A DNA stretch of 64,000 nucleotides, taken from NCBI GenBank assembly GCA_029262375.1, contig JAJCZM010000049.1, positions 67,992 to 131,991 on the forward strand, given 5' to 3'. Shown here piece by piece: positions 1 through 64,000 of the stretch. The DNA is from Deltaproteobacteria bacterium (lineage in GTDB: Bacteria > Desulfobacterota > Binatia > UBA1149 > SPBQ01). Below the pieces are notes generated by a model. The model did not search any database. It was not told the origin of the DNA and saw only the letters and a list, made by a program, of their open reading frames with translations. Positions within the stretch are counted from its first letter, which is position 1, and every line of letters starts with the position of its first letter. The translations under genes and the position numbers were made by a program.

Positions 1-457
1 GGTTCGAATCACGATCCGGTCCTCGGACTGACCGTTCGAACTCGCCACCGATCGCTTATCGTGAATGCGGTGCTCACAGTGCACCTCGGGCGAGGACTTC
101 CGTTGCACCGGGTGCATGAAGAACTCGACCATCTCTACACCGTCGCGTTGGAACGTGCGGATACGATGCGCATGCAACGACGATGTTCGTGCACCGGTAT
201 CCACCTTGACCTTGATCCGATCCACCCCGAGCGACGGGAGCCCCACCCACTCGCGCCATCCGAGCACAACCCGCTCGCTCGCTTTGGAATTCTTTCTAGT
301 TGTCGCCAAGAACGCGTTGCTCCGACTGCGGACGGGAGACTATCAGAGCGCCTGGGGAACAGCGACCAGACCAAGGCTATTTCTCGCGCCGACGAGCACG
401 CTGGAAACCTTGCTGGCGCCCGCTCCATCCGGCCGTGGCTTGACTTACGGCCTATCA

Positions 458-2347
458 ATGACCGACTCTCAATCCATGGGACCGCCCCGCGCTATCCTGT
501 CGGACGTCGCGAAAGTCGTGACGCTCGGTTCGTTGCTACTGCTCGCACCCGTAACGGGTGCGGCCCAACTCGTCCCCTCACTCGGCCGCGACGTCACGCA
601 GGGAGACATCACCAGCGTTCCCGACGTGGCGCCGCTACCCGCTGACGGTTTCGTCGTCGTGCGCTCCGCACTCGGCGTGATCGGCCTCGATCAATTCGAG
701 CTCATCGGACAGATATACAGCGCCCCCCAAGAGAAGGTCGGCTCGGAATTTCAGGTCAACACTTTCACGACGGGCACGCAGTACAACGCGCGCGTCGCGT
801 CGAACGGCGCCGGCACTTTCGTCGCGGTCTGGGGTTCCAGTGACCTTCCCGGCGGCGAGGACGTGCGCGGCCGGCTCTTCGATGCGACGGGTACGGCACT
901 CACCCCCGAATTCGCGGTCAGCGCGTACACGACAGGTGTACAAGACGTTCCCGCGGTATCGATGAGAGCCGACGGATCGTTCGTCGTTGCGTGGTCGGGA
1001 GAGAGCGCGGTAGACGTGGGCGGGATCTCCGCACGCCGGTTCGACGGCGCCGGTGCGCCGATTGGTGGCGACATCAATGTAATTCCACCGCCGGCCGGAA
1101 CGACCACCCGCAGGTCGGAAATAGCTGTGCTCGACGACGACGGCTTCATCGTCGTCTACCGCGATACATCGTTCGTCAAAGGAGTGCGCTTCGACGCGGG
1201 CGGAACTGCGACGACCGGCGTCTTAACATTGGGCGCCGCAGCATTCCTAGGGGCGAGTCGTCCGGAAGTCGTTGCGATGCCCGATGGTGGGTATTCCGTT
1301 GGATGGCCGCTCGGCGCGCAGCGCTACGACGCCGCGAATTCGGCAGTGGGCCCCGTACTCGTGCCCGACGACGACATTCACGACCTCGGCCAAACCGACG
1401 TGCAACTCGCAGCCGCCGAAAACGGCGACCTGATCATCGCATACGGCAACGGCACCGATCCTTTCAATCCGTTCAGCGGCACTGTGCTGACGAACTTCGC
1501 ACGCCGCTACAACGCGGCGGGCACACCGCAGTCTCCCAGTTTTCTTATCTTCGACGATCAGTCAATCGACATGACAAACGTCTTTTCGTCGACTCTCAAC
1601 ATTACCCGCCTCACGTCGGGAAGCTTCGTCGCAGCGGCTGGAACGTTGAACCCGGGCGGCCTCGGTCAGCCGAGTACAGAGGGAACGATCCACATCCATC
1701 GCCTCTGCGATCTCACCGCCGACCCCACATGCGAGATCTGCCCGGGGTTCGACGACAGCCTCGATACCGACGCCGACGGCCGCCCCGATGGCTGCGATGC
1801 ATGCAACAATGCCGGCGGTCAGAACATGCTCGCCAAGACCCGCATCGGCATCAGGAACCCCGAGGCGACGATTGGAGTCCAGTCCAAGAAGAAGAAGTTC
1901 AACTGGAAGGGCTCGTTCGTAATGCCGGTCGCTTTCTCGTCGACCGATCCGCAGACGCAAGGCGCGCGAATTCGTGTCGAAGCGTTGGGCGGATCGACGA
2001 TGCTCGACGTCGAGCTGCCCGGCGGTGCCTACGCCGGGCAAGGTACGATGGGTTGGACCGTGAACACCGCCGGAACGAAGTCCCGCTATCGAGACAAGAC
2101 CGCGTCTCCGATCAACGGGATCACGCAGGTCAAACTCACCGACCGTTCCAGCAAGCAGCCCGGCCTCGTGCAGATCAAGGTCAAGGGATTCGGCGGCAAC
2201 TACCCGGTATCGAGTGTCTACGTCCCGATAAGCGCTGCGATCGTCCTCGGCGATGCGGCGGCCGGTACAACCGGTGCGTGCGGAGAGGTCTCGTTCGCAC
2301 CCGACGACTGCTCGACATCGACGAAACGGCTTTCGTGTAAGAACTAG
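458..2347 (+). CDS. Large secreted protein of unknown function with shared C-terminal domain
   Basis: ORF 65..2347; likely start at ATG 458 (MTDSQSMGPP...) followed by hydrophobic segment VVTLGSLLLLAPVTGAAQ; repeated GGTFVAVWGS/GSFVVAWSG blades; upstream part of ORF looks non-coding. Confidence 0.8.
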   Translation: MTDSQSMGPPRAILSDVAKVVTLGSLLLLAPVTGAAQLVPSLGRDVTQGDITSVPDVAPLPADGFVVVRSALGVIGLDQFELIGQIYSAPQEKVGSEFQVNTFTTGTQYNARVASNGAGTFVAVWGSSDLPGGEDVRGRLFDATGTALTPEFAVSAYTTGVQDVPAVSMRADGSFVVAWSGESAVDVGGISARRFDGAGAPIGGDINVIPPPAGTTTRRSEIAVLDDDGFIVVYRDTSFVKGVRFDAGGTATTGVLTLGAAAFLGASRPEVVAMPDGGYSVGWPLGAQRYDAANSAVGPVLVPDDDIHDLGQTDVQLAAAENGDLIIAYGNGTDPFNPFSGTVLTNFARRYNAAGTPQSPSFLIFDDQSIDMTNVFSSTLNITRLTSGSFVAAAGTLNPGGLGQPSTEGTIHIHRLCDLTADPTCEICPGFDDSLDTDADGRPDGCDACNNAGGQNMLAKTRIGIRNPEATIGVQSKKKKFNWKGSFVMPVAFSSTDPQTQGARIRVEALGGSTMLDVELPGGAYAGQGTMGWTVNTAGTKSRYRDKTASPINGITQVKLTDRSSKQPGLVQIKVKGFGGNYPVSSVYVPISAAIVLGDAAAGTTGACGEVSFAPDDCSTSTKRLSCKN

Positions 2348-2755
2348 CTACGGATTCTCATACGACGCGTCGTGATGAAACTTGAGAAACTCGGCCTTCA
2401 CTCTGTAGCAAGTCGAGAACAAATCGGGAAACGATTCTTTCACTATTTCGACACCGTCCGCACCCGTCGCGCACGCGCGGGCCCGCATGAGCCCGCGCAC
2501 GACTTCTCTGCCGCAATTCACTGAGAACATCGTGTCGTGGATATAGACCTCGCCCACCCGATCGTGCGGTTTGGCGATCGTCTCGCCGATCTCGTAGATG
2601 TCGAGGCTACAGTCGGCGTCGAGTGGCGCGAGCGTCACGTGATCATAGCGCACATGACGCACGGCCGGAGCACAGGCCAGCACCGACAAGCTGAGCACCG
2701 TGAGCGTAACCGCTCCGAGCATTGACACACGTTCGCTTGAAGACTCCTGCGACAT
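2348..2755 (-). CDS. Putative lipoprotein, unknown function
   Basis: Signal peptide ending in lipobox-like LSVLAC; its TAG stop abuts the stop of the preceding + strand gene. Confidence 0.75.
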   Translation of the reverse strand: MSQESSSERVSMLGAVTLTVLSLSVLACAPAVRHVRYDHVTLAPLDADCSLDIYEIGETIAKPHDRVGEVYIHDTMFSVNCGREVVRGLMRARACATGADGVEIVKESFPDLFSTCYRVKAEFLKFHHDASYENP

Positions 2756-2759
2756 GCGG

Positions 2760-3311
2760 CTATTTCTCCTTTTCCGAAGCGAGGTCCGAGAGGAATGAGT
2801 CGATGCGCTCGCTCAGCGTACCGATCCAAACGTTGTAGTAGGGATGTATCCCCGCGCCCACGCACCTCGTGTGGTTGCGCTTCGAGTTCGGATTCCCGAA
2901 GTCGCGATCGACGCAATGTTTGTCGGTATAGCCGAGATTGTGACTGTCACGATACTCTATGAGGTATGTCGTCGAATCGTAGTTGATGTTGACGGTGACT
3001 CTGTGCTTCCCTTCTTGGGTCGCTTTCTCGGCCAGCGTGATACCTGGTTTTTCCGACTGTACGGTCCACGCGCTCCTGCGGGCCGCCGCCGCGATTGCAG
3101 AGCCGATCTCGACCAGATCAGTACCTTCCTTCGCATGGTGCGCAGTGCGCTCCGGGATCTCCATCTCGGCGACGCGTGCGGCGTCGGCCGGCACCGCGAT
3201 CATGATCGTACCAACCACCGCAACGAGAACTGCTGAATGAGCGATGCGGCGCACGCGGACGGCGATTACGCCGTGCGTAGCGCGAAAGACATTTCGTCTT
3301 GAGCGATTCAT
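2760..3311 (-). CDS. Secreted hypothetical protein
   Basis: ORF 2760..3371; internal Met (MNRSRRN...) precedes hydrophobic segment AVLVAVVGTIMIAVPADAA. Confidence 0.65.
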   Translation of the reverse strand: MNRSRRNVFRATHGVIAVRVRRIAHSAVLVAVVGTIMIAVPADAARVAEMEIPERTAHHAKEGTDLVEIGSAIAAAARRSAWTVQSEKPGITLAEKATQEGKHRVTVNINYDSTTYLIEYRDSHNLGYTDKHCVDRDFGNPNSKRNHTRCVGAGIHPYYNVWIGTLSERIDSFLSDLASEKEK

Positions 3312-3421
3312 TGCAGCCGAGTGTAGAGGCGAGTCAATCTCTATGCCATCGGGGCACATGACTTTGTGCAAGCGACGAAAAGGAAATGCGGATCACGTTC
3401 GATCCCGAGCTAGCGACTTAG

Positions 3422-4819
3422 TCAGCTCTCGCCGCCCGAATCTCCCGGCTTCAGAATACTGAAGCCTGCGAAGGATCCTAAGAAGCCCAACCCGAATATG
3501 GCCGCTTCGCCGCTATCCGCGAAGTCCGAGTCCGGAAACCATCCAGAGACCCAATCGATACCGACGTAGTAGAGGATCGTCATCACGATTGCGGAGACGA
3601 TTCCCCATATGATCGCAGAGACCGGCGCACGGCGACCTCCCCGCCTGGCGAAGGCGCCGACGACACCGCCAAGCGCAGCGCACGCAAGAAAAATCCACGG
3701 TGGCTCGAACCGAACCACGAGCGGGGACGAGCGCACGTTCGCACTCGAGACGCTGATCGTCGCGCCGCCGGATCCACCGGAGCGCAGTCGAACACGCCCC
3801 TTACCGTCAGCGCCCAGGACCACCTGGCTGTCGTCCAGCTTTCCTTGGGTCGTGCTGAGCGTAACCGACAATCCTTCTGCATGACGAAGTCCCGTTGCCT
3901 CAACATTGATAGTGGTGATATCGATTCCCCAGCCGAGCATCGAACTTCGGTCAGCGGACAACTTGATCGTCGGATGACTGACGGGAAGCGCGATCTCGGC
4001 GCCTTCTTTCCCCGGAGCCGGACTTACGGAGACGGCATACGTGTCGGTGGAAACATCCGGCACGCCGATTCTTACGGTATGCCACTTGAGCAGCTCGGAG
4101 ATCATTACCGGTCGAGGATCGATCGTGGTTGCGCCGCGTGCTGTGACAGCAACAGTCACGGCCTTTGGGAGTCGCGAGTCGTCCGCTTCGTTCACCTTGT
4201 TGGCAAGCGCGACGTAGAACTCTCCCACGTACGCGTTCTCGCGAGCATCAACCCCGAGACCGGTTCCGTCGAGCGCCCAAGCGTCGAGTTCCAAAGCGCC
4301 GCTCGCAGAATTCGGCACGGTAATCAGATAGTTCAGCTTGTATGAAGCCTTTGTGGAGATCGTATTGTCTCTGAGGGCCGCGGGGACGGCCATCTTCATC
4401 AGCGGTACTTCGGTTCGTTCTACGAAGACGTCTCCCGCGCGGGCTCGGTCGGCGACATTGGCCGCATCGACTTCGCGTGCTTCGCCGTCGTCGATCGCCC
4501 ACAGTCGACGACTGGCAATCGCCGCAGCGTTGAGCTTGTAGCGACTGACAGCCGACGAAGAAGTAAGAACCTGCGACAGCGCACCGCGATCGATCATCGC
4601 AGCCGCAGCGGCGCTTTCCGGTGGGCGTACGACCGGTTGCGCAGCCTCGATGCGACGATCCACTGCAACAGCGCCGGGTAGTACCGGCTGCACGCGAATT
4701 ATTTGATGGTTGTCCGCAGCCGCGCGGCTCGCTGGACCGATCATGACAGACACCAACACGACAGCACACGCGGCCGTCATAGCCGCAAATACCGCACTCG
4801 ATCGACGCTGATAGTTCAT
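3422..4819 (-). CDS. Exported hypothetical protein with Ig-like region and C-terminal membrane segments
   Basis: Signal peptide MNYQRRSSAVFAAMTAACAVVLVSVMIGPASRAAA; C-terminal hydrophobic helices; alternative start 4831. Confidence 0.75.
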   Translation of the reverse strand: MNYQRRSSAVFAAMTAACAVVLVSVMIGPASRAAADNHQIIRVQPVLPGAVAVDRRIEAAQPVVRPPESAAAAAMIDRGALSQVLTSSSAVSRYKLNAAAIASRRLWAIDDGEAREVDAANVADRARAGDVFVERTEVPLMKMAVPAALRDNTISTKASYKLNYLITVPNSASGALELDAWALDGTGLGVDARENAYVGEFYVALANKVNEADDSRLPKAVTVAVTARGATTIDPRPVMISELLKWHTVRIGVPDVSTDTYAVSVSPAPGKEGAEIALPVSHPTIKLSADRSSMLGWGIDITTINVEATGLRHAEGLSVTLSTTQGKLDDSQVVLGADGKGRVRLRSGGSGGATISVSSANVRSSPLVVRFEPPWIFLACAALGGVVGAFARRGGRRAPVSAIIWGIVSAIVMTILYYVGIDWVSGWFPDSDFADSGEAAIFGLGFLGSFAGFSILKPGDSGGES

Positions 4820-4998
4820 GTTCCCCTCCACTTGGAGGGATTGTAGATGGACGCGCAGCTCAGGGTACCCAACGACCAGCGTTCCTCCCTTGACCGCGCA
4901 ATGTACGGGCCGCGTGCCCGGCTCCCGCTTGCATCCCCCCCTTGCTTGCAGACAACCACGGACGTTCGCCCGACCCTCGCGACGTGTTAGATTCCCGC

Positions 4999-6261
4999 AT
5001 GATCGAACCGCCTACCCTTCCCCTCGGCGCGCGCGTACTGAACGGTCTCAGCGGCGCGGTCACACGCATCGGCATCCCCCTGCTTCCGCTGCGCGAAGAC
5101 GCGCTTCTCGAGCACGCCTCGAAGACCGCCGGCCTCACCGACTTCGGTCCCGACACGTTTCGTACCGGTCTGACCAAGCTCGTCGATTCGCTCAACGAGG
5201 AGGCTCGGCTGAGCACGATCGGCCGCATGATCGCGCGACAAGAGATCGTGATGGCGTTGGAGAATCGGCTCGGCGTCATCGATTGGCACAAGCGCTATCC
5301 CGAGATCGGCGAGGGCGTGATCGACCGGCCGGTCATCGTCATCGGCATGGGGCGCACCGGCACTACGATTCTGCATCATCTACTCGGCTTCGATCCCACC
5401 GCGCGCGTTCCGCAAACGTGGGAGGTTGATCGACCGTGCCCGCCACCCGAGACGGCGACCTACGAAACCGACGCCCGCATCGCCGAAGTACAGGCCATGA
5501 TTGATCGGTCCGAGTCCCTCGTGCCCGACTTCAAGAAGATCCATCCGATGGGCGCAACGCTGGCGCAGGAGTGCGTGCGCATCACGGCGATGGAATTCAC
5601 GAGCATGATTTCGAGCGTGAGCTTTCGCGTTCCCAGCTACACGCGCTGGGTGACCGAGGAGGCCGACCTGGCACCTGGTTACGAGATGCACCGCCGCATG
5701 CTGCAGCTGCTTCAGTGGCGCTGCCCGGGCGCAGCGGGACCGCCGACACGCTGGTTCCTCAAGTCGCCCGGACATCTATGGGCGTTGCCGCATCTGCTCG
5801 CGCAGTACCCCGACGCGCTACTCATTCAGACGCATCGCGATCCGCTCAAGGTTCTCTCTTCACTAATCAGCCTGCAGGTCACATTGCGCAAGATGGCCAG
5901 CGACCAAGTCGATACCACCGACATCGCGCGCGAGTGGGCACGGCTCAATGCGCAAGCGTTCGCCTCGGCCACCAACGCGCGCAAAAGCGGCATGATCGAT
6001 GCATCTCGCGTAATCGACGTGCATTTCGGCGATCTCATCACTCGGCCTTTCGAAACCATCGCCGGCGTGTACGCACACTTCGGCATGGAACTGAGCGACG
6101 AGGCGCGCGCGCGCATGAGCGCGCACCTGGCCAGCAACCCCTCCGACAAACACGGCAAGCACGACCACCGCTTCGAAGATCTGGGCCTGGATCTCGATGA
6201 AGAACGCGCCCGCGTGAAAGAATATCAGGAGTATTTCGACGTTCCGTCGGAGGTCCGCTAG
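4999..6261 (+). CDS. Sulfotransferase family protein
   Basis: PVIVIGMGRTGTTILHHLL 5'-PSB-like loop and LIQTHRDPLKVLSSL 3'-PB-like motif; start 4999 or 4942. Confidence 0.85.
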   Translation: MIEPPTLPLGARVLNGLSGAVTRIGIPLLPLREDALLEHASKTAGLTDFGPDTFRTGLTKLVDSLNEEARLSTIGRMIARQEIVMALENRLGVIDWHKRYPEIGEGVIDRPVIVIGMGRTGTTILHHLLGFDPTARVPQTWEVDRPCPPPETATYETDARIAEVQAMIDRSESLVPDFKKIHPMGATLAQECVRITAMEFTSMISSVSFRVPSYTRWVTEEADLAPGYEMHRRMLQLLQWRCPGAAGPPTRWFLKSPGHLWALPHLLAQYPDALLIQTHRDPLKVLSSLISLQVTLRKMASDQVDTTDIAREWARLNAQAFASATNARKSGMIDASRVIDVHFGDLITRPFETIAGVYAHFGMELSDEARARMSAHLASNPSDKHGKHDHRFEDLGLDLDEERARVKEYQEYFDVPSEVR

Positions 6262-6318
6262 CCGGCGATTGAGTGACGCGTGCCACTAGGCATAGTACGT
6301 TCTGCACTGCTCGTCCCC

Positions 6319-8592
6319 ATGACCGAATCAAGGAAATTCGACTCGAGTGCGGTGAACGCCATCACCGCGGCGTCATCTCCCGCCGACGTTGCGGCGGCCG
6401 TGTCTACGGCCCTGTTCGGCGATGCCTCGGTCGCGAAAGTACTTACCGAGAGTTCCGAGAAGCTTTCCTGGCTTCGACTGGCGCCCGGCGACCAGCTTTT
6501 TCAGCAAGGAGATCCCGCCGACGCACTCTACTTCGTCGTTCGCGGCGGACTGACGGTCCGTATCCATGGCGTGGAAGGCACGGACATAGATGTCGGAAAG
6601 ATCGGCGCCGGTGAACCCGTGGGCGAGATGCAGGTATTCTCCGGCGGCGCGCGTACGGCGAGCGTGTGTTCGACCGATGGCTGCGAACTGATCCGTATTC
6701 CGCGCGCGTCGATTGACGGGCTCACCAAGAGTGCACCGGAAGCGTACGAGCGACTCAGCAACCGAGTCGAGAGTCGCCTGCGGCGTAACCGCCTGATCTC
6801 CTCTCTGACAGATCTCTTGGGTTCGGTGGACGACGATCTGGTCCACGATATCGAGGAAGCGGCGAAATGGCATCGCGTGCCGCGCGGCGACTTTCTGTTC
6901 CACAAAGGCGATCCCGGCGACTCGGTTTATATGGTGGTGTCCGGACGGCTGCGTGCCTCGCTGAGAGACGACGCCGACCACGAACAAGTGTTCGGGGAGA
7001 TCCGTCGCGGCGAAACCGTTGGTGAGGCGGCGCCATTCACTGGATCGGCTCGTTCGGCCGATGTCTACGCCCTGCGCGACAGCGAACTGATCAGCTTCAG
7101 TAACGACGCGTTCGAAACGCTCGGCGATAAACACCCTGTGGTGCTACGCCGTATCGCATCGCTGGCGATGGTCCGGCTGCAGCGCGCACAGGGTACGGGC
7201 GCTGCGCTCGCACCGACGACCAGCATCGCGGTCGTCGCCCTATCGGACGACGTCGATCTCGACGGCTTCATCTCACATCTCGGTCGTTCGCTTTCCTCGT
7301 CCGGCTCAACGCTGTGCGTGAACGCTACATCCGCCGATCAAACACTGGGAACCCCCGGACTGAGCCAGCTCGCAGAGACGGACGCGCGCAGTCGCCGGAT
7401 CGATGCGTGGCTCGACGAGGTCGAGATTCGCAACAGCTTTCTCGTACTCGAGGCCGACAAGGGGCCTACCGCGTGGAGCAAGCGTTGCGTGCGGCAGGCC
7501 GACGAGATCGTGCTGGTGGCGCGGGCCGGATCAAACCCGACGGTTACACAAGCAGAGAAAGACCTTCTAGGCACCGCCGCCGACGGCGCGAAGATCGTGT
7601 TGGTCCTCGTGCATCCGGAATCGACTGTGAGCCCGAGCGCAACCGCCACGTGGTTGGAGCCGAGGAAGATTCATCGACATCACCACGTACGCGATGGATC
7701 TCACGGCGACATCATGCGCGTAGCGCGCTTCATCGCGGGTCGTGCACTCGGTGTCGCGTTCGGCGGAGGTGGCGCAAGAGGATTCGCACACATCGGCGTC
7801 GTGCGCGCGATGATGGAACTCGGCATTCCGATCGACGCGGTCGGCGGCACGAGCATGGGCGCGATGATCTCAGCACAAGTCGCGCTCGGTTGGAAAACCG
7901 ACGGCATGAGCGAGGCGTGCTCGCAGTTGTTCGGAAGTTGGGCCTCCGACGTCACCCTCCCCTACGTATCACTACTCGGCGGCCACAAATCTCGTACACG
8001 CATGCAGCAATCGATCCCCGACGTTCTGATCGAGGATCTATGGTTGCGCTACTTCTGCGTCTCGACCAGCTTGATGACTGGAGCGATCGTCGTCCACAAT
8101 AGCGGTCCGCTGCGCACCGGATTACGCGCAAGCGCGTCGCTGCCGGGGGTGCTACCGCCCGTCATTGTCGGTGACGACATGCTCGTTGACGGTGCGCTGC
8201 TGCGAAATTTGCCAACCGATCTCACCGCCGACTTGTGCTGCGGCGGCCCCGTCATCGCGCTCGACGTGAGCGGCCCCATCGAAATGGCCGCAGGCAGTTG
8301 GACGGGCGACTCAATCTCGGGTTGGCAAGTGCTCGCTCAGAAGCTCAACCCGTGGTCCACGCAAGCGAAGGTCCCAAGTCTCGCGGCAATCCTGCAACGC
8401 TCGATCGAGATTCCCGGAAGTGCCGTAGAACGCTCGGTTATGGAAGAGTTCAGCGGACTGTACCTCAAGCTACCGGTCCAACAGTTCGGCTTGCTCGATT
8501 TCAAGTGCCTCGACCAGATCGCGAACGCCGGTTACGAGTTCGCTAGACCGCGCTTGGAACGCTGGCTGGAAGCCAACCCCTTAATGCGCTGA
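6319..8592 (+). CDS. Cyclic-nucleotide-binding / patatin-like phospholipase (NTE/RssA-like)
   Basis: Two cNMP-binding domains (GDQLFQQGDPADALYFVVRG; GDFLFHKGDPGDSVYMVVSG) then patatin motifs GVAFGGGGARGFAHIGV and GGTSMGA. Confidence 0.9.
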   Translation: MTESRKFDSSAVNAITAASSPADVAAAVSTALFGDASVAKVLTESSEKLSWLRLAPGDQLFQQGDPADALYFVVRGGLTVRIHGVEGTDIDVGKIGAGEPVGEMQVFSGGARTASVCSTDGCELIRIPRASIDGLTKSAPEAYERLSNRVESRLRRNRLISSLTDLLGSVDDDLVHDIEEAAKWHRVPRGDFLFHKGDPGDSVYMVVSGRLRASLRDDADHEQVFGEIRRGETVGEAAPFTGSARSADVYALRDSELISFSNDAFETLGDKHPVVLRRIASLAMVRLQRAQGTGAALAPTTSIAVVALSDDVDLDGFISHLGRSLSSSGSTLCVNATSADQTLGTPGLSQLAETDARSRRIDAWLDEVEIRNSFLVLEADKGPTAWSKRCVRQADEIVLVARAGSNPTVTQAEKDLLGTAADGAKIVLVLVHPESTVSPSATATWLEPRKIHRHHHVRDGSHGDIMRVARFIAGRALGVAFGGGGARGFAHIGVVRAMMELGIPIDAVGGTSMGAMISAQVALGWKTDGMSEACSQLFGSWASDVTLPYVSLLGGHKSRTRMQQSIPDVLIEDLWLRYFCVSTSLMTGAIVVHNSGPLRTGLRASASLPGVLPPVIVGDDMLVDGALLRNLPTDLTADLCCGGPVIALDVSGPIEMAAGSWTGDSISGWQVLAQKLNPWSTQAKVPSLAAILQRSIEIPGSAVERSVMEEFSGLYLKLPVQQFGLLDFKCLDQIANAGYEFARPRLERWLEANPLMR

Positions 8593-8801
8593 AAAGCTGG
8601 AGCACGCTTCAGCGCTCACGCCCCCGATAGCGCCAACACTGCAAACACTACCAACACTCGCGCGAAGTGACGACGCAGCTGAGATCAGCCTCTTCGCCAG
8701 CATAGTACGCGCTTCGTTCGGGAGACCGCCATAGTGCTCGGCAAGGCACTTGGGTAGGCTCCCTTGTTCGTCGCAACGCGACTGAGCAGTCTGATCTACT
8801 A

Positions 8802-11237
8802 GTGTACGACCGCCTCACAATCACCCTTCGTGGGTATGTCGTCTTTGCCGCGACACTCTCTTTGCTCGTCACGGCACCGAGCCACGTGCATGCCGGGCAG
8901 TCCGCCGCCGCCGATGGAAGGGCTGTCATCGGCGTGGTCACCGATGGTGGATCCGCGCGCTCCGGAGATTACTTCGATCTTGTCGCGAGCAGCCTCGCCG
9001 ACCTCTCGGGCACCGAGTACCAGCTAGAGTTCGTACGCGAATTCAACGCGGACTTTTCACTCGAAAGCGTCGAGAACGAACTAAGACGGGCACTGGCCGA
9101 TCCTCGCGTCGAGGTCGTGTTCGCTGCAGGCCCCATGGCCACCGAGATCGCGGCGAATCTTCCCACGAGCGTACGCAACAAGCCGGTATTCGGTGGCTTC
9201 CCGGAACTCTCGGATCGCCGCGGCGATCTCGTGACCGAAGACGGAAAATCCGCCGTTCCCAACTTCACCTTCGCCGCGACTCCGCAGCGGGTCAGTTCGG
9301 ATCTCACGATGCTGCGCAGGCTTACGGGTGCCGAAACGATCCATGTGGTCATGGATGAAGGGTCGGCCGAGCAGATCCGCGCGAACCCGACGGAAGTCGC
9401 CACTATGTCCGAGCGAGTCGGTGCGAAATTGGCCCTCCATGCGCTGCGCTCGAGTGCCGACGAAGCACTCGACATCATTCCAGCGGATGCCGAGGCGGCA
9501 TACATCACCGTCTTGCCGCGCTTCGTTGACGTACAAGCAGTCAAGCTGTTGGCCGGCCTCGCGGACCGCGGCACTTTCACGCTGACGCTGATCGGACCGG
9601 CTGGTGTACTCGCGGGGGCGACGGCATCGCTCGCTGCCGATCTCGACCGCACGCTGGCGAGACGGTCCGCGGTGAGCCTGCACCAACTATGCCGCGGAAC
9701 GAACACGAAAGAACTCGACGTGTACGTTCCCAGCCAAGACCAGCTGTTCATCAATTCGCGCGTCGCCGATCAACTCGGATGGACGCCGGACTACGAGACC
9801 TACTTGTCGGCCGAGTTCACCGCACGACCGGCGAGCAAAAACGCCGCACCGCTCGTATTCGAAGACGCCATGGACATGGCCGCCGAGAACAATGCCGACG
9901 CGCGCGTCGTACGAGAAGGCGTAAACGCCGCGGATGCGGATCGACGGATCGCGCGCAGCGCTCTGCTGCCGCGACTCGACCTGAATGCCGAACACGGCGT
10001 GTCGCGAATCGATTCGCGGATAAACCCGAACTTCCCTGCCAACGGACACGCCGGCAGCTACGGCGTCGAACTTTCGCAGATCCTCTTCGACGATAGTTTC
10101 TGGAGCGGTTTCCGGGCGCAGCGCCGATTGGCCGAAGCCGCCGAGTTCGATGCGCTTTCGGCCGAACTCGATGCGCGCGCAGGCGGTGGATCGGCCTACC
10201 TGCGTTGGGTTCTCGCGCACCGCCTTCACGAGATCGAAGATAGCAACCGCGCCTTGAGTGTGGACAACCTGCGGCTGGCGCGCTTGCGAGTCGAGATTGG
10301 TGCGGCTGAGCCGTCCGAAGTCTACCGCTGGGAAGCTGAAGTAGCGCGTGCACGAGCCCGCACCCAACGTCGCCTGAGCGACCGAGAGGCCACACGCTCG
10401 GAACTCAACCGCGTCATGGGCGCCCCGCGGGAAGCACGCTGGCAGCCCAGGTCGATCCCCATTCGCGATACCGCCGTGCGTTTCATGGACAAGACGCTCG
10501 CACCGGTCGTTTCCGCCGAAGCGTGGTCGGAGCGACTGCACTTGTACTTCCAGAGACTTGCCGTCGAGCGCGCACCGGAACTCGCTTCGTTCGACCACGC
10601 CATCGAAGCACAGGGCATCATCCTCGGCCAGAAGCGCCGGGCATACTTCGCCCCGAGCGTCGCGGTACAAGGCGGCGTGGATCACGTTGTCGAAGGTGCC
10701 GAAGACATTTCTACCGATAGCGAACTGCAATGGACTGCCGGCGTCTCACTGAGCCTGCCGCTATTCGAAAGCGGACGCCGCAGCGCCGACATCGACAAGC
10801 AACGCGCGCTGGTTCGCCAGCTCGATGCACAACGGCAATCGGCCGTTGAGCGCATCGAAACGCGCACGCGCACTACGATCGACCGAATGGCGGCCGACCA
10901 TGCAAATATTCGTCTGAGTCGTCGCGCGGTAGAAGCCGCCGAGAAGAACTATCGATCGATCGAAGAAAAGTACTCGCAAGGGGCGGCAACCATCTTGGAT
11001 CTCCTTGATGCGCAGTCCGGCCTGCTGCTGCAGCGCCAAGAAGCCGAGTCAGCCGTATACAGCTATCTGATTGGCATAGTGGACCTGCAGCGCGCGATCG
11101 CGTGGTTCGAATCCACCGCCGAAGCAGATGAACGCGCCGCACTCGAAACCGATCTGTCGGACTACTTAGGCGGACGAACAGCGCCAGGTGGGAACATCGA
11201 GCAGATCGACGCCGAGAATCGCGAACGGGACGAGTAG
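8802..11237 (+). CDS. TolC-family outer membrane efflux protein with N-terminal periplasmic-binding-like domain
   Basis: GTG start, signal peptide; residues ~35-330 resemble an ABC-type substrate-binding fold; residues ~350-780 are TolC-like coiled coils (ARVVREGVNAADADRRIARSALLPRLDLNAEHG; ATILDLLDAQSGLL). Confidence 0.8.
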   Translation: MYDRLTITLRGYVVFAATLSLLVTAPSHVHAGQSAAADGRAVIGVVTDGGSARSGDYFDLVASSLADLSGTEYQLEFVREFNADFSLESVENELRRALADPRVEVVFAAGPMATEIAANLPTSVRNKPVFGGFPELSDRRGDLVTEDGKSAVPNFTFAATPQRVSSDLTMLRRLTGAETIHVVMDEGSAEQIRANPTEVATMSERVGAKLALHALRSSADEALDIIPADAEAAYITVLPRFVDVQAVKLLAGLADRGTFTLTLIGPAGVLAGATASLAADLDRTLARRSAVSLHQLCRGTNTKELDVYVPSQDQLFINSRVADQLGWTPDYETYLSAEFTARPASKNAAPLVFEDAMDMAAENNADARVVREGVNAADADRRIARSALLPRLDLNAEHGVSRIDSRINPNFPANGHAGSYGVELSQILFDDSFWSGFRAQRRLAEAAEFDALSAELDARAGGGSAYLRWVLAHRLHEIEDSNRALSVDNLRLARLRVEIGAAEPSEVYRWEAEVARARARTQRRLSDREATRSELNRVMGAPREARWQPRSIPIRDTAVRFMDKTLAPVVSAEAWSERLHLYFQRLAVERAPELASFDHAIEAQGIILGQKRRAYFAPSVAVQGGVDHVVEGAEDISTDSELQWTAGVSLSLPLFESGRRSADIDKQRALVRQLDAQRQSAVERIETRTRTTIDRMAADHANIRLSRRAVEAAEKNYRSIEEKYSQGAATILDLLDAQSGLLLQRQEAESAVYSYLIGIVDLQRAIAWFESTAEADERAALETDLSDYLGGRTAPGGNIEQIDAENRERDE

Positions 11238-11271
11238 ACCGAGCAGGCCGCCGAAAGTGAGTGAACGCATC

Positions 11272-12387
11272 ATGATCGCAACTGAGACACGACATCGCTC
11301 GAGACCCGCCATCGGGCGCAGGCTCTGCGCCACGGCGCGAGTGATCGCGCTGGCGGCAGTCGTCGCGACTTTCGCGACGGCATGCGAAAAGGAAGTGCAG
11401 GTCGAACCGCCACCGATTCGGCCGGTGTACTCGCACCGCGTTGCGGCCGCTTCGGCCACGACCGCACGTAGTTTCAGCGGTGTCGTGACGGCATCCGAAG
11501 GTGTCGACCTCGGCTTCGAGGTCGCCGGGCGCATCGTGTCGATTGTCGCCGAGGCGGGACTTCACTACGAGAAAGGCACCGTCCTCGCACGCATCGACAC
11601 CACCGGCTATCAGGCCGAACTCAAGAACGCGCAAGCACAGTTCGCGGCCGCTGACGCGGGCATGCGACGAACGCTTCGGCTTTACGAAAGCGAGAACGCC
11701 AGCAAGGCGCAGCTCGATTCAGCGATTGCGTCGCACGAAGCGGCCGAAGCCGCGCTCGACATCGCGCGTAAGCGACTCGAAGATTGTACGCTGCGAATGC
11801 CGTACGACGGCGCGATCGGCGACGTAATGGCCGACCCGCAGCAAGTCATGTCTGCCGGCGCTCCCGTCGCCGCCATCCAGGGCGCCGGCCTACTCGAGAT
11901 GGAGATCGGCGTCCCGGCGGACGTGGTCGATCAGATTCAACTCGGTCTGGCCGCCTCGATTCGCCTTGGCATCTTCCCCGATCGCGTGTACCCCGCACGG
12001 GTTACGGAAATCTCGCCCCAAATCGCATCGAACACGACCTACCCCGTGACGGTAACGTTCGATGAGAACGGCAAAGGTGTCCGCGAAGGTTTGGACGGCG
12101 AAGCAACACTCGAACTGCCCAACCCGCACGGTAAAGTCGTGAAAGTACCATCGCCGTGCGTCGCCGGAAGCTCCGAATCCGGCACCTACGTCTGGCTGAT
12201 CGAGCCGCAGTCGGGATCGGATCTGGCATTGGTCAAGAAACGATCGGTTCGCATCGGCGCGGTGCGCGCCGGCGGCATGCTGGAGATCATCGACGGTCTC
12301 GTGGGCGATGAGCTGATCGTATCGCGAGGTGTGAACCGCCTGCATGAAGGCGAGTCCGTACGTCTTTCCTCACCAAACGCCCGCTAA
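11272..12387 (+). CDS. RND efflux periplasmic adaptor (MFP family)
   Basis: Lipobox-like ATAC; FEVAGRIVSIVAEAGLHYEKGTVLARIDTTGYQAELKNAQAQ; located between TolC-like and RND genes. Confidence 0.9.
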   Translation: MIATETRHRSRPAIGRRLCATARVIALAAVVATFATACEKEVQVEPPPIRPVYSHRVAAASATTARSFSGVVTASEGVDLGFEVAGRIVSIVAEAGLHYEKGTVLARIDTTGYQAELKNAQAQFAAADAGMRRTLRLYESENASKAQLDSAIASHEAAEAALDIARKRLEDCTLRMPYDGAIGDVMADPQQVMSAGAPVAAIQGAGLLEMEIGVPADVVDQIQLGLAASIRLGIFPDRVYPARVTEISPQIASNTTYPVTVTFDENGKGVREGLDGEATLELPNPHGKVVKVPSPCVAGSSESGTYVWLIEPQSGSDLALVKKRSVRIGAVRAGGMLEIIDGLVGDELIVSRGVNRLHEGESVRLSSPNAR

Positions 12388-12426
12388 CGGTGAGCGTCCA
12401 ATAGTTGCGCTACTTCCACTATCTAA

Positions 12427-15400
12427 ATGATCAACGCCGCTGACATCTCACTTCGAAACAATCGCACTGTGCTGGTGCTGTACGCGTGCTGTATGTTGAC
12501 CGGTGTCGTGTCGTTCCTGACGATCGGACGCCTCGAGTATCCCGAGTTCACAATCCGCGACGCACGCATTACGACGCAGTATCCAGGCAGGACGACGCTG
12601 CAAGTCGAGCAAGAGGTTACCGAGCCGCTCGAACAAGCGCTTCGGCAGATGGTCGAGATCGACGAGATTCGTTCGACTTCAAAACCCGGGATCTCCGTCA
12701 TCACCGTGTCGCTCGATGAGAGCTTGTTCAACCTCGAGCCGATCTGGCAGGACGTACGCAACCGAGTGGCCGAGACCGCCCTCCCCGACGGCGCGTACGA
12801 GCCGGCCGTGAACGACGACTTCGGCGACGTCTTTCCCTATCTGTACGCACTCGTCGGTGACGGGTTCTCAGATGCCGAGCTACTCGACTACGCCGAAGAA
12901 ATTCGCGACGCGCTCCTCGCCGTCGACGGCGTCGGCAAAGTCGAACTGCACGGCGTCCAGCACGAACGCATCTACCTCGAGTTCTCCAGCAGCGAACTCG
13001 CAGCGCGAGGCCTGTCTCCCGAACAAGTCGCGGCTCAGCTGGCCAGTCAAAACGCCGTGGCGGACAGCGGCGATATCCTGCTAGCACAGGAACGCGCCGG
13101 AATGGTGACACTGGGCGAGTTCGAAAGCCTCGAAGAACTCGCCGGTTATCGACTCACGACGGCCGGCTCAGCATCGGCGATCCGGGTGCACGACGCCTTC
13201 ACGATAGTGCGCGGCTACGCGGACCCGCCGCGGTCGATTTCACACTTCAACGGCAAGCGCACGCTCTGCATGGCGGTCTCGATGGTCAAAGGCGGCATCG
13301 TGACAGAGATCGGCGACGAAGTGTCGAAAACGCTGGACAGCATCGAAGCAGCCTTACCCATCGGTCTCGATATCGAGACGATGTTCTACCAGCCGACCTA
13401 CGTCAGCGCGTCGGTAACCGCGTTCATGGTGAACCTGGCGCAAGCATTCGGCTTTGTCGTGCTCGTCATGCTCGCGTTCACCGGCGCGCGCATCGCGGCA
13501 ATCGTAGGCGTCTTGGTGCCGTCGGCTATCCTCCTGTGTTTCGCGTTGATGCCGATCATCAACATTCAATTAGAAATGATGTCGATCGCGGCACTCATCA
13601 TCGCGCTCGGCCTTCTCGTGGACAATGCCGTCGTCGTGAGTGAGCAAATACTCGTGCGTCTCGGTGAGGGCACCGATCGCAGAAAAGCCGTGACGGACTC
13701 GGTAGCGAATCTGACGATCCCGTTGCTTGCAGCCAGCGGTACGACGATCGCTGCTTTCTCGACCATCGCACTGGCCCCCGGCAGCACCAGTGAATTCACT
13801 TACAGCCTGTTCGCCGTGATCACACTCACACTGCTCGGGAGCTGGCTACTCTCGCTGACCTTGATTCCGATGCTCTGTTACTACTACCTGCGACCGCTCG
13901 AGCGTGAGACGTTTGTCGGCAGACAGCTGGAGCGACTCTACGAACCTTACGAGAGACTGTTGCGCGCGACGCTCGCGCGCCGATGGGCGTACCCGATACT
14001 GATTCTCACACTCACGCTGGCCGCCGGCTGGGCGTTTCGATTCGTTCCCAATATCTTCTTCCCACCGAACGAGCGCGGCCAATTCATCGCCGACTTCGAA
14101 TTGCCATTGGGAACCGACATTCTCGTCACCGAAGAGCGCGTGCGCGTACTGGAGGACTGGCTCCTCGAGGATCGCGGCGATCTGGTAGAGAGCGTGTCCA
14201 CATTCATCGGGAACGGTGGGCCGCGGTGGTACCTGTCACTGGCACCCGAAGCACCGAACCCGAACTACGCCTTTCTCAGTGTACTCACGAAGACCGGCGA
14301 CCCGGTCGTCGTCAAGGAGTTGGTCGATGAGTTCAATGCTCTGGCCGCCGAGACGGCTCCGGCTGCAAGAGCGACTGCCAAGGCGTTGGAGAACGGGCCG
14401 CCCGTGGGCGACCCCATCCAGATACGAATCTACGGCAAAGACATCGAAACGCTTTACGATCTTCGCAATCGTCTGGTCGGCGTCGTTTCTCCCGTCGGCG
14501 GCATGCACGACGTACGCGACGATTGGGGCGCGTGGATCAAACAGATCACCATCGATCCCGACCCGGTGCGCGCGCCGCGCCTGGGCCTGACCACGGAAAC
14601 GATCGCACGAACGCTCGGCGCTCAATTCTCAGGGCTTCCTGCAACCACGTACCGAGAGTCCGATCGCGCGATTCCGGTGTTGCTGCGCTCGGCGGAAGAC
14701 TTCCGTACGCGTCCGGAGCGCCTGCCGGACGTACCTGTGTTCGGCGGCCCGATGGGCGTGGTACCGCTCGGTCAGATCGCGACGATTGGCGTTGAACTAC
14801 TACCCGGATCGATATTGCGCGAGGACACGGTGCGCGTCATGACGGTCCAAGGGAACGTACGCGGTCGTTACGCCAGTGCGGCGCTCGCAGAGATCGAACC
14901 GCTGGTCGCGCAAGTCCTCGCGTCGCCCGACTGGCCGAAAGGTTACTGGATCGAGTGGGGCGGCGAACAGGCCGAAAGCGCCGAGGCGCAGGGCAACCTG
15001 CTGTCCGCGATGCCGCTGTCACTGTCGATCCTTTCGCTTATCTTGATCAGCCAGTTCAACAGCATCCGCCGCTTCGGCATCATCATGCTGACGCTGCCGC
15101 CAATGCTGATCGGCGTCGTCCCCGGGCTGATCATGACCGGCTCGTCGTTCGGCTTCATGACCCTGCTCGGGTTGATCGCACTCCTCGGTATCATCGTAAA
15201 TAACGCAATTCTGTTACTCGACGAGATGGACGCCCAACGAGCCAGCGGACTGGAACTCGTCGAAGCCATCGTCGTATCGGCACGATCTCGTTTACGGCCC
15301 ATCGTGATCACGACGACCACGACTATCATCGGTCTGCTGCCACTCGCACTGGGAGGCGGCGGGATGTGGAGCTCGATGGCTTTCGCGATGATGTTCGGGC

Positions 15401-15510
15401 TGGGCTTCGCGACCTTGCTGACGCTCCTGCTCTGCCCGGTACTCTACATGCTGTTCTTGAGCGGCGACGCCGACGAAACGAATCGCGCGAAACACGAGCA
15501 GATCGCGTAG
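12427..15510 (+). CDS. RND efflux transporter permease (AcrB/HAE-type)
   Basis: 1027 aa; TQYPGRTTLQVEQEVTEPLEQALRQM, GLLVDNAVVVSEQI, LGIIVNNAILLLDEM motifs. Confidence 0.95.
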   Translation: MINAADISLRNNRTVLVLYACCMLTGVVSFLTIGRLEYPEFTIRDARITTQYPGRTTLQVEQEVTEPLEQALRQMVEIDEIRSTSKPGISVITVSLDESLFNLEPIWQDVRNRVAETALPDGAYEPAVNDDFGDVFPYLYALVGDGFSDAELLDYAEEIRDALLAVDGVGKVELHGVQHERIYLEFSSSELAARGLSPEQVAAQLASQNAVADSGDILLAQERAGMVTLGEFESLEELAGYRLTTAGSASAIRVHDAFTIVRGYADPPRSISHFNGKRTLCMAVSMVKGGIVTEIGDEVSKTLDSIEAALPIGLDIETMFYQPTYVSASVTAFMVNLAQAFGFVVLVMLAFTGARIAAIVGVLVPSAILLCFALMPIINIQLEMMSIAALIIALGLLVDNAVVVSEQILVRLGEGTDRRKAVTDSVANLTIPLLAASGTTIAAFSTIALAPGSTSEFTYSLFAVITLTLLGSWLLSLTLIPMLCYYYLRPLERETFVGRQLERLYEPYERLLRATLARRWAYPILILTLTLAAGWAFRFVPNIFFPPNERGQFIADFELPLGTDILVTEERVRVLEDWLLEDRGDLVESVSTFIGNGGPRWYLSLAPEAPNPNYAFLSVLTKTGDPVVVKELVDEFNALAAETAPAARATAKALENGPPVGDPIQIRIYGKDIETLYDLRNRLVGVVSPVGGMHDVRDDWGAWIKQITIDPDPVRAPRLGLTTETIARTLGAQFSGLPATTYRESDRAIPVLLRSAEDFRTRPERLPDVPVFGGPMGVVPLGQIATIGVELLPGSILREDTVRVMTVQGNVRGRYASAALAEIEPLVAQVLASPDWPKGYWIEWGGEQAESAEAQGNLLSAMPLSLSILSLILISQFNSIRRFGIIMLTLPPMLIGVVPGLIMTGSSFGFMTLLGLIALLGIIVNNAILLLDEMDAQRASGLELVEAIVVSARSRLRPIVITTTTTIIGLLPLALGGGGMWSSMAFAMMFGLGFATLLTLLLCPVLYMLFLSGDADETNRAKHEQIA

Positions 15511-15549
15511 CCTTTTGCAGAGAGTCGCAGAGTCGCGTCAAAACGCGGA

Positions 15550-16218
15550 TCAGGCGGGATCGGGAACGATCGCCTTCTTTCGCGCGTCGGTACCACCCTT
15601 CAAGAGCGCGAGCGCGATACAGCTCACGGAGAATGCTACGGCCGCGGCCAGTATCACTTCGCCTGGGATCGCGCCGATGTGAGCTCGGTCGGCAAGTTCG
15701 GCGATAGAAACACTCTTTTGCGGATGCCCCGAGAGCTTGAGCCCCCACGCAAGCATCTGAACGGCGAACAAGAACAGATAGATTCTCCGCAGCCGCCGGG
15801 AGACAGCTTTCACCAAAGGCATCGTCGGAGCCGTACGCCCGAGGTGTCCCGCCAACGCCTCACGCAATTCGGCCAAGGCAAGATCGGCCGGCGCAGAATC
15901 GGTAGTGCCTTGTAATGCAGGCGCTACAAATCCACGCTCGAGACGCAGTACGCGCTGTTGGAAGAGATGATAGAACGTCAGCCTGCGCGCCTCGAGAGCA
16001 AGAAACCCGAGCGTCAGGAGCGTCGAGATGAATACGACGTGATGCGGAACACTGGAATCACCGAGCGCGAACGTAACGATCGCCGCGGTCGCACCGATGG
16101 CCCAGTGCGTAGTGCTATCCATGCGTGTACGCCACACATCGGCACGTCCGACCATGGCCCGATAGTAGTGGGCCAGGATCATCGTTCGTTCGCTGGGTTC
16201 TATTGTGCCGTCAGCCAT
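15550..16218 (-). CDS. DUF2270-like predicted integral membrane protein
   Basis: RADVWRTRMDSTTHWAIGATAAIVTFALG..., multiple TM segments; start chosen to avoid overlap with upstream gene. Confidence 0.75.
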   Translation of the reverse strand: MADGTIEPSERTMILAHYYRAMVGRADVWRTRMDSTTHWAIGATAAIVTFALGDSSVPHHVVFISTLLTLGFLALEARRLTFYHLFQQRVLRLERGFVAPALQGTTDSAPADLALAELREALAGHLGRTAPTMPLVKAVSRRLRRIYLFLFAVQMLAWGLKLSGHPQKSVSIAELADRAHIGAIPGEVILAAAVAFSVSCIALALLKGGTDARKKAIVPDPA

Positions 16219-16256
16219 GTCGTCGCCCGTCTCGGCTGAATCTCGGCAGGAAGACT

Positions 16257-16925
16257 CTAGTCGGTCGATATCGACCGGCGCTGAAGCCAACCGCGCTTTG
16301 AGCGGTCGCGTGCTTCCTTTTTCGCGCGCTCGGAGCGAACCTGGTCGAGAATCTCTTCATCGTCGCGACCGCTCAGGCGCGACAGCTTATGGAACTTGTG
16401 CAGTTCAGCGGCCGTGAGATCGGAGACATCAACCGGCTCCTCAATACGTGGCGCGACCACCGGTGCGCTCGAATCGGCCTGCGTCTCTGCTTCCAGCTCC
16501 GCGTCCGAAGCGGCTGCGAGAGCGTCCGCCTCATTGGTGACGTTGGCGATTTTCTCGCAATCCCCGGACTCGACCTCGTCGGCCGGCGGATGGAACTCGG
16601 GGTGGTGCGGGTCGTCGATGAAGCGCCCCATACTATCGAGTACATCGTTGGCGACGCGAAAAACTTCGTCGCGCAGCGCCAGCTGGTCCGACCACTTCTG
16701 GATCGTCGCCTGCCAGTGCGCCAGCTTCGTTGCTGTGGAGGCCAGTTCGAATTCCCGATCACGGAGACGCTCGAATTGGGCACCGATTTCGGCCTGTAAG
16801 GCTTCGATGTTCTCCGACACCGACGCCATGTGCTCTGCTACAGCATCGACCGCCTTCTCATCGTCTCGCGGCGCGACTATCTCGGCCGATTCCGGTTGGC
16901 GCGACAAGTTGCTCAGATCTCCCAC
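16257..16925 (-). CDS. Coiled-coil hypothetical protein
   Basis: Acidic/coiled-coil composition, colinear with 15550..16218. Confidence 0.6.
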   Translation of the reverse strand: MGDLSNLSRQPESAEIVAPRDDEKAVDAVAEHMASVSENIEALQAEIGAQFERLRDREFELASTATKLAHWQATIQKWSDQLALRDEVFRVANDVLDSMGRFIDDPHHPEFHPPADEVESGDCEKIANVTNEADALAAASDAELEAETQADSSAPVVAPRIEEPVDVSDLTAAELHKFHKLSRLSGRDDEEILDQVRSERAKKEARDRSKRGWLQRRSISTD

Positions 16926-16986
16926 ACCCCCATTCTACGACAATCGTATGTCGCCGTTTGTGGATTCCGCGTTTCGGAAAATCGGG

Positions 16987-19900
16987 CTAGTTGAGTGAGG
17001 AAACGTTCTGGACGAGCTCTATTGCCGGAAGGCCCGCCCCAATCACGCCTTCGAGTTCCGGGCTGAGGATGCGGAAGATCTCGGTGGCGAGAGAACTGGT
17101 GAACTCGTAGCGATCCGAAGCGGGCCCTTCGACGAACACCGTCACGGCCCCGAAATATCGATCTCCGACGAGAAATGGGAAAACGCCGGAGCGCGAGACG
17201 GCAACCTCGGAGACGACGTTGCCTTCGGCATCGGTCGTCTTGCGGGCATGGTCGCCGGTACCGGTTTTGCCGCCGACCGGAAGTCGGCCGCCGCGCGGAC
17301 CATTAAGCGCCGCGCCGGTACGCCGCGCTGTGCCATGCGTCGCGACATCGATGAGCGTGTCCTTCAGGACCCGCGCGACGTCGCGAGCCATGACGCGCTC
17401 GCCGTCAACCGGCACCGGAATCGCGATCGTATCGTACGGCGTGTCGGCGCCGAGCCGAATGCGCTCGAAGCGCTGCGTGGGCAGGCGCATTCCGTCGGCC
17501 TGGATGATTCCCATGAGTTCGGCCAATGCAGCCGGTCGATCCGCCGACGCTCCGAGCGCGGTCGCAAGAGACGGCACGAGATGCGCGAACGGATAGCCGT
17601 GACGCTTCCATTGCGCATGCATCCAACGGAACACGTCCACCTCGAGCTCGCTCTTGATCCGGCGATCCTGCGCGTCCTTCTTCTTCGTGCGATAAAGCCA
17701 CGCAAAAGACTCGGTTCGCTCTTCTTTGCTGATCGCCATGAGGCGCGCGGTAGTGGTGTCGGGATCGTCGCTCAGCGCTTTCATCGTCCAGAGTTCGAGC
17801 CAGTCGATTCCCGACAAGTGTGCGAGATCGGAGCGGCTGAACTGCGACGACTCGTAGTCGTCGTACATCTGCGCGAGCGCGTCCTTGTCTAGCAGCCACA
17901 GAGCAGTGCCCGTGTTGAAACGCTGCATCTCCACGGCAAACGCATCTACGTCGAGAGCGGGCTGCATGAAACGAATCGCCGTCGCAGCGTTGCGCGGTGT
18001 CGGCGTTCGGTCTGCGAACGCCAGAGCGCGCATCTCATCCGAACGCATGCCTTGGTAGCTACGATATGCGTTGCGAATGAGTTGCGCGCCCTCGGCGAGC
18101 GCTGCTCGTTCCAGGTAGGACAGCCGGAGCGGATGGTCGAGTCGGTCGAGAACTTCGCGAGTCTCGGATTCCCTGCGGAATGTGCGGTGCGTCACGATGT
18201 CGCGCGTCAACCGGACGAATACGAGATTTATTGAATGCCGAGTCGCATTGGCGACGGAGAACATCGAGTCATCGTCGTCGTCCTTGAAGTTGCCGAAGCG
18301 ATGCAATCCACCGCCGGTATAGAATCGCTCGTCGGGCGATGCCGAGTAGCGACGGTTCATCGCGGCCTCCAGAAACGCTCGGCGCGTTTCCTGCGGCATC
18401 GCTGCGCGACGCTCGGCCGCCCAACGCCCGAGTACGTCGCGCGCGTCAAGTTGATCGGCCTCAACCTCGTCGCAATCGTATAGGTCATTCAAGACTTCGA
18501 GATAGGTCGTGAGCACGCGAAGCTTGGACGTAGAACCGAGGTCCAGCATGACGCTCTCGTCTACGGCGCGCGAGGCGCGCTTCGTGTCGGCGTACAGGCG
18601 CAGCTTGTTGGTTCGTTCGGTGCGCTCGTACAAGGAGAAACTGATCGTCAGCGCCGACGGCGTCTCTGCATTCAGCAATCCGATACGTCGCAATCTTTTG
18701 GAAGTGTCGCTGCTCTCGTCACGAACCGCATCGATGGTGTCCTGAACGCGCCGCTCGATGTCGTCGTACGTCGTCGTGGTCACGCGCGCGTCAATGCGGT
18801 CGATCTCGTAAAGCGATTCGACACCGAGCAACTTGAGCATGCGGATCCGATCCGGGCGTGCATCGGCGCGTGCAAGCGCCATTGGAGTAGTACTGGCGAG
18901 CGGAGTCGGGGCGAACGGAGGATCGGCCGCCAGCGCCGCGTCGCGAAGGCGCGTCGTAATGACTCGACTGTCGGCGAGCATCTCGAGAAAGTGATCAATG
19001 CGTCGGCGCAAAGCCTCCGGCTGCTGCACGAGAAAAAGATAAGGACGATTGGCCGCGAGAATCAGTCCGAGCGCTTGGCGATACGCGTACGCTTTCTCGG
19101 CGAGTTGCTCGTCGGTCTCGGCAGGCGCGCTCAAGAGCTCCGCCGTATCGTGGTAGTCGACGCCATGCCACAGCGCCATGCCCATCGGCAATCCGACGAC
19201 TTCACCGTGTCCCTTTACCGCCGCGAGGCGAATCGTGTTGAGATAGTCGGCAACCAGTTCGCGTCGCGAGTGCGCGGTGTTGCGCCCCTCCACGTATGCA
19301 CGAAGACTCGCGGACGCCATCTGGCGCAGCTTCTCGCGAGGTGAACTGGTCTGAGCCGCCGGCGAGTGCCTCAGCTTCTCGAGTTGTGTCGCCAAGGTGC
19401 TGCCGCCGGCCGCACGGTCGCCGGCAGTGAAACGGCTCGATCCCCATTCCACGGTGGCGCGCGCGAGACGCGGCCATTCCACTGCGGGATTCGTACTCGT
19501 CGCGGGCGCGAGCAGTTGCCTGTTCTCGATGAACAGCAATGAATCGACCAGCAGCTTCGGAATCTCGTCGAACGCGTCAAAGCCGCGCTCAGGCATCTGG
19601 ACTTGGTACGACGGCAGCAGGTGTGCATCGACGATCTCGAGTCCGGCCCTGCCCTTCTCTTTGTACGGCGGCGTAATGCCGAACTCCGATAGCTTGCGCA
19701 GCATCGGCGATGGACTGGCTTGTGCGACGATCTCAAAACCGTTCGCTTCGAGATTGTCGGCGAACGACTCGATCCTGCTGTATCCGAGTTCGCGATCGTA
19801 GGGGCCGTCGGGACCTACGAGCGGTCGAGCGCTGCGACCCGCGACGAGTTGGGACGTCGACTGGCCCGCCACCCACGCAAGAACGCGTGACTGAAGCATG

Positions 19901-20001
19901 GAGCTTTCAGACTCAATCCACGCAACCGTGAACAGAGCGACGACGAGGAGTCCGAGCGGTGGACGAAACGGAGCGGCTTCTTGCGTGGATTTTCTCGGCA
20001 T
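16987..20001 (-). CDS. Atypical bifunctional penicillin-binding protein (GT51 transglycosylase + transpeptidase)
   Basis: LLFIENRQLLAP, GGSTLATQLEKLRHSP, ELVADYLNTIRLA (GT51); SxxK as STSK and KTGTGDHAR (transpeptidase). Confidence 0.85.
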   Translation of the reverse strand: MPRKSTQEAAPFRPPLGLLVVALFTVAWIESESSMLQSRVLAWVAGQSTSQLVAGRSARPLVGPDGPYDRELGYSRIESFADNLEANGFEIVAQASPSPMLRKLSEFGITPPYKEKGRAGLEIVDAHLLPSYQVQMPERGFDAFDEIPKLLVDSLLFIENRQLLAPATSTNPAVEWPRLARATVEWGSSRFTAGDRAAGGSTLATQLEKLRHSPAAQTSSPREKLRQMASASLRAYVEGRNTAHSRRELVADYLNTIRLAAVKGHGEVVGLPMGMALWHGVDYHDTAELLSAPAETDEQLAEKAYAYRQALGLILAANRPYLFLVQQPEALRRRIDHFLEMLADSRVITTRLRDAALAADPPFAPTPLASTTPMALARADARPDRIRMLKLLGVESLYEIDRIDARVTTTTYDDIERRVQDTIDAVRDESSDTSKRLRRIGLLNAETPSALTISFSLYERTERTNKLRLYADTKRASRAVDESVMLDLGSTSKLRVLTTYLEVLNDLYDCDEVEADQLDARDVLGRWAAERRAAMPQETRRAFLEAAMNRRYSASPDERFYTGGGLHRFGNFKDDDDDSMFSVANATRHSINLVFVRLTRDIVTHRTFRRESETREVLDRLDHPLRLSYLERAALAEGAQLIRNAYRSYQGMRSDEMRALAFADRTPTPRNAATAIRFMQPALDVDAFAVEMQRFNTGTALWLLDKDALAQMYDDYESSQFSRSDLAHLSGIDWLELWTMKALSDDPDTTTARLMAISKEERTESFAWLYRTKKKDAQDRRIKSELEVDVFRWMHAQWKRHGYPFAHLVPSLATALGASADRPAALAELMGIIQADGMRLPTQRFERIRLGADTPYDTIAIPVPVDGERVMARDVARVLKDTLIDVATHGTARRTGAALNGPRGGRLPVGGKTGTGDHARKTTDAEGNVVSEVAVSRSGVFPFLVGDRYFGAVTVFVEGPASDRYEFTSSLATEIFRILSPELEGVIGAGLPAIELVQNVSSLN

Positions 20002-20311
20002 ACGATGGAGCAGCTGTCGCGCAACTGCTGAGCACTAGGGCTGACCCGAATGGGGGGTGCCGTGAAGACGCTTCGGTCGCAAGTCGCAGAAAAAGTGAAC
20101 TTTTCGCGAACGTATGTAGCGTCACAAAACGGTGAGGGACGAAGTTCCTGAAGAAAACGCGCCTAAGTAGCGAAGCGCAATACAGCGCGTACGTCACAGC
20201 GCAAGCATCGTTCTACGAAGCCGAAAGGCGCAACGTACGCGCGCTTCGGCAAAGGGTCGGCGTGTTTTCTCGACCAGGGGGGAGGTGCTCGATCGGGTGC
20301 GCCAGCCGGGC

Positions 20312-20974
20312 TCAGCGATCGTCCGGCAAGTAGGCAACGAAAATCTGCGTGTAGAGAAAGTCGTGGAGCGCGACGCGCGTATAACCCGCGCGGGTCATCT
20401 CGTCGTCGATCTGCTCGACCTCCGACGTGTGCCCTGACGTTTTCAGACTGATGGGAAACGGCAATCCGCTGCGATTGTCGAGATGAACGATACGTCCTTG
20501 CGCCGAGAGATCGGTCTTCAGCTTCTCAAAATAGACGACGCGGTCTTCGATGTGGTGATACGTGAGCGACGTGATCACAACGTCGACAGCACCGTCGGGA
20601 AGCAGTGGATCGCCGTACTCGCCAAAAATCACGTCTACGTTGGCGTAGCCTTCGTCGGCAACCAACTTACTTAGGGTCTCGACCTTATCGGCGTCAACCT
20701 CGACCGCATACACACGCCCGTCGGGTCCGACTGCGTCCGATAGCCATCCGATCCAGTAACCGTCGCCGGCGCCGATCTCGGCCACACGCGCGCCGGGGGC
20801 GAGGTCGAGCGCCGCCAGGACTTTCTCGGGTTGCTGCCATCCGTCGCGCCCCGATGTAACGAAACGGCGGATGTCTACCTTCTCCGACATCGCGCAGCCG
20901 GAGACTGACGAGGCAATAAGCAGCATGGCAATGGCAGCCAGCCACCCGTTCGTACGCGAGGTCGCGATCTTCAT
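20312..20974 (-). CDS. Class I SAM methyltransferase with lipoprotein-type signal peptide
   Basis: VAEIGAGDGYWIGWLSDAVGPDGRVYAVEVD; N-terminus MLLIASSVSGC. Confidence 0.8.
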   Translation of the reverse strand: MKIATSRTNGWLAAIAMLLIASSVSGCAMSEKVDIRRFVTSGRDGWQQPEKVLAALDLAPGARVAEIGAGDGYWIGWLSDAVGPDGRVYAVEVDADKVETLSKLVADEGYANVDVIFGEYGDPLLPDGAVDVVITSLTYHHIEDRVVYFEKLKTDLSAQGRIVHLDNRSGLPFPISLKTSGHTSEVEQIDDEMTRAGYTRVALHDFLYTQIFVAYLPDDR

Positions 20975-21221
20975 GCTGCACTCCTAACAATCCACGCGCG
21001 ATGAGCCCAGACGCCCCCGAACGGGCGGGTCATTGTTACGCGTGTGGCGTGGCAAAAAGCGTGGCTGCTCCTACTCGGTCGAGGGCCGCCGTTGCGCCTG
21101 TGGCCCGAACCCTGGTCTTTGCGTCCCCTGAGCTGCAAGCGACGTGCGCGCCATGTCGCCGTCCACAAATGGCCTGCGTTTGCCCTTTACATCGGAATGC
21201 CCGGCGGACTAGGATCGCCTG

Positions 21222-22217
21222 ATGCGCCGCAGTTTTCGGGCCTTAGGGCAGTCGCTCATTGCGACGGGTCTGACGGCAGTCCTCATGATTGGATTGTCGC
21301 CGGGCATCTCCCAATCCCACCCGGATATCTCTGAGGCCGAAGACGCGGTCGCGCATGCCATCGCGGCGTCGCCTAACGACCCCGCACTCTATCTTCGTCG
21401 CGCCACACTACAGCGCTCGCGCAAGGACTGGGACGCTGCGGCGGCGTCCTACATCAAAGCAGCCGACCTCGGCGCCGACCGCGATGTCACCGACGTCGCG
21501 CTGGCGTCGGTCCTTCTCGACGCCGGCTTGCACGAAACCGCTCTCATGCATGCGGACATCGCGATCGCGCGTAGCCCGAATTCCGGCAAAGCCAGTTTGG
21601 TGCGAGCGCGCATTCACGCGCGAAGCGATCGACGTGCGCAAGCAGCCAGTGACTACACCCACGCGGTCAAAGTCCTCGAGCATCCCGAGCCCGGCGTCGT
21701 CCTCGAGGCCATGCAGGCACAACTCGAAGTTTCGGTACAAGACGCCGTCGAGCTTGAGGACGCCGTCGAGCACGAAGACGACGCCGTCACGGCCGGAAAC
21801 GAGATGCTCTCGGACGGCGACTCACCGGTAGACGTTGCCGAGCAGAATATCCGCAGTGCGCTCGCGGTCGCAGACACGGCGATGGCGAAACTCGGGATCG
21901 TCCCAACGATCCAATCGCGTGCCGTCGAACTCGAGACGCAACGCGGACGCCACGACGGGGCGGTAGCGCGTATCGACACGATGCTCGAGCAGGCTCCGCG
22001 CCACGAGATATGGATTGCCGAGCGCGGCGACGCCCTCATGGCGGGCGGAAAGAAGACTGAGGCGATGAACGCCTACACGAAGGCACTGGCGCTGGTCAAC
22101 GAACGCCCAGCCTCAAAGCGCAGCCCGAAACTCGCAGCACTGGCCATCGAGCTAGAAAACAAACTTTCAGATCAGCACAACAACAACGCGGGGGACAACC
22201 TAAATGAGAATCAGTAA
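21222..22217 (+). CDS. TPR-containing protein
   Basis: Repeated TPR-like helices (ALYLRRATLQRSRKDWDAAAASYIKAADLG; GDALMAGGKKTEAMNAYTKALALV). Confidence 0.75.
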   Translation: MRRSFRALGQSLIATGLTAVLMIGLSPGISQSHPDISEAEDAVAHAIAASPNDPALYLRRATLQRSRKDWDAAAASYIKAADLGADRDVTDVALASVLLDAGLHETALMHADIAIARSPNSGKASLVRARIHARSDRRAQAASDYTHAVKVLEHPEPGVVLEAMQAQLEVSVQDAVELEDAVEHEDDAVTAGNEMLSDGDSPVDVAEQNIRSALAVADTAMAKLGIVPTIQSRAVELETQRGRHDGAVARIDTMLEQAPRHEIWIAERGDALMAGGKKTEAMNAYTKALALVNERPASKRSPKLAALAIELENKLSDQHNNNAGDNLNENQ

Positions 22218-24129
22218 GATTACGCGGCTTGGCACAATCGCCGCAGTGACAGTGATAATGTCCGCACTGACGGTCGCGAGCGCATCCGCGCAAACGATCA
22301 CACGCGGTCCGTACTTACAGATGCCCGGTCCGGACCGCATGACCGTCATCTTCCATACGGACCTGGCACTGACGAGCGCGGAGGTCGACTATGGCACGAC
22401 CGTTGCGCTGGGCACGATCACACCGGGTACGAGCAGCGCGGACCTCATGGGCGGCTTCAAACACGTCGTCGAGCTATCAAGCCTGACCGACTTCACGAAG
22501 TACTTCTACGCAGTCGGCGATTCGGGCACGCCGCTCACAATCGCCGGTGCCGACTACGCATTCACCACGTCGCCGCTGCCGGGCACACGTCAGCCGATCC
22601 GCATCTGGACCTTCGGTGATTCCGGCTACTGGCCGGGAAATAACGGAACCGAGTACATGGACTCGCGCCAGGCCTACTACGATCACGTCGGCGGCGGCGA
22701 CGTCAACGTGGCGGCCGATGCAACGGACGTCATGATGTACTTGGGAGACAACGCCTACGGTACCGGTAACGACCCCACCTACCAGAGTGTGTTCTTCAGC
22801 CCGCCGGAACTTGCCGCGTTCCTACGCCGCCAGCCGTTCCTTTCTGCGATAGGCAATCACGAAGGCGCTGCGTTGGATAGCGTTACCGAAACCGGCGACT
22901 ACTTCGGGATGTTCAACTTCCCGACCGGGAACGAGTTGGGGACGAACGGCGTAGCTTCAGGCAGCGAGTCTTACTACTCGTTCGACTACGGAAATATCCA
23001 TTTCATCGTCTTGGACACGGAAGACAACATCGAGAACATCACGACCACCGGCGCCGCCATGAAGACCTGGCTCGAGGACGACCTGATCGCCACGACGGCC
23101 GATTGGATCATCGCCGCGTGGCACCGTCCTCCGTACTCCAAAGGCATCTTCCATGACTCCGACGCGGAGGCCAATGAGATCGCAGCACGCGAGGAGTTCG
23201 TGCCAATCCTCGAAGACTACGGCGTCGATCTGGTCATCAGCGGACACTCTCATACGTACGAGCGTACACCGCTGATCGACGACCACATCGGCCTGTCCAC
23301 CACCCTCGAGCCTTTCCATATACTCGACGGTGGTAACGGGAATCCGCTGGTGGACGGTTCCTACCGCAAAGCGTCGTTGCAGCAGGCGCCGCACGAAGGC
23401 GCTGTCTTCATCGTGACGGGCGCGGCGGCCGATACGCGCGCCTTCTCGCCCTCGTCCGGACACCCGGTCATGAACAAGAAACTGGTGTTCGTCGGAACGT
23501 CGGTCATTGAGGTCGATGGTGACGTACTGGTCGGAAAATACGTCAACGACGTCGGTACTGTGATGGACACATTCCAGATCGACAAAGGCATCAGCGCGGC
23601 CTGCCCGGCAGCGCCGCTCGGAACTTGCACGGCGGCCGGTAAAGCGAAATTCATCGTGAAGTCGAGCGGCGACCCAGCAAAAGATCAGACGCAGTGGAAA
23701 TGGACGAAGGTAACGCTGGATGCCTCGGACCTGGACCCGACGTCGGGCACCGATCTGATCGCTTGTGCATGGGATGACACCGGCCACATCTACGACGTCG
23801 TACCGCCGAATCCGGAGAACCTAGGCTACGCGCAGTTCCCGACGACGCCGCCTCCGTCATGGGCGTGGACGAGCAAGAAGGCCGGTCAACACGGCTACAA
23901 GGATAAGGTCGGTTCCGTAGACGGCTTGATCAAGGTCAAGACCAAGGCAGGTGTCGGGAAAGGCAAGATGCAGTTCAAGTCGAAAGGCGCGAACACCGTG
24001 CCGCCCGCACTGCCGCTTACCGGTGTGCTCACCGCACAGTTGATCAATCTGGATTCCGGTGCGTGTTGGGGCTCAACGCTCACCGAGAAAAAGAACGACG
24101 GCTCGAGCTACATCGCGGCCGGACCGTAG
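22204..24129 (+). CDS. Purple acid phosphatase-like secreted metallophosphoesterase
   Basis: TRGPYLQMPGPDRMTVIFHTD N-terminal domain; GDSGYW, GDNAY, GNHE, SGHSHTYERTP metal ligands; overlaps preceding gene by 14 bp. Confidence 0.88.
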   Translation: MRISKITRLGTIAAVTVIMSALTVASASAQTITRGPYLQMPGPDRMTVIFHTDLALTSAEVDYGTTVALGTITPGTSSADLMGGFKHVVELSSLTDFTKYFYAVGDSGTPLTIAGADYAFTTSPLPGTRQPIRIWTFGDSGYWPGNNGTEYMDSRQAYYDHVGGGDVNVAADATDVMMYLGDNAYGTGNDPTYQSVFFSPPELAAFLRRQPFLSAIGNHEGAALDSVTETGDYFGMFNFPTGNELGTNGVASGSESYYSFDYGNIHFIVLDTEDNIENITTTGAAMKTWLEDDLIATTADWIIAAWHRPPYSKGIFHDSDAEANEIAAREEFVPILEDYGVDLVISGHSHTYERTPLIDDHIGLSTTLEPFHILDGGNGNPLVDGSYRKASLQQAPHEGAVFIVTGAAADTRAFSPSSGHPVMNKKLVFVGTSVIEVDGDVLVGKYVNDVGTVMDTFQIDKGISAACPAAPLGTCTAAGKAKFIVKSSGDPAKDQTQWKWTKVTLDASDLDPTSGTDLIACAWDDTGHIYDVVPPNPENLGYAQFPTTPPPSWAWTSKKAGQHGYKDKVGSVDGLIKVKTKAGVGKGKMQFKSKGANTVPPALPLTGVLTAQLINLDSGACWGSTLTEKKNDGSSYIAAGP

Positions 24130-24140
24130 AACACGTGTGC

Positions 24141-24179
24141 GCGATGTCGCGTGGCGCCCTCATGCGCGCGCGACATCGC
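24141..24179. terminator. Perfect 11-bp inverted repeat downstream of phosphatase gene (possible terminator)
   Basis: GCGATGTCGCG (24141-24151) and CGCGACATCGC (24169-24179), 12 nt after the stop; no T-tract. Confidence 0.45.
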
Positions 24180-24385
24180 CGCGTACGTAAGATCCTCTAA
24201 ACGTCTCCGGCAATAGCACTACGGGTAATCAGGTAGTCTGTGCGTTGCTCGCCGACAAATTCACGTCGGCCCTCTACTTTTGCTGACAGACGGATATCAA
24301 ACGGTGCTCTAATGTGTACTCGACCGGGCTACTGAACGATCCGAGCCTGTCGGCCTCGCTCAGGACCCCCGTCGTCGATCCACAC

Positions 24386-25096
24386 ATGGAACGCGCAGCA
24401 AAACCACTACTGGAGTCCGAACGAATCGCGGCACTTCGAGCCTTCGAAGTATTGGATACGGCTCCGGAACCCGCGTACGACGACATTGTCGCGATCGCCG
24501 CCGAACTGTGCGATACGCCCATCGCGCTTATCTCGCTCGTCGATGACGATCGACAGTGGTTCAAGGCGAAGGTCGGGCTCGACGCTACACAGACTTCTCG
24601 TGACGTCGCGTTCTGCGCACACGCAATCCTCGACGACTGCGCACTCGTCATTCCCGATGCGACACTAGATCCACGGTTCGCAGACAATCCTCTTGTAACC
24701 GAAGAACCGCACGTTCGTTTCTACGCCGGCGCACCGCTCGTCGAGGCCAACGGGCACGCACTCGGAACGCTTTGCGTGATTGATCAGAAACCGCGAACCG
24801 TCAGCTCGTCGGCGATGCGCGCGCTCGAAGCGCTGGGTCGCCGAGTAGTTGCAGAACTGGAACTCAAGCGTACGGCCGCGCAGTTGTCGGACGCGCTGGA
24901 GCGCGCACGACTGCTTGGAGAGCTCTTGCCGATGTGCTCTTGGTGCCGACGCATACGCGACGACCAGCAGTACTGGCATCGCGTCGAAGCCTACTTCGAG
25001 AAACAAACCGGAACCGAGTTCACCCACTGCATCTGCTCCGACTGCATGGTCAAGCACTACCCAGGCGCCGCCAGTGAGCAAGGGAACAATAGCTAG
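24386..25096 (+). CDS. GAF domain protein with C-terminal Cys-rich motif
   Basis: GAF-like RIAALRAFEVLDTAPEPAYDDIVAIAAELCDTPIALISLVDDDRQWFKAKVGL; C-terminal MCSWCRRIRDD...HCICSDC. Confidence 0.85.
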   Translation: MERAAKPLLESERIAALRAFEVLDTAPEPAYDDIVAIAAELCDTPIALISLVDDDRQWFKAKVGLDATQTSRDVAFCAHAILDDCALVIPDATLDPRFADNPLVTEEPHVRFYAGAPLVEANGHALGTLCVIDQKPRTVSSSAMRALEALGRRVVAELELKRTAAQLSDALERARLLGELLPMCSWCRRIRDDQQYWHRVEAYFEKQTGTEFTHCICSDCMVKHYPGAASEQGNNS

Positions 25097-25208
25097 CGTG
25101 CACGATGATCGGCGACTTCGCCGACTCGATCTCACCGGAGTTTCAGCACTTCCTGCTCTGGCTGGTGGCACCCGTATGGCGCAGACAGAACGAGAGTTCG
25201 TAGGCGCA

Positions 25209-26477
25209 CTACTCGACGATCGAGAACTGCAATCCGGCACTCGCCTGCAACCGATCGATCAGTTTGCCACCCATCGCCGACGCCGGCGTCCACATCCCGC
25301 CACCGCACTCCTGCTTCGAGACGTCTTTTGCGAGGCACAGGGCAGCTTCGCTGATCATCTTCGCCGTCGACCCGTAGCCGGGATCCCTATCGCCGGTAAC
25401 GCGCGCGGCCAACTTCTCGCCGCCGCCGTCTGATCCCGATCCCGATCCCGACCCCGATCCAAAGAAGCGGAGATCGTAGAAGCCGCTTTCTCTGGCGGTT
25501 TCATCCGGACCGTCGCCGGGCGCGGTCAACACGAAGCGCGTCAACGCAGAGCGAAGCGGGGCCAGCGACGCAGCGCCCGCAAACGCACCGAGTCCGAGCG
25601 TCGTCGCCCAAGCGGTTCCCCATCCGCTCGCACCTGCGCCCGTCAGCATCATCTCGTCGTAGCGGAAGTCGGCTCCATACGGCGGATCGAGCAACGCGTT
25701 GCTTCGTTGTACAACCCGAGTGTTGATCGCCGCCATCACGAACGGGGCGGTCCAAGCGCGCGCGTCGTCGTCGTAGCCCACCGACATACCGCTCGATTGA
25801 CGAGGGCCGTCGCGGTGATCGGGCGGATTGAGCGCATACGGATCGCGCAGAATGCGAGCCGTCTCCGGATCTTCGGCCGCTTCACGAAAAATGTTCACCA
25901 TGGACGCGAGCGTGCCACCGCTGGCACCGCCCTTGAGCGCCTTCACGCGCATCTTCACGGTTGGGAGTGCGCGGCCGTACCGTGCTCGCGCTTCAGTTTG
26001 CAGAAAGAAGACGCCTAAGTCGGAAGGAATCGAGTCGAACCCACAGCAGGGAACGATCCGTGCCCCGCTGTCCGCGGCGATGTCTTGATACGCGTCGATC
26101 ATGCGGCGAATCCACTGCGTCTCGCCGGCCAGATCGACGTAGTCGGTCCCGAACTTTGCGCAGGCCTCTACCAGCGGTGAGCCGTACTGCGCGTAAGGAC
26201 CGACGGTCGACAACACGACGCGGCAGGACTTCACCAGTGCTTCGAGCGATCCCGGATCGGCAGCGTCGGCGACGAGAACAGGAACCGTAGCTGCCGCTGC
26301 GCCCAGTTCGGCCTTCAATGCGTCGAGCTTCCCTTCGCTACGTGCCGCCATTGCCCATCGTACTGCGCTGTCGGCTCCGTATCGCTGGAGAAAGTAGCCG
26401 CAGATCAGCTTGCCCACGAAACCGGTTGCTCCCCAGACGACGACATCGTAACGCGTATTGCTCTCGGACTCGGACAT
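25209..26477 (-). CDS. Saccharopine dehydrogenase-family oxidoreductase (trans-acting enoyl reductase-like)
   Basis: YDVVVWGATGFVGKLICGYFLQRYG Rossmann motif; VLSTVGPYAQYGSPLVEACAKFGTDYVDLAGE. Confidence 0.88.
   Translation of the reverse strand: MSESESNTRYDVVVWGATGFVGKLICGYFLQRYGADSAVRWAMAARSEGKLDALKAELGAAAATVPVLVADAADPGSLEALVKSCRVVLSTVGPYAQYGSPLVEACAKFGTDYVDLAGETQWIRRMIDAYQDIAADSGARIVPCCGFDSIPSDLGVFFLQTEARARYGRALPTVKMRVKALKGGASGGTLASMVNIFREAAEDPETARILRDPYALNPPDHRDGPRQSSGMSVGYDDDARAWTAPFVMAAINTRVVQRSNALLDPPYGADFRYDEMMLTGAGASGWGTAWATTLGLGAFAGAASLAPLRSALTRFVLTAPGDGPDETARESGFYDLRFFGSGSGSGSGSDGGGEKLAARVTGDRDPGYGSTAKMISEAALCLAKDVSKQECGGGMWTPASAMGGKLIDRLQASAGLQFSIVE
25432..25461. repeat. Hexanucleotide tandem repeat (GATCCC)n inside CDS
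   Basis: GATCCC x3, GACCCC, GATCCA; encodes GSGSGSGSGSD in 25209..26477. Confidence 0.85.
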
Positions 26478-26630
26478 GGTCGATACACTCCCGGCCGCTA
26501 CGGCGAACTGGTCGGCGGCGGCCAAGTGCAACATCGCGCAGCGGCCGAGCCAGTGCACGCACGCGCATCAGCGCGCCCGATCGAATCAATGCGGTGAAAT
26601 AGCGGGCCAAACGCCGACGATTCTGCCGGA

Positions 26631-27527
26631 CTAATCTTCTGACGCTTTCGCTTTCAGATGTTGCGACAACTGCCGGTCATGACGACTGGCTGCACTGAGT
26701 GTGCGAAGTGCAGGATCCCAACGCGGCGGTTTTGCGCCCTCCGGATGATCGCCCATCACGGTGACACGCTGAATGACACGCTCGCCCTCGAAGTCGTTGA
26801 GCACGTAGTGCTGAGTGCAGCGATTGTCCCAGATTGCGATCGTACCTGCACGCCATGAGTAGCGCACTGTGAACGGCGGACTAGCCGCCCATCGCGTCAG
26901 ATACCCAAGTACCGCCTTGCTCTCTTCATGACTGAGTTCGACGATTCGGCGCGTGAAGTGCTCATTGACGAACAACGACTTTCGGCCTGTCTCCGGATGC
27001 ACGCGCACCACCGGATGAATCGCCATGCGGTCGGCTCGCCCATGCGGATCGGCGTCGTGCAGCGCGGTGAGCCCCTCGCAGAACTCTTTCATGGCCGGTG
27101 AGAGCTGTTCGTATGCTTTGTACTGATTCGCCCACATCGTGTCGCCGCCGACATCGGGGCACTTCACCATATGCAGAATGGCCATCACCGATGGAGACAC
27201 TTCGCAGCTGAGATCGCTGTGCCATTCGTCAGCAATCGCGCCCTCGCCACCTGCCGCATGCAGTTCGAAGAATTCGGGCCGCTCACCGCCGAACAGGAGA
27301 TTGGGATGCGATTCCAGTTCACCGAAGAGTTTCCCGAACGCGATGTGTTGGTCGGGTGTCAGCGCCTGATCGGGAAAGAACAATACGAGATGCTCGAGCA
27401 GCAATGCCTTGATCGTATCGGCATCGGCCGGCGTGGCGTCCTGCAACGGGATCCCCCTCACCTCGGCCCCGAGCGAGCCCGATACCGGCGTGATTTCGAG
27501 AGCTTTCGTGTCGATCGCGGTGTCCAT
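26631..27527 (-). CDS. TauD/TfdA-family Fe(II)/2-oxoglutarate dioxygenase
   Basis: LVLFFPDQALTPDQHIAFGKLFGELESHPN; HSDLS (HxD) and WDNRCTQHYVLNDF. Confidence 0.88.
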   Translation of the reverse strand: MDTAIDTKALEITPVSGSLGAEVRGIPLQDATPADADTIKALLLEHLVLFFPDQALTPDQHIAFGKLFGELESHPNLLFGGERPEFFELHAAGGEGAIADEWHSDLSCEVSPSVMAILHMVKCPDVGGDTMWANQYKAYEQLSPAMKEFCEGLTALHDADPHGRADRMAIHPVVRVHPETGRKSLFVNEHFTRRIVELSHEESKAVLGYLTRWAASPPFTVRYSWRAGTIAIWDNRCTQHYVLNDFEGERVIQRVTVMGDHPEGAKPPRWDPALRTLSAASRHDRQLSQHLKAKASED

Positions 27528-27540
27528 GTCAGTCTCCGGT

Positions 27541-27565
27541 CCTGTCCTGCCCCGTCCTGTCTCGA
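27541..27565. repeat. Degenerate 5-bp tandem repeat upstream of TauD-like gene
   Basis: CCTGT CCTGC CCCGT CCTGT CTCGA. Confidence 0.55.
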
Positions 27566-27688
27566 TCATCCGTCGAACAGCACCGGCAGCGCGCGGCTCG
27601 ACGGCTGCGTCTATCTCGGACAACTAGCAGGTTCGCCGAGATCACGGGAATTGCCGTTCTCGCCGTCGCCCGGCCGTCGCTTTGCTGC

Positions 27689-28255
27689 CTACTCGTCGTC
27701 GGCCAAGCGCTGTGCCTCATCGAGCGCCTGCGTCCAGCGATCCGATAGACCGAACTGCTCGAGCCAACCGGTCACATAGCCGCTGTCGAGTTCGGCGATC
27801 GTGTTGATGATTGCCGCGACCGCCTCGAAGTCACGCGCACGACCGGCAATGAGTTTGTAGACGATCAGGTCTTCGGGCGTAACGATCGCCAGCTCATGCT
27901 CGTCGATGGTAAGCGATGCCGCACGCTCAATCGCGTTCTCTTCGAATGGTGTACCTGCGATCAGCAAATCGATTCGCGGTAAGTCTGCATGCGCAATGCG
28001 TAGCGCCTCCGCCTTACCGGCACGCAGTTGCGGTACCCAGCCCGCTTTCTCGAAAGCAGCAACGACGGCAACGGTCTGTGCCGGCGTGGCCTTGATCCCG
28101 AAATCCACGTCCTGGGTAGCGCGGGCTTCTTCTCGGTACAGGTTGGCCGCCATGCCGCCGAGAAGTGCGTGCGCGATCCCCTGCGACGCAAGCAATTTAC
28201 TGGCGGCTTTCAGTGCGTCGACGAGACGGCTGGAATCCGACTGCGGCGTGCTCAT
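27689..28255 (-). CDS. Nucleotidyltransferase-fold protein
   Basis: LLASQGIAHALLGGMAANLYREEARATQDVDFGI (GG...D.D pattern); IVTPEDLIVYKLIAGRARD. Confidence 0.75.
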   Translation of the reverse strand: MSTPQSDSSRLVDALKAASKLLASQGIAHALLGGMAANLYREEARATQDVDFGIKATPAQTVAVVAAFEKAGWVPQLRAGKAEALRIAHADLPRIDLLIAGTPFEENAIERAASLTIDEHELAIVTPEDLIVYKLIAGRARDFEAVAAIINTIAELDSGYVTGWLEQFGLSDRWTQALDEAQRLADDE

Positions 28256-28307
28256 TGAATCCTGCTCGCCTGGCTCTGCCCGGCAGGTCCTGCTCGCCCG
28301 GCCCCGC

Positions 28308-28712
28308 TCATCGGAGTTTGGCCCGCGCCATCAGGGCGCGCTGCTGCACGAGAGCCGCTTCGACCTCGCGTAGGCGTTTGCTCGGCTCGTCCACGAATCG
28401 CACGGGTACAGGCTTGCGTGCCAGCAGCGCGATCTCGCGCAACGCACGCAGTGCACTGTCGATGCCGATCGCTCGCCCCAACTCCATCAGTTCCTTGAAG
28501 CGCTCGGTCGGTATCGCCGACTTGGCCGACTCGGGCTTCGTGGTTTCGAGAAGAGTCTGCAGCCGCTGCGCCACCGCGCGTTGCGGATGGCTTAGGCCGC
28601 GCTCCCATCGCGACACCGTCATCGGGTCGACTTCAAGGTGCTCGGCCAGGTCGCGCTGCGTCCAGCCCTGCCGTTTGCGCAGTTGCCGGAGCTTGGTCAC
28701 GGGAATTTTCAC
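28308..28712 (-). CDS. XRE-family HTH regulator
   Basis: LRQLRKRQGWTQRDLAEHLEVDPMTVSRWERGLSHPQ. Confidence 0.88.
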   Translation of the reverse strand: MKIPVTKLRQLRKRQGWTQRDLAEHLEVDPMTVSRWERGLSHPQRAVAQRLQTLLETTKPESAKSAIPTERFKELMELGRAIGIDSALRALREIALLARKPVPVRFVDEPSKRLREVEAALVQQRALMARAKLR

Positions 28713-28730
28713 AAGCGCAGGATAGCATTA

Positions 28731-28755
28731 CGCCTAGGCGTTTGTCTAGGCGTTT
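28731..28755. promoter_or_regulatory. Putative operator of the XRE gene: palindrome plus direct repeats
   Basis: CGCCTAGGCG palindrome (28731-28740); CTAGGCGTTT repeated at 28734-28743 and 28746-28755. Confidence 0.5.
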
Positions 28756-29045
28756 CTTTCGATCTCGCTCAGCCAGCGATCCATGATGAAAGGCCCAAAT
28801 GGGATGAAAGCCGCAGCAATACCGGCATATCCCAAGCGTTTATCGATGGGCACGCGCTCGATGGCCAGCACACACATGCTCGCGAGCAAGATGAATAGAA
28901 CACCGTGAATGGGGCCGACGACGGTAACGGCCAGAGGGACGTCGGCCAGATACTTCAGCGGCATCGCGACGAAGAAGAGAACCAGCGTCGAGACGCCCTC
29001 CATCGTTCCGACCAGGCGTAGTCGTTTGAGGAATTCGAGATCCAT
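28746..29045 (-). CDS. DUF3817-like small integral membrane protein
   Basis: LKRLRLVGTMEGVSTLVLFFVAMPLKYLADVPLAVTVVGPIHGVLFILL. Confidence 0.8.
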   Translation of the reverse strand: MDLEFLKRLRLVGTMEGVSTLVLFFVAMPLKYLADVPLAVTVVGPIHGVLFILLASMCVLAIERVPIDKRLGYAGIAAAFIPFGPFIMDRWLSEIERNA

Positions 29046-29171
29046 GCGTGCGTTATAGCCGCGAACGAACGCCAATGTCAGGAGGCGAAGGCGGCGCCGG
29101 GCGGGTGGATCGCAAGTCCCCTACCCGCCCGGCGCCTATCGCCCATCGCCCCTCGACAAGAATTCGCAGCG

Positions 29172-30572
29172 TCAGCGCTGCTGCGGTTCGTCGATCGGCC
29201 GCGCCACGCACGCTCCGGCGCACACCGCGCACAGCGGACAATCGCAGGCTACGAGACAAGCGTCGTGGACGTTGCAGTACAAGTCGGCGGGACAATCGTT
29301 GTCGCTATAACAATCGCCGCAGTTGCTCGGCTCGCAGTGGCCCGCGCATACATCGCATTCGGGACAGTCACACGACAGCAGGCACTCCTCGGGCGCGGTG
29401 CAGCGCCGGCCATCCGAGCAGTCGTTGTCTGCAACGCATTGACCACACTCGCCCGGATCGCCTACGCATTGCCCCGGGCACGGCGTAGTGAAGCAGGCGA
29501 CTTCGACGCATTGCTGCCCCGGCTTGCATTGATCGTCCGTATGACAGCCGGGAGCGCAGACCATCGGTCTCGGATCGAACGGTGCGCCCGGTTCACAGAC
29601 CTGGCCTTCGGGGCAATCGTCGTCCACGGCGCACTCAGGCTCTAAGCTTGGCAGGCATTGACCGGGACACGGCGTCGTCACGCACACGACCTCGTGACAC
29701 TTCTCACCCGAATGACAGTCGTCGTCGTCGTGGCATCCTGGTACGCAGAAACGATGCTCCTGGCCGCCGCCGTCGATAAAATCGAACAGCTCGCAGACTT
29801 GTCCGTGCGGGCAATCCTCGTCGTTGCTGCACTCTCCATTGTTGGGACGCACACAGATCCCGGGAATATCGGGAATGTTCTCGAGCCCCGGAGGCGCAAC
29901 GCATTCGAGGCCCGGCTCACAGATCTCAACGCGGCAAGGCGGCACAAAGCCGCCGCAGATGCCGTCCTCAGGCACGAACGGCACGCACTCGGCTTCGCGC
30001 GGTTCGTCGCAAATCGGACGACAGTGATGACCCGGAGCGCAATCCACCAACGCGCAAGGATGGATCGGAACGGTCGTCGTCGTTGTTGTTGTGGTGGTGG
30101 TGGAAACGTCTGGGATGACACGCGCGTTCGTACACAGACGCTTGAGTTCGAAGCCGTGCAGCGTGTGGCGACCGAATTGGTCTTTCACCGTCAGCGGCCC
30201 TTCGAACTTCTCAACGGGGCACTTGAGGCGATAACAGATGCGCGCTTCACGCTGGTGATCGCCCGGCATATCGTAGGGCTGCATCGCCGCATCGTCGTGA
30301 TAGTTGAGCCTGAGCACACGTTTACGAACCGGTGCACAGAACGCGAGACTGCGCCCCATGACCTTACACAACGGGGGAATCTCTAGATCGGCGATTGCCG
30401 AATCGAGCAGCACACGTGCAGCGAAGTTCTTATGCTCCGCCACTTTGTAACAAGCGAGATGATCGTAAGGTGATTCGGGCGGGAGCGTGGATTGAGCGGT
30501 CGCCGCAAGCGGCGCGGCAAAGCCTGAAAAGAAAACAACCGTCGCGAGAAGGACTCGAGAGATGGGACGCAT
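29172..30572 (-). CDS. Secreted Cys-rich repeat protein with poly-Thr linker
   Basis: Signal peptide; STTTTTTTTTTVP linker; repeated CHDDDDCHSGEKCHEVVCVTTPCPGQC-type units. Confidence 0.8.
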   Translation of the reverse strand: MRPISRVLLATVVFFSGFAAPLAATAQSTLPPESPYDHLACYKVAEHKNFAARVLLDSAIADLEIPPLCKVMGRSLAFCAPVRKRVLRLNYHDDAAMQPYDMPGDHQREARICYRLKCPVEKFEGPLTVKDQFGRHTLHGFELKRLCTNARVIPDVSTTTTTTTTTTVPIHPCALVDCAPGHHCRPICDEPREAECVPFVPEDGICGGFVPPCRVEICEPGLECVAPPGLENIPDIPGICVRPNNGECSNDEDCPHGQVCELFDFIDGGGQEHRFCVPGCHDDDDCHSGEKCHEVVCVTTPCPGQCLPSLEPECAVDDDCPEGQVCEPGAPFDPRPMVCAPGCHTDDQCKPGQQCVEVACFTTPCPGQCVGDPGECGQCVADNDCSDGRRCTAPEECLLSCDCPECDVCAGHCEPSNCGDCYSDNDCPADLYCNVHDACLVACDCPLCAVCAGACVARPIDEPQQR

Positions 30573-30720
30573 GGGACCTCCGTTGCGCCCGGCGTAAGCG
30601 CGTATGGGTAATATTCGGCTACTTAGAGACTAATAAACCCGGGCGAGTACGACAAGTGGATTCGGCGCACGAGCGCGCGCGCAGGAACAATCTCGCAAAA
30701 AATCCGGCAAACCCCGTCGT

Positions 30721-33234
30721 CTAGCTGGGGTCTTTGCAGCTGTTCTTGTTCGCCTCAGGGCTGGGATCACAGGGAATGAAGCGAGCCGTCACGCAGTCGT
30801 CGACGCCGGGGTCGGTACCGAACAGCATCGAGATCGACACACGATACTCGCCGTTCGCACCCGCCAGATCGGTATCGTCGATCTTCATCTTCACCTTGGC
30901 GATGTTGCGCGACACGACCTTCTTGATCTTGATCTGTTCGACACCGTCGCCGGTCGCAAGTGCGTGGTCTTTGTCGCGGAACGAGACACTGACACCCAGA
31001 CCGTTCTTGTCTTCGAACGATCCAGCGGGAATGACCGCACTCACGATCGACTGGTTGTTCGAATCACGCAGCTCCACCGCCATGCCGGTGACGGCCGGGC
31101 TGGTGGTGTAGTCGTCGAGCGAGATCTCGCCCTTGTAACTCATGCGATCGCGATTGGGATCGTCGCGGAATTTGAAGCCGGCCTTGTTTTTCGACGCCTC
31201 CACGATGTCGGTCGCAATACATGCACCCGACGCGCAAGTACCGGTCACCGTGCAGAGATCACCATCTTCGCAGGCCGGTCCGGTGAGACTGCTGTGCACG
31301 CAACCGGTCACCGAATTGCAGATATCGTCGGTACAGGGGTTGAAGTCGTCGCACAACGAATCCATCGGTGTGTGTTCGCAGGCCGCGGCGACGCAGGTAT
31401 CGAGCGTGCAGGCGATGCCCTCCTCGCACGACGGAATGTTCGAACACGTCGACGACGGATCGTCACACGAGTCGACCGTACAGGCGTCGCCGTCGAAACA
31501 GATCGGAACACCGGGGAACCCCGGAGTCTGCGCGACGCAGCCTTCGTTGTGACATTCATCGGAACAACCGTCGCCGCTGAGTGCGTTGCCGTCATCGCAA
31601 CTCTCACCCGCGTCGATTTCCAAGTTGCCGCAGACGGGGCATCCACCGCCGGGCGAACCGTTGAGTGACGGCGCAGGTACGATGGTGCCGTTCAAGACGG
31701 GTGGCTTGGCGCTGCGATAGCTGATGTCGACATAGCCGCCCCCCTGCGCGTCCGCCAAAATCTTGCTGCCTTGATCGGCGATGATGCTCTCTTCGAAGTC
31801 GAGATAGATGCTGCCGCCACCGAGCGGCGAACCGTGTTGTGCGTCGATCCGCGCCGTGTTGGCGGCATGGAAGCGGCAACCCTGGACACCGATCACACCG
31901 CCGTAGCCATCGGCACCGGCCAGTAGCTTGCCGTCCATATCGATGTCGCCGCCATAGACGCGGATGTAGCCCGATTGACCGTAGTTCGCATACTCGCCGT
32001 TGCCGGTCTTGTTGTTACCGCGCACATTGATCGTACCGTCGAGTTCGACACCGCCGTAGTAGTCGCTGTTGATAGTGACGTAACCGCCGTACTTCGAACG
32101 GAAGTCGAGATTCGAACTAGGCCCCATGGAGACGGCTTCGCCGGCCGATAGAATGAGCGAACCGCCCCGCCCTTCTCGACCGTAACCTTTCGACGTGAGG
32201 CTGCCGTTCATCGTGACGTCGCCGTCGGCATAGAACAACATCAGGCCGCCGTACGAGTACGATCCGATGTCGGCCGGTCCGCTGTTGAAGAACAGGCTCG
32301 CATGCTCGGTGATCGTCAGATCGCCGCCGATTGCCTGGAAGAGGCCGAGACCGCCCGGACCCGGGTAGGTGTACTTGTAGCCGTAGGTCGACACGTAGTA
32401 ACCGGTGGATCCGGTACCAGTAAATCTCGACTCGTTGGAGTTGGTGGGACCGGAACCGGTCAACACGATTCCCGAGTAGGAATAGACGTAGAAGTAACCG
32501 CCATTGCCGTAGCTGAGGTTCGCGCCTGAGGAGACGGTCACGTCGTTGGCCAATGTCACCGGTCCGTCCGCGACGACGCTCAGCGCACCGCCTTGGTGAC
32601 CGCCGCCGGTCTCGACCGCGCCGTTCATCGTTACGGATCCTTCCGCGCCGAAATGGACAAGCCCGCCCTCTACGCCTTCGTAGTCGCTCCCCTTCACCGC
32701 CTTTGCGACGATGGTGTCGTTCGTCGTTACGGAACCATCATAGGAATTGACGAGTACGACACCGCCGTCGGAGCCGATTGGGGATCCATCGGCAAGCAGG
32801 CGCCCGTTGATCGTGACGTCATCATCAGCCGCGATCGAAATCGTGCCGCCGGGATTGCCGCGCGCCTGCAGCTTTCCATCAATCGTGATGGTGCCGGACG
32901 ACTCAATCGTGATCTCACCCGACACACCTCCGGGCTCAGAGCTATCGATCGCGATCGACGTCCCAACATCGATGACGAGATCGCCGCACGTGATGTCTAC
33001 GGTTCCCAGTAACCGGCCTCCTGATACGATGTGAAGCGCGCGGGCTCCGAAGAAGAGATCGCCCGGCGCGGTGACCTGATACTTTTCATCGACGATGCAG
33101 GGATCATCGGTCGGCCCACAAATATCGTCAGGACCGTTCGCGACTAGGACGGCCGCATGGACGGCTACGGGCGCTGCGACGAACACGAGTGCCGCCGAAA
33201 GAACTGAGATCAAGACCGCCGTAGACTGCTTCAT
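30721..33234 (-). CDS. Large secreted Gly-rich repeat protein with Cys-rich (DUF4215-like) segment
   Basis: Signal peptide; CDDGNALSGDGCSDECHNEGC motif; repetitive GDVTMNGSL units; C-terminal domain shared with two other ORFs. Confidence 0.82.
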   Translation of the reverse strand: MKQSTAVLISVLSAALVFVAAPVAVHAAVLVANGPDDICGPTDDPCIVDEKYQVTAPGDLFFGARALHIVSGGRLLGTVDITCGDLVIDVGTSIAIDSSEPGGVSGEITIESSGTITIDGKLQARGNPGGTISIAADDDVTINGRLLADGSPIGSDGGVVLVNSYDGSVTTNDTIVAKAVKGSDYEGVEGGLVHFGAEGSVTMNGAVETGGGHQGGALSVVADGPVTLANDVTVSSGANLSYGNGGYFYVYSYSGIVLTGSGPTNSNESRFTGTGSTGYYVSTYGYKYTYPGPGGLGLFQAIGGDLTITEHASLFFNSGPADIGSYSYGGLMLFYADGDVTMNGSLTSKGYGREGRGGSLILSAGEAVSMGPSSNLDFRSKYGGYVTINSDYYGGVELDGTINVRGNNKTGNGEYANYGQSGYIRVYGGDIDMDGKLLAGADGYGGVIGVQGCRFHAANTARIDAQHGSPLGGGSIYLDFEESIIADQGSKILADAQGGGYVDISYRSAKPPVLNGTIVPAPSLNGSPGGGCPVCGNLEIDAGESCDDGNALSGDGCSDECHNEGCVAQTPGFPGVPICFDGDACTVDSCDDPSSTCSNIPSCEEGIACTLDTCVAAACEHTPMDSLCDDFNPCTDDICNSVTGCVHSSLTGPACEDGDLCTVTGTCASGACIATDIVEASKNKAGFKFRDDPNRDRMSYKGEISLDDYTTSPAVTGMAVELRDSNNQSIVSAVIPAGSFEDKNGLGVSVSFRDKDHALATGDGVEQIKIKKVVSRNIAKVKMKIDDTDLAGANGEYRVSISMLFGTDPGVDDCVTARFIPCDPSPEANKNSCKDPS

Positions 33235-34040
33235 CGTGCCATCCTCTTTGCGGTCGCAGAGAGGTCACGAACCTGCGCGTCCGCGTTACCGCTGCTATCG
33301 ATGTTGCGAAGTTTCTGCGACGGCCAGCGCGTGCGAATCCCGTCTCCGTCGTTTCCATGCGCGGCCACGTTGACGAGTTCGGATCGCGGTGCGGGTACGG
33401 CAATACCGTGACGTCCATTGCTATCGGCAGTGCCGCTGACGATCGCACCGGGCGAATTGATCGTGATGCCTTTGTACGCGTTCTCGTCGGCACGTAGTCC
33501 GAGAAAGCGACCGCCGCTGCCGAGTATGTGAATCCCGTTTCCGCCGTTGCGCTCGGCGACGATATCTTGAATGACCGCGCCCGCCTGGCGGATCAGGAAC
33601 CCTTGATATGAATTGCCCTTCGAGATGATTCGTTCGAGCCTCGCCAACGTGTTCGGCTTGGCTACCAAGACGCCGTAGGCAAACCCGACCACTTCACCGA
33701 GCCGCGGCGAGTAGCCGCCGACGATCACCGCTCCGCTGCTGCCGCCACGGTCGATCTTCAGCCCGAAGCCGCGGCCCTTGCCGACGATCGAGAGCCCATT
33801 GAGATTCAGCGAGATGGATTCGGCCGTATTGGCTGCACGCACCGCCAGGCCGTGAACGTCACAACGCGACGAGACGACCGGATCACCGACCTGCAGTACG
33901 GTGTCGCTCGCGACGACATCGCCGCATGCGCACGCGACACGCACACCATCGATGTCGTCACCGCAGAACTTGGCCTCGGCCACACCGATCGTCGCGGCCG
34001 CAATAGCCAACAAGAGCGAACATACACGCAGGGAACTCAT
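33231..34040 (-). CDS. Secreted right-handed beta-helix-like protein
   Basis: Signal peptide MSSLRVCSLLLAIAAATIGVAEA; parallel beta-helix-like repeats NGGNGIHILGSGGRFLGLRADENAYKGITI; ATGA overlap with 30721..33234. Confidence 0.75.
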   Translation of the reverse strand: MSSLRVCSLLLAIAAATIGVAEAKFCGDDIDGVRVACACGDVVASDTVLQVGDPVVSSRCDVHGLAVRAANTAESISLNLNGLSIVGKGRGFGLKIDRGGSSGAVIVGGYSPRLGEVVGFAYGVLVAKPNTLARLERIISKGNSYQGFLIRQAGAVIQDIVAERNGGNGIHILGSGGRFLGLRADENAYKGITINSPGAIVSGTADSNGRHGIAVPAPRSELVNVAAHGNDGDGIRTRWPSQKLRNIDSSGNADAQVRDLSATAKRMAR

Positions 34041-34096
34041 GTAGGCACCTTCGCGCGCCGGCCCGCCTGGGTCAATTAATCCCCACCCGAGGCCGC

Positions 34097-35068
34097 TCAG
34101 CGAACCGCCGGAAAGACGTCCTTCATGAAGACCTCCGCCTGCGATCTGCCACTGCCCACAGACGCGATGTCGCAGAAGTAGAAGACCAAGCCATCCACGC
34201 CCTTCTCTTTCCAACTGCCGATGAAGTCGCCGCACTCTTGACGGGATCCTTTGCAGCCGACGAACGAGAGGAGGCGGTCGCGGTCCATTTCTTGATCCTT
34301 GATCGTCTCGAAGAAGCCGTCGAGTTCGTCATCGTTGTCAAAACACAGCCCGTTGGCCATCGCGGTACAGCGAATTTCATCGAAGTCGCGACCGACATCG
34401 AGACAGTGCGACTTCAGGATCTCCACCGTCTCGTCGTACTCGCCAATCGAGCCGTTGTAATTCCAAACGTCGGCATACTTGGCGACCAACTTGAGAAGCA
34501 CTTTCTTGCCGCGACCGCCGATCCACACAGGCGGATTGGGCGACTGTACCGGCTTCGGTTCGCAAATCGCGTCTACGAGTTTGTAGTGATTACCATCGAA
34601 GTCGGCACGCTCGTCGCGCCACATGCGACGTAGCACTTCCAGTGCTTCTTCCAACCGATACAGCCGCTCACGCACCGTACGGAAGTCGTAACCGAACGCA
34701 CGAAACTCCTCGTCGAACCAGCCGGACCCGAGTCCAACATTCAAACGACCGCCGGAAGCCACATCGACGCAGGACGAGATCTTCGCCAGTAGCGCCGGCT
34801 CGCGATACTGAACGCAGGTCACAATCTGACCGATGCGAGCGCGCTCGGTGATTTCAGCCAGCGTGGCCATCAACGTCCACGCTTCGAACGTGGCCTCGAC
34901 CTTCTTGCTCGGGAACGTGTGAAAATGGTCCCAGACCCACAGCGAATCCCAACCGTCGGCGTCGAGTTGTTTCGAAACACGACGAAAGGTCTCCCACTTC
35001 GCCTGCGCACCATCGACGCCCATCAGATCGTAGCGCCACCCTTGCGGTACCAGTGTGCCGAATTCCAT
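34097..35068 (-). CDS. LLM-class F420-dependent oxidoreductase
   Basis: WDSLWVWDHFHTFP, RLNVGLGSGWFDEEFRAFGYDF, NPPVWIGGRGKKVLL. Confidence 0.88.
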   Translation of the reverse strand: MEFGTLVPQGWRYDLMGVDGAQAKWETFRRVSKQLDADGWDSLWVWDHFHTFPSKKVEATFEAWTLMATLAEITERARIGQIVTCVQYREPALLAKISSCVDVASGGRLNVGLGSGWFDEEFRAFGYDFRTVRERLYRLEEALEVLRRMWRDERADFDGNHYKLVDAICEPKPVQSPNPPVWIGGRGKKVLLKLVAKYADVWNYNGSIGEYDETVEILKSHCLDVGRDFDEIRCTAMANGLCFDNDDELDGFFETIKDQEMDRDRLLSFVGCKGSRQECGDFIGSWKEKGVDGLVFYFCDIASVGSGRSQAEVFMKDVFPAVR

Positions 35069-35293
35069 CTTTAGCTACTCCTCGCTTGCCTGGTCCGTGT
35101 TGATTTCGCGGCTTGGAGTTTGGCGTGTACCGGCTCGGCAGGCGCAAACCAAACCGACTGCCGGCCACGCAGCTGTATGGCGCAGCCGTACGACGAAGCT
35201 CTGTGAGGCCGCTCCACAAAGAAGCTCGACGAGGTCGAGCAAGAAACATCGCCCACGGGTTGCAGTGACGACAGCGCCACCTATCGTGGTGGT

Positions 35294-36883
35294 GTGTTTC
35301 GTTTCCGAGCCGCCAGCCCTGCCGTGTCGCGTACACGGATCGTCATCTTTCTTTGCGCCGTCGCGCTACTGGCAGCAGTAACCACCATCGCCGATCCGGG
35401 CAACGTGCTTGGGCTGCGTAAGATCAGCGACGATCACGGCAGCTTCAACGGCGATCCCGACCCCGGCGACTGGTTCGGATACTCGGTCACATCGATGGGC
35501 GACCTCAACGGCGACGGACGTCCCGACATCGCCGTCGGCGCACCATTTCAAGATGACGGTCCCGGCGACGACAGCGGCGCGGTGTGGATTCTCTTTCTCA
35601 ACGCCGACGGCAAGGTCGGCTCCGAACAGAAAATCAGTTCAGAAGCAGGCGGATTCCAAGGCTTCCTCGACCCCGGCGACGAGTTCGGCGCGTCGGTAGC
35701 GCGCATCGCCGATCTCGACGGCAATGGCGTAGACGATCTAGCAGTCGGCGCACCGGCCGATGACGACGGTGGCGAGAACGCCGGCGCGGTTTGGATCCTA
35801 TTTCTCGACAGCGACGGCACCGTCATCGACGAGGCGAAGATCAGCGATGTCTTCGGCGGCCTCGCGCAGAACCTTATAGCCGGCGATTTCTTCGGTCTTT
35901 CCGTTACTTCACTTGGCGACTTCGATGGGGACGGCACCGATGACCTGGCCGTTGGAGCGCCTCTCGACGACGACGGCGACGGCGTCGACGTCGGCGCGTT
36001 CTACGTTCTATTCCTCAACGACGACGGGACGGTGCGCGACGAGGTGAAAGTCAGCGACTTGGCCGGCAACTTCAAAGGGACTATCAATGAGGGCGATTGG
36101 TTCGGCCACGGGATCACGCTTATCGGTGACCTCGACGCCGACGGAACGATCGATCTCGCCGTCGGCGCACCGCTCGACAACGACGGCGACGACGCCGACT
36201 CCGGCGCCATCTGGATTCTCTTCATGAACCCAGACGGTACCGTGCGCGCGCATCAGAAGATCAGCGACAAAGAAGGCGGCTCGATCGATTTCTTCAATCT
36301 GCGACCTGCCGATCTGTTCGGCTACGATGTCTCGGCACCGGGCGACCTCAACGGGGACGGCATTCCGGACGTCGTCGTCGGCACGCCGCTCGACGACGAC
36401 GGCAGCGGCGCAGACCTGGGTGCGCTGCGATTCCTGTTTCTCAATACCGACGGCACCGTCAAAGGTGCCACGAAGATCAGCAGAACCACGGGCGGCATCA
36501 ATCCGGATATTATCGCGGGCGATGCGTTCGGGAGTTCGGTCGCGATGATTGGCGACCTCGACGGCGACGGATTCAACGACGTTGTCGCGGGCGCACCGCG
36601 CGACAACGACGGCGGCGGCGTAGACAGCGGCGCGGTCTGGGTTCTGTTCCTCGAGGGTTTCAACGAGAGCTGCGGCGATGCGACCGAGGACTCGACCATC
36701 ACCGTGACCGACGCCTTGGTCGCGCTCAATGCGTCGGTCGCCTTGACCGAGTGCGCACTGTGCCTGTGCGATGTGGACGATAGCGGTGTGGTCACGGCGA
36801 GCGACGCACTCATCCTGCTCAGTATCTCAGTCGGCTTGCCGTTCGATCTCGCATGCCCCCTCTGTGAGCCACAGCAACCGTAA
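35294..36883 (+). CDS. FG-GAP repeat (integrin-alpha-like) secreted protein with TASDAL dockerin-like tail
   Basis: Repeats of GDWFGYSVTSMGDLNGDGRPDIAVGAP; tail CDVDDSGVVTASDALILLSISVGL. Confidence 0.85.
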   Translation: MFRFRAASPAVSRTRIVIFLCAVALLAAVTTIADPGNVLGLRKISDDHGSFNGDPDPGDWFGYSVTSMGDLNGDGRPDIAVGAPFQDDGPGDDSGAVWILFLNADGKVGSEQKISSEAGGFQGFLDPGDEFGASVARIADLDGNGVDDLAVGAPADDDGGENAGAVWILFLDSDGTVIDEAKISDVFGGLAQNLIAGDFFGLSVTSLGDFDGDGTDDLAVGAPLDDDGDGVDVGAFYVLFLNDDGTVRDEVKVSDLAGNFKGTINEGDWFGHGITLIGDLDADGTIDLAVGAPLDNDGDDADSGAIWILFMNPDGTVRAHQKISDKEGGSIDFFNLRPADLFGYDVSAPGDLNGDGIPDVVVGTPLDDDGSGADLGALRFLFLNTDGTVKGATKISRTTGGINPDIIAGDAFGSSVAMIGDLDGDGFNDVVAGAPRDNDGGGVDSGAVWVLFLEGFNESCGDATEDSTITVTDALVALNASVALTECALCLCDVDDSGVVTASDALILLSISVGLPFDLACPLCEPQQP

Positions 36884-36905
36884 ACACCCGCGAACCGGTC
36901 CCCTT

Positions 36906-37454
36906 ATGCAGCCACTCGTCGTTCACCCCTCTTGCACGACTCACACCGCCAACTTTGCGCTCGAGGCCGGCGTGACCGGCCATAGCGACGACGCTCTCAC
37001 GCTGCGCTATCGCCTCAGTGGGCCGCTCGAGCGACTCGTCATTCCGGCGTCCGTCTCGGCGCCCGCGCAAGCGAACTTCACAACGAACCTCTGGGAACAC
37101 ACCTGCTTCGAGTGCTTCGTGCGCGGCGACGGCGCCGACTCCTACCACGAGCTGAATTTCTCGCCTTGCGGCGCCTGGGCGGCATTCGCCTTCGCGGGCT
37201 ATCGCGACGGCGCTGCGATGAACCCGTGGCCGGCCGCTCCGACCATAGAGCGAAGCGATGACGGCCGAACTCTCGAACTCAGCGCGACGGTCGCGCTCGC
37301 GTCGATGTCCGACCGCTATGCGAAGGCCGGCCTCTCGCTGGCGCTGACGACGGTACTCGAGCACGACGACGGCTCCCTCTCCTATTGGGCGCTCGAACAT
37401 CCGAGCGACGCCCCCGACTTCCATCATCGCGACGGCTTCACGCTTTGCGTGTAG
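36906..37454 (+). CDS. DOMON-like domain protein
   Basis: LWEHTCFECFVRGDGADSYHELNFSPCGAWAAFAFAGYRDG. Confidence 0.75.
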   Translation: MQPLVVHPSCTTHTANFALEAGVTGHSDDALTLRYRLSGPLERLVIPASVSAPAQANFTTNLWEHTCFECFVRGDGADSYHELNFSPCGAWAAFAFAGYRDGAAMNPWPAAPTIERSDDGRTLELSATVALASMSDRYAKAGLSLALTTVLEHDDGSLSYWALEHPSDAPDFHHRDGFTLCV

Positions 37455-37489
37455 AAGCCGGGTCTCCGACATGAGAAACTGAACGGGCC

Positions 37490-38707
37490 GTGATTACCGG
37501 GCTCGATCGACTACTGGCTGACGCCGAACTCAGGTCCGCTCTGCGCGGCCGCCGCACGGCACTGCTCGCGCACCCGGCGTCGGTCACGCCCCAATTGACG
37601 CATTCGCTGGACGCGCTCGCGGCGCTCGACGACATCTCGTTGTCAGCGGCAATGGGACCTCAGCACGGACTGCGCGGCGACAAGCAAGACAATATGGTGG
37701 AGTCGCGCGACTACACCGACCCGAAGCACGGCGTCCCCGTGTTCAGTCTTTATGGTGAAGTGCGCCGTCCGACAGCGCAGATGCTCGACTCGTTCGATGT
37801 ACTGCTGGTGGACCTGCAAGACCTGGGCTGTCGCATCTACACGTTCGTGACGACACTGCTCTACGTGCTCGAGGCGGCCGCGGAGCACGACAAAGAAGTT
37901 TGGATACTGGACCGACCGAATCCCGTAGGTCGTCCGGTCGAAGGGCTACGACTGCGAGAAGGATTCGAGAGTTTCGTAGGCGCCGGTCCCATGCCGATGC
38001 GACACGGCATGACGATGGCCGAGCTCGCGCGTTGGTTCGTCAGTCACTTCAATCTCGACGTCGCATATCGCGTGGTCGAGATGCACGACTGGCAACCAAC
38101 CGATCCGTGGCCGATCGGGCGTATTGGGCCTACGGGGCCGCGCGAATCTCGTAGTTGGGTAAACCCGAGTCCGAATGCGCCCAACCTCTCGATGGCGCGC
38201 GCCTATGCGGGAACCGTGATGCTCGAAGGCACGACGCTGTCCGAAGGACGCGGCACGACGCGCCCGCTTGAAGTCGTAGGCGCTCCGGACATCGACGCCG
38301 AAGCGCTGCTCGCCAAGATGCACGCGCTCGCGCCGTCGTGGCTCGACGGATGTAGTCTGCGCCCATGTTGGTTCGAGCCCACGTTCCACAAGCACGTTGG
38401 TAGCTTGTGTAACGGCCTACAGATCCATGTGGACCACGCGCGCTATGATCACGATAGCTTTCGGCCGTGGCGTCTCGTCGCGCTTGCGTTCAAAGCGTTG
38501 CGCGCACTTTCGCCCGACTACGAGATCTGGCGCGATTTTCCGTATGAGTACGAAACCGATCGGCTGGCCATCGATGTGATCAACGGCGGGCCACTGCTGC
38601 GCGAATGGGTCGACGACGACGGTGCCACGGCCGCCGACCTCGACGCGGCTGCGCGCGAGGACGAAGCGTCCTGGCAGGCCGAGCGCACCGAATTCCTCAT
38701 TTACTAG
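37490..38707 (+). CDS. DUF1343/NamZ-like exo-beta-N-acetylmuramidase family protein
   Basis: GTG start; AAMGPQHGLRGDKQDNMVESRDYTDPKHGVPVFSLYGEVRRPTAQML; VDLQDLGCRIYTFVTTLLYVLEAAAEH; ILDRPNPVG. Confidence 0.88.
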   Translation: MITGLDRLLADAELRSALRGRRTALLAHPASVTPQLTHSLDALAALDDISLSAAMGPQHGLRGDKQDNMVESRDYTDPKHGVPVFSLYGEVRRPTAQMLDSFDVLLVDLQDLGCRIYTFVTTLLYVLEAAAEHDKEVWILDRPNPVGRPVEGLRLREGFESFVGAGPMPMRHGMTMAELARWFVSHFNLDVAYRVVEMHDWQPTDPWPIGRIGPTGPRESRSWVNPSPNAPNLSMARAYAGTVMLEGTTLSEGRGTTRPLEVVGAPDIDAEALLAKMHALAPSWLDGCSLRPCWFEPTFHKHVGSLCNGLQIHVDHARYDHDSFRPWRLVALAFKALRALSPDYEIWRDFPYEYETDRLAIDVINGGPLLREWVDDDGATAADLDAAAREDEASWQAERTEFLIY

Positions 38708-39746
38708 CTAGTTCGGCAGGACTTTCGCGCGGGCCGACTGCAGCCGTGTGCGCTGGTGACACGCCGAGCGGTTGATGACCAAGGCGCACGTCCAGTTGTG
38801 GAATACGCGCGAGCAGAGCACGTAGTTGCGCCAGGCTCTGTGCGCTTCGCGGCTTGTCGTCGGAGAACGTGCCCGGTTCGACACCGTAGTGCCAACCCCA
38901 AGCCGTATGGCTCGCATCGCCCGTGAGTAGAACCGGGCCCTCGGTTGTTCGCACCGCGAATGCCGTGCTTCCCGGCGAATGACCGGGAACATGCAGCGCC
39001 CACACCGAACCATCTCCGAACACATCGATCACGGCGGTGAACAAACCGCTTGGATCGCTAGCGAATTGCCATTCGTTGAGTGCGCCCAGATCACCGATGA
39101 GTCGGTCGGTAGTGCCGCGACTGAACATGTTGAGAAGCTTGCGCGCCTCCGTTTCGGCGGGTCCGGTATAGACGGGAGTATCGAGCGCTAGATCGGGCAG
39201 GCCCATGATGTGATCGAGATGGATGTGGGTGAGGAACACACCGGCCGGCTTGACCGACTTCTCGCGCATCCAGTTCGCCGTCGTCGTGCGCACCGTGAGC
39301 GCATCCGTGTTCATGGCGGTCTTGACGATCATGCTCAGGTGCGGATTCGTGTCAGGCTCGAGAAACTCCTCAGCCAATCCCGAGTCCACCAGGAACACTC
39401 CGAAGCGCGGGTGATCGAGCACGTGGAAGTAGATCTCGATCGACTCCGTTCGGTCTTGGAGTCCAGCCTCGATCGCGCGTGGGTGGTCGAGATTGAGAAG
39501 CCCGGATAGTGGAACTTTCCAATCGGCCGCCACCACCGTCTCGAAGCGGACAGGGCCGGGCTCGGCGAGGACAGCGAGCATTTCGTCGCCCGAAGCTACG
39601 CGTCCGAACTGGGACGGGGCCGTTGGGTGGCTGCTGGCTACACAGCCAGCGGCCAGGGCGGCCAGATACACAATCACCAGCACTGAAATCACGAGGCTGA
39701 GCGGCCGGCGGCAAAGGGGTTCGACTGCGTACATTTCGTCGTTCAT
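38697..39746 (-). CDS. Metallo-beta-lactamase-fold hydrolase, lipoprotein
   Basis: THIHLDHIMGLPDL; lipobox-like LAALAAGC; alternative start 39776. Confidence 0.85.
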   Translation of the reverse strand: MNDEMYAVEPLCRRPLSLVISVLVIVYLAALAAGCVASSHPTAPSQFGRVASGDEMLAVLAEPGPVRFETVVAADWKVPLSGLLNLDHPRAIEAGLQDRTESIEIYFHVLDHPRFGVFLVDSGLAEEFLEPDTNPHLSMIVKTAMNTDALTVRTTTANWMREKSVKPAGVFLTHIHLDHIMGLPDLALDTPVYTGPAETEARKLLNMFSRGTTDRLIGDLGALNEWQFASDPSGLFTAVIDVFGDGSVWALHVPGHSPGSTAFAVRTTEGPVLLTGDASHTAWGWHYGVEPGTFSDDKPRSAQSLAQLRALLARIPQLDVRLGHQPLGVSPAHTAAVGPRESPAELASK

Positions 39747-39791
39747 GCGAAGAGCATCGTCCATCTTTCGATGCATGACAATTCCCTAAAT

Positions 39792-39809
39792 TAGCATGCT
39801 AGTATGCAT
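39792..39809. promoter_or_regulatory. Palindromic AT-richer divergent promoter/operator region (LysR-MBL)
   Basis: TAGCATGCTA perfect palindrome (39792-39801) and ATGCAT (39804-39809) between divergent genes. Confidence 0.4.
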
Positions 39810-39811
39810 TT

Positions 39812-40723
39812 ATGGATACACACACCGGCGCGGGCAATTTGTCGAACCTGGCATGGGAATGGGAAGACGCCCAAACCTTCCTGGTGGTCGCCGAGCAGCG
39901 CAGCTTCAGCGCCGCCGCGCGCTTCCTCGGACTCGGCCAGCCTACCATCAGCCGGCGTATCGCCAATATTGAGGAGAGACTCGGGTGTCGGCTTTTCCTG
40001 CGCGACAAACGAGGCGCGGAACTCACCGACGACGGCGCGCGTTTGCTGCCGGCGGCCGAGCAGATGGCGCGCTGGGCGGCCGAGTTCGATCGTCTCGCCC
40101 GCGGCGCGGAGGCCGAAGCGGAAGGCGTCGTACGTATTGCCGCACCGCCGGGCTTCGCGGTGGAGTTCCTGGCGCCTTTCGCTCGGCTGGCCCGCGAGCG
40201 GCTTCCGGCCGTAAGATTGGAGGTGCTGGCGGTCATCGACTACCTCGATCTCGCTCGCGGTGCCGCAGACCTGGCGATACGAACACGGCCGCCGACCGAG
40301 CCCGAGTTGACGGCGCTCGTCAGCATGCCTGTTGAAGTCGGCGTCTTTGCATCGCAGTCGTATGCGGCGTCGCTCCAGGCAGGCGCGCGACTGGCCGATA
40401 TCGATTGGATCACCTGGGCGTTCCCGTATGAGAATGTCGCACCCCGCCCACTGCTCGAAGCGGCGATCGAAAACTTCCAACCGATCTTCGCGTCCGACAA
40501 CTACCTCGTGCAGAAGAGTGCGCTCATCGAGGGGCTCGGCGCCATGATCCTCGAGCGCGGGCGTCATCCGCTCGCGCGTTCGCCCGAGGTGGTGGAACTC
40601 GCCATCGACATCGAACTACCGTCGGCCGAATTCCATCTGGTCTGCGCCACGAGCATGCAGTACGTCCCACGCGTTAAGGCGGTGGCCGATCTCCTGCTCG
40701 AACAACTCAACCAGCGGCAATAG
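39812..40723 (+). CDS. LysR-family transcriptional regulator
   Basis: WEDAQTFLVVAEQRSFSAAARFLGLGQPTISRRIANIEERLGCRLF. Confidence 0.92.
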   Translation: MDTHTGAGNLSNLAWEWEDAQTFLVVAEQRSFSAAARFLGLGQPTISRRIANIEERLGCRLFLRDKRGAELTDDGARLLPAAEQMARWAAEFDRLARGAEAEAEGVVRIAAPPGFAVEFLAPFARLARERLPAVRLEVLAVIDYLDLARGAADLAIRTRPPTEPELTALVSMPVEVGVFASQSYAASLQAGARLADIDWITWAFPYENVAPRPLLEAAIENFQPIFASDNYLVQKSALIEGLGAMILERGRHPLARSPEVVELAIDIELPSAEFHLVCATSMQYVPRVKAVADLLLEQLNQRQ

Positions 40724-40790
40724 AACACCGACCGGCATCGTCAGACGAAGACGACTCATCGGCTGGCTTCCACCTTGCCCATGACGAACA

Positions 40791-42020
40791 GTGCAGACCA
40801 TGATTTCGTGTGATGAACGGTTCGCACTACCCGGCGGTGCGACGGCAATCGTGGCGGCACTCCTCGTGGTGCTGCCGGCCGCGATGTCGGGGTGCGACAA
40901 GGATAAGGAATCGGTCGAGAACGACCCGAATCGGCGCAATGGAGCGCCCGTCTATCGGCTTCAGTTGCAATCGCCCGTCTACACGATCGACAAGATTTAC
41001 AAGTCGATGCAGGGTCCGTCCGACATAGAGCGCATGCGGCTCGGCGGCGACTCGGAGGTCGAAGAGCTGGTATGGATGACCGGCTATCGCGCCGAGGTCA
41101 CGGACGCATCGGGCAACGAGCCGCGCTCTGCGGAATTCATGTGTCACAGCGCGATGGATACCCGCGACGACGTGTACCGGGCGAAATTCCCAACGGCGAT
41201 GCGTCTGCGCGGCAACCGACTATTCAGCGTGGATCAAGGAACGCTGGAGAACGTACTGCCGAGCGGCTTCGGCGTGCCACTGATGTCGTCGAGCGACCTT
41301 CTGGTCGCCACGCAAGTACTGAACCACAACGTCGAAGCGGACCCGTTCGAGGTTAGACAACGCGTCACCGTGGAATTCGTGCGCGATGTAGACCTGGCCA
41401 CTCCGCTCAAACCACTGATTCAGCACGGCATCTACGGTCTTGCACTGGTGGACGGTCCGGACGGATACATGGGTGTCGCGCCCGGTAGTGCCGACGAAAA
41501 ACGTCACGGCCCGGGATGTTCGATCGCCGAAGACGTCGGGCACCCCGGCGGTTTGGTTCTCGATAAACACGGTCGACGCTTCTCATCGTTCTGGGTCGTT
41601 CCCCCCGGGCGCCATACGTACCACACGCGCGTGACCGACCACCTGGGTCTTCCGTACGACACCACCGTGCACTACGCGGCGGCACATCTGCATCCGTTCG
41701 CGACGTCGCTCGAGTTGTACGACATCACATCGTCTCGATCGGTGATCAAGCTGACTGCGACCGCAAGCGCCAACGGCACCGGTCTGGCCGAGGTGGAAAG
41801 TTACTCGAGTGCCGACGGGGCTGCGTTGTACGCGGGGCACGAGTACGACCTCATCGCCGAGTACGACAACACGTCACGCGTGGCGCAGGACGCAATGGCA
41901 ACGATGCTTCTGTACGTACTCGTTCGCGACTTAGAGTTCAGCAAGCCTGACGGCGACCCGGCGAAGGAATCGATCTGGGAACAGGTCGACGCGGGGCCGT
42001 TGGCTCAGAAGTTGAACTGA
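40791..42020 (+). CDS. Lipoprotein of unknown function, possible copper type II monooxygenase-like domain
   Basis: VVLPAAMSGCDKDKE lipobox; HTYHTRVTDHLGLPYDTTVHYAAAHLHPFATSLELYD. Confidence 0.7.
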   Translation: MQTMISCDERFALPGGATAIVAALLVVLPAAMSGCDKDKESVENDPNRRNGAPVYRLQLQSPVYTIDKIYKSMQGPSDIERMRLGGDSEVEELVWMTGYRAEVTDASGNEPRSAEFMCHSAMDTRDDVYRAKFPTAMRLRGNRLFSVDQGTLENVLPSGFGVPLMSSSDLLVATQVLNHNVEADPFEVRQRVTVEFVRDVDLATPLKPLIQHGIYGLALVDGPDGYMGVAPGSADEKRHGPGCSIAEDVGHPGGLVLDKHGRRFSSFWVVPPGRHTYHTRVTDHLGLPYDTTVHYAAAHLHPFATSLELYDITSSRSVIKLTATASANGTGLAEVESYSSADGAALYAGHEYDLIAEYDNTSRVAQDAMATMLLYVLVRDLEFSKPDGDPAKESIWEQVDAGPLAQKLN

Positions 42021-42541
42021 GAAGCGACGCGACTCGAGAGCGCGGTGAGTCTCGGCTGCGTAAGGAGATGCGTGAGAAAGTGACCGCCGAGCAAGACAAT
42101 GCGCACAGTGATCATGCTGGTGGCGAAGGCCTCACAGGCCATGCGAAGACTCTCGAGCGATTGCACGCTGGCGAAGTCGGCATCTTCCACAACGACGACC
42201 AACGAGACGCCGCGTGTTCTGGCATCGGCCATCTCTGAGAAGAGCGCTTCTACCTGCTGCTTCCCGCCGACAGCGCTGCGCGTCGGCAAGCTGCCCGCCA
42301 TCAATTCGGCCATGACGTCGATGCGGCCGAGCCGGCCACTGAACGCGATCACGCGCACGCCCGACGCGCGATCGATTGCCGCATCGAGGGTTTGTCGGAT
42401 CGCGTACTGATCGTCACCGACGAGCACCGCGTGCCCCTCGCCGGAATCTAGGTATCGCGTGATCTTCGCCTCGATGTCGCGCGGAGTGTATCGCGAGCGA
42501 ACCGACCGCGATCCTTTGGACTGTCTAATCGTCGAAGCCAT
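42005..42541 (-). CDS. ExeA-like AAA domain protein with degenerate nucleotide-binding motifs
   Basis: C-terminal TVRIVLLGGHFLTHLLTQPRLTALSSRVASQFNF resembles ExeA/AAA_22 'QIVLVGQPEL...LRQRI..RYHL'; Walker A position reads VGDDQYAIRQTL; start from internal Met. Confidence 0.6.
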   Translation of the reverse strand: MASTIRQSKGSRSVRSRYTPRDIEAKITRYLDSGEGHAVLVGDDQYAIRQTLDAAIDRASGVRVIAFSGRLGRIDVMAELMAGSLPTRSAVGGKQQVEALFSEMADARTRGVSLVVVVEDADFASVQSLESLRMACEAFATSMITVRIVLLGGHFLTHLLTQPRLTALSSRVASQFNF

Positions 42542-42623
42542 TGCGTAACCGTCTTGACCCGCGACAATTTCCCGCAAGCCCGAAGCAGCGACAATCGTTC
42601 GAGCACTCAGACTGTGCGTAACT

Positions 42624-42650
42624 CCTCGACCTGCCCGACCTGCCCGACTC
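42624..42650. repeat. 9-bp tandem repeat (x3)
   Basis: CCTCGACCT GCCCGACCT GCCCGACTC just downstream of the TPR-B stop. Confidence 0.6.
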
Positions 42651-42653
42651 GCC

Positions 42654-44948
42654 TTACTTCGGATTCGACAGGCCGGCGAGCAGGTGCGACACGACGCCGT
42701 CGCGCGCGAACACGCGCGAGTGTTGAGCAATGTCGCGCCAGACGCGCAGTTGCGCCGTGCCGAGCGCACGAAATCGCCCGTTCACATCACGGAACGTGTA
42801 GATGGAAGATGCACGATTTCCGCCCAGCATATCGAGGCAAGCAACCAAGACCGTCCGACGATCTGCGCTGCCTAGCGAACCGCGCAATTCGACGTCGGCG
42901 CGACGGCGCCCCTCCCACAATAAAACCGGCAGCGTACGCTCGATTGCGTCAAAGGCCGACAGTCCGCCGCGCTCGTCGCCGCCGTCGAGTTCGGCCAGAC
43001 CGCGCACTACCCACGCACCCATCCGCGCCGGATTCTCGCGCGTGGCGTGCTCGAGATCCGTGAGCGCGAGATCGAGTTCGCCGCGGCGCCAATGCAGCTC
43101 GCCGCGATAGGCGTACGTCGCTTCCTCTGGAAGGTATGTGTATTCGGTCTTGCCGTTTCCCCACACGGCCAGCGCTTCGTCGTAGTCCCCTTGCAACATT
43201 CTCGCGGCACCGCCGCCGACGTAGCCCCAGCGCGTCTTCGTCTTGTCCCAAATCTCGTCGAAACCGGCCTGCGCTTTCGCGTAGTCGCCCATCCACAGAT
43301 GGATCTCCGCGGCGTACGTGCGCGCGAACGGCGAGAACTCATCTTGCGCGGCAAGAGCCGCAAGGTCGGCTAGTACGTCGGCAACCGAACGATGCAGGAT
43401 GCGCGCTTGCGCGTTGACGGCCTGCGACCGCGGCGCTTCGAGATCGTAGAGTGGATCCAATCGGTCGTCGACGACGCGCGTGGGCTGACGCGAGCGGTTT
43501 CCCGCGAACCCGCTCATCGTACGGTCAACCAATTCCGACAGACGACGGTCGTCGTCCACGATCGGCCGGACGGCGTCGCGTCCGTGCATCTGGACGAGGA
43601 GCGAAAGATGACTCGGCGACTTCGACCAAGGCTCTTCGTTATCGTCGGCACGGTAGACGAGGTCGGCCTGCTTACGCTGCAACTGCCAAACCGGATGATC
43701 CGCAAAGCGACCGCCGGGCTTGAGATCGTCGAACATGCCTTCGGTATCGCCCGCGTCTCGACGCGCGACCGCACGCCAGAGCAACGCCTCGCTGTTCTTC
43801 GGCTCGGCTTCGATGACGCGATCGAGGTCTTCGAGAGCGCCTTCGATCTGCCCGATCAGCGTTCGCGCCGCGCCGCGCGCGCGAATCGCGCGCAGATCGC
43901 CGGGTCGTTTGGCAAGTACCAGCTCACAAAGCGGCAGGCTGGCCTCGGCATTCCCCTTGTACAGCTCCAACTCGGCCAAGCGCAGGCTCAGATCGAGCGG
44001 GCCGCCGCGGTCGTGAATCGCGCGCGCACGTTGCAGAGCGCCATCGGGATCCCCGGCGCCGAAAACCGACTCCACCGCGTGCGTCAGATCTTCGCCGTTC
44101 GGTTCGGCGGCGAGCACCGCCGTACAGGCGTCTCGCGCGATGTCGGGTCGGCGTGCCAGCGCGGCCAGGCGTCCTACCTCGCGCCAATCCGCCGCAGCCC
44201 CTGTTCGCAAGGCGACGAGGTGACGTAGCTCCAGCGCCGCATCGAGCGCCTCGACGACCGTAAGCATGCGTGTGAGCGCGCGCTGCTGTTCAAGGCCCAG
44301 CGGCGCATCGGCCAGCGCGAGAACCCGCGGGCGAACATCGACAGCCAACCCGCAAAAGCCATCGAGCACCGCCGCGCACGCAGCGTAACTCGCGGCGCAG
44401 CATGCGACGGACGCAGAATCGCAGCCGGACTGACCGGCAAGTGCGTGATCGTAGGCGTCGATGGCACCGCCGATATCGCCGACATCCAACCGTAGTACCG
44501 CCGCAGCGGCGGCACCCGCCGGTGACCACTCGACGAGAGTACGAGCCGCCTCGGCGAGAATCTCAGCGTCGGGTTGCTCGGGCGCAAACGCTGGTTGTTC
44601 TAGCAGCGTAAGCGCCGAGTCGAGTTGCGTCGCTTGTAACCCCAGTGCGCCTTCGGCGGCTCGCCGGCGCCATGCGACGAGGTCGACGGCGAGCTGCGCG
44701 TACGCCCGCACGCGCGGATCGATACGATCTCGCACCGCCAAAAGCAGAGCGCGCTCCGTCTTACCGATGGTGCTCGGGCGCACGACTTTCGGCGAAACAG
44801 ACGCATCGGCACCAACACGAATTTCGATTGTCGGACCGGCGCCGCGGTCGAAGAACAGGCACAACGCGTCGTCGACTGCAGACAGCCGAGAGGGCCGTAA
44901 CCCCTTCGGCCAATCGCCGAACCAATCCGGTAGTGGCAGCGCGATCAT
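42654..44948 (-). CDS. TPR-repeat protein B
   Basis: Multiple TPR-like helices; paralogous to 44945..47188; ATGA overlap with it at 44945-44948. Confidence 0.8.
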   Translation of the reverse strand: MIALPLPDWFGDWPKGLRPSRLSAVDDALCLFFDRGAGPTIEIRVGADASVSPKVVRPSTIGKTERALLLAVRDRIDPRVRAYAQLAVDLVAWRRRAAEGALGLQATQLDSALTLLEQPAFAPEQPDAEILAEAARTLVEWSPAGAAAAAVLRLDVGDIGGAIDAYDHALAGQSGCDSASVACCAASYAACAAVLDGFCGLAVDVRPRVLALADAPLGLEQQRALTRMLTVVEALDAALELRHLVALRTGAAADWREVGRLAALARRPDIARDACTAVLAAEPNGEDLTHAVESVFGAGDPDGALQRARAIHDRGGPLDLSLRLAELELYKGNAEASLPLCELVLAKRPGDLRAIRARGAARTLIGQIEGALEDLDRVIEAEPKNSEALLWRAVARRDAGDTEGMFDDLKPGGRFADHPVWQLQRKQADLVYRADDNEEPWSKSPSHLSLLVQMHGRDAVRPIVDDDRRLSELVDRTMSGFAGNRSRQPTRVVDDRLDPLYDLEAPRSQAVNAQARILHRSVADVLADLAALAAQDEFSPFARTYAAEIHLWMGDYAKAQAGFDEIWDKTKTRWGYVGGGAARMLQGDYDEALAVWGNGKTEYTYLPEEATYAYRGELHWRRGELDLALTDLEHATRENPARMGAWVVRGLAELDGGDERGGLSAFDAIERTLPVLLWEGRRRADVELRGSLGSADRRTVLVACLDMLGGNRASSIYTFRDVNGRFRALGTAQLRVWRDIAQHSRVFARDGVVSHLLAGLSNPK

Positions 44949-47188
44949 GGCGTGAGTCGATTGACGATCTCGCGCTCGACAAGCGGTACACGGTTGGCCG
45001 CTTGGCGCCGCCAGGATTCCACGTCTTCGACGATCCGGAAGCGATCGTCTGCGTCGAAGTACGTGATCGTGTGTGAGGATCTGTTCCCGCGCATCAACCG
45101 GAGGCCCTCTTCGAGAACCGCTGACATTTCTTCCTCGGGCGACGGCCACGTGTGGCCGAGCGCGCGAGAGATGTCCCAGAATAGACGCGGGTGCTTCTCT
45201 ACCAACGAACGGTAGCTGAGCAATGCATCGTCGCGGCGACCAAGCGCAATGTGGCAGAGCGCCGCACTCATGCGGGCGGCGACGCGGCCGGGCTTTGCCG
45301 ACAGTGCCACTTCGAACTCGCGCAGTGACTGTTCGTGCTCACCTCGCAGGCGGTGCAGCTCACCGAGATAGACATGCGTCGTCGCACCCGGGACCGGCTC
45401 GAACACGTACGCAAGCCTTTTGAATTCGTCGAGCGCTGCATCGAAATCGCCACGATGGACGTGCACTGCCGCACGACCTACGAATCCCCAGCGCGCTTGC
45501 TTGGCCTTGTCGTTGCCGAAAAAGCACTTCTCGGCCTCGTCGAACTGTCCGAGCCACAGGCGAAGTTCGCCCCAATAGCACCACGGATGCGGCGACTCAG
45601 GAAACTGCTCGTTGAGAGCCTTGAAGCCGGCATGCACGTTCTCGATCGGCTGCGTTCGGATCGTCTTGAGGAGTTCGGCAGATAGATCCCGACTCACGAG
45701 ATCGGCGTCCTGCGGAGCCGGAAGCATCATTTGGAGATCAGCAGGACGGTCGGATTTCCCCGCCGGAATCCGCGTGAGCGCTTCTTTGCGATTGCCTTTG
45801 AGCGAGGCCAGCATCGCATCGACCTCGGCAAGGCCGGGGTTCGCGATCGTCGTACCGTCGGCCTCGGCCTCGTTGCGCAGGATCGCCACGACGTTCGGAT
45901 AGATATCTCGATCCACGAGCGCCGTTAGCAGCGTGTGCAGCGGCGTCTGTGCGCGAGCACGCGCATAGTTGAGGTAGTGGGTCGCCGTCTCCATGTCGCC
46001 TTTGCGCATGTATAGCTCAGCCATCCACGCCATCGTCTCGGGATCGTCGAGGGCTTCGATCCCCTTGAAGATCGTCAGTGCTTCTTCGTTCTCACCGTCG
46101 AGCACACAGCGCGCGCCCTCGGCTCGCAAAACGCCGATGGCCTCCGGCTGGAGCTCACGCGCTTTCGCGATCCAGCCGCGCGCGTCATCGGTACGCCCGC
46201 ACCACAAGGCGATCTCGGCCAGCGTAAGAAGCACTTCGAAGTGCGGCGGATCTTTAGCCGCGCGTTTCTCGAGAATCTCAGCGCCCTCGGCGAATGCGCC
46301 GTAGCGCAGCAGATCGCGCACCACGCGGATCATCAGGTGATCGTCGTTCGGCTGCGCGGCGCTGGCCCAACGCAGGCATCGCACGGCGAGTTCGCTTCCG
46401 TTGAGCTCATGCGCCAGTTCCGCCATCGGAACGTAATAGTGCGCGCGCTCAGAAAGCTTCGTGTACACGAGCCCCAACCGCAGACGTTCAAACGCCGCCT
46501 CGGTGAACCGTAGTTCCTTCAGTGCAAGCCCGCAGAAGGCGTTCAGCCCTCCCCACGACGCGTTGCCCTCCGGCGACGAGGCGGCGCATTCCTGCAGTCG
46601 GTCGATGTCGCCCGAGCAGGCGTAGACGACCGGCGCCAACCACGCAGGCAGATTGGCAACGTCGGTGTCGGCGTGCGCGAGGACTTCGTCCCACGCCCCC
46701 CCGATCAAGCGTAGGTACAACCGGATTCCGAGCGCGTCGTCGCCCTCGCCGACATCGATGACGGGCATGGATCCCGCTCGATATTCTTCCGCGCTACGTA
46801 GCTGCCGGATCAGGTCGAACGCCTGCGCCAGATCGAGATCGTCGCGGCTCGGCTTGTAGCTGCTCGGCGCAGAGTCGCCGCCGACGATCTGCTGCACCCA
46901 GAGCATGCGTTGATGGAACGCCTGCATGTCGCTACGTGCCTCGGCCAGAGCCGATGCGTCGAGCGACAACGATTCGTTACCGTGACTCGTGACCAAGCGC
47001 GCGGCAACCGGGTCGGCCGCGGTGTCCACTTCGTAGACGCGTTGCTCGCCGCGCGCTGTCGCAATCCATAGACGCAGCGTCTCGGGATCGGCGTGCGCTT
47101 CCAACCACTTCGCATCTAGGGCGCCGAACAGGCGAAGCCATGCCGGCCGCGCCTGCACGAGGATGAACTGTGCTCTTCGTGGACTCAC
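44945..47188 (-). CDS. TPR-repeat protein A
   Basis: 747 aa, TPR-like repeats; 9-bp gap to upstream PhyH gene. Confidence 0.85.
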   Translation of the reverse strand: MSPRRAQFILVQARPAWLRLFGALDAKWLEAHADPETLRLWIATARGEQRVYEVDTAADPVAARLVTSHGNESLSLDASALAEARSDMQAFHQRMLWVQQIVGGDSAPSSYKPSRDDLDLAQAFDLIRQLRSAEEYRAGSMPVIDVGEGDDALGIRLYLRLIGGAWDEVLAHADTDVANLPAWLAPVVYACSGDIDRLQECAASSPEGNASWGGLNAFCGLALKELRFTEAAFERLRLGLVYTKLSERAHYYVPMAELAHELNGSELAVRCLRWASAAQPNDDHLMIRVVRDLLRYGAFAEGAEILEKRAAKDPPHFEVLLTLAEIALWCGRTDDARGWIAKARELQPEAIGVLRAEGARCVLDGENEEALTIFKGIEALDDPETMAWMAELYMRKGDMETATHYLNYARARAQTPLHTLLTALVDRDIYPNVVAILRNEAEADGTTIANPGLAEVDAMLASLKGNRKEALTRIPAGKSDRPADLQMMLPAPQDADLVSRDLSAELLKTIRTQPIENVHAGFKALNEQFPESPHPWCYWGELRLWLGQFDEAEKCFFGNDKAKQARWGFVGRAAVHVHRGDFDAALDEFKRLAYVFEPVPGATTHVYLGELHRLRGEHEQSLREFEVALSAKPGRVAARMSAALCHIALGRRDDALLSYRSLVEKHPRLFWDISRALGHTWPSPEEEMSAVLEEGLRLMRGNRSSHTITYFDADDRFRIVEDVESWRRQAANRVPLVEREIVNRLTP

Positions 47189-47197
47189 CGTTCGGGT

Positions 47198-49003
47198 TCA
47201 GAGCCGGGCCAAGATCGTGCCGCTGGCCGTTCTCTCCTCGAATACTCTACAGACGTCGGCAGTCACGCCGCCGACGGCGTGATCGCGCAAGACGTTGGAA
47301 TAGGCCAGCTGTGTGGCAATGCGGTCGCCCATCAGGTGTTTGAGGCGCGCGTCCAGGTAGTCGGTCCATACCGGCGACAATGCAATCGGCTGCGTCGCGC
47401 CGTCCAATTGGGCGGCGATGTCAGCGACGTTTTCTTCACCAGGCTGTGGGAATGCCACATCGAGAACACTGCCGCCTTGGTAGGCCTCTCGAGCGACACA
47501 ACCTATCTTGGGTTGATCGCCCTGGAACTCCAGATCCGCATACTCTGGAATGCCGGCCAACGGCGTCCCGCCGAGGTCGGCGACATAGTACAGGGTGTTG
47601 GGCGACCACGCGTCGGCAAACGCCCAACCTTGCTCCGTCGTCACGCGCACCAACAAATGGTCGCCACGGCCGGTAGCGGGGTCGATCGTGTTGAAGATCT
47701 CCACCTGCTCGAACATCTGCGAGAGAAGCAGCGCGAGCGTATAGTTCTGCCCCTCGCAATTGACGAAACCGCGAAACAGTCGCGACCAGTTCGTTTGCGG
47801 AAAATCGGCTTCGCCGACCTGCTCGGCCAAATGCGCGTGGGACGCAAGCTGATTGACCAGCACTTCCCCCACGATCGAGATGCATCTTCGCAATCGCGAA
47901 ACGTCGTCCGCGAGCCTCTCTGCGATTTGGTCCGCGAGTCGCGAGACCCACGACATCGACAGCGCGACGTCCAGATCGAGTACTCGCGCACGCACGGTCG
48001 CATCGACCCGCTCGTTCCATTGCTCACGTTTCGGTAAGAAGTAGTCCGGGTGATTCGCCAACAGGACACGCGCGCACTCGGCGAAACTGCGACGACGCGA
48101 GCGAATCATCGCTTCGGGATTGACCAACCTCGAGATCACCGCGGTTTCCACCGGCGACGGCGACGGATTGTCGGGGCGATAGTCGAGCGGATCGGCCGTT
48201 CGTATCATCGGATTCTCTAGATAGCGCACGCGGTAGCTATAGTTGGAGTGCGGTGCGTGTAGCGAGAACCCGTGCGTAATCAGCACGTCGCCCGCCTTAC
48301 CGGTGAACTCCGCGATGTCGCTACACTGTCGCGCAATCGACTTGCCCCACTCGTCGCCTCGACTATCGATCCCTTGTTCGGTTTCTTCGAGTTGTCCGAC
48401 GATGTGGGTCAACGACTGGCCGGTATAGAGAGTGCCGGCGCCTCCGGATTCGACATCGGTCCATAGGATGAGAAGCGCGAGCGCATCGCGACGATTCTCG
48501 AATGTCATGTACTGACCGGGCTCGTCGATGTGCCACTGCTGCGAGCCGGCGTAGACGGTATCCACCTCTAACGGCGGACAGGGAGGCGGCCGGAAGTCAC
48601 CGTTGAGTATCCACTGCTCACCCATCGTACGGCGCGAGATGTTTTCGGGATCACCGACCAAGCTCACGATCGCCCCCCAGAGCTTCGGTGAGAACTCTTC
48701 GATGTCGAACGAACGACCGGTGTCGATGTACACGCGTGCAATCGACCAGGTCTCGGGTTCGCGCAGATCGAGCTCTCCTACATCAGCCCGATGCTGTGCA
48801 TCTACATCACGATACGAAGGCGGCGGATCTTTCTCGATCGTAGTCTGACGCACCAGCTGCTTGGCTAGCTCGGGCGAAAAGCAGTCGCGCACAATCAGAT
48901 ACCCGTTCTCGATGAACTCGCGCTTGCGCTCCTCGGACAGGGCGAAGGACGATTCGGACGAGAGCGACGCGTCGATGCTAGGAATGGTCGGATGGGCAGC
49001 CAC
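47198..49003 (-). CDS. PhyH-type dioxygenase with C-terminal transglutaminase-like domain
   Basis: GTG start; FIENGYLIVRDCFSPELAKQLV, WHIDEPGQYMTF (HxD), HGFSLHAPHSNYSYRVRYL; C-terminal NCEGQNYTLALLLSQMF ... GDHLLVRV ... AFADAWSP. Confidence 0.75.
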   Translation of the reverse strand: MAAHPTIPSIDASLSSESSFALSEERKREFIENGYLIVRDCFSPELAKQLVRQTTIEKDPPPSYRDVDAQHRADVGELDLREPETWSIARVYIDTGRSFDIEEFSPKLWGAIVSLVGDPENISRRTMGEQWILNGDFRPPPCPPLEVDTVYAGSQQWHIDEPGQYMTFENRRDALALLILWTDVESGGAGTLYTGQSLTHIVGQLEETEQGIDSRGDEWGKSIARQCSDIAEFTGKAGDVLITHGFSLHAPHSNYSYRVRYLENPMIRTADPLDYRPDNPSPSPVETAVISRLVNPEAMIRSRRRSFAECARVLLANHPDYFLPKREQWNERVDATVRARVLDLDVALSMSWVSRLADQIAERLADDVSRLRRCISIVGEVLVNQLASHAHLAEQVGEADFPQTNWSRLFRGFVNCEGQNYTLALLLSQMFEQVEIFNTIDPATGRGDHLLVRVTTEQGWAFADAWSPNTLYYVADLGGTPLAGIPEYADLEFQGDQPKIGCVAREAYQGGSVLDVAFPQPGEENVADIAAQLDGATQPIALSPVWTDYLDARLKHLMGDRIATQLAYSNVLRDHAVGGVTADVCRVFEERTASGTILARL

Positions 49004-49101
49004 GGAAACGATACCGAGCCCCGAGCTTACAGCGATGTGCGTGACCAGGCCATACGCCGGCCCATGACCCCCTCGCTAGAGGCACGTTTGGGTGTATCTG
49101 C

Positions 49102-51543
49102 TTGCCTCACAGAGACCCCGGTGAGCACAATGTCGGGGTGGGCGCGCCCGTACTCCTCATTCAGCCGCCGTTGTCGCTCAGCAGGGACTTCATCGACTAC
49201 CCGTATCACTGCGATCTCGGGGTGGTTCAAGCCGCTTCGGTGCTTCGCGAAGCCGCGATCGAAGCGGTCGTGGTCGATAGTTTCGCGCTGCCGACATCGA
49301 GCCTGACGCCGATACCGGGTGGCGATCGCGTTCTCATGGGCGCCCCCATCGGCGATACCCTCAAGCACGCCCAGACGCGACGGCTGGCCGGACGAACCCC
49401 CTCGGCGATCGTCGTTTCCTTTACACCGTTCCACCGCCCCCCCGCTCGCGACACCGTTCTCGGCGAATTCCTCGAAGCGCTACGTGCTCGATACGAGCAG
49501 GTGCCGGTGATTCTGGCAGACCTGTATCAAAGCGGTCAGCACTACGTCGAAGCCAACGGTGCCGACATCCTGGCTTCGTACCCCGAGGCCGATATCTTCC
49601 TGAAATACGAGGCCGAGGCGGCGCTGCCGCGGCTCATCGAACGCTTGGCGGGCAAACGCCCCGAGCGAGCCGAAACGGTCCTCGGCGACGAACCGCCGGA
49701 TCTCGACGCGCTGCCGCTGCCGGCCTGGGATTTGGTTGATCTCGACAAGCGCGATCAGTTTCTCGACCGCGTCATCCAGAATCTAGGGCGCGGTCCGTGG
49801 GCCTTCCCGGCCGACGGGCGCACGTTGCCGATGCTCACCAGTCGTGGCTGTCCTTTCCGCTGCGCGCATTGCTCGAGCAACCCAGGGCGCGAGAGCCTGG
49901 AGGCTCCGAAAACGCAGCGTCGCTACAGCGCAGAATATTTGGACCGCCACATCGCCGAGCTCACCGACACGCATGGCGCGACGCGCATCAATTTTCTCGA
50001 CGAGATGGTCAACGTCACGCGCGGTCATCTAGACGGAGTTCTCAGCGCCGTCGTGCGCCACGATCTCAAGCTCGACTTCCCCAACGGCATGCGTGCCGAC
50101 TATCTGGAACAGCAACACATCGATGCCATGGCCGGACGGGTCAACACGCTGTCGGTATCGGCTGAGAGCGGCGTTCAGAACGTGGTCGACGACATCGTCG
50201 GTAAGCAACTGGAACTCAGCTCGATCGAGAACGCGGCTTCGATGGCATCGAAGGCCGGCATCTCGACCTTGGTGCACTTCATCATCGGCAATCCCGGTGA
50301 AACGAAGCGCGACATCAACGGCACACTCGAGTTCGCCCTGCGCCTGCACGACGAGCACGGCGTCTGGCCGAGCATCCAGTACGCGACACCGCTCCCGGGC
50401 ACGGAACTGGCCGCACGCGTCGAGGCCGCCGGGCAAACGCCCGATGTCGACGACTACGGCCCGCTCTTCCAACAGGTACCGGTTACTTCCGGCACGGATT
50501 TCACACCGCAAGATCTGAGTTGGTTCAAGTGGACGTTCGACCAGCGACTGCAGGCCGGACAGCAGCCGCGCAAGATCATCATGAACGTGACGTATGCCTG
50601 CAATAACCGCTGCACGTTCTGCGCAGTCGGGACTCGTACGCAGCTGCACGGTTCGCTGGAACGACAGAAAGAGATCATCGACCACTTCTACGAGCAGGGC
50701 GTGCGTTTGTGCGATTTCGACGGCGGCGAGCCGACGCTTTACCCCGACCTGGTTCCGCTGGTGCAATACACCGCGTCACTCGGCTACGAGGCGATCAACG
50801 TCACGACCAACGGCCGCATGTGCGTCTACGACAAGTACGCGCAGGAACTCACGAACTCGGGCGCCACCAGCCTTCTCTTTTCGGTTCACGGCTCCGACGA
50901 CCGCATGCACGGCGTGAACGTGGGAGTGCGAGAAGCATTCGAGCAGACGATGGACGGCATCAAGAACTGCGTGCGGTTCGCGCCCGACACCCTCGAGCTC
51001 GGCATGAACATCACCATCACGAAGTCGAACTTTCGGCACTTGGAAGAGTGCGTGCAGTTGGCTTGGGATCTGGGACTGCGTTGGTTCAACATCCAGTTCC
51101 TCACACCGTTCGGCCGCGCGACCGACTCTGTCAATCCCGACACGGCCGAAGCGGCGGCGATTGCAGTCAAAGTGATCGATCGCTGGGAAGATCGGATGAA
51201 GTTCCAGGTCATCAACCTGCCGTTCTGCTTCATGCCGGGCAAAGAACGCTACCTGATGGGCGATCTGATGAAACTCGAACGACACATGATCTTCGTCAAC
51301 AACGAAGACGTGAACCTATTCGAGTATCTGAAGGAACAACGCGTCTACAAAGAAGTCTGCCAAGGCTGCGCTCACAAGATCTTCTGCGGCGGCTTCTACG
51401 AACTCGACGATGTCCCCGAACCGCCCTGGGTGTTCGAACCTGCCGAGGTCTATGCGCCGGTCGATCTGGACCGCCTAGCGGCCAAGGGTGCGAAAGAAAC
51501 GGCACCCGACAGGCGGCAGAAAGCCGCTATGGGACAGCGGTAA
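49102..51543 (+). CDS. Tandem radical SAM protein (B12-binding-like N-terminus, two radical SAM domains, Cys-rich C-terminus)
   Basis: SRGCPFRCAHCSS and TYACNNRCTFCAV (two CX3CX2C motifs); FDGGEPTLYPDL; C-terminal CQGCAHKIFCGGFYELD; TTG start or downstream alternative. Confidence 0.88.
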   Translation: MPHRDPGEHNVGVGAPVLLIQPPLSLSRDFIDYPYHCDLGVVQAASVLREAAIEAVVVDSFALPTSSLTPIPGGDRVLMGAPIGDTLKHAQTRRLAGRTPSAIVVSFTPFHRPPARDTVLGEFLEALRARYEQVPVILADLYQSGQHYVEANGADILASYPEADIFLKYEAEAALPRLIERLAGKRPERAETVLGDEPPDLDALPLPAWDLVDLDKRDQFLDRVIQNLGRGPWAFPADGRTLPMLTSRGCPFRCAHCSSNPGRESLEAPKTQRRYSAEYLDRHIAELTDTHGATRINFLDEMVNVTRGHLDGVLSAVVRHDLKLDFPNGMRADYLEQQHIDAMAGRVNTLSVSAESGVQNVVDDIVGKQLELSSIENAASMASKAGISTLVHFIIGNPGETKRDINGTLEFALRLHDEHGVWPSIQYATPLPGTELAARVEAAGQTPDVDDYGPLFQQVPVTSGTDFTPQDLSWFKWTFDQRLQAGQQPRKIIMNVTYACNNRCTFCAVGTRTQLHGSLERQKEIIDHFYEQGVRLCDFDGGEPTLYPDLVPLVQYTASLGYEAINVTTNGRMCVYDKYAQELTNSGATSLLFSVHGSDDRMHGVNVGVREAFEQTMDGIKNCVRFAPDTLELGMNITITKSNFRHLEECVQLAWDLGLRWFNIQFLTPFGRATDSVNPDTAEAAAIAVKVIDRWEDRMKFQVINLPFCFMPGKERYLMGDLMKLERHMIFVNNEDVNLFEYLKEQRVYKEVCQGCAHKIFCGGFYELDDVPEPPWVFEPAEVYAPVDLDRLAAKGAKETAPDRRQKAAMGQR

Positions 51544-52423
51544 GCTCCGCGTCGCCCCAACGCTCGAGGTAGTCGTCGCGAAGCCCCGGGCACTCGTCGA
51601 ACCACTTACAGCCCTCACAACGATCCGTTTTCGTCTGGCCGGAAAGCCGCGAACTGCTCAGCTGAAACACCGCATCGGGCGTGACGACATGCACGTCCTC
51701 TTGGAATCCGGGGTGATAGACGTGGTCTTCGTAGCCGGGGATGAAGCAACGCGGAACGTGCAGCGACAGCATCTCGAGGTCGTGCTCGCGCGCATAATCC
51801 ATACAGCGCGTCATAGAGCCCACCATCTCGGTGATCTTCGGTAGGCTCTCCAGATTGGGCTTGTTCTGATCGGTCAGTGAGACCAGCCAAAGCGTGAACG
51901 ACGTCACCCCGCGGCCGTGCAGGTCCTTTACGCCGTCGAGCAATCCTTCGTGCGTGGCCCGCATGACGATCATGTCGGCGGTCGGACGCGTACCCGCAGC
52001 CACCAGGTTGGTGATGCCTTCGAGCATGAGTTCGTGGGATTCGTCCCCGCCCTGCGTGATCGCCGAATACGGTGCGCTGTCGGATCCGGTGTGCCCGTGT
52101 ACCGAGACGTGAAACCGCGTCGCACCGGCATCGAGCATGCGATCGAGGTAATCGCGGTCGGAAAACATGAGACCGTTCGACTGGACCTTGATGTCGTCAA
52201 AGCCACGGCCGCTCGCGAAACGAACGAGGGGGATCAGTTCTCGACGAATCGTCGGCTCACCGCCCGTGATGGAAAGACTGCGCACCCCCCGACGCGCCGC
52301 CTCCTCGATGTGCCCGGCGACCTCTTTCGCGTCGAGGCCGCGGCGTCGCATTTCGTCGGTGATCGTGCAGTAGGTGCACTTCAGATTGCAGTCGTAGTCG
52401 ATGACGACGTCGAGAAGCGCCAT
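51527..52423 (-). CDS. Radical SAM protein with C-terminal Cys motif
   Basis: DYDCNLKCTYCTI, SITGGEPTIRREL; C-terminal CEGCKWFDECPGLRDDYLERWGDAE. Confidence 0.9.
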   Translation of the reverse strand: MALLDVVIDYDCNLKCTYCTITDEMRRRGLDAKEVAGHIEEAARRGVRSLSITGGEPTIRRELIPLVRFASGRGFDDIKVQSNGLMFSDRDYLDRMLDAGATRFHVSVHGHTGSDSAPYSAITQGGDESHELMLEGITNLVAAGTRPTADMIVMRATHEGLLDGVKDLHGRGVTSFTLWLVSLTDQNKPNLESLPKITEMVGSMTRCMDYAREHDLEMLSLHVPRCFIPGYEDHVYHPGFQEDVHVVTPDAVFQLSSSRLSGQTKTDRCEGCKWFDECPGLRDDYLERWGDAELTAVP

Positions 52424-52442
52424 TTTGTCCGCCCTTCCGGGT

Positions 52443-52466
52443 CCGCAGTCCCCTGCCGGGGTGCGG
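52443..52466. other. Strong stem-loop in divergent intergenic region between radical SAM genes
   Basis: CCGCA-gt-CCCC-tgcc-GGGG-TGCGG. Confidence 0.55.
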
Positions 52467-52593
52467 GTCCAAGACGAGCCACCTTGCGCTACCGGTGCTC
52501 CTTTGTCTACCATGCCTCTAAGGCGGGGGTCGCCGAGAGGCCCCTCCTAATCGCCCGTAGGCCCACCCGATCTACGGCGCAGCAGGCAACATC

Positions 52594-54285
52594 GTGGCAA
52601 CCGGCATCGAGACCATCATCACTGAGCAGGACCGTCGCGAGGCGGCCATCGTCTCGACCTCGCAGGCCGGCCACAAGTTCGAGATTCAGCTGGGGCACCT
52701 CTGCAACAACCGCTGCGTGTTCTGTTCGAGCGGTCAACTCACAGCGATGAAGATCGCCAAGGCGATTCCGCTCGAGCCCATCGTCGCTGCGATCGAAGAG
52801 GCACGCGCTAACGGCGCGACACATCTCACATTCCTCGGCGGCGAGCCGACGATTCACAAACGCTTTCTAGAGGCGCTCGAACGAACCGTAGAACTGGGTT
52901 TCGAGCACATCGTCATTTTCACCAACGGTGTCATGTTCCCCCACCCCGGCTTCATCGAGTCGGTGTGCGCGCTCGGCAACTTCGAATGGCGTATCTCGAT
53001 TCAGGGCGCCACCGACGAAGCCCACGTGGCGGCAACCGGTCGTGCAGACGCCTTCCAGCGGATCATCCACGGGCTGGGAGAATTGCAGAAACGTAACCAG
53101 CTCGTCACGACGAACATGTGTGTCAACGAGCGCAGCTATCGCTCGCTGCCGGCCTACCCTGAGCTACTCGAACACTACGGCGTCAAGCAACTACACGTCG
53201 ACATCGTGCGACCGGCGAGCACGGGCGAACGCGACGAAGCCTACCTTCGCGACATCATGCCCCGTTACTCGGACATGGCTCCCTACTACGCCGACATGCT
53301 CAAAGGCTTCGATGAGTGGGATCCCGACTTCGACGTGAACGTCGGCAACATGCCGTACTGCATCTTGCCCGCATGGGGCCACCGCGTGCACCACGGCGGC
53401 GAGGAAACGGTGACCAAGTCTTCCGACGGTGAAGGCCTCGAAGACGCGATGAACAAGTACGAGTGGCATTCGAGCCTGCGCACGCACCTACCGGGGTGTA
53501 GCGACTGCGCGTTTCGCTCGCGATGCACCGGTATCTTCTCGGAGTACCTCGAAATGTACGGTGGCGACGAATTCCAACCGGTATCGCGCGAGGACCTCAG
53601 GCGCATCGACCCCGAGCGACGCAACTTCGTCTTGCAGGCCGAGCCCGATCTCGCTTCGCTACGCGCGGCGCTCGCTGCGGGAGAAGTCCCGGCTCCGTGG
53701 CAGTTCCGCAACGAGAACAGCGAAGACCGGCGCCGCGCCGTCGAACTACTCTTCACCGCCGACAAGGCGACGCTCACGGTTACGTTCCTACCGCCGGGGC
53801 AAGCCGACGCGGCGATTGCACGAACCGAGGCCTACGATCTCGCAGCCACGGCTGGGGTAAAGGCAAAGGCCGCCGACATCGAGACGCTTCTGGGCTGGAT
53901 CGCCGAGCGACTGTCCGAATCCTCAAACGCGATCACTCTGAGCGAGACCGCGGCAGAAGAGACCATGTGCGACGCCCTGCTCGAGCGAGGCCGAAAGCGC
54001 GTCGTAGGGATCTCTCGCAAACTGCTACGCGGACTCAACATTCCGGGCTGGCGTGTCGCGTCACTCGACTGGACGGACGCGAATACCGGGCGGCTTCGTA
54101 CAGCCGGGCCCAGCGGCAAACACATCGATCTCGTGTTTGCGCTCGGAACACAAGACGGCCGCTCGCAGGTTGATCTCGATTTCCAGCCGTCCGACGACAC
54201 GGACGAGCACAGCGCGAAAGCGGTAATCGACTGCTTCGTCACACTGATCGGCGGCGGCGAGCCTCCGGCCGCACCTCAGCAATAA
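52594..54285 (+). CDS. Radical SAM protein with C-terminal Cys motif and ~200-aa extension
   Basis: LGHLCNNRCVFCSS, FLGGEPTIHKRF; CSDCAFRSRCTGIFSEYLEMYGGDEF; unassigned C-terminal extension. Confidence 0.9.
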   Translation: MATGIETIITEQDRREAAIVSTSQAGHKFEIQLGHLCNNRCVFCSSGQLTAMKIAKAIPLEPIVAAIEEARANGATHLTFLGGEPTIHKRFLEALERTVELGFEHIVIFTNGVMFPHPGFIESVCALGNFEWRISIQGATDEAHVAATGRADAFQRIIHGLGELQKRNQLVTTNMCVNERSYRSLPAYPELLEHYGVKQLHVDIVRPASTGERDEAYLRDIMPRYSDMAPYYADMLKGFDEWDPDFDVNVGNMPYCILPAWGHRVHHGGEETVTKSSDGEGLEDAMNKYEWHSSLRTHLPGCSDCAFRSRCTGIFSEYLEMYGGDEFQPVSREDLRRIDPERRNFVLQAEPDLASLRAALAAGEVPAPWQFRNENSEDRRRAVELLFTADKATLTVTFLPPGQADAAIARTEAYDLAATAGVKAKAADIETLLGWIAERLSESSNAITLSETAAEETMCDALLERGRKRVVGISRKLLRGLNIPGWRVASLDWTDANTGRLRTAGPSGKHIDLVFALGTQDGRSQVDLDFQPSDDTDEHSAKAVIDCFVTLIGGGEPPAAPQQ

Positions 54286-54310
54286 CTCCCAACAGCTCCC
54301 AATAGCTCGC
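54281..54310. repeat. 10-bp tandem repeat (x3)
   Basis: AATAACTCCC AACAGCTCCC AATAGCTCGC at the stop codon of the radical SAM gene. Confidence 0.55.
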
Positions 54311-54364
54311 ACGCGTGAGTGCGAAACAATTATCTGCGTCCCACGAAGACTGACGCCCGGCGCG

Positions 54365-56110
54365 TCAGGCGTCGCAGGGCGGACAATTGAGCGTCACGTC
54401 GAGGCCAACGGCCGCCGACAAGACCAGCAACGCGTCGGAAGCAGTCACCGAGCCTTCACCCGTGACATCACAAATGCACGGGGCGCACACCTGCAATCCA
54501 ACCGCCGCATTGAGGATCAGCAACGCGTCGCTCGCGGTGATGATCTCGGCACGCAGCGGCGACCCTGCGCCGGCATCCACTACCGGATCACCGCAGGTCT
54601 GGCCGCCGCCCGACGGCATCGTCGTCGAAGTCGTGCTCGTCGTGGTGGTCGACATCGTAGTAGTAGTCGTCGTGCTGGTGGTTGTGGATGTCGTCGCAGC
54701 CGCGCCACGACTGTACATACGCGCGACCGCCGCCGGTTCTACCGGCGAGCGACGCGACCACACCAGCACGAAATTCCCCTGTGGATCGGCGGCGACGTCG
54801 GTGCGAAAGGCCCCCTCTGACAGGTCATTCTGCGGCGTGAACACCGGGCCGTCATCCGTGCCGTTGGCCTCGAAACAGGCGGCACTGACACCTTCCATAT
54901 AGGTGCCGTAGTAATCGTACGTGGACCAGGCGACAACGAAGCGCCCCGCGTTATCGATCGCGATACCGGGCTCCATCTGTCGCGCTGTAAACCCCTCATG
55001 CACCTGGATCTCGTTGGTAATCGGCGTACCTGTTGCGGTAAAAGATCGCGCAAAGATACGAGACTGTTCGGCACTCTCGGAAACCTGATCCTGCCACGCG
55101 ATGGCGAATGTGCCGGCGTCGTTTCGATCAACGGCGGGCGAGATCTGATAATCCGCCGTCGTCTGGTTCACCACGAACTCGGTTCCGAGCGGCGCACCGG
55201 TGGACGAGAAGAGTCGCGCACTTATGCCGCCACGTGATCCGTCGAGCCCGGCTGTGTAGTCGCCACTGGCCCACACGACGACGAAGTTCGAATCGCCGTC
55301 GAGCGCCACCACCGGGGTGCGCTGATCTTCGGTCGTGAAATTCTCGACCATGAATTCATCGCCGATCGGCGTCGCATTCGCAGTGAAGCGTCGCGCCGCG
55401 ATACCGGAGTAAGGAGCCTGCCCCTGCGCGCTAGACTGCCATACGACCACGAAGCTGCCATCGGCCGCGAGGTCGATGTCCGGATCATCCTGCGCCGCGT
55501 CGGTGTAGGTGGGAACGACGAAATCGACGCCTTGTGGAACGCCCGCGGCATCGACCACTCGGCCGAAGACGCTGAGAAAAGTTCCGTCTCGGAAACTGTT
55601 GTCTGCCCACACGACGATGAAGCTGCCGCTGTCTGCGATCTCAACCGCCGGAGAGCGCTGGATGCCGGTCCCGTACGAGTTCACTACGAACTCCGCGCCG
55701 AGTGCCGTGCCGTTGGCAGCGTAGCGTCGCGCAACGATGTCGTAGCCGCTATTGCCGCCGAAGTTTTTCGCCCACACGACGACGAAACTTCCATCGCCGG
55801 CTCGCGCGACAGAGCGGCCGGGAGAAATCTGGTTCGCGCTTCCAGTCGTGCTGACTTCGAACTCGTCGCCGACGGGCGTACCACCGGCGAGCACTGCTGT
55901 CGGTGAGACGAGGATCAGATAGGCTGCCATCACAACCGGCGCTGCCATCATGGCCGCCGCTACCAGCGACCCGCGTAACCGAAAACAATTCACGACGATA
56001 CCTCCAGCCGGGAATCCCGCCACCAGATCAACACCATCGCACGGCCTCAGTCCAACCTGCCGTGCCATGGCTTGTTCCGCGGCCGCTGGAATCATATTCT
56101 CTGCCGGCAT
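54365..56110 (-). CDS. Secreted repeat protein with Thr-rich linker and TASDAL dockerin-like tail
   Basis: GSFVVVWADNSF/GDGSFVVVWAKNF repeats; ATTSTTTSTTTTTTMSTTTTSTTSTTMP; EIITASDALLILNAAVGL...GSVTASDALLVLSAAVGL; true start may be further downstream. Confidence 0.82.
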   Translation of the reverse strand: MPAENMIPAAAEQAMARQVGLRPCDGVDLVAGFPAGGIVVNCFRLRGSLVAAAMMAAPVVMAAYLILVSPTAVLAGGTPVGDEFEVSTTGSANQISPGRSVARAGDGSFVVVWAKNFGGNSGYDIVARRYAANGTALGAEFVVNSYGTGIQRSPAVEIADSGSFIVVWADNSFRDGTFLSVFGRVVDAAGVPQGVDFVVPTYTDAAQDDPDIDLAADGSFVVVWQSSAQGQAPYSGIAARRFTANATPIGDEFMVENFTTEDQRTPVVALDGDSNFVVVWASGDYTAGLDGSRGGISARLFSSTGAPLGTEFVVNQTTADYQISPAVDRNDAGTFAIAWQDQVSESAEQSRIFARSFTATGTPITNEIQVHEGFTARQMEPGIAIDNAGRFVVAWSTYDYYGTYMEGVSAACFEANGTDDGPVFTPQNDLSEGAFRTDVAADPQGNFVLVWSRRSPVEPAAVARMYSRGAAATTSTTTSTTTTTTMSTTTTSTTSTTMPSGGGQTCGDPVVDAGAGSPLRAEIITASDALLILNAAVGLQVCAPCICDVTGEGSVTASDALLVLSAAVGLDVTLNCPPCDA

Positions 56111-56543
56111 GAAGGTAGAGAACAGAAACGATCCGCTGCCCGGACAAGTCGAGATGTTGCTCTCGCCCGGCCCGGACGGGCCGATCTACATGATCAATCT
56201 CATCAAGTTCAAAGCGAAGGCCGAGTACGCCGACGGCCGTGCGACCAACCTGAGCGGACGCGAAGCCTACATGCTCTACGCGGCCGGGGTGACGGAACTC
56301 ATCACCGAGTTCGGCGGCAAGATTCATTTCGCCGCCGACATCACCGGCTTGGCACTGGGCGTGGTAGAGGATCTTTGGGACGAGGTCGCGATCGCGTCCT
56401 ATCCTAATCGAGCCGCGCTCGTTGCGATGTCGATCTCGGAGCAGTGGAAGGCGATTGGGGTCCACCGCGAGGCCGGTCTGGCGGGCCAACTGAATCTGGA
56501 GTCGGTTGCCATCGCGGGCGCGCCAAACGACCTGACCGACTGA
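56109..56543 (+). CDS. DUF1330-like protein
   Basis: GPIYMINLIKFKAKAEY...YMLYAAGVTELITEFGGKIHFAADI. Confidence 0.75.
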   Translation: MKVENRNDPLPGQVEMLLSPGPDGPIYMINLIKFKAKAEYADGRATNLSGREAYMLYAAGVTELITEFGGKIHFAADITGLALGVVEDLWDEVAIASYPNRAALVAMSISEQWKAIGVHREAGLAGQLNLESVAIAGAPNDLTD

Positions 56544-56564
56544 GTTCCGGATCGAGCGGTAGTC

Positions 56565-58373
56565 TCAGCCGTACACGGCGCGCGCGCGCCGCCTTCGTAC
56601 TGCGAACGCGAGCACCAACAGCGATAACAGAGCGGCCGACACGAGCAGCGCCGTCGCACCGAAGCGCTGGCGAAGGCCTTTCTGGAACACTTCCCTACGT
56701 TGATCATAACCGTCGGGGATCGGTGCGACTCCGTTCGTGCGAACGTATTCGTCGTAGTCCACGAGCATCTGAGCAAACCGTTCGGGCATCTCACGGCGTA
56801 GATCGCGCGCTTCGCCGACGTCGTTCGCGATGTCGTACAAGTGCCATTCATCGTCGCCGATAGGACCTCGGTCACGCACGATCTTGTAATCGCCCTTGAA
56901 CAGCGCAGCGTTGCCGGCAAGCTCGTAGCCAATCGCGTGATCGTCGCCATGCACACGATCGGCTCGGCCCCGCAACAGATCGACGAGGCTCGTGCCGACC
57001 ATCGGTTCGATCGTACTGCCCTGATAGCTCTTGCCCGGCTGCTCGACACCGGCGAGTTCGAGAATCGTCGGTGCGAGGTCAGTGACGTAGGCGAACGCGT
57101 CGGAAGTCTCGCCCGCGCTGACAACCGGTGGCCCGGCAATCACGAGCGGCACGCGCATACCGCCGTCGTGGGCGAAGAACTTGTAGTAGGCCAACGGTGA
57201 CGTGGCCGCACTCGCGAAACTGGGACCGATCGCAACGAAACTACCTCGCTCACCGAGCGTCTCGTAGTCGGCGCTGTAGTCCATCCACCGATAGAAGAGA
57301 TTCTTCAACAGTTCGCCGCCTGGTATTGCGGATGGATCGCTACCCTCCGCGCCGTTGTCCGACGTGAACACGAAGATCGTATTGTCGTACTCGCCGGCTT
57401 CTTTGAGATAGGCGATGAGTCGGCCGATGTGATGATCCATGGCCTCGACCATGCCTGCGTACACCGCCATCGATTTCGACATGAAGCGCTGCTCTTCCGC
57501 GGACAGATCCGACCATGCCTTTGTGCCGCGAACCGGCGCCAGCTGCGTGTCGGGTGAAACCACTCCCTGCCGGACCGCACCCGCGAGTCGCATGCGTCGC
57601 AGCTCGGTCCAACCCGCGTCGTACACGCCGAGATATTTCTGCGTGAACTCTTTCGGCGCCTGCACCGGAATGTGGACCGCCTGAAACGGGATGTAGGAGA
57701 AGAACGGCTTGCTATCGCCGCGCCCCGACTCGATGAACTCGATCGTCTTGTCGACGAAGAATTTCGACGAGTAGAAATCCTCGGGCAGGTCGGTCTCGCG
57801 ACCGTCGGCGAACCAGTTCGCCTGCGAATAGATTGGAAGATACGGCTTCTTTTCCCAGTTGTCGGCGCCGGTATCGGCCATCGCGACTGTTCTCTCGAAA
57901 CCGCGACGACTCGGTCTCTGCTCGGGACGCTCGTGACCGAGATGCCACTTACCGGCCATGTACGTGTGATAGCCGGCGTCCTTGAGCACGGTCGCGATCG
58001 TCACGACATTGCTCGCCAAACTGCCGCGGTAGTTCTCGAGCACCAGTTGAGACTCGGGAATCGCCTCCACGATGTTCGGCACACCGTTGCGATGGCTATC
58101 GACACCGGTCAACAACATCGCGCGCGTCGGCGCGCAACTAGCGGCGGTGTGATAGTTCGTGAAGCGCAGACCTTGCCGGGCCAACTCCGAAATGCTCGGT
58201 GTCGCAATCTCACTACCGTACGGCGCGGTATCGCTGAAGCCCAAATCGTCGGCGAGTATGAGTACGATGTTCGGACGTTTCTCGGACGCGCAGGCCCAGC
58301 GCGGCGCCGCAACACCCGCCAGTACGACAAAAAGCGAAATTGCCGTAGCAACGTTGACGCCTGATCGATTCAT
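56565..58373 (-). CDS. Sulfatase (formylglycine-dependent, Cys-type) with C-terminal membrane anchor
   Basis: PNIVLILADDLGFSDTAPYGSEIATPSI; SCAPTRAMLLTG (CxPxR); C-terminal TM plus RRRRARAVYG. Confidence 0.92.
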   Translation of the reverse strand: MNRSGVNVATAISLFVVLAGVAAPRWACASEKRPNIVLILADDLGFSDTAPYGSEIATPSISELARQGLRFTNYHTAASCAPTRAMLLTGVDSHRNGVPNIVEAIPESQLVLENYRGSLASNVVTIATVLKDAGYHTYMAGKWHLGHERPEQRPSRRGFERTVAMADTGADNWEKKPYLPIYSQANWFADGRETDLPEDFYSSKFFVDKTIEFIESGRGDSKPFFSYIPFQAVHIPVQAPKEFTQKYLGVYDAGWTELRRMRLAGAVRQGVVSPDTQLAPVRGTKAWSDLSAEEQRFMSKSMAVYAGMVEAMDHHIGRLIAYLKEAGEYDNTIFVFTSDNGAEGSDPSAIPGGELLKNLFYRWMDYSADYETLGERGSFVAIGPSFASAATSPLAYYKFFAHDGGMRVPLVIAGPPVVSAGETSDAFAYVTDLAPTILELAGVEQPGKSYQGSTIEPMVGTSLVDLLRGRADRVHGDDHAIGYELAGNAALFKGDYKIVRDRGPIGDDEWHLYDIANDVGEARDLRREMPERFAQMLVDYDEYVRTNGVAPIPDGYDQRREVFQKGLRQRFGATALLVSAALLSLLVLAFAVRRRRARAVYG

Positions 58374-58455
58374 ACGCAATGAAGAGACTCCCTGCCCTCA
58401 CACGCGACTCGCCACGGCCCGTGCGCTAGCATAGCGCCTCACGAAGCATCAAACG

Positions 58456-59538
58456 ATGTCCGAACTCAATCGCAGTGCTGTTCTCAATGCATGCGCGCGC
58501 GGCGCGGCCGTGGTCGCGTTGGCAATCCTCGTACGGGGATCACTACAGCGCACCGCGAGTGCCCTAGCTAGAGACGAAAGCTTGGCAGCTGCCGCTTCCG
58601 AGACACTGGTACTGCTACTGCTGTGCCTGGCACTGTCTTACGCAGTGGCCGTGTATCGTAGGCGTCCGCTGCCACTCCCGTTCGCTCCGGCGCTGGCGAT
58701 ATCGGCGGCGGCGGCAATCGCCTACGGCGCACAACTCGATGCGGCCCGGTCTCCAGGACTACCGCTTCCATCGGTGGGCTTCGCACCGGCCGGCTCCACC
58801 CAGCAAGAGAACCACCCCGCTCGCCCAAGGGTGCTCTACCACTACAACCGTCACGGATTTCGCGGCCCCGACTGGGAGTTCGAGTCGCCGGGGCCACGCA
58901 TCTGCGTGCTCGGAGACTCCTACGTGTTCGGATCGGGAGTCGCATGGGACGACACACTGGGGGAGGCACTGCGACGACGCCTGCCTGCCTACGAAGTACT
59001 GAATCTAGGAGTACCCGGACACAATATGCGCTCTCACGTCGCGATGTACGGTTTCGCGGCCGGCCGTCTTGAGTGCGATCAAATGGTGCTGGCAATCGTC
59101 ATTCCGAACGATCTCTCGCGCTTCGACATCAATTCGGAGATCGTTCTGAAATCGACGATTAGCGCGTACTCGGCAGTCGAGTTCTTCTTCGGACCACAGC
59201 TGCCGGCACGCATCTGGAATACGCGCGAACTCGCGCAGTCGACGGGCCCCGATGAAGTCGAAGAACTGAAGCGACAGTGGTCACTTCTCGCCGCCAAACG
59301 CGCGCGCCACGGCACGACCCCACTCTACGTGTTCACGTATGCCGACGACGAGACGCTGACGGACCGTGCCCAGCTTGCCCAACCTGCCCAACCTGCCCAA
59401 CTTGCCCAACTCGAGGGCGTGACGATTCTGCCCAAAGCAGCCTACGATCCGAGCCTCTATATCGCCGGAGACGGGCATCCGAATGCGAAAGGAAATGAGT
59501 TCTTTGCTGCACGTCTCGCTCGAGCGATGCAACGCTAG
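58456..59538 (+). CDS. SGNH/GDSL-like hydrolase, membrane-associated
   Basis: ICVLGDSYVFGSGVAWDDTLGEAL; YIAGDGHPNAKGNEFFA. Confidence 0.78.
   Translation: MSELNRSAVLNACARGAAVVALAILVRGSLQRTASALARDESLAAAASETLVLLLLCLALSYAVAVYRRRPLPLPFAPALAISAAAAIAYGAQLDAARSPGLPLPSVGFAPAGSTQQENHPARPRVLYHYNRHGFRGPDWEFESPGPRICVLGDSYVFGSGVAWDDTLGEALRRRLPAYEVLNLGVPGHNMRSHVAMYGFAAGRLECDQMVLAIVIPNDLSRFDINSEIVLKSTISAYSAVEFFFGPQLPARIWNTRELAQSTGPDEVEELKRQWSLLAAKRARHGTTPLYVFTYADDETLTDRAQLAQPAQPAQLAQLEGVTILPKAAYDPSLYIAGDGHPNAKGNEFFAARLARAMQR
59368..59412. repeat. 9-bp in-frame tandem repeat (x5)
   Basis: GCCCAGCTT GCCCAACCT GCCCAACCT GCCCAACTT GCCCAACTC, encoding AQL/AQP repeats. Confidence 0.85.
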
Positions 59539-59560
59539 TGCGCGAGATGCGCGATCGTCG

Positions 59561-60331
59561 TCAGCCGAAACGGCCTTCGATGTAGTCAGCCGTACGTTGG
59601 TCCTTGGGCGCGATGAACAGATCCTCTGTGCGACCGTGCTCGACGATTTCACCGATCAGCATGAATACGCATTCGTCACTCACGCGGCGTGCCTGAGCCA
59701 TGTTGTGGGTAACGATGAGGATCGTGAATTCACCCGCGATCTGCCGAATCAGTTCTTCGACCTTGGCGGTGGCATCGGGGTCGAGAGCCGAACAGGGCTC
59801 GTCCATCAGGATGATCGAAGGCTTGAGCGGCAGCAGGCGAGCGATACAGAGTTTTTGCTGTTGCTCGAGCTGCAATCGTGTGGCGCGGTCACCGAGTCGG
59901 TCTTTCAGAATATCCCAAAGCTGAACCGACTTCAGTGCAGACTCGAGCGCTTCGTCTTCCGCACCGCGACTGCGTTCGGCTTTCGGCGTGTGCAGCCGGT
60001 AGCCGTACAATACGTTGTCACGAATGGAGATCGGCAGCGGGTTCGGCCTCTGGAACACCATGCCGACGCGCTTACGAAGCTCGATGAGATCGACGTCGGG
60101 TGCGTAGATGTTGTGCCCATCGATGATTAGCGAGCCCTCGGTACGCACGTAGTCGTAGCGCTCGTTGATGCGGTTGAAGCAGCGCAGCAGCGTCGTCTTT
60201 CCGCAACCCGACGGGCCGATCAGCCCGGTAATCCGCCCGCGAGAGACGTCGAGATCGATCCCCTTGAGCGCTTGGAACTCACCGTACCAGAGCCGCACGT
60301 CGCGAGTTTCGATGCTTGCCTGATTCGCCAT
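59561..60331 (-). CDS. pstB: Phosphate ABC transporter ATP-binding protein with degenerate signature motif
   Basis: GPSGCGKTTLLRCFNRINE, MVFQRPNPLP, IILMDEPCSALDP, VTHNM; signature LQLEQQQKLCIAR instead of LSGGQQQRLCIAR. Confidence 0.88.
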   Translation of the reverse strand: MANQASIETRDVRLWYGEFQALKGIDLDVSRGRITGLIGPSGCGKTTLLRCFNRINERYDYVRTEGSLIIDGHNIYAPDVDLIELRKRVGMVFQRPNPLPISIRDNVLYGYRLHTPKAERSRGAEDEALESALKSVQLWDILKDRLGDRATRLQLEQQQKLCIARLLPLKPSIILMDEPCSALDPDATAKVEELIRQIAGEFTILIVTHNMAQARRVSDECVFMLIGEIVEHGRTEDLFIAPKDQRTADYIEGRFG

Positions 60332-60334
60332 CGT

Positions 60335-61102
60335 CTATCCGAACAGGCCTTGCACGTACTGAAACGTGCGCTGGTCGGCGGTTCGCCTAGAAAAGATGAT
60401 CTCGTTCGAGTCCAATTCGATTAGCTTGCCATCGAGAAAGAGCGCGGTGCGATCGGCGAGCCTCTTGGCCTGCTGGACCAGATTGGTGACGAGAACGATC
60501 GTCACTTCTTTGCGTAGCTCCTTGAGCACCTCTTCGATGCGCATCGTCGTAACGGGATCGACTGCGATCGAAAATTCGTCGAGACAGAGAATCTCCGGCT
60601 CCATCGACAGTGCACGAGCTATCGTCAAACGCTGCTGCTGACCCCCCGACAGCTTGGTGCCGAGATCGCCCATACGATCCTTCACTTCGTCGAACAGCGC
60701 CGATTGCCGCAGACACCGTTCGACCAATTCGTCGAGTCGGGTCTTGTCAGTCTTACCGGCCATGCGCGGCGCATACGCCACGTTGTCGTAGATCGACATC
60801 GGCAGCCCAACCGGCAACGGAAACACCATTCCAATGCGACGCCGTAGCGCATTGACGTCGCGCACCTGGCGCACATCGTCGCCATCGATCTTGACCGTTC
60901 CCTGCACGCGCGCGTCGGGAATCGAATCGATCATACGATTGATGCAATTGAGAAACGTAGTCTTGCCGGCGTTCGCCGGCCCGATGATCGAAAGGATTTC
61001 GTGCTCGTACACGTCGAGAGAAATCGAATCGAGTGCGGTTACGCCGCCGTAGGACACGCTGAGCCCCGAGACTTCGATCTTCTTCTTCGCAAGATCGCTC
61101 AC
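60335..61102 (-). CDS. pstB: Phosphate ABC transporter ATP-binding protein with altered Q-loop and H-loop
   Basis: GPANAGKTTFLNCINRM, LSGGQQQRLTIARAL; Q-loop VFPLPVG and H-loop VTNL. Confidence 0.88.
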   Translation of the reverse strand: MSDLAKKKIEVSGLSVSYGGVTALDSISLDVYEHEILSIIGPANAGKTTFLNCINRMIDSIPDARVQGTVKIDGDDVRQVRDVNALRRRIGMVFPLPVGLPMSIYDNVAYAPRMAGKTDKTRLDELVERCLRQSALFDEVKDRMGDLGTKLSGGQQQRLTIARALSMEPEILCLDEFSIAVDPVTTMRIEEVLKELRKEVTIVLVTNLVQQAKRLADRTALFLDGKLIELDSNEIIFSRRTADQRTFQYVQGLFG

Positions 61103-61106
61103 AGGC

Positions 61107-62003
61107 CTACCACTTGCGCCTCGCGCGTAGATACGTGCGCAAGCCGATCGAGAAGAAGTTGAACGTCACGACGAGGGTCAATAAGACGAGCGCGGTCGCA
61201 TAGGGAAACGCTTCAGGCACGTTCGGAACCTGCGTCGATACGGTAAACAAATGCATCGACAACGCCATGCATTGGTCCTGAACCGATTGCGGTAAGAACG
61301 GAAGATAGAAGGCGGCGCCAGTAAACATGATCGGGGCCGTTTCACCGGCGGCGCGCGAGACCTGCAAGATAACGCCGGTCAGAATCCCGGAAACCGAGTT
61401 GGGCAATACAATGTGCCAAATCGTCTGCCAACGTGAAGCGCCAAGCGTCCAACTCGCATGCCGAAATGCGACCGGAACCGATGCCAGTGCCTCTTTGGTA
61501 CTCGCGATGATCACAGGCAGCGTCATCACTGCCAGCGTCAAGGACGCGGACAGGATGCTCGTTCCCAGGCCCAGGAACAGCACAAACGCCCCGACGCCGA
61601 ACAGAGCATGCACGATCGACGGGACACCGGCGAGGTTGACGATCGCGAGATTGATCATGCGCGTGACCCAATTCTCGGGCGCGTACTCGTTGAGGTAGAT
61701 GCCGGCCATGATGCCGATCGGTGCAGCCACCGCCAACGAGACACCGATGAGCCAGAGCGTTCCGATGATGGCAGGATAGATCCCACCGGCGGTCATTCCC
61801 GCCGTCGGAGCTTCCAACAAGAACTCGGCGGTGATCGCCGACATGCCGTGCGTAACGAGCAATCCGATGATCGCGAACAGCGGAAGCAAAAGCAGTGCGG
61901 TCGCGATACCGAGGAAAGCTCGCGCAATTTTCTGACGAGAGTGGCTCGCTTCGGTCATCGGAGTGGCCGAAAAATCAGTATGCTCTGTCTCGCCGCGACT
62001 CAT
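61107..62003 (-). CDS. pstA: Phosphate ABC transporter permease PstA
   Basis: GGIYPAIIGTLWLIGVSLAVAAPIGIMAGIYLNEYA; RAAGETAPIMFTGAAF. Confidence 0.93.
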   Translation of the reverse strand: MSRGETEHTDFSATPMTEASHSRQKIARAFLGIATALLLLPLFAIIGLLVTHGMSAITAEFLLEAPTAGMTAGGIYPAIIGTLWLIGVSLAVAAPIGIMAGIYLNEYAPENWVTRMINLAIVNLAGVPSIVHALFGVGAFVLFLGLGTSILSASLTLAVMTLPVIIASTKEALASVPVAFRHASWTLGASRWQTIWHIVLPNSVSGILTGVILQVSRAAGETAPIMFTGAAFYLPFLPQSVQDQCMALSMHLFTVSTQVPNVPEAFPYATALVLLTLVVTFNFFSIGLRTYLRARRKW

Positions 62004-62965
62004 TTATTCTTGATTCCGCGCACGAGCAGATCGGCGGTCAGATTCACCGCGAACGTAAAGATAAACAGCAATACGCCGATAGCGAACAGTGCCTGATAGT
62101 GGTCGCCGCCCTGCGCGGTCTCTCCGAGCTCGGCAGCGATGGTCGCCGTAAGCGTACGTACCGAGTCGAGCGGGCTGTTCGGGATCTGCACTGCATGCCC
62201 CGTCGCCATCAGCACGGCGATCGTCTCGCCGATTGCGCGCCCCACCCCCAGCAACACCGCCGCGAGCAGTCCGCTACGCGCCGCCGGAAACAGCACCTTA
62301 TAAACCGTTTGCCACTTGGTCGCACCGAGCGCCAGGGATGCTTCGCGATAAGTGTCAGGAACCGCCTTCAACGCGTCCTCACCGATTGAAACGATGATTG
62401 GGACACTCATGAGGCCGAGAATGACGCCGCCGTTGAGAACGTTGAGCCCGATGGGGGCGTTAAACACGTCGATGATGACCGGGTTCATGATCGCGAGACC
62501 GATGAACCCCCAAACCACTGAAGGGATCGCGGCGAGAAACTCGACGATGATTTTCAGCGCTTCTTTGAACGGACCGTCGCAGAACTCCGAGATAAACACG
62601 GCTGTTCCCAGACCGAACGGGACCGCGATCATCATCGCCAAGGTCGTGACGCTGAGCGTACCGGCAACGAGCGCCAACGTACCGTATCGCTTGTTAGATA
62701 CCGAAGTGGGGTACCATTCGGGACTGGTCATGAACTCGACTACGTCGAGCCGGTTCATGATGAAGTCGGCCCCGGAGCTGAACACGAAGAAGAAAATCCC
62801 GAAGACGAAAAATATCGCACTGAATCCGCATAGTCGGATCAGCCATTCGATCGCAGGCTCAACGATCGCAGCAATACGCCGGCTGGTGCTCACCTGCCCC
62901 TCGTCGGTTCCGGATGTCGTGTCGGTCACGGCCTGATACGCGCTGCTACTAGCGAACTGGAACAA
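62000..62965 (-). CDS. pstC: Phosphate ABC transporter permease PstC
   Basis: VAGTLSVTTLAMMIAVPFGLGTAVFISEF; GRAIGETIAVLMATGHA; ATGA overlap with pstA. Confidence 0.93.
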   Translation of the reverse strand: MFQFASSSAYQAVTDTTSGTDEGQVSTSRRIAAIVEPAIEWLIRLCGFSAIFFVFGIFFFVFSSGADFIMNRLDVVEFMTSPEWYPTSVSNKRYGTLALVAGTLSVTTLAMMIAVPFGLGTAVFISEFCDGPFKEALKIIVEFLAAIPSVVWGFIGLAIMNPVIIDVFNAPIGLNVLNGGVILGLMSVPIIVSIGEDALKAVPDTYREASLALGATKWQTVYKVLFPAARSGLLAAVLLGVGRAIGETIAVLMATGHAVQIPNSPLDSVRTLTATIAAELGETAQGGDHYQALFAIGVLLFIFTFAVNLTADLLVRGIKNK

Positions 62966-63833
62966 ATCCGTTGTCGGCGACGATCTTCTGCCCAGCCGCC
63001 GACTTGATCCATTCCAGGTATGTGGCGACGGCCCCTTTCGGCTCGCCTAGGGTGTACATAAACAGAGGACGGGAAAGCACGTAACTTCCGTCGGCCGCGG
63101 TGGCAAGGGTCGGAGCAATGCACTGCTCGCCGGGAGCGGCCGAGAGGCAAACCGCTTTGACGCGATCGGTGCCGTATCCCAACCCGCTGTAGCCGATAGC
63201 GCAAGGCGTGCTTCCGACCAAATCGACGACATCTTTGCTGCCGGACAGATCGCGGCTTCCAAGTTTGAAATCTGTGTTCTTACCGAGCACCTCTTCTCGA
63301 ACGAACTCGTACGTTCCCGAATTTGATTGACGACTAACGCGAATGAGTTCTTGTCCGGAGCAACCGGGAACCTCGAGGCCGAGGTCACCCCAGTTTTCGC
63401 ACTTCCCGCCTTCGGCGTAGATGCACGCGAGCTGTTGAACGGTAATCGACTTGATCGGATTGTCCTTGTGAACGAAGAACACGACTGCGTCGACGGCCAC
63501 CGTGTGCTCCACAGCTCCTACGCCGTTCGATGCCTTCACCTTCTCCTGCTCTTCGAGCTTGATGCCGCGGCTCGCGTTGGCGATATCGACCGTGCCGTTG
63601 ATCAACGCCGCGATACCGGTTCCGGAACCGCCGCCGCTGACAGCGACACCGACACTCTCATCGACCTTCCGGTAATTCTCCGCCCAGGCCTGCGCTACGT
63701 TCACCAGTGTGTCGGAGCCTTTATTCTGGATCAGCGTGCGCGAGGCCCGGTCGCCTCCGCTACAAGCAGCGAAAAGCAGACTCATACAGGCGAGCGCTAT
63801 CGTTGCTCGCACCGGGTTATTGTTTCCAATCAT
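62949..63833 (-). CDS. pstS: Phosphate ABC transporter substrate-binding lipoprotein PstS
   Basis: LLFAACSGG lipobox; NKGSDTLVNVAQAWAENYRK; SNSGTYEFVREEVLG; overlaps pstC. Confidence 0.92.
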   Translation of the reverse strand: MIGNNNPVRATIALACMSLLFAACSGGDRASRTLIQNKGSDTLVNVAQAWAENYRKVDESVGVAVSGGGSGTGIAALINGTVDIANASRGIKLEEQEKVKASNGVGAVEHTVAVDAVVFFVHKDNPIKSITVQQLACIYAEGGKCENWGDLGLEVPGCSGQELIRVSRQSNSGTYEFVREEVLGKNTDFKLGSRDLSGSKDVVDLVGSTPCAIGYSGLGYGTDRVKAVCLSAAPGEQCIAPTLATAADGSYVLSRPLFMYTLGEPKGAVATYLEWIKSAAGQKIVADNGFVPVR

Positions 63834-63998
63834 CTATTGTTCCTCTCTCACCGACGGTGCAGACAGTGGACTTCCGTGCAGTGCGCGAACCAGCTTGCTG
63901 ATTCGTGACACCAATTCGTCGAAGACGACTGCATAGCCGTCCACCTCTTCGGTGCTCTCTGCTTCTACGTCGGTGGGATTCTTCGTATCCCATTCCAA
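63834..63998 (-). CDS. Partial CDS (C-terminus) running off the window edge
   Basis: My translation of the reverse strand: LEWDTKNPTDVEAESTEEVDGYAVVFDELVSRISKLVRALHGSPLSAPSVREEQ*, stop directly adjacent to the pstS ATG. Confidence 0.5.
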   Translation of the reverse strand: MEWDTKNPTDVEAESTEEVDGYAVVFDELVSRISKLVRALHGSPLSAPSVREEQ

Positions 63999-64000
63999 GA

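Follow-up and report, generated by a model that had tools for sequence, protein, structure and literature searches.

Radical-SAM genes divergent from a PhyH-TPR operon are probably part of an expanded His-Xaa-Ser (Hxs) peptide-maturation system split along one contig

The window (the whole 64,000-nucleotide stretch analysed) includes a locus that the first-pass annotation had described as seven genes over 12.3 kb, and all seven open reading frames were confirmed at the positions given there (Table 1). The layout proposed for the minus-strand operon was also found: the PhyH and TPR-A genes are separated by 9 bp, TPR-A and TPR-B share an ATGA overlap, and the gap to the divergent tandem radical-SAM gene (TAND), put at about 100 bp, is 98 bp. 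Two further radical-SAM genes had been said to follow TAND; R563 does so on the plus strand, whereas R328 lies on the minus strand, convergent with TAND and overlapping it by 17 bp.

Table 1 Features of the seven-gene locus (positions within the window).
Feature	Coordinates	Strand	Evidence and remarks
ExeA-like small protein (ExeA/AAA-like)	42005-42577 or 42005-42769	minus	AAA_22/TIGR03015, sub-threshold; start uncertain, ORF open to 42769
TPR-B, TPR-A paralogue	42654-44948	minus	Pfam TPR families; two GNR motifs; start within ATGA overlap
TPR-A, GNRSS-family TPR protein, 747 aa	44945-47188	minus	Pfam TPRs; family profile and alignment
PhyH-like Fe(II)/2-oxoglutarate oxygenase, 601 aa	47198-49003	minus	Pfam PhyH; HxD...H...R motif
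TAND, tandem radical-SAM protein, 813 aa	49102-51543	plus	Pfam Radical_SAM twice; start may be 49138
R328, radical-SAM protein, 328 aa (or 298 aa from ATG 52423)	51527-52513	minus	Pfam Radical_SAM
R563, radical-SAM/SPASM protein, 563 aa, ~230 aa C-terminal extension	52594-54285	plus	Pfam Radical_SAM

The identification of three radical-SAM proteins was borne out by Pfam Radical_SAM matches in TAND (two domains, 8.7e-33), R328 (9.7e-22) and R563 (9.1e-20). Their CxxxCxxC motifs (CPFRCAHC and CNNRCTFC in TAND) and SPASM-like C-terminal cysteines (among them those of TAND) are all intact, and judged by sequence the enzymes look functional. In the NCBIfam profile search none of the genes of the locus reached the cut-off of any curated radical-SAM family; the top model for R563 and the second domain of TAND was HxsC4, far below its cut-off. 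Among these and the other radical-SAM proteins of the contig, the best scores were 100 bits for HxsC (TIGR03977, cut-off 267.9) and 116 bits for HxsC4 (NF038332, cut-off 500).

The PhyH-like protein matched Pfam PhyH (PF05721) as expected, just above the cut-off of 22 (22.3 bits over its full length, 24.1 with the N-terminal half alone), with an intact HxD motif (W-H158-I-D160) and intact distal H and R. The transglutaminase-like character attributed to its C-terminal half was dropped: with the threshold relaxed to E<=10, still no Pfam family matched this half, and the suggestion came from C/H/D spacing seen by eye, with no profile support. An AlphaFold model built from the single sequence was discarded (pLDDT 33). 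In a direct search the whole protein had no match in the phylum (297 genomes) or in GTDB contigs; the class-wide search gave the one match discussed below. Apart from a marginal hit to SyrB2 (E 0.57), sequence searches of the PhyH and ExeA-like proteins against solved structures yielded noise. The ExeA-like protein scored 20.5 bits for AAA_22 (cut-off 27) and 19 bits for TIGR03015 (cut-off 324.5), which places it outside the latter family; calling it a pseudo-ATPase is reasonable, since its Walker-A region (GDDQYAIRQ) has no GK[ST].

The missing genes of a known system begin about 12 kb downstream of the locus on the same contig, just past the end of the window and after about ten unrelated genes. 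They encode HxsB (TIGR03978, 508 bits, cut-off 370), a putative HxsD (48 bits, just short of the cut-off of 50; 53.8 and 52.7 bits in genomes G315 and G328), HxsD_rel (50.6 bits, cut-off 41), an aKG-HExxH peptide hydroxylase (TIGR04267 domain, 94 bits, cut-off 40), four extra HxsC/HxsC4-like radical-SAM proteins and, about 17 kb beyond the locus, an (HGS)nW precursor of the HxsA4 type (NF038313, 91 bits, cut-off 55) with 14 HGS repeats, whose gene adjoins that of a Tat-signal partner. The leader of HxsA4 ends in ...ILLAQHxS and is followed by about 14-23 HGS repeats and a terminal W (precursor consensus …LLAQHMSHAS(HGS)nW). No HGS-type or low-complexity precursor ORF was found within the 64-kb window; the earlier remark that no clear precursor-peptide gene is visible therefore holds for the window, but not for the contig.

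The Hxs system, reportedly described by Haft and Basu in 2011, is said to comprise HxsA, HxsB, HxsC and HxsD (TIGR03979, TIGR03978, TIGR03977 and TIGR03976). The His-Xaa-Ser-repeat precursor, an HxsB above its cut-off and HxsC-like radical-SAM proteins are present here too, with a putative HxsD next to HxsB; the differences are the number of radical-SAM proteins, seven or more instead of two, and the addition of HxsD_rel, the aKG-HExxH hydroxylase, the Tat partner, PhyH and the TPR proteins. The closest variant is HxsA4/HxsC4 (NCBIfam NF038313 and NF038332), as the precursor exceeds the HxsA4 cut-off and HxsC4 is the top model for R563, the second TAND domain and three other radical-SAM proteins; with scores of 59-116 bits where the cut-off is 500, however, these are relatives of HxsC4 and not members.

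Among the 143 genomes of the class, TAND occurs in 11 (ten besides this one, from uncultured bacteria), all 11 with HxsB and HxsA4 above cut-off, and is absent from every class genome devoid of HxsB and HxsA4 (Fisher p ~1e-15, uncorrected for phylogeny). An R328 orthologue (40-45% identity) lies directly beside TAND in nine genomes; in six of them a single block runs from TAND into HxsD-HxsD_rel-HxsB-HExxH, and three more have the TAND-R328 adjacency. The order rSAM-rSAM-rSAM-TAND-R328-HxsD-HxsD_rel-HxsB-HExxH is found in G309, G336, G328, G372 and G315, and G381 keeps its TAND-to-HExxH end. R563 has orthologues of about 60% identity in 11 other genomes, and its distribution is that of TAND plus one genome; in G315 it directly follows HxsB-HExxH. 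The radical-SAM genes of the locus are encoded with HxsB and HxsD in independent genomes. That no gene of the locus reaches a curated radical-SAM cut-off would suit an undescribed natural-product pathway that is complete in itself and has nothing to do with Hxs, a reading rendered highly improbable by the strict co-occurrence and the operon membership with HxsB, HxsD and HxsA4 in ten other genomes. The gene neighbourhoods tie its radical-SAM genes to the Hxs system and show that the locus does not form a pathway by itself. The first-pass annotation had not recognised the combination; it does fall outside the standard characterised pathways, but its radical-SAM genes belong with the His-Xaa-Ser/HxsA4 system.

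A different substrate was also considered for these enzymes, namely small His/Asp/Gly-rich proteins, the radical-SAM genes merely travelling with the Hxs genes in one large island. Such proteins, which share conserved DEKR-IDTIV-LVAERV or LQLEMSQ segments, adjoin r341 or R563 at four loci (L043, L057, L077, L081), another of the R563-linked type is encoded on an Hxs contig (L155), and they could be the true substrates of R563 and the r341-type enzymes. None was found in the window or at L001 and L002, however, and orthologues of TAND and R328 sit among HxsD-HxsB genes, not with these proteins, so that this explanation seems rather unlikely.

As had been claimed, TPR-A is a paralogue of TPR-B (26-27% identity); the two fall into a small family in which the GN(R/H)(S/T) motifs are duplicated (TPR-GNRSS) and which matched no known sequence family beyond the Pfam TPR families. 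In an AlphaFold model the C-terminal half of TPR-A is predicted to form a TPR superhelix, as in OGT, Pex5 and MamA (PDB), from which it differs in that each TPR protein carries two GN(R/H)(S/T) motifs, the last modelled as a C-terminal hairpin; Foldseek returned generic TPR superhelices only. The alignment of eight members had no stretch conserved enough for a genome-wide scan; a genome-wide TPR-GNRSS scan gave six loci, five already among the class genomes and one solitary. TPR-GNRSS genes usually adjoin radical-SAM and/or Fe(II)/2OG-oxygenase genes: the oxygenases are PhyH here and in G349 and two Cupin_8 proteins in G315, an Asp_Arg_Hydrox-radical-SAM fusion is found in G336, and in G381 HxsD_rel, HxsD, radical SAM and 2Fe-2S ferredoxin are fused in the neighbouring protein. 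HxsB, TAND and R563 are present in all seven TPR-GNRSS genomes found in the class (7/7 for Hxs, p ~4e-9, not phylogeny-corrected). Three loci have no radical-SAM gene nearby (L166, L044, L058), and most are not physically inside the Hxs island.

The PhyH-TPR-TPR-ExeA operon might accordingly be an independent neighbour, for instance a protein-hydroxylation or small-molecule unit, divergent from the Hxs radical-SAM gene by chance. Its exact form is unique to this genome within the class set, TPR-GNRSS genes can stand alone, the modelled TPR fold is close to that of peptide-binding superhelices in general, and PhyH enzymes are common generic oxygenases. Against this, the 143 genomes contain a single further PhyH match at E<=1e-6, which adjoins a TPR-GNRSS gene, and TPR loci recur with 2OG oxygenases and HxsC4-like radical-SAM proteins, including the HxsD-fusion radical SAM, in genomes that all have Hxs. 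We regard chance neighbourhood as a possibility to be taken seriously, though not the favoured one. The trio of tandem radical SAM, PhyH and TPR, whose conservation the first-pass annotation had proposed to trace, exists as such only here, but its parts are co-conserved elsewhere, as two overlapping modules (TAND-R328-Hxs, and TPR with 2OG oxygenase/radical SAM); G349 carries all the parts, spread over different contigs. With functional-looking radical-SAM enzymes and parts co-conserved in independent genomes, the view of the region as a modification locus stands.

Gene content, co-occurrence, co-localisation, fusions and intact catalytic motifs together argue that TAND, R328 and R563 are probably accessory maturases of an expanded HxsA4-type Hxs RiPP-like system, split by about 12 kb in this genome. 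We infer a substrate and an order of steps as follows: HxsD and HxsD_rel would bind the HxsA4 peptides; HxsB and the HxsC4-like radical-SAM proteins (TAND, R328, R563 and four more) would successively modify the HGS repeat by radical chemistry; and the aKG-HExxH hydroxylase and, in this genome, the PhyH enzyme would carry out oxygen-dependent tailoring. The two TPR-GNRSS proteins may be peptide-holding scaffolds for the PhyH/radical-SAM step, and the product may then be exported or displayed, accompanied by the Tat-signal partner from the gene next to HxsA4. The aKG-HExxH peptide hydroxylases PflC and PosC of RiPP clusters act on Gln-rich precursors (PMC12636437); the TIGR04267 domain is shared, whereas the enzyme here is a predicted one encoded in HGS-repeat Hxs islands. 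With about eight radical-SAM proteins (nine domains) for one (HGS)n peptide, TPR-GNRSS scaffolds and 2OG oxygenases, the product could, quite speculatively, be a new kind of His-Ser polymer that is exported and densely cross-linked or redox/metal-active.

Hxs is a family named since 2011 and chemically blank, and text searches of the literature found no paper on HxsB/HxsC biochemistry. At least seven undescribed radical-SAM, oxygenase and TPR families are now tied to it. The analysis also provides a conserved operon order, a precursor consensus and natural fusions, which tell which parts act together; with the linked families, they make the modification of His-Xaa-Ser repeats directly testable by co-expression. 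A large share of such a maturation system can go unnoticed where tens of kilobases lie between a precursor and the enzymes that act on it.

All seven genes described in the first-pass annotation were borne out. The PhyH, TPR-A, TPR-B and ExeA-like genes lie on the minus strand, with a 9-bp gap and an ATGA overlap, and this PhyH-TPR operon is divergent from the tandem radical-SAM gene (TAND) with a separation of 98 bp; the radical-SAM gene R328 (minus strand) is convergent with TAND and is followed by a third, R563 (plus strand). The CxxxCxxC motifs are all intact, and the PhyH protein has the HxD...H...R residues. The gene directly downstream of R563 encodes a secreted repeat protein that carries a Thr/Ser linker and, at its C terminus, a dockerin-like 'TASDALLxLxAAVGL' pair, resembling the tail encoded in window 35294-36883.

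The source genome has 37 Radical_SAM matches, strongly clustered, and five more such genes lie past the window's end (C49:131,991) on the same contig, at C49:135.5-147.7 kb. The genes assigned there by NCBIfam profiles (L001, C49:131,000-150,999) include those of the His-Xaa-Ser (Hxs) peptide system: HxsB (508 bits, cut-off 370), the HxsA4 precursor (91 bits, cut-off 55; ~95 aa, with 14 C-terminal HGS repeats and W), HxsD (48 bits, cut-off 50), HxsD_rel (50.6 bits, cut-off 41) and an aKG-HExxH peptide beta-hydroxylase (94 bits, cut-off 40). A Tat-signal protein is also encoded there, as are four HxsC/HxsC4-like radical SAMs, of which one bears a C-terminal methyltransferase. The intervening genes look unrelated (a secreted repeat protein, one sulfatase-like and one GDSL-like protein, phosphate-transport genes, phoU, an LLM-type oxidoreductase). 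The C-terminal half of the PhoU-like protein at the window's end is low-molecular-weight phosphatase/ArsC-like. A second radical-SAM cluster lies on contig C16 (L002, G000:C16:108000-127000). Besides a 959-aa radical SAM and a 2OG-FeII_Oxy_3 oxygenase, it encodes two radical SAMs of the B12 type and an orthologue of the tandem radical SAM that adjoins TPR genes in other genomes.

Co-occurrence and gene order in other genomes indicate that the window's radical-SAM genes are Hxs genes, split off from the main block. Among 143 genomes of the class, HxsB and HxsA4 (counted over cut-off) were each present in 12, R563 in 12 and TAND in 11, and all four occurred together in the same 11 (Fisher's exact p ~1e-15, ignoring shared ancestry, the genomes representing five families); TAND was not found outside Hxs genomes among the 143. 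Position is the stronger argument. Five genomes (G309, G336, G328, G372, G315) share the order three radical SAMs (~600, ~630 and 345 aa), TAND (~770 aa), R328 (~315 aa), HxsD, HxsD_rel, HxsB, HExxH, the HxsD_rel gene of G372 having been missed by the simple gene caller; the ~630- and 345-aa proteins resemble the radical SAMs L1_601 and L1_389 of the source genome. The TAND-to-HExxH end is present in G381; in G349, G329 and G355 the TAND-R328 pair is still accompanied by the three radical SAMs, and in G304 the contig end falls inside TAND. R328 orthologues are 40-45% identical, versus 22-26% for paralogues, and TAND orthologues 37-40% over their full length. R563 comes directly after HxsB-HExxH in G315, followed by a radical SAM of the r341 type and another tandem radical SAM, and its orthologue in G336 is ~8 kb from HxsA4. 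Where matches carry a name, they are MAGs with a Deltaproteobacteria or unclassified-bacteria label.

A profile built on the C-terminal 190 aa of the TPR protein found the TPR-A/TPR-B family (TPR-GNRSS) in 7 genomes of the class, all 7 also having HxsB, TAND and R563. In a full-length alignment each protein shows the GN(R/H)(S/T) motif twice, once in the middle and once at the C-terminal end, and a hairpin-like stretch comes after both copies. Considering the stronger family members, a radical SAM lies within ~10 kb of the TPR gene in 6/7 genomes: tandem radical SAMs, mutually 65% identical and with an orthologue on C16 of the source genome, in G329 and G381; the r341 type in G329 and G309; and R563 itself in G309. 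Counter-examples are the solitary TPR genes of L166, L044 and L058; that of L166 (Deltaproteobacteria-labelled MAG SAT32) has a uvrA-like gene as its neighbour and lacks a radical SAM within 10 kb. Near the TPR gene of G381, HxsD_rel, HxsD, a radical SAM and a 2Fe-2S ferredoxin are joined in one ~730-aa protein, a natural fusion that links parts of the Hxs system. The Fe(II)/2OG oxygenase beside the TPR gene is PhyH in the source genome and in G349 (the one further match to PhyH that the class gave at E<=1e-6); G315 has two Cupin_8, with two more PhyH ~12 kb off, and G336 an Asp_Arg_Hydrox domain (Asp/Asn beta-hydroxylase, PF05118) fused to a radical SAM. The AlphaFold model of the TPR-A C-terminal half (8 sequences; mean pLDDT 80, pTM 0.77) is a TPR superhelix with a beta-hairpin at its end, after GNRSS, whose Foldseek relatives are peptide-binding TPRs (e.g. 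OGT, Pex5, MamA); it is compatible with a putative substrate-holding role, without proving it.

The HxsA4 consensus comprises a leader (LPxLRKxPLDFLSxxEARQA...ALRxEPNSEKMLLAQHMSHAS), 14-23 HGS and a final W; in the source genome's copies the leader has diverged, with ILLAQHxSHGS and W retained. Contig C18 (L041, G000:C18:118000-137999), which has no Radical_SAM match anywhere, holds two more HxsA4 genes; next to each are encoded a paralogous Tat-signal protein and a secreted protein of very large size. In G336 (L148, L149, L150; G336:C3:533000-599900), tandem repeated units were observed that contain HxsA4 (apparently frame-damaged in one case), fragments of the Tat partner and large secreted proteins nearly identical to one another, as if the substrate side had been duplicated recently. 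Small proteins rich in His, Asp and Gly, which have conserved helical segments (DEKR-IDTIV-LVAERV or LQLEMSQ), mostly adjoin radical-SAM genes (r341 in L043, L057 and L077; R563 in L081), and one more lies on an Hxs contig, L155; they are possibly a second substrate class or metal-binding proteins, and none was found in the window.

Coordinates of the genes and proteins discussed
Feature	Coordinates	Strand
PhyH, TPR-A, TPR-B, ExeA-like	window 42005-49003	-
TAND	window 49102-51543	+
R328	window 51527-52513	-
R563	window 52594-54285	+
Secreted repeat protein	window 54365-56110	-
PhoU-like protein	L001:826-2157, continuing into window 63834-63998	-
HxsD_rel-like + Tat-partner-like + HxsD-like + radical SAM + 2Fe-2S ferredoxin fusion	L062:12168-14363	-
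Same fusion	L063:3587-5770	+
Same fusion	L079:7384-9576	+
Asp_Arg_Hydrox-radical SAM fusion (G336)	L059:10368-12770	-
Solitary TPR-GNRSS protein	L166:8735-10636	
His/Asp/Gly-rich protein	L043:2995-3537	-
His/Asp/Gly-rich protein	L057:6405-6851	-
His/Asp/Gly-rich protein	L077:12540-12965	+
His/Asp/Gly-rich protein	L081:7927-8382	+
His/Asp/Gly-rich protein	L155:8067-8690	+

The Hxs system, reportedly defined by bioinformatics by Haft and Basu in 2011, is to our knowledge known through bioinformatics only. A full-text literature search turned up no paper on the biochemistry of HxsB or HxsC; in PMC9062424 they appear only as a sequence cluster. Gene content, linkage, fusions and motifs are established here by computation. 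Peptides are common substrates of radical SAM/SPASM proteins. RiPP precursors are hydroxylated by aKG-HExxH enzymes (PMC12636437). In the working we propose, HxsD-type proteins would be peptide-binding subunits, the repeat would be modified by radical chemistry in sequence, the oxygenases would perform a tailoring step, the TPR proteins would act as scaffolds and the product would be exported together with the Tat partner. Because Hxs was already known by bioinformatics, the finding is a variant of it and not categorically new; the novelty lies in the expansion of the operon, in the TAND, R328, R563 and TPR-GNRSS families, in the fusion of HxsD with a radical SAM and ferredoxin, and in the link to 2OG oxygenases.
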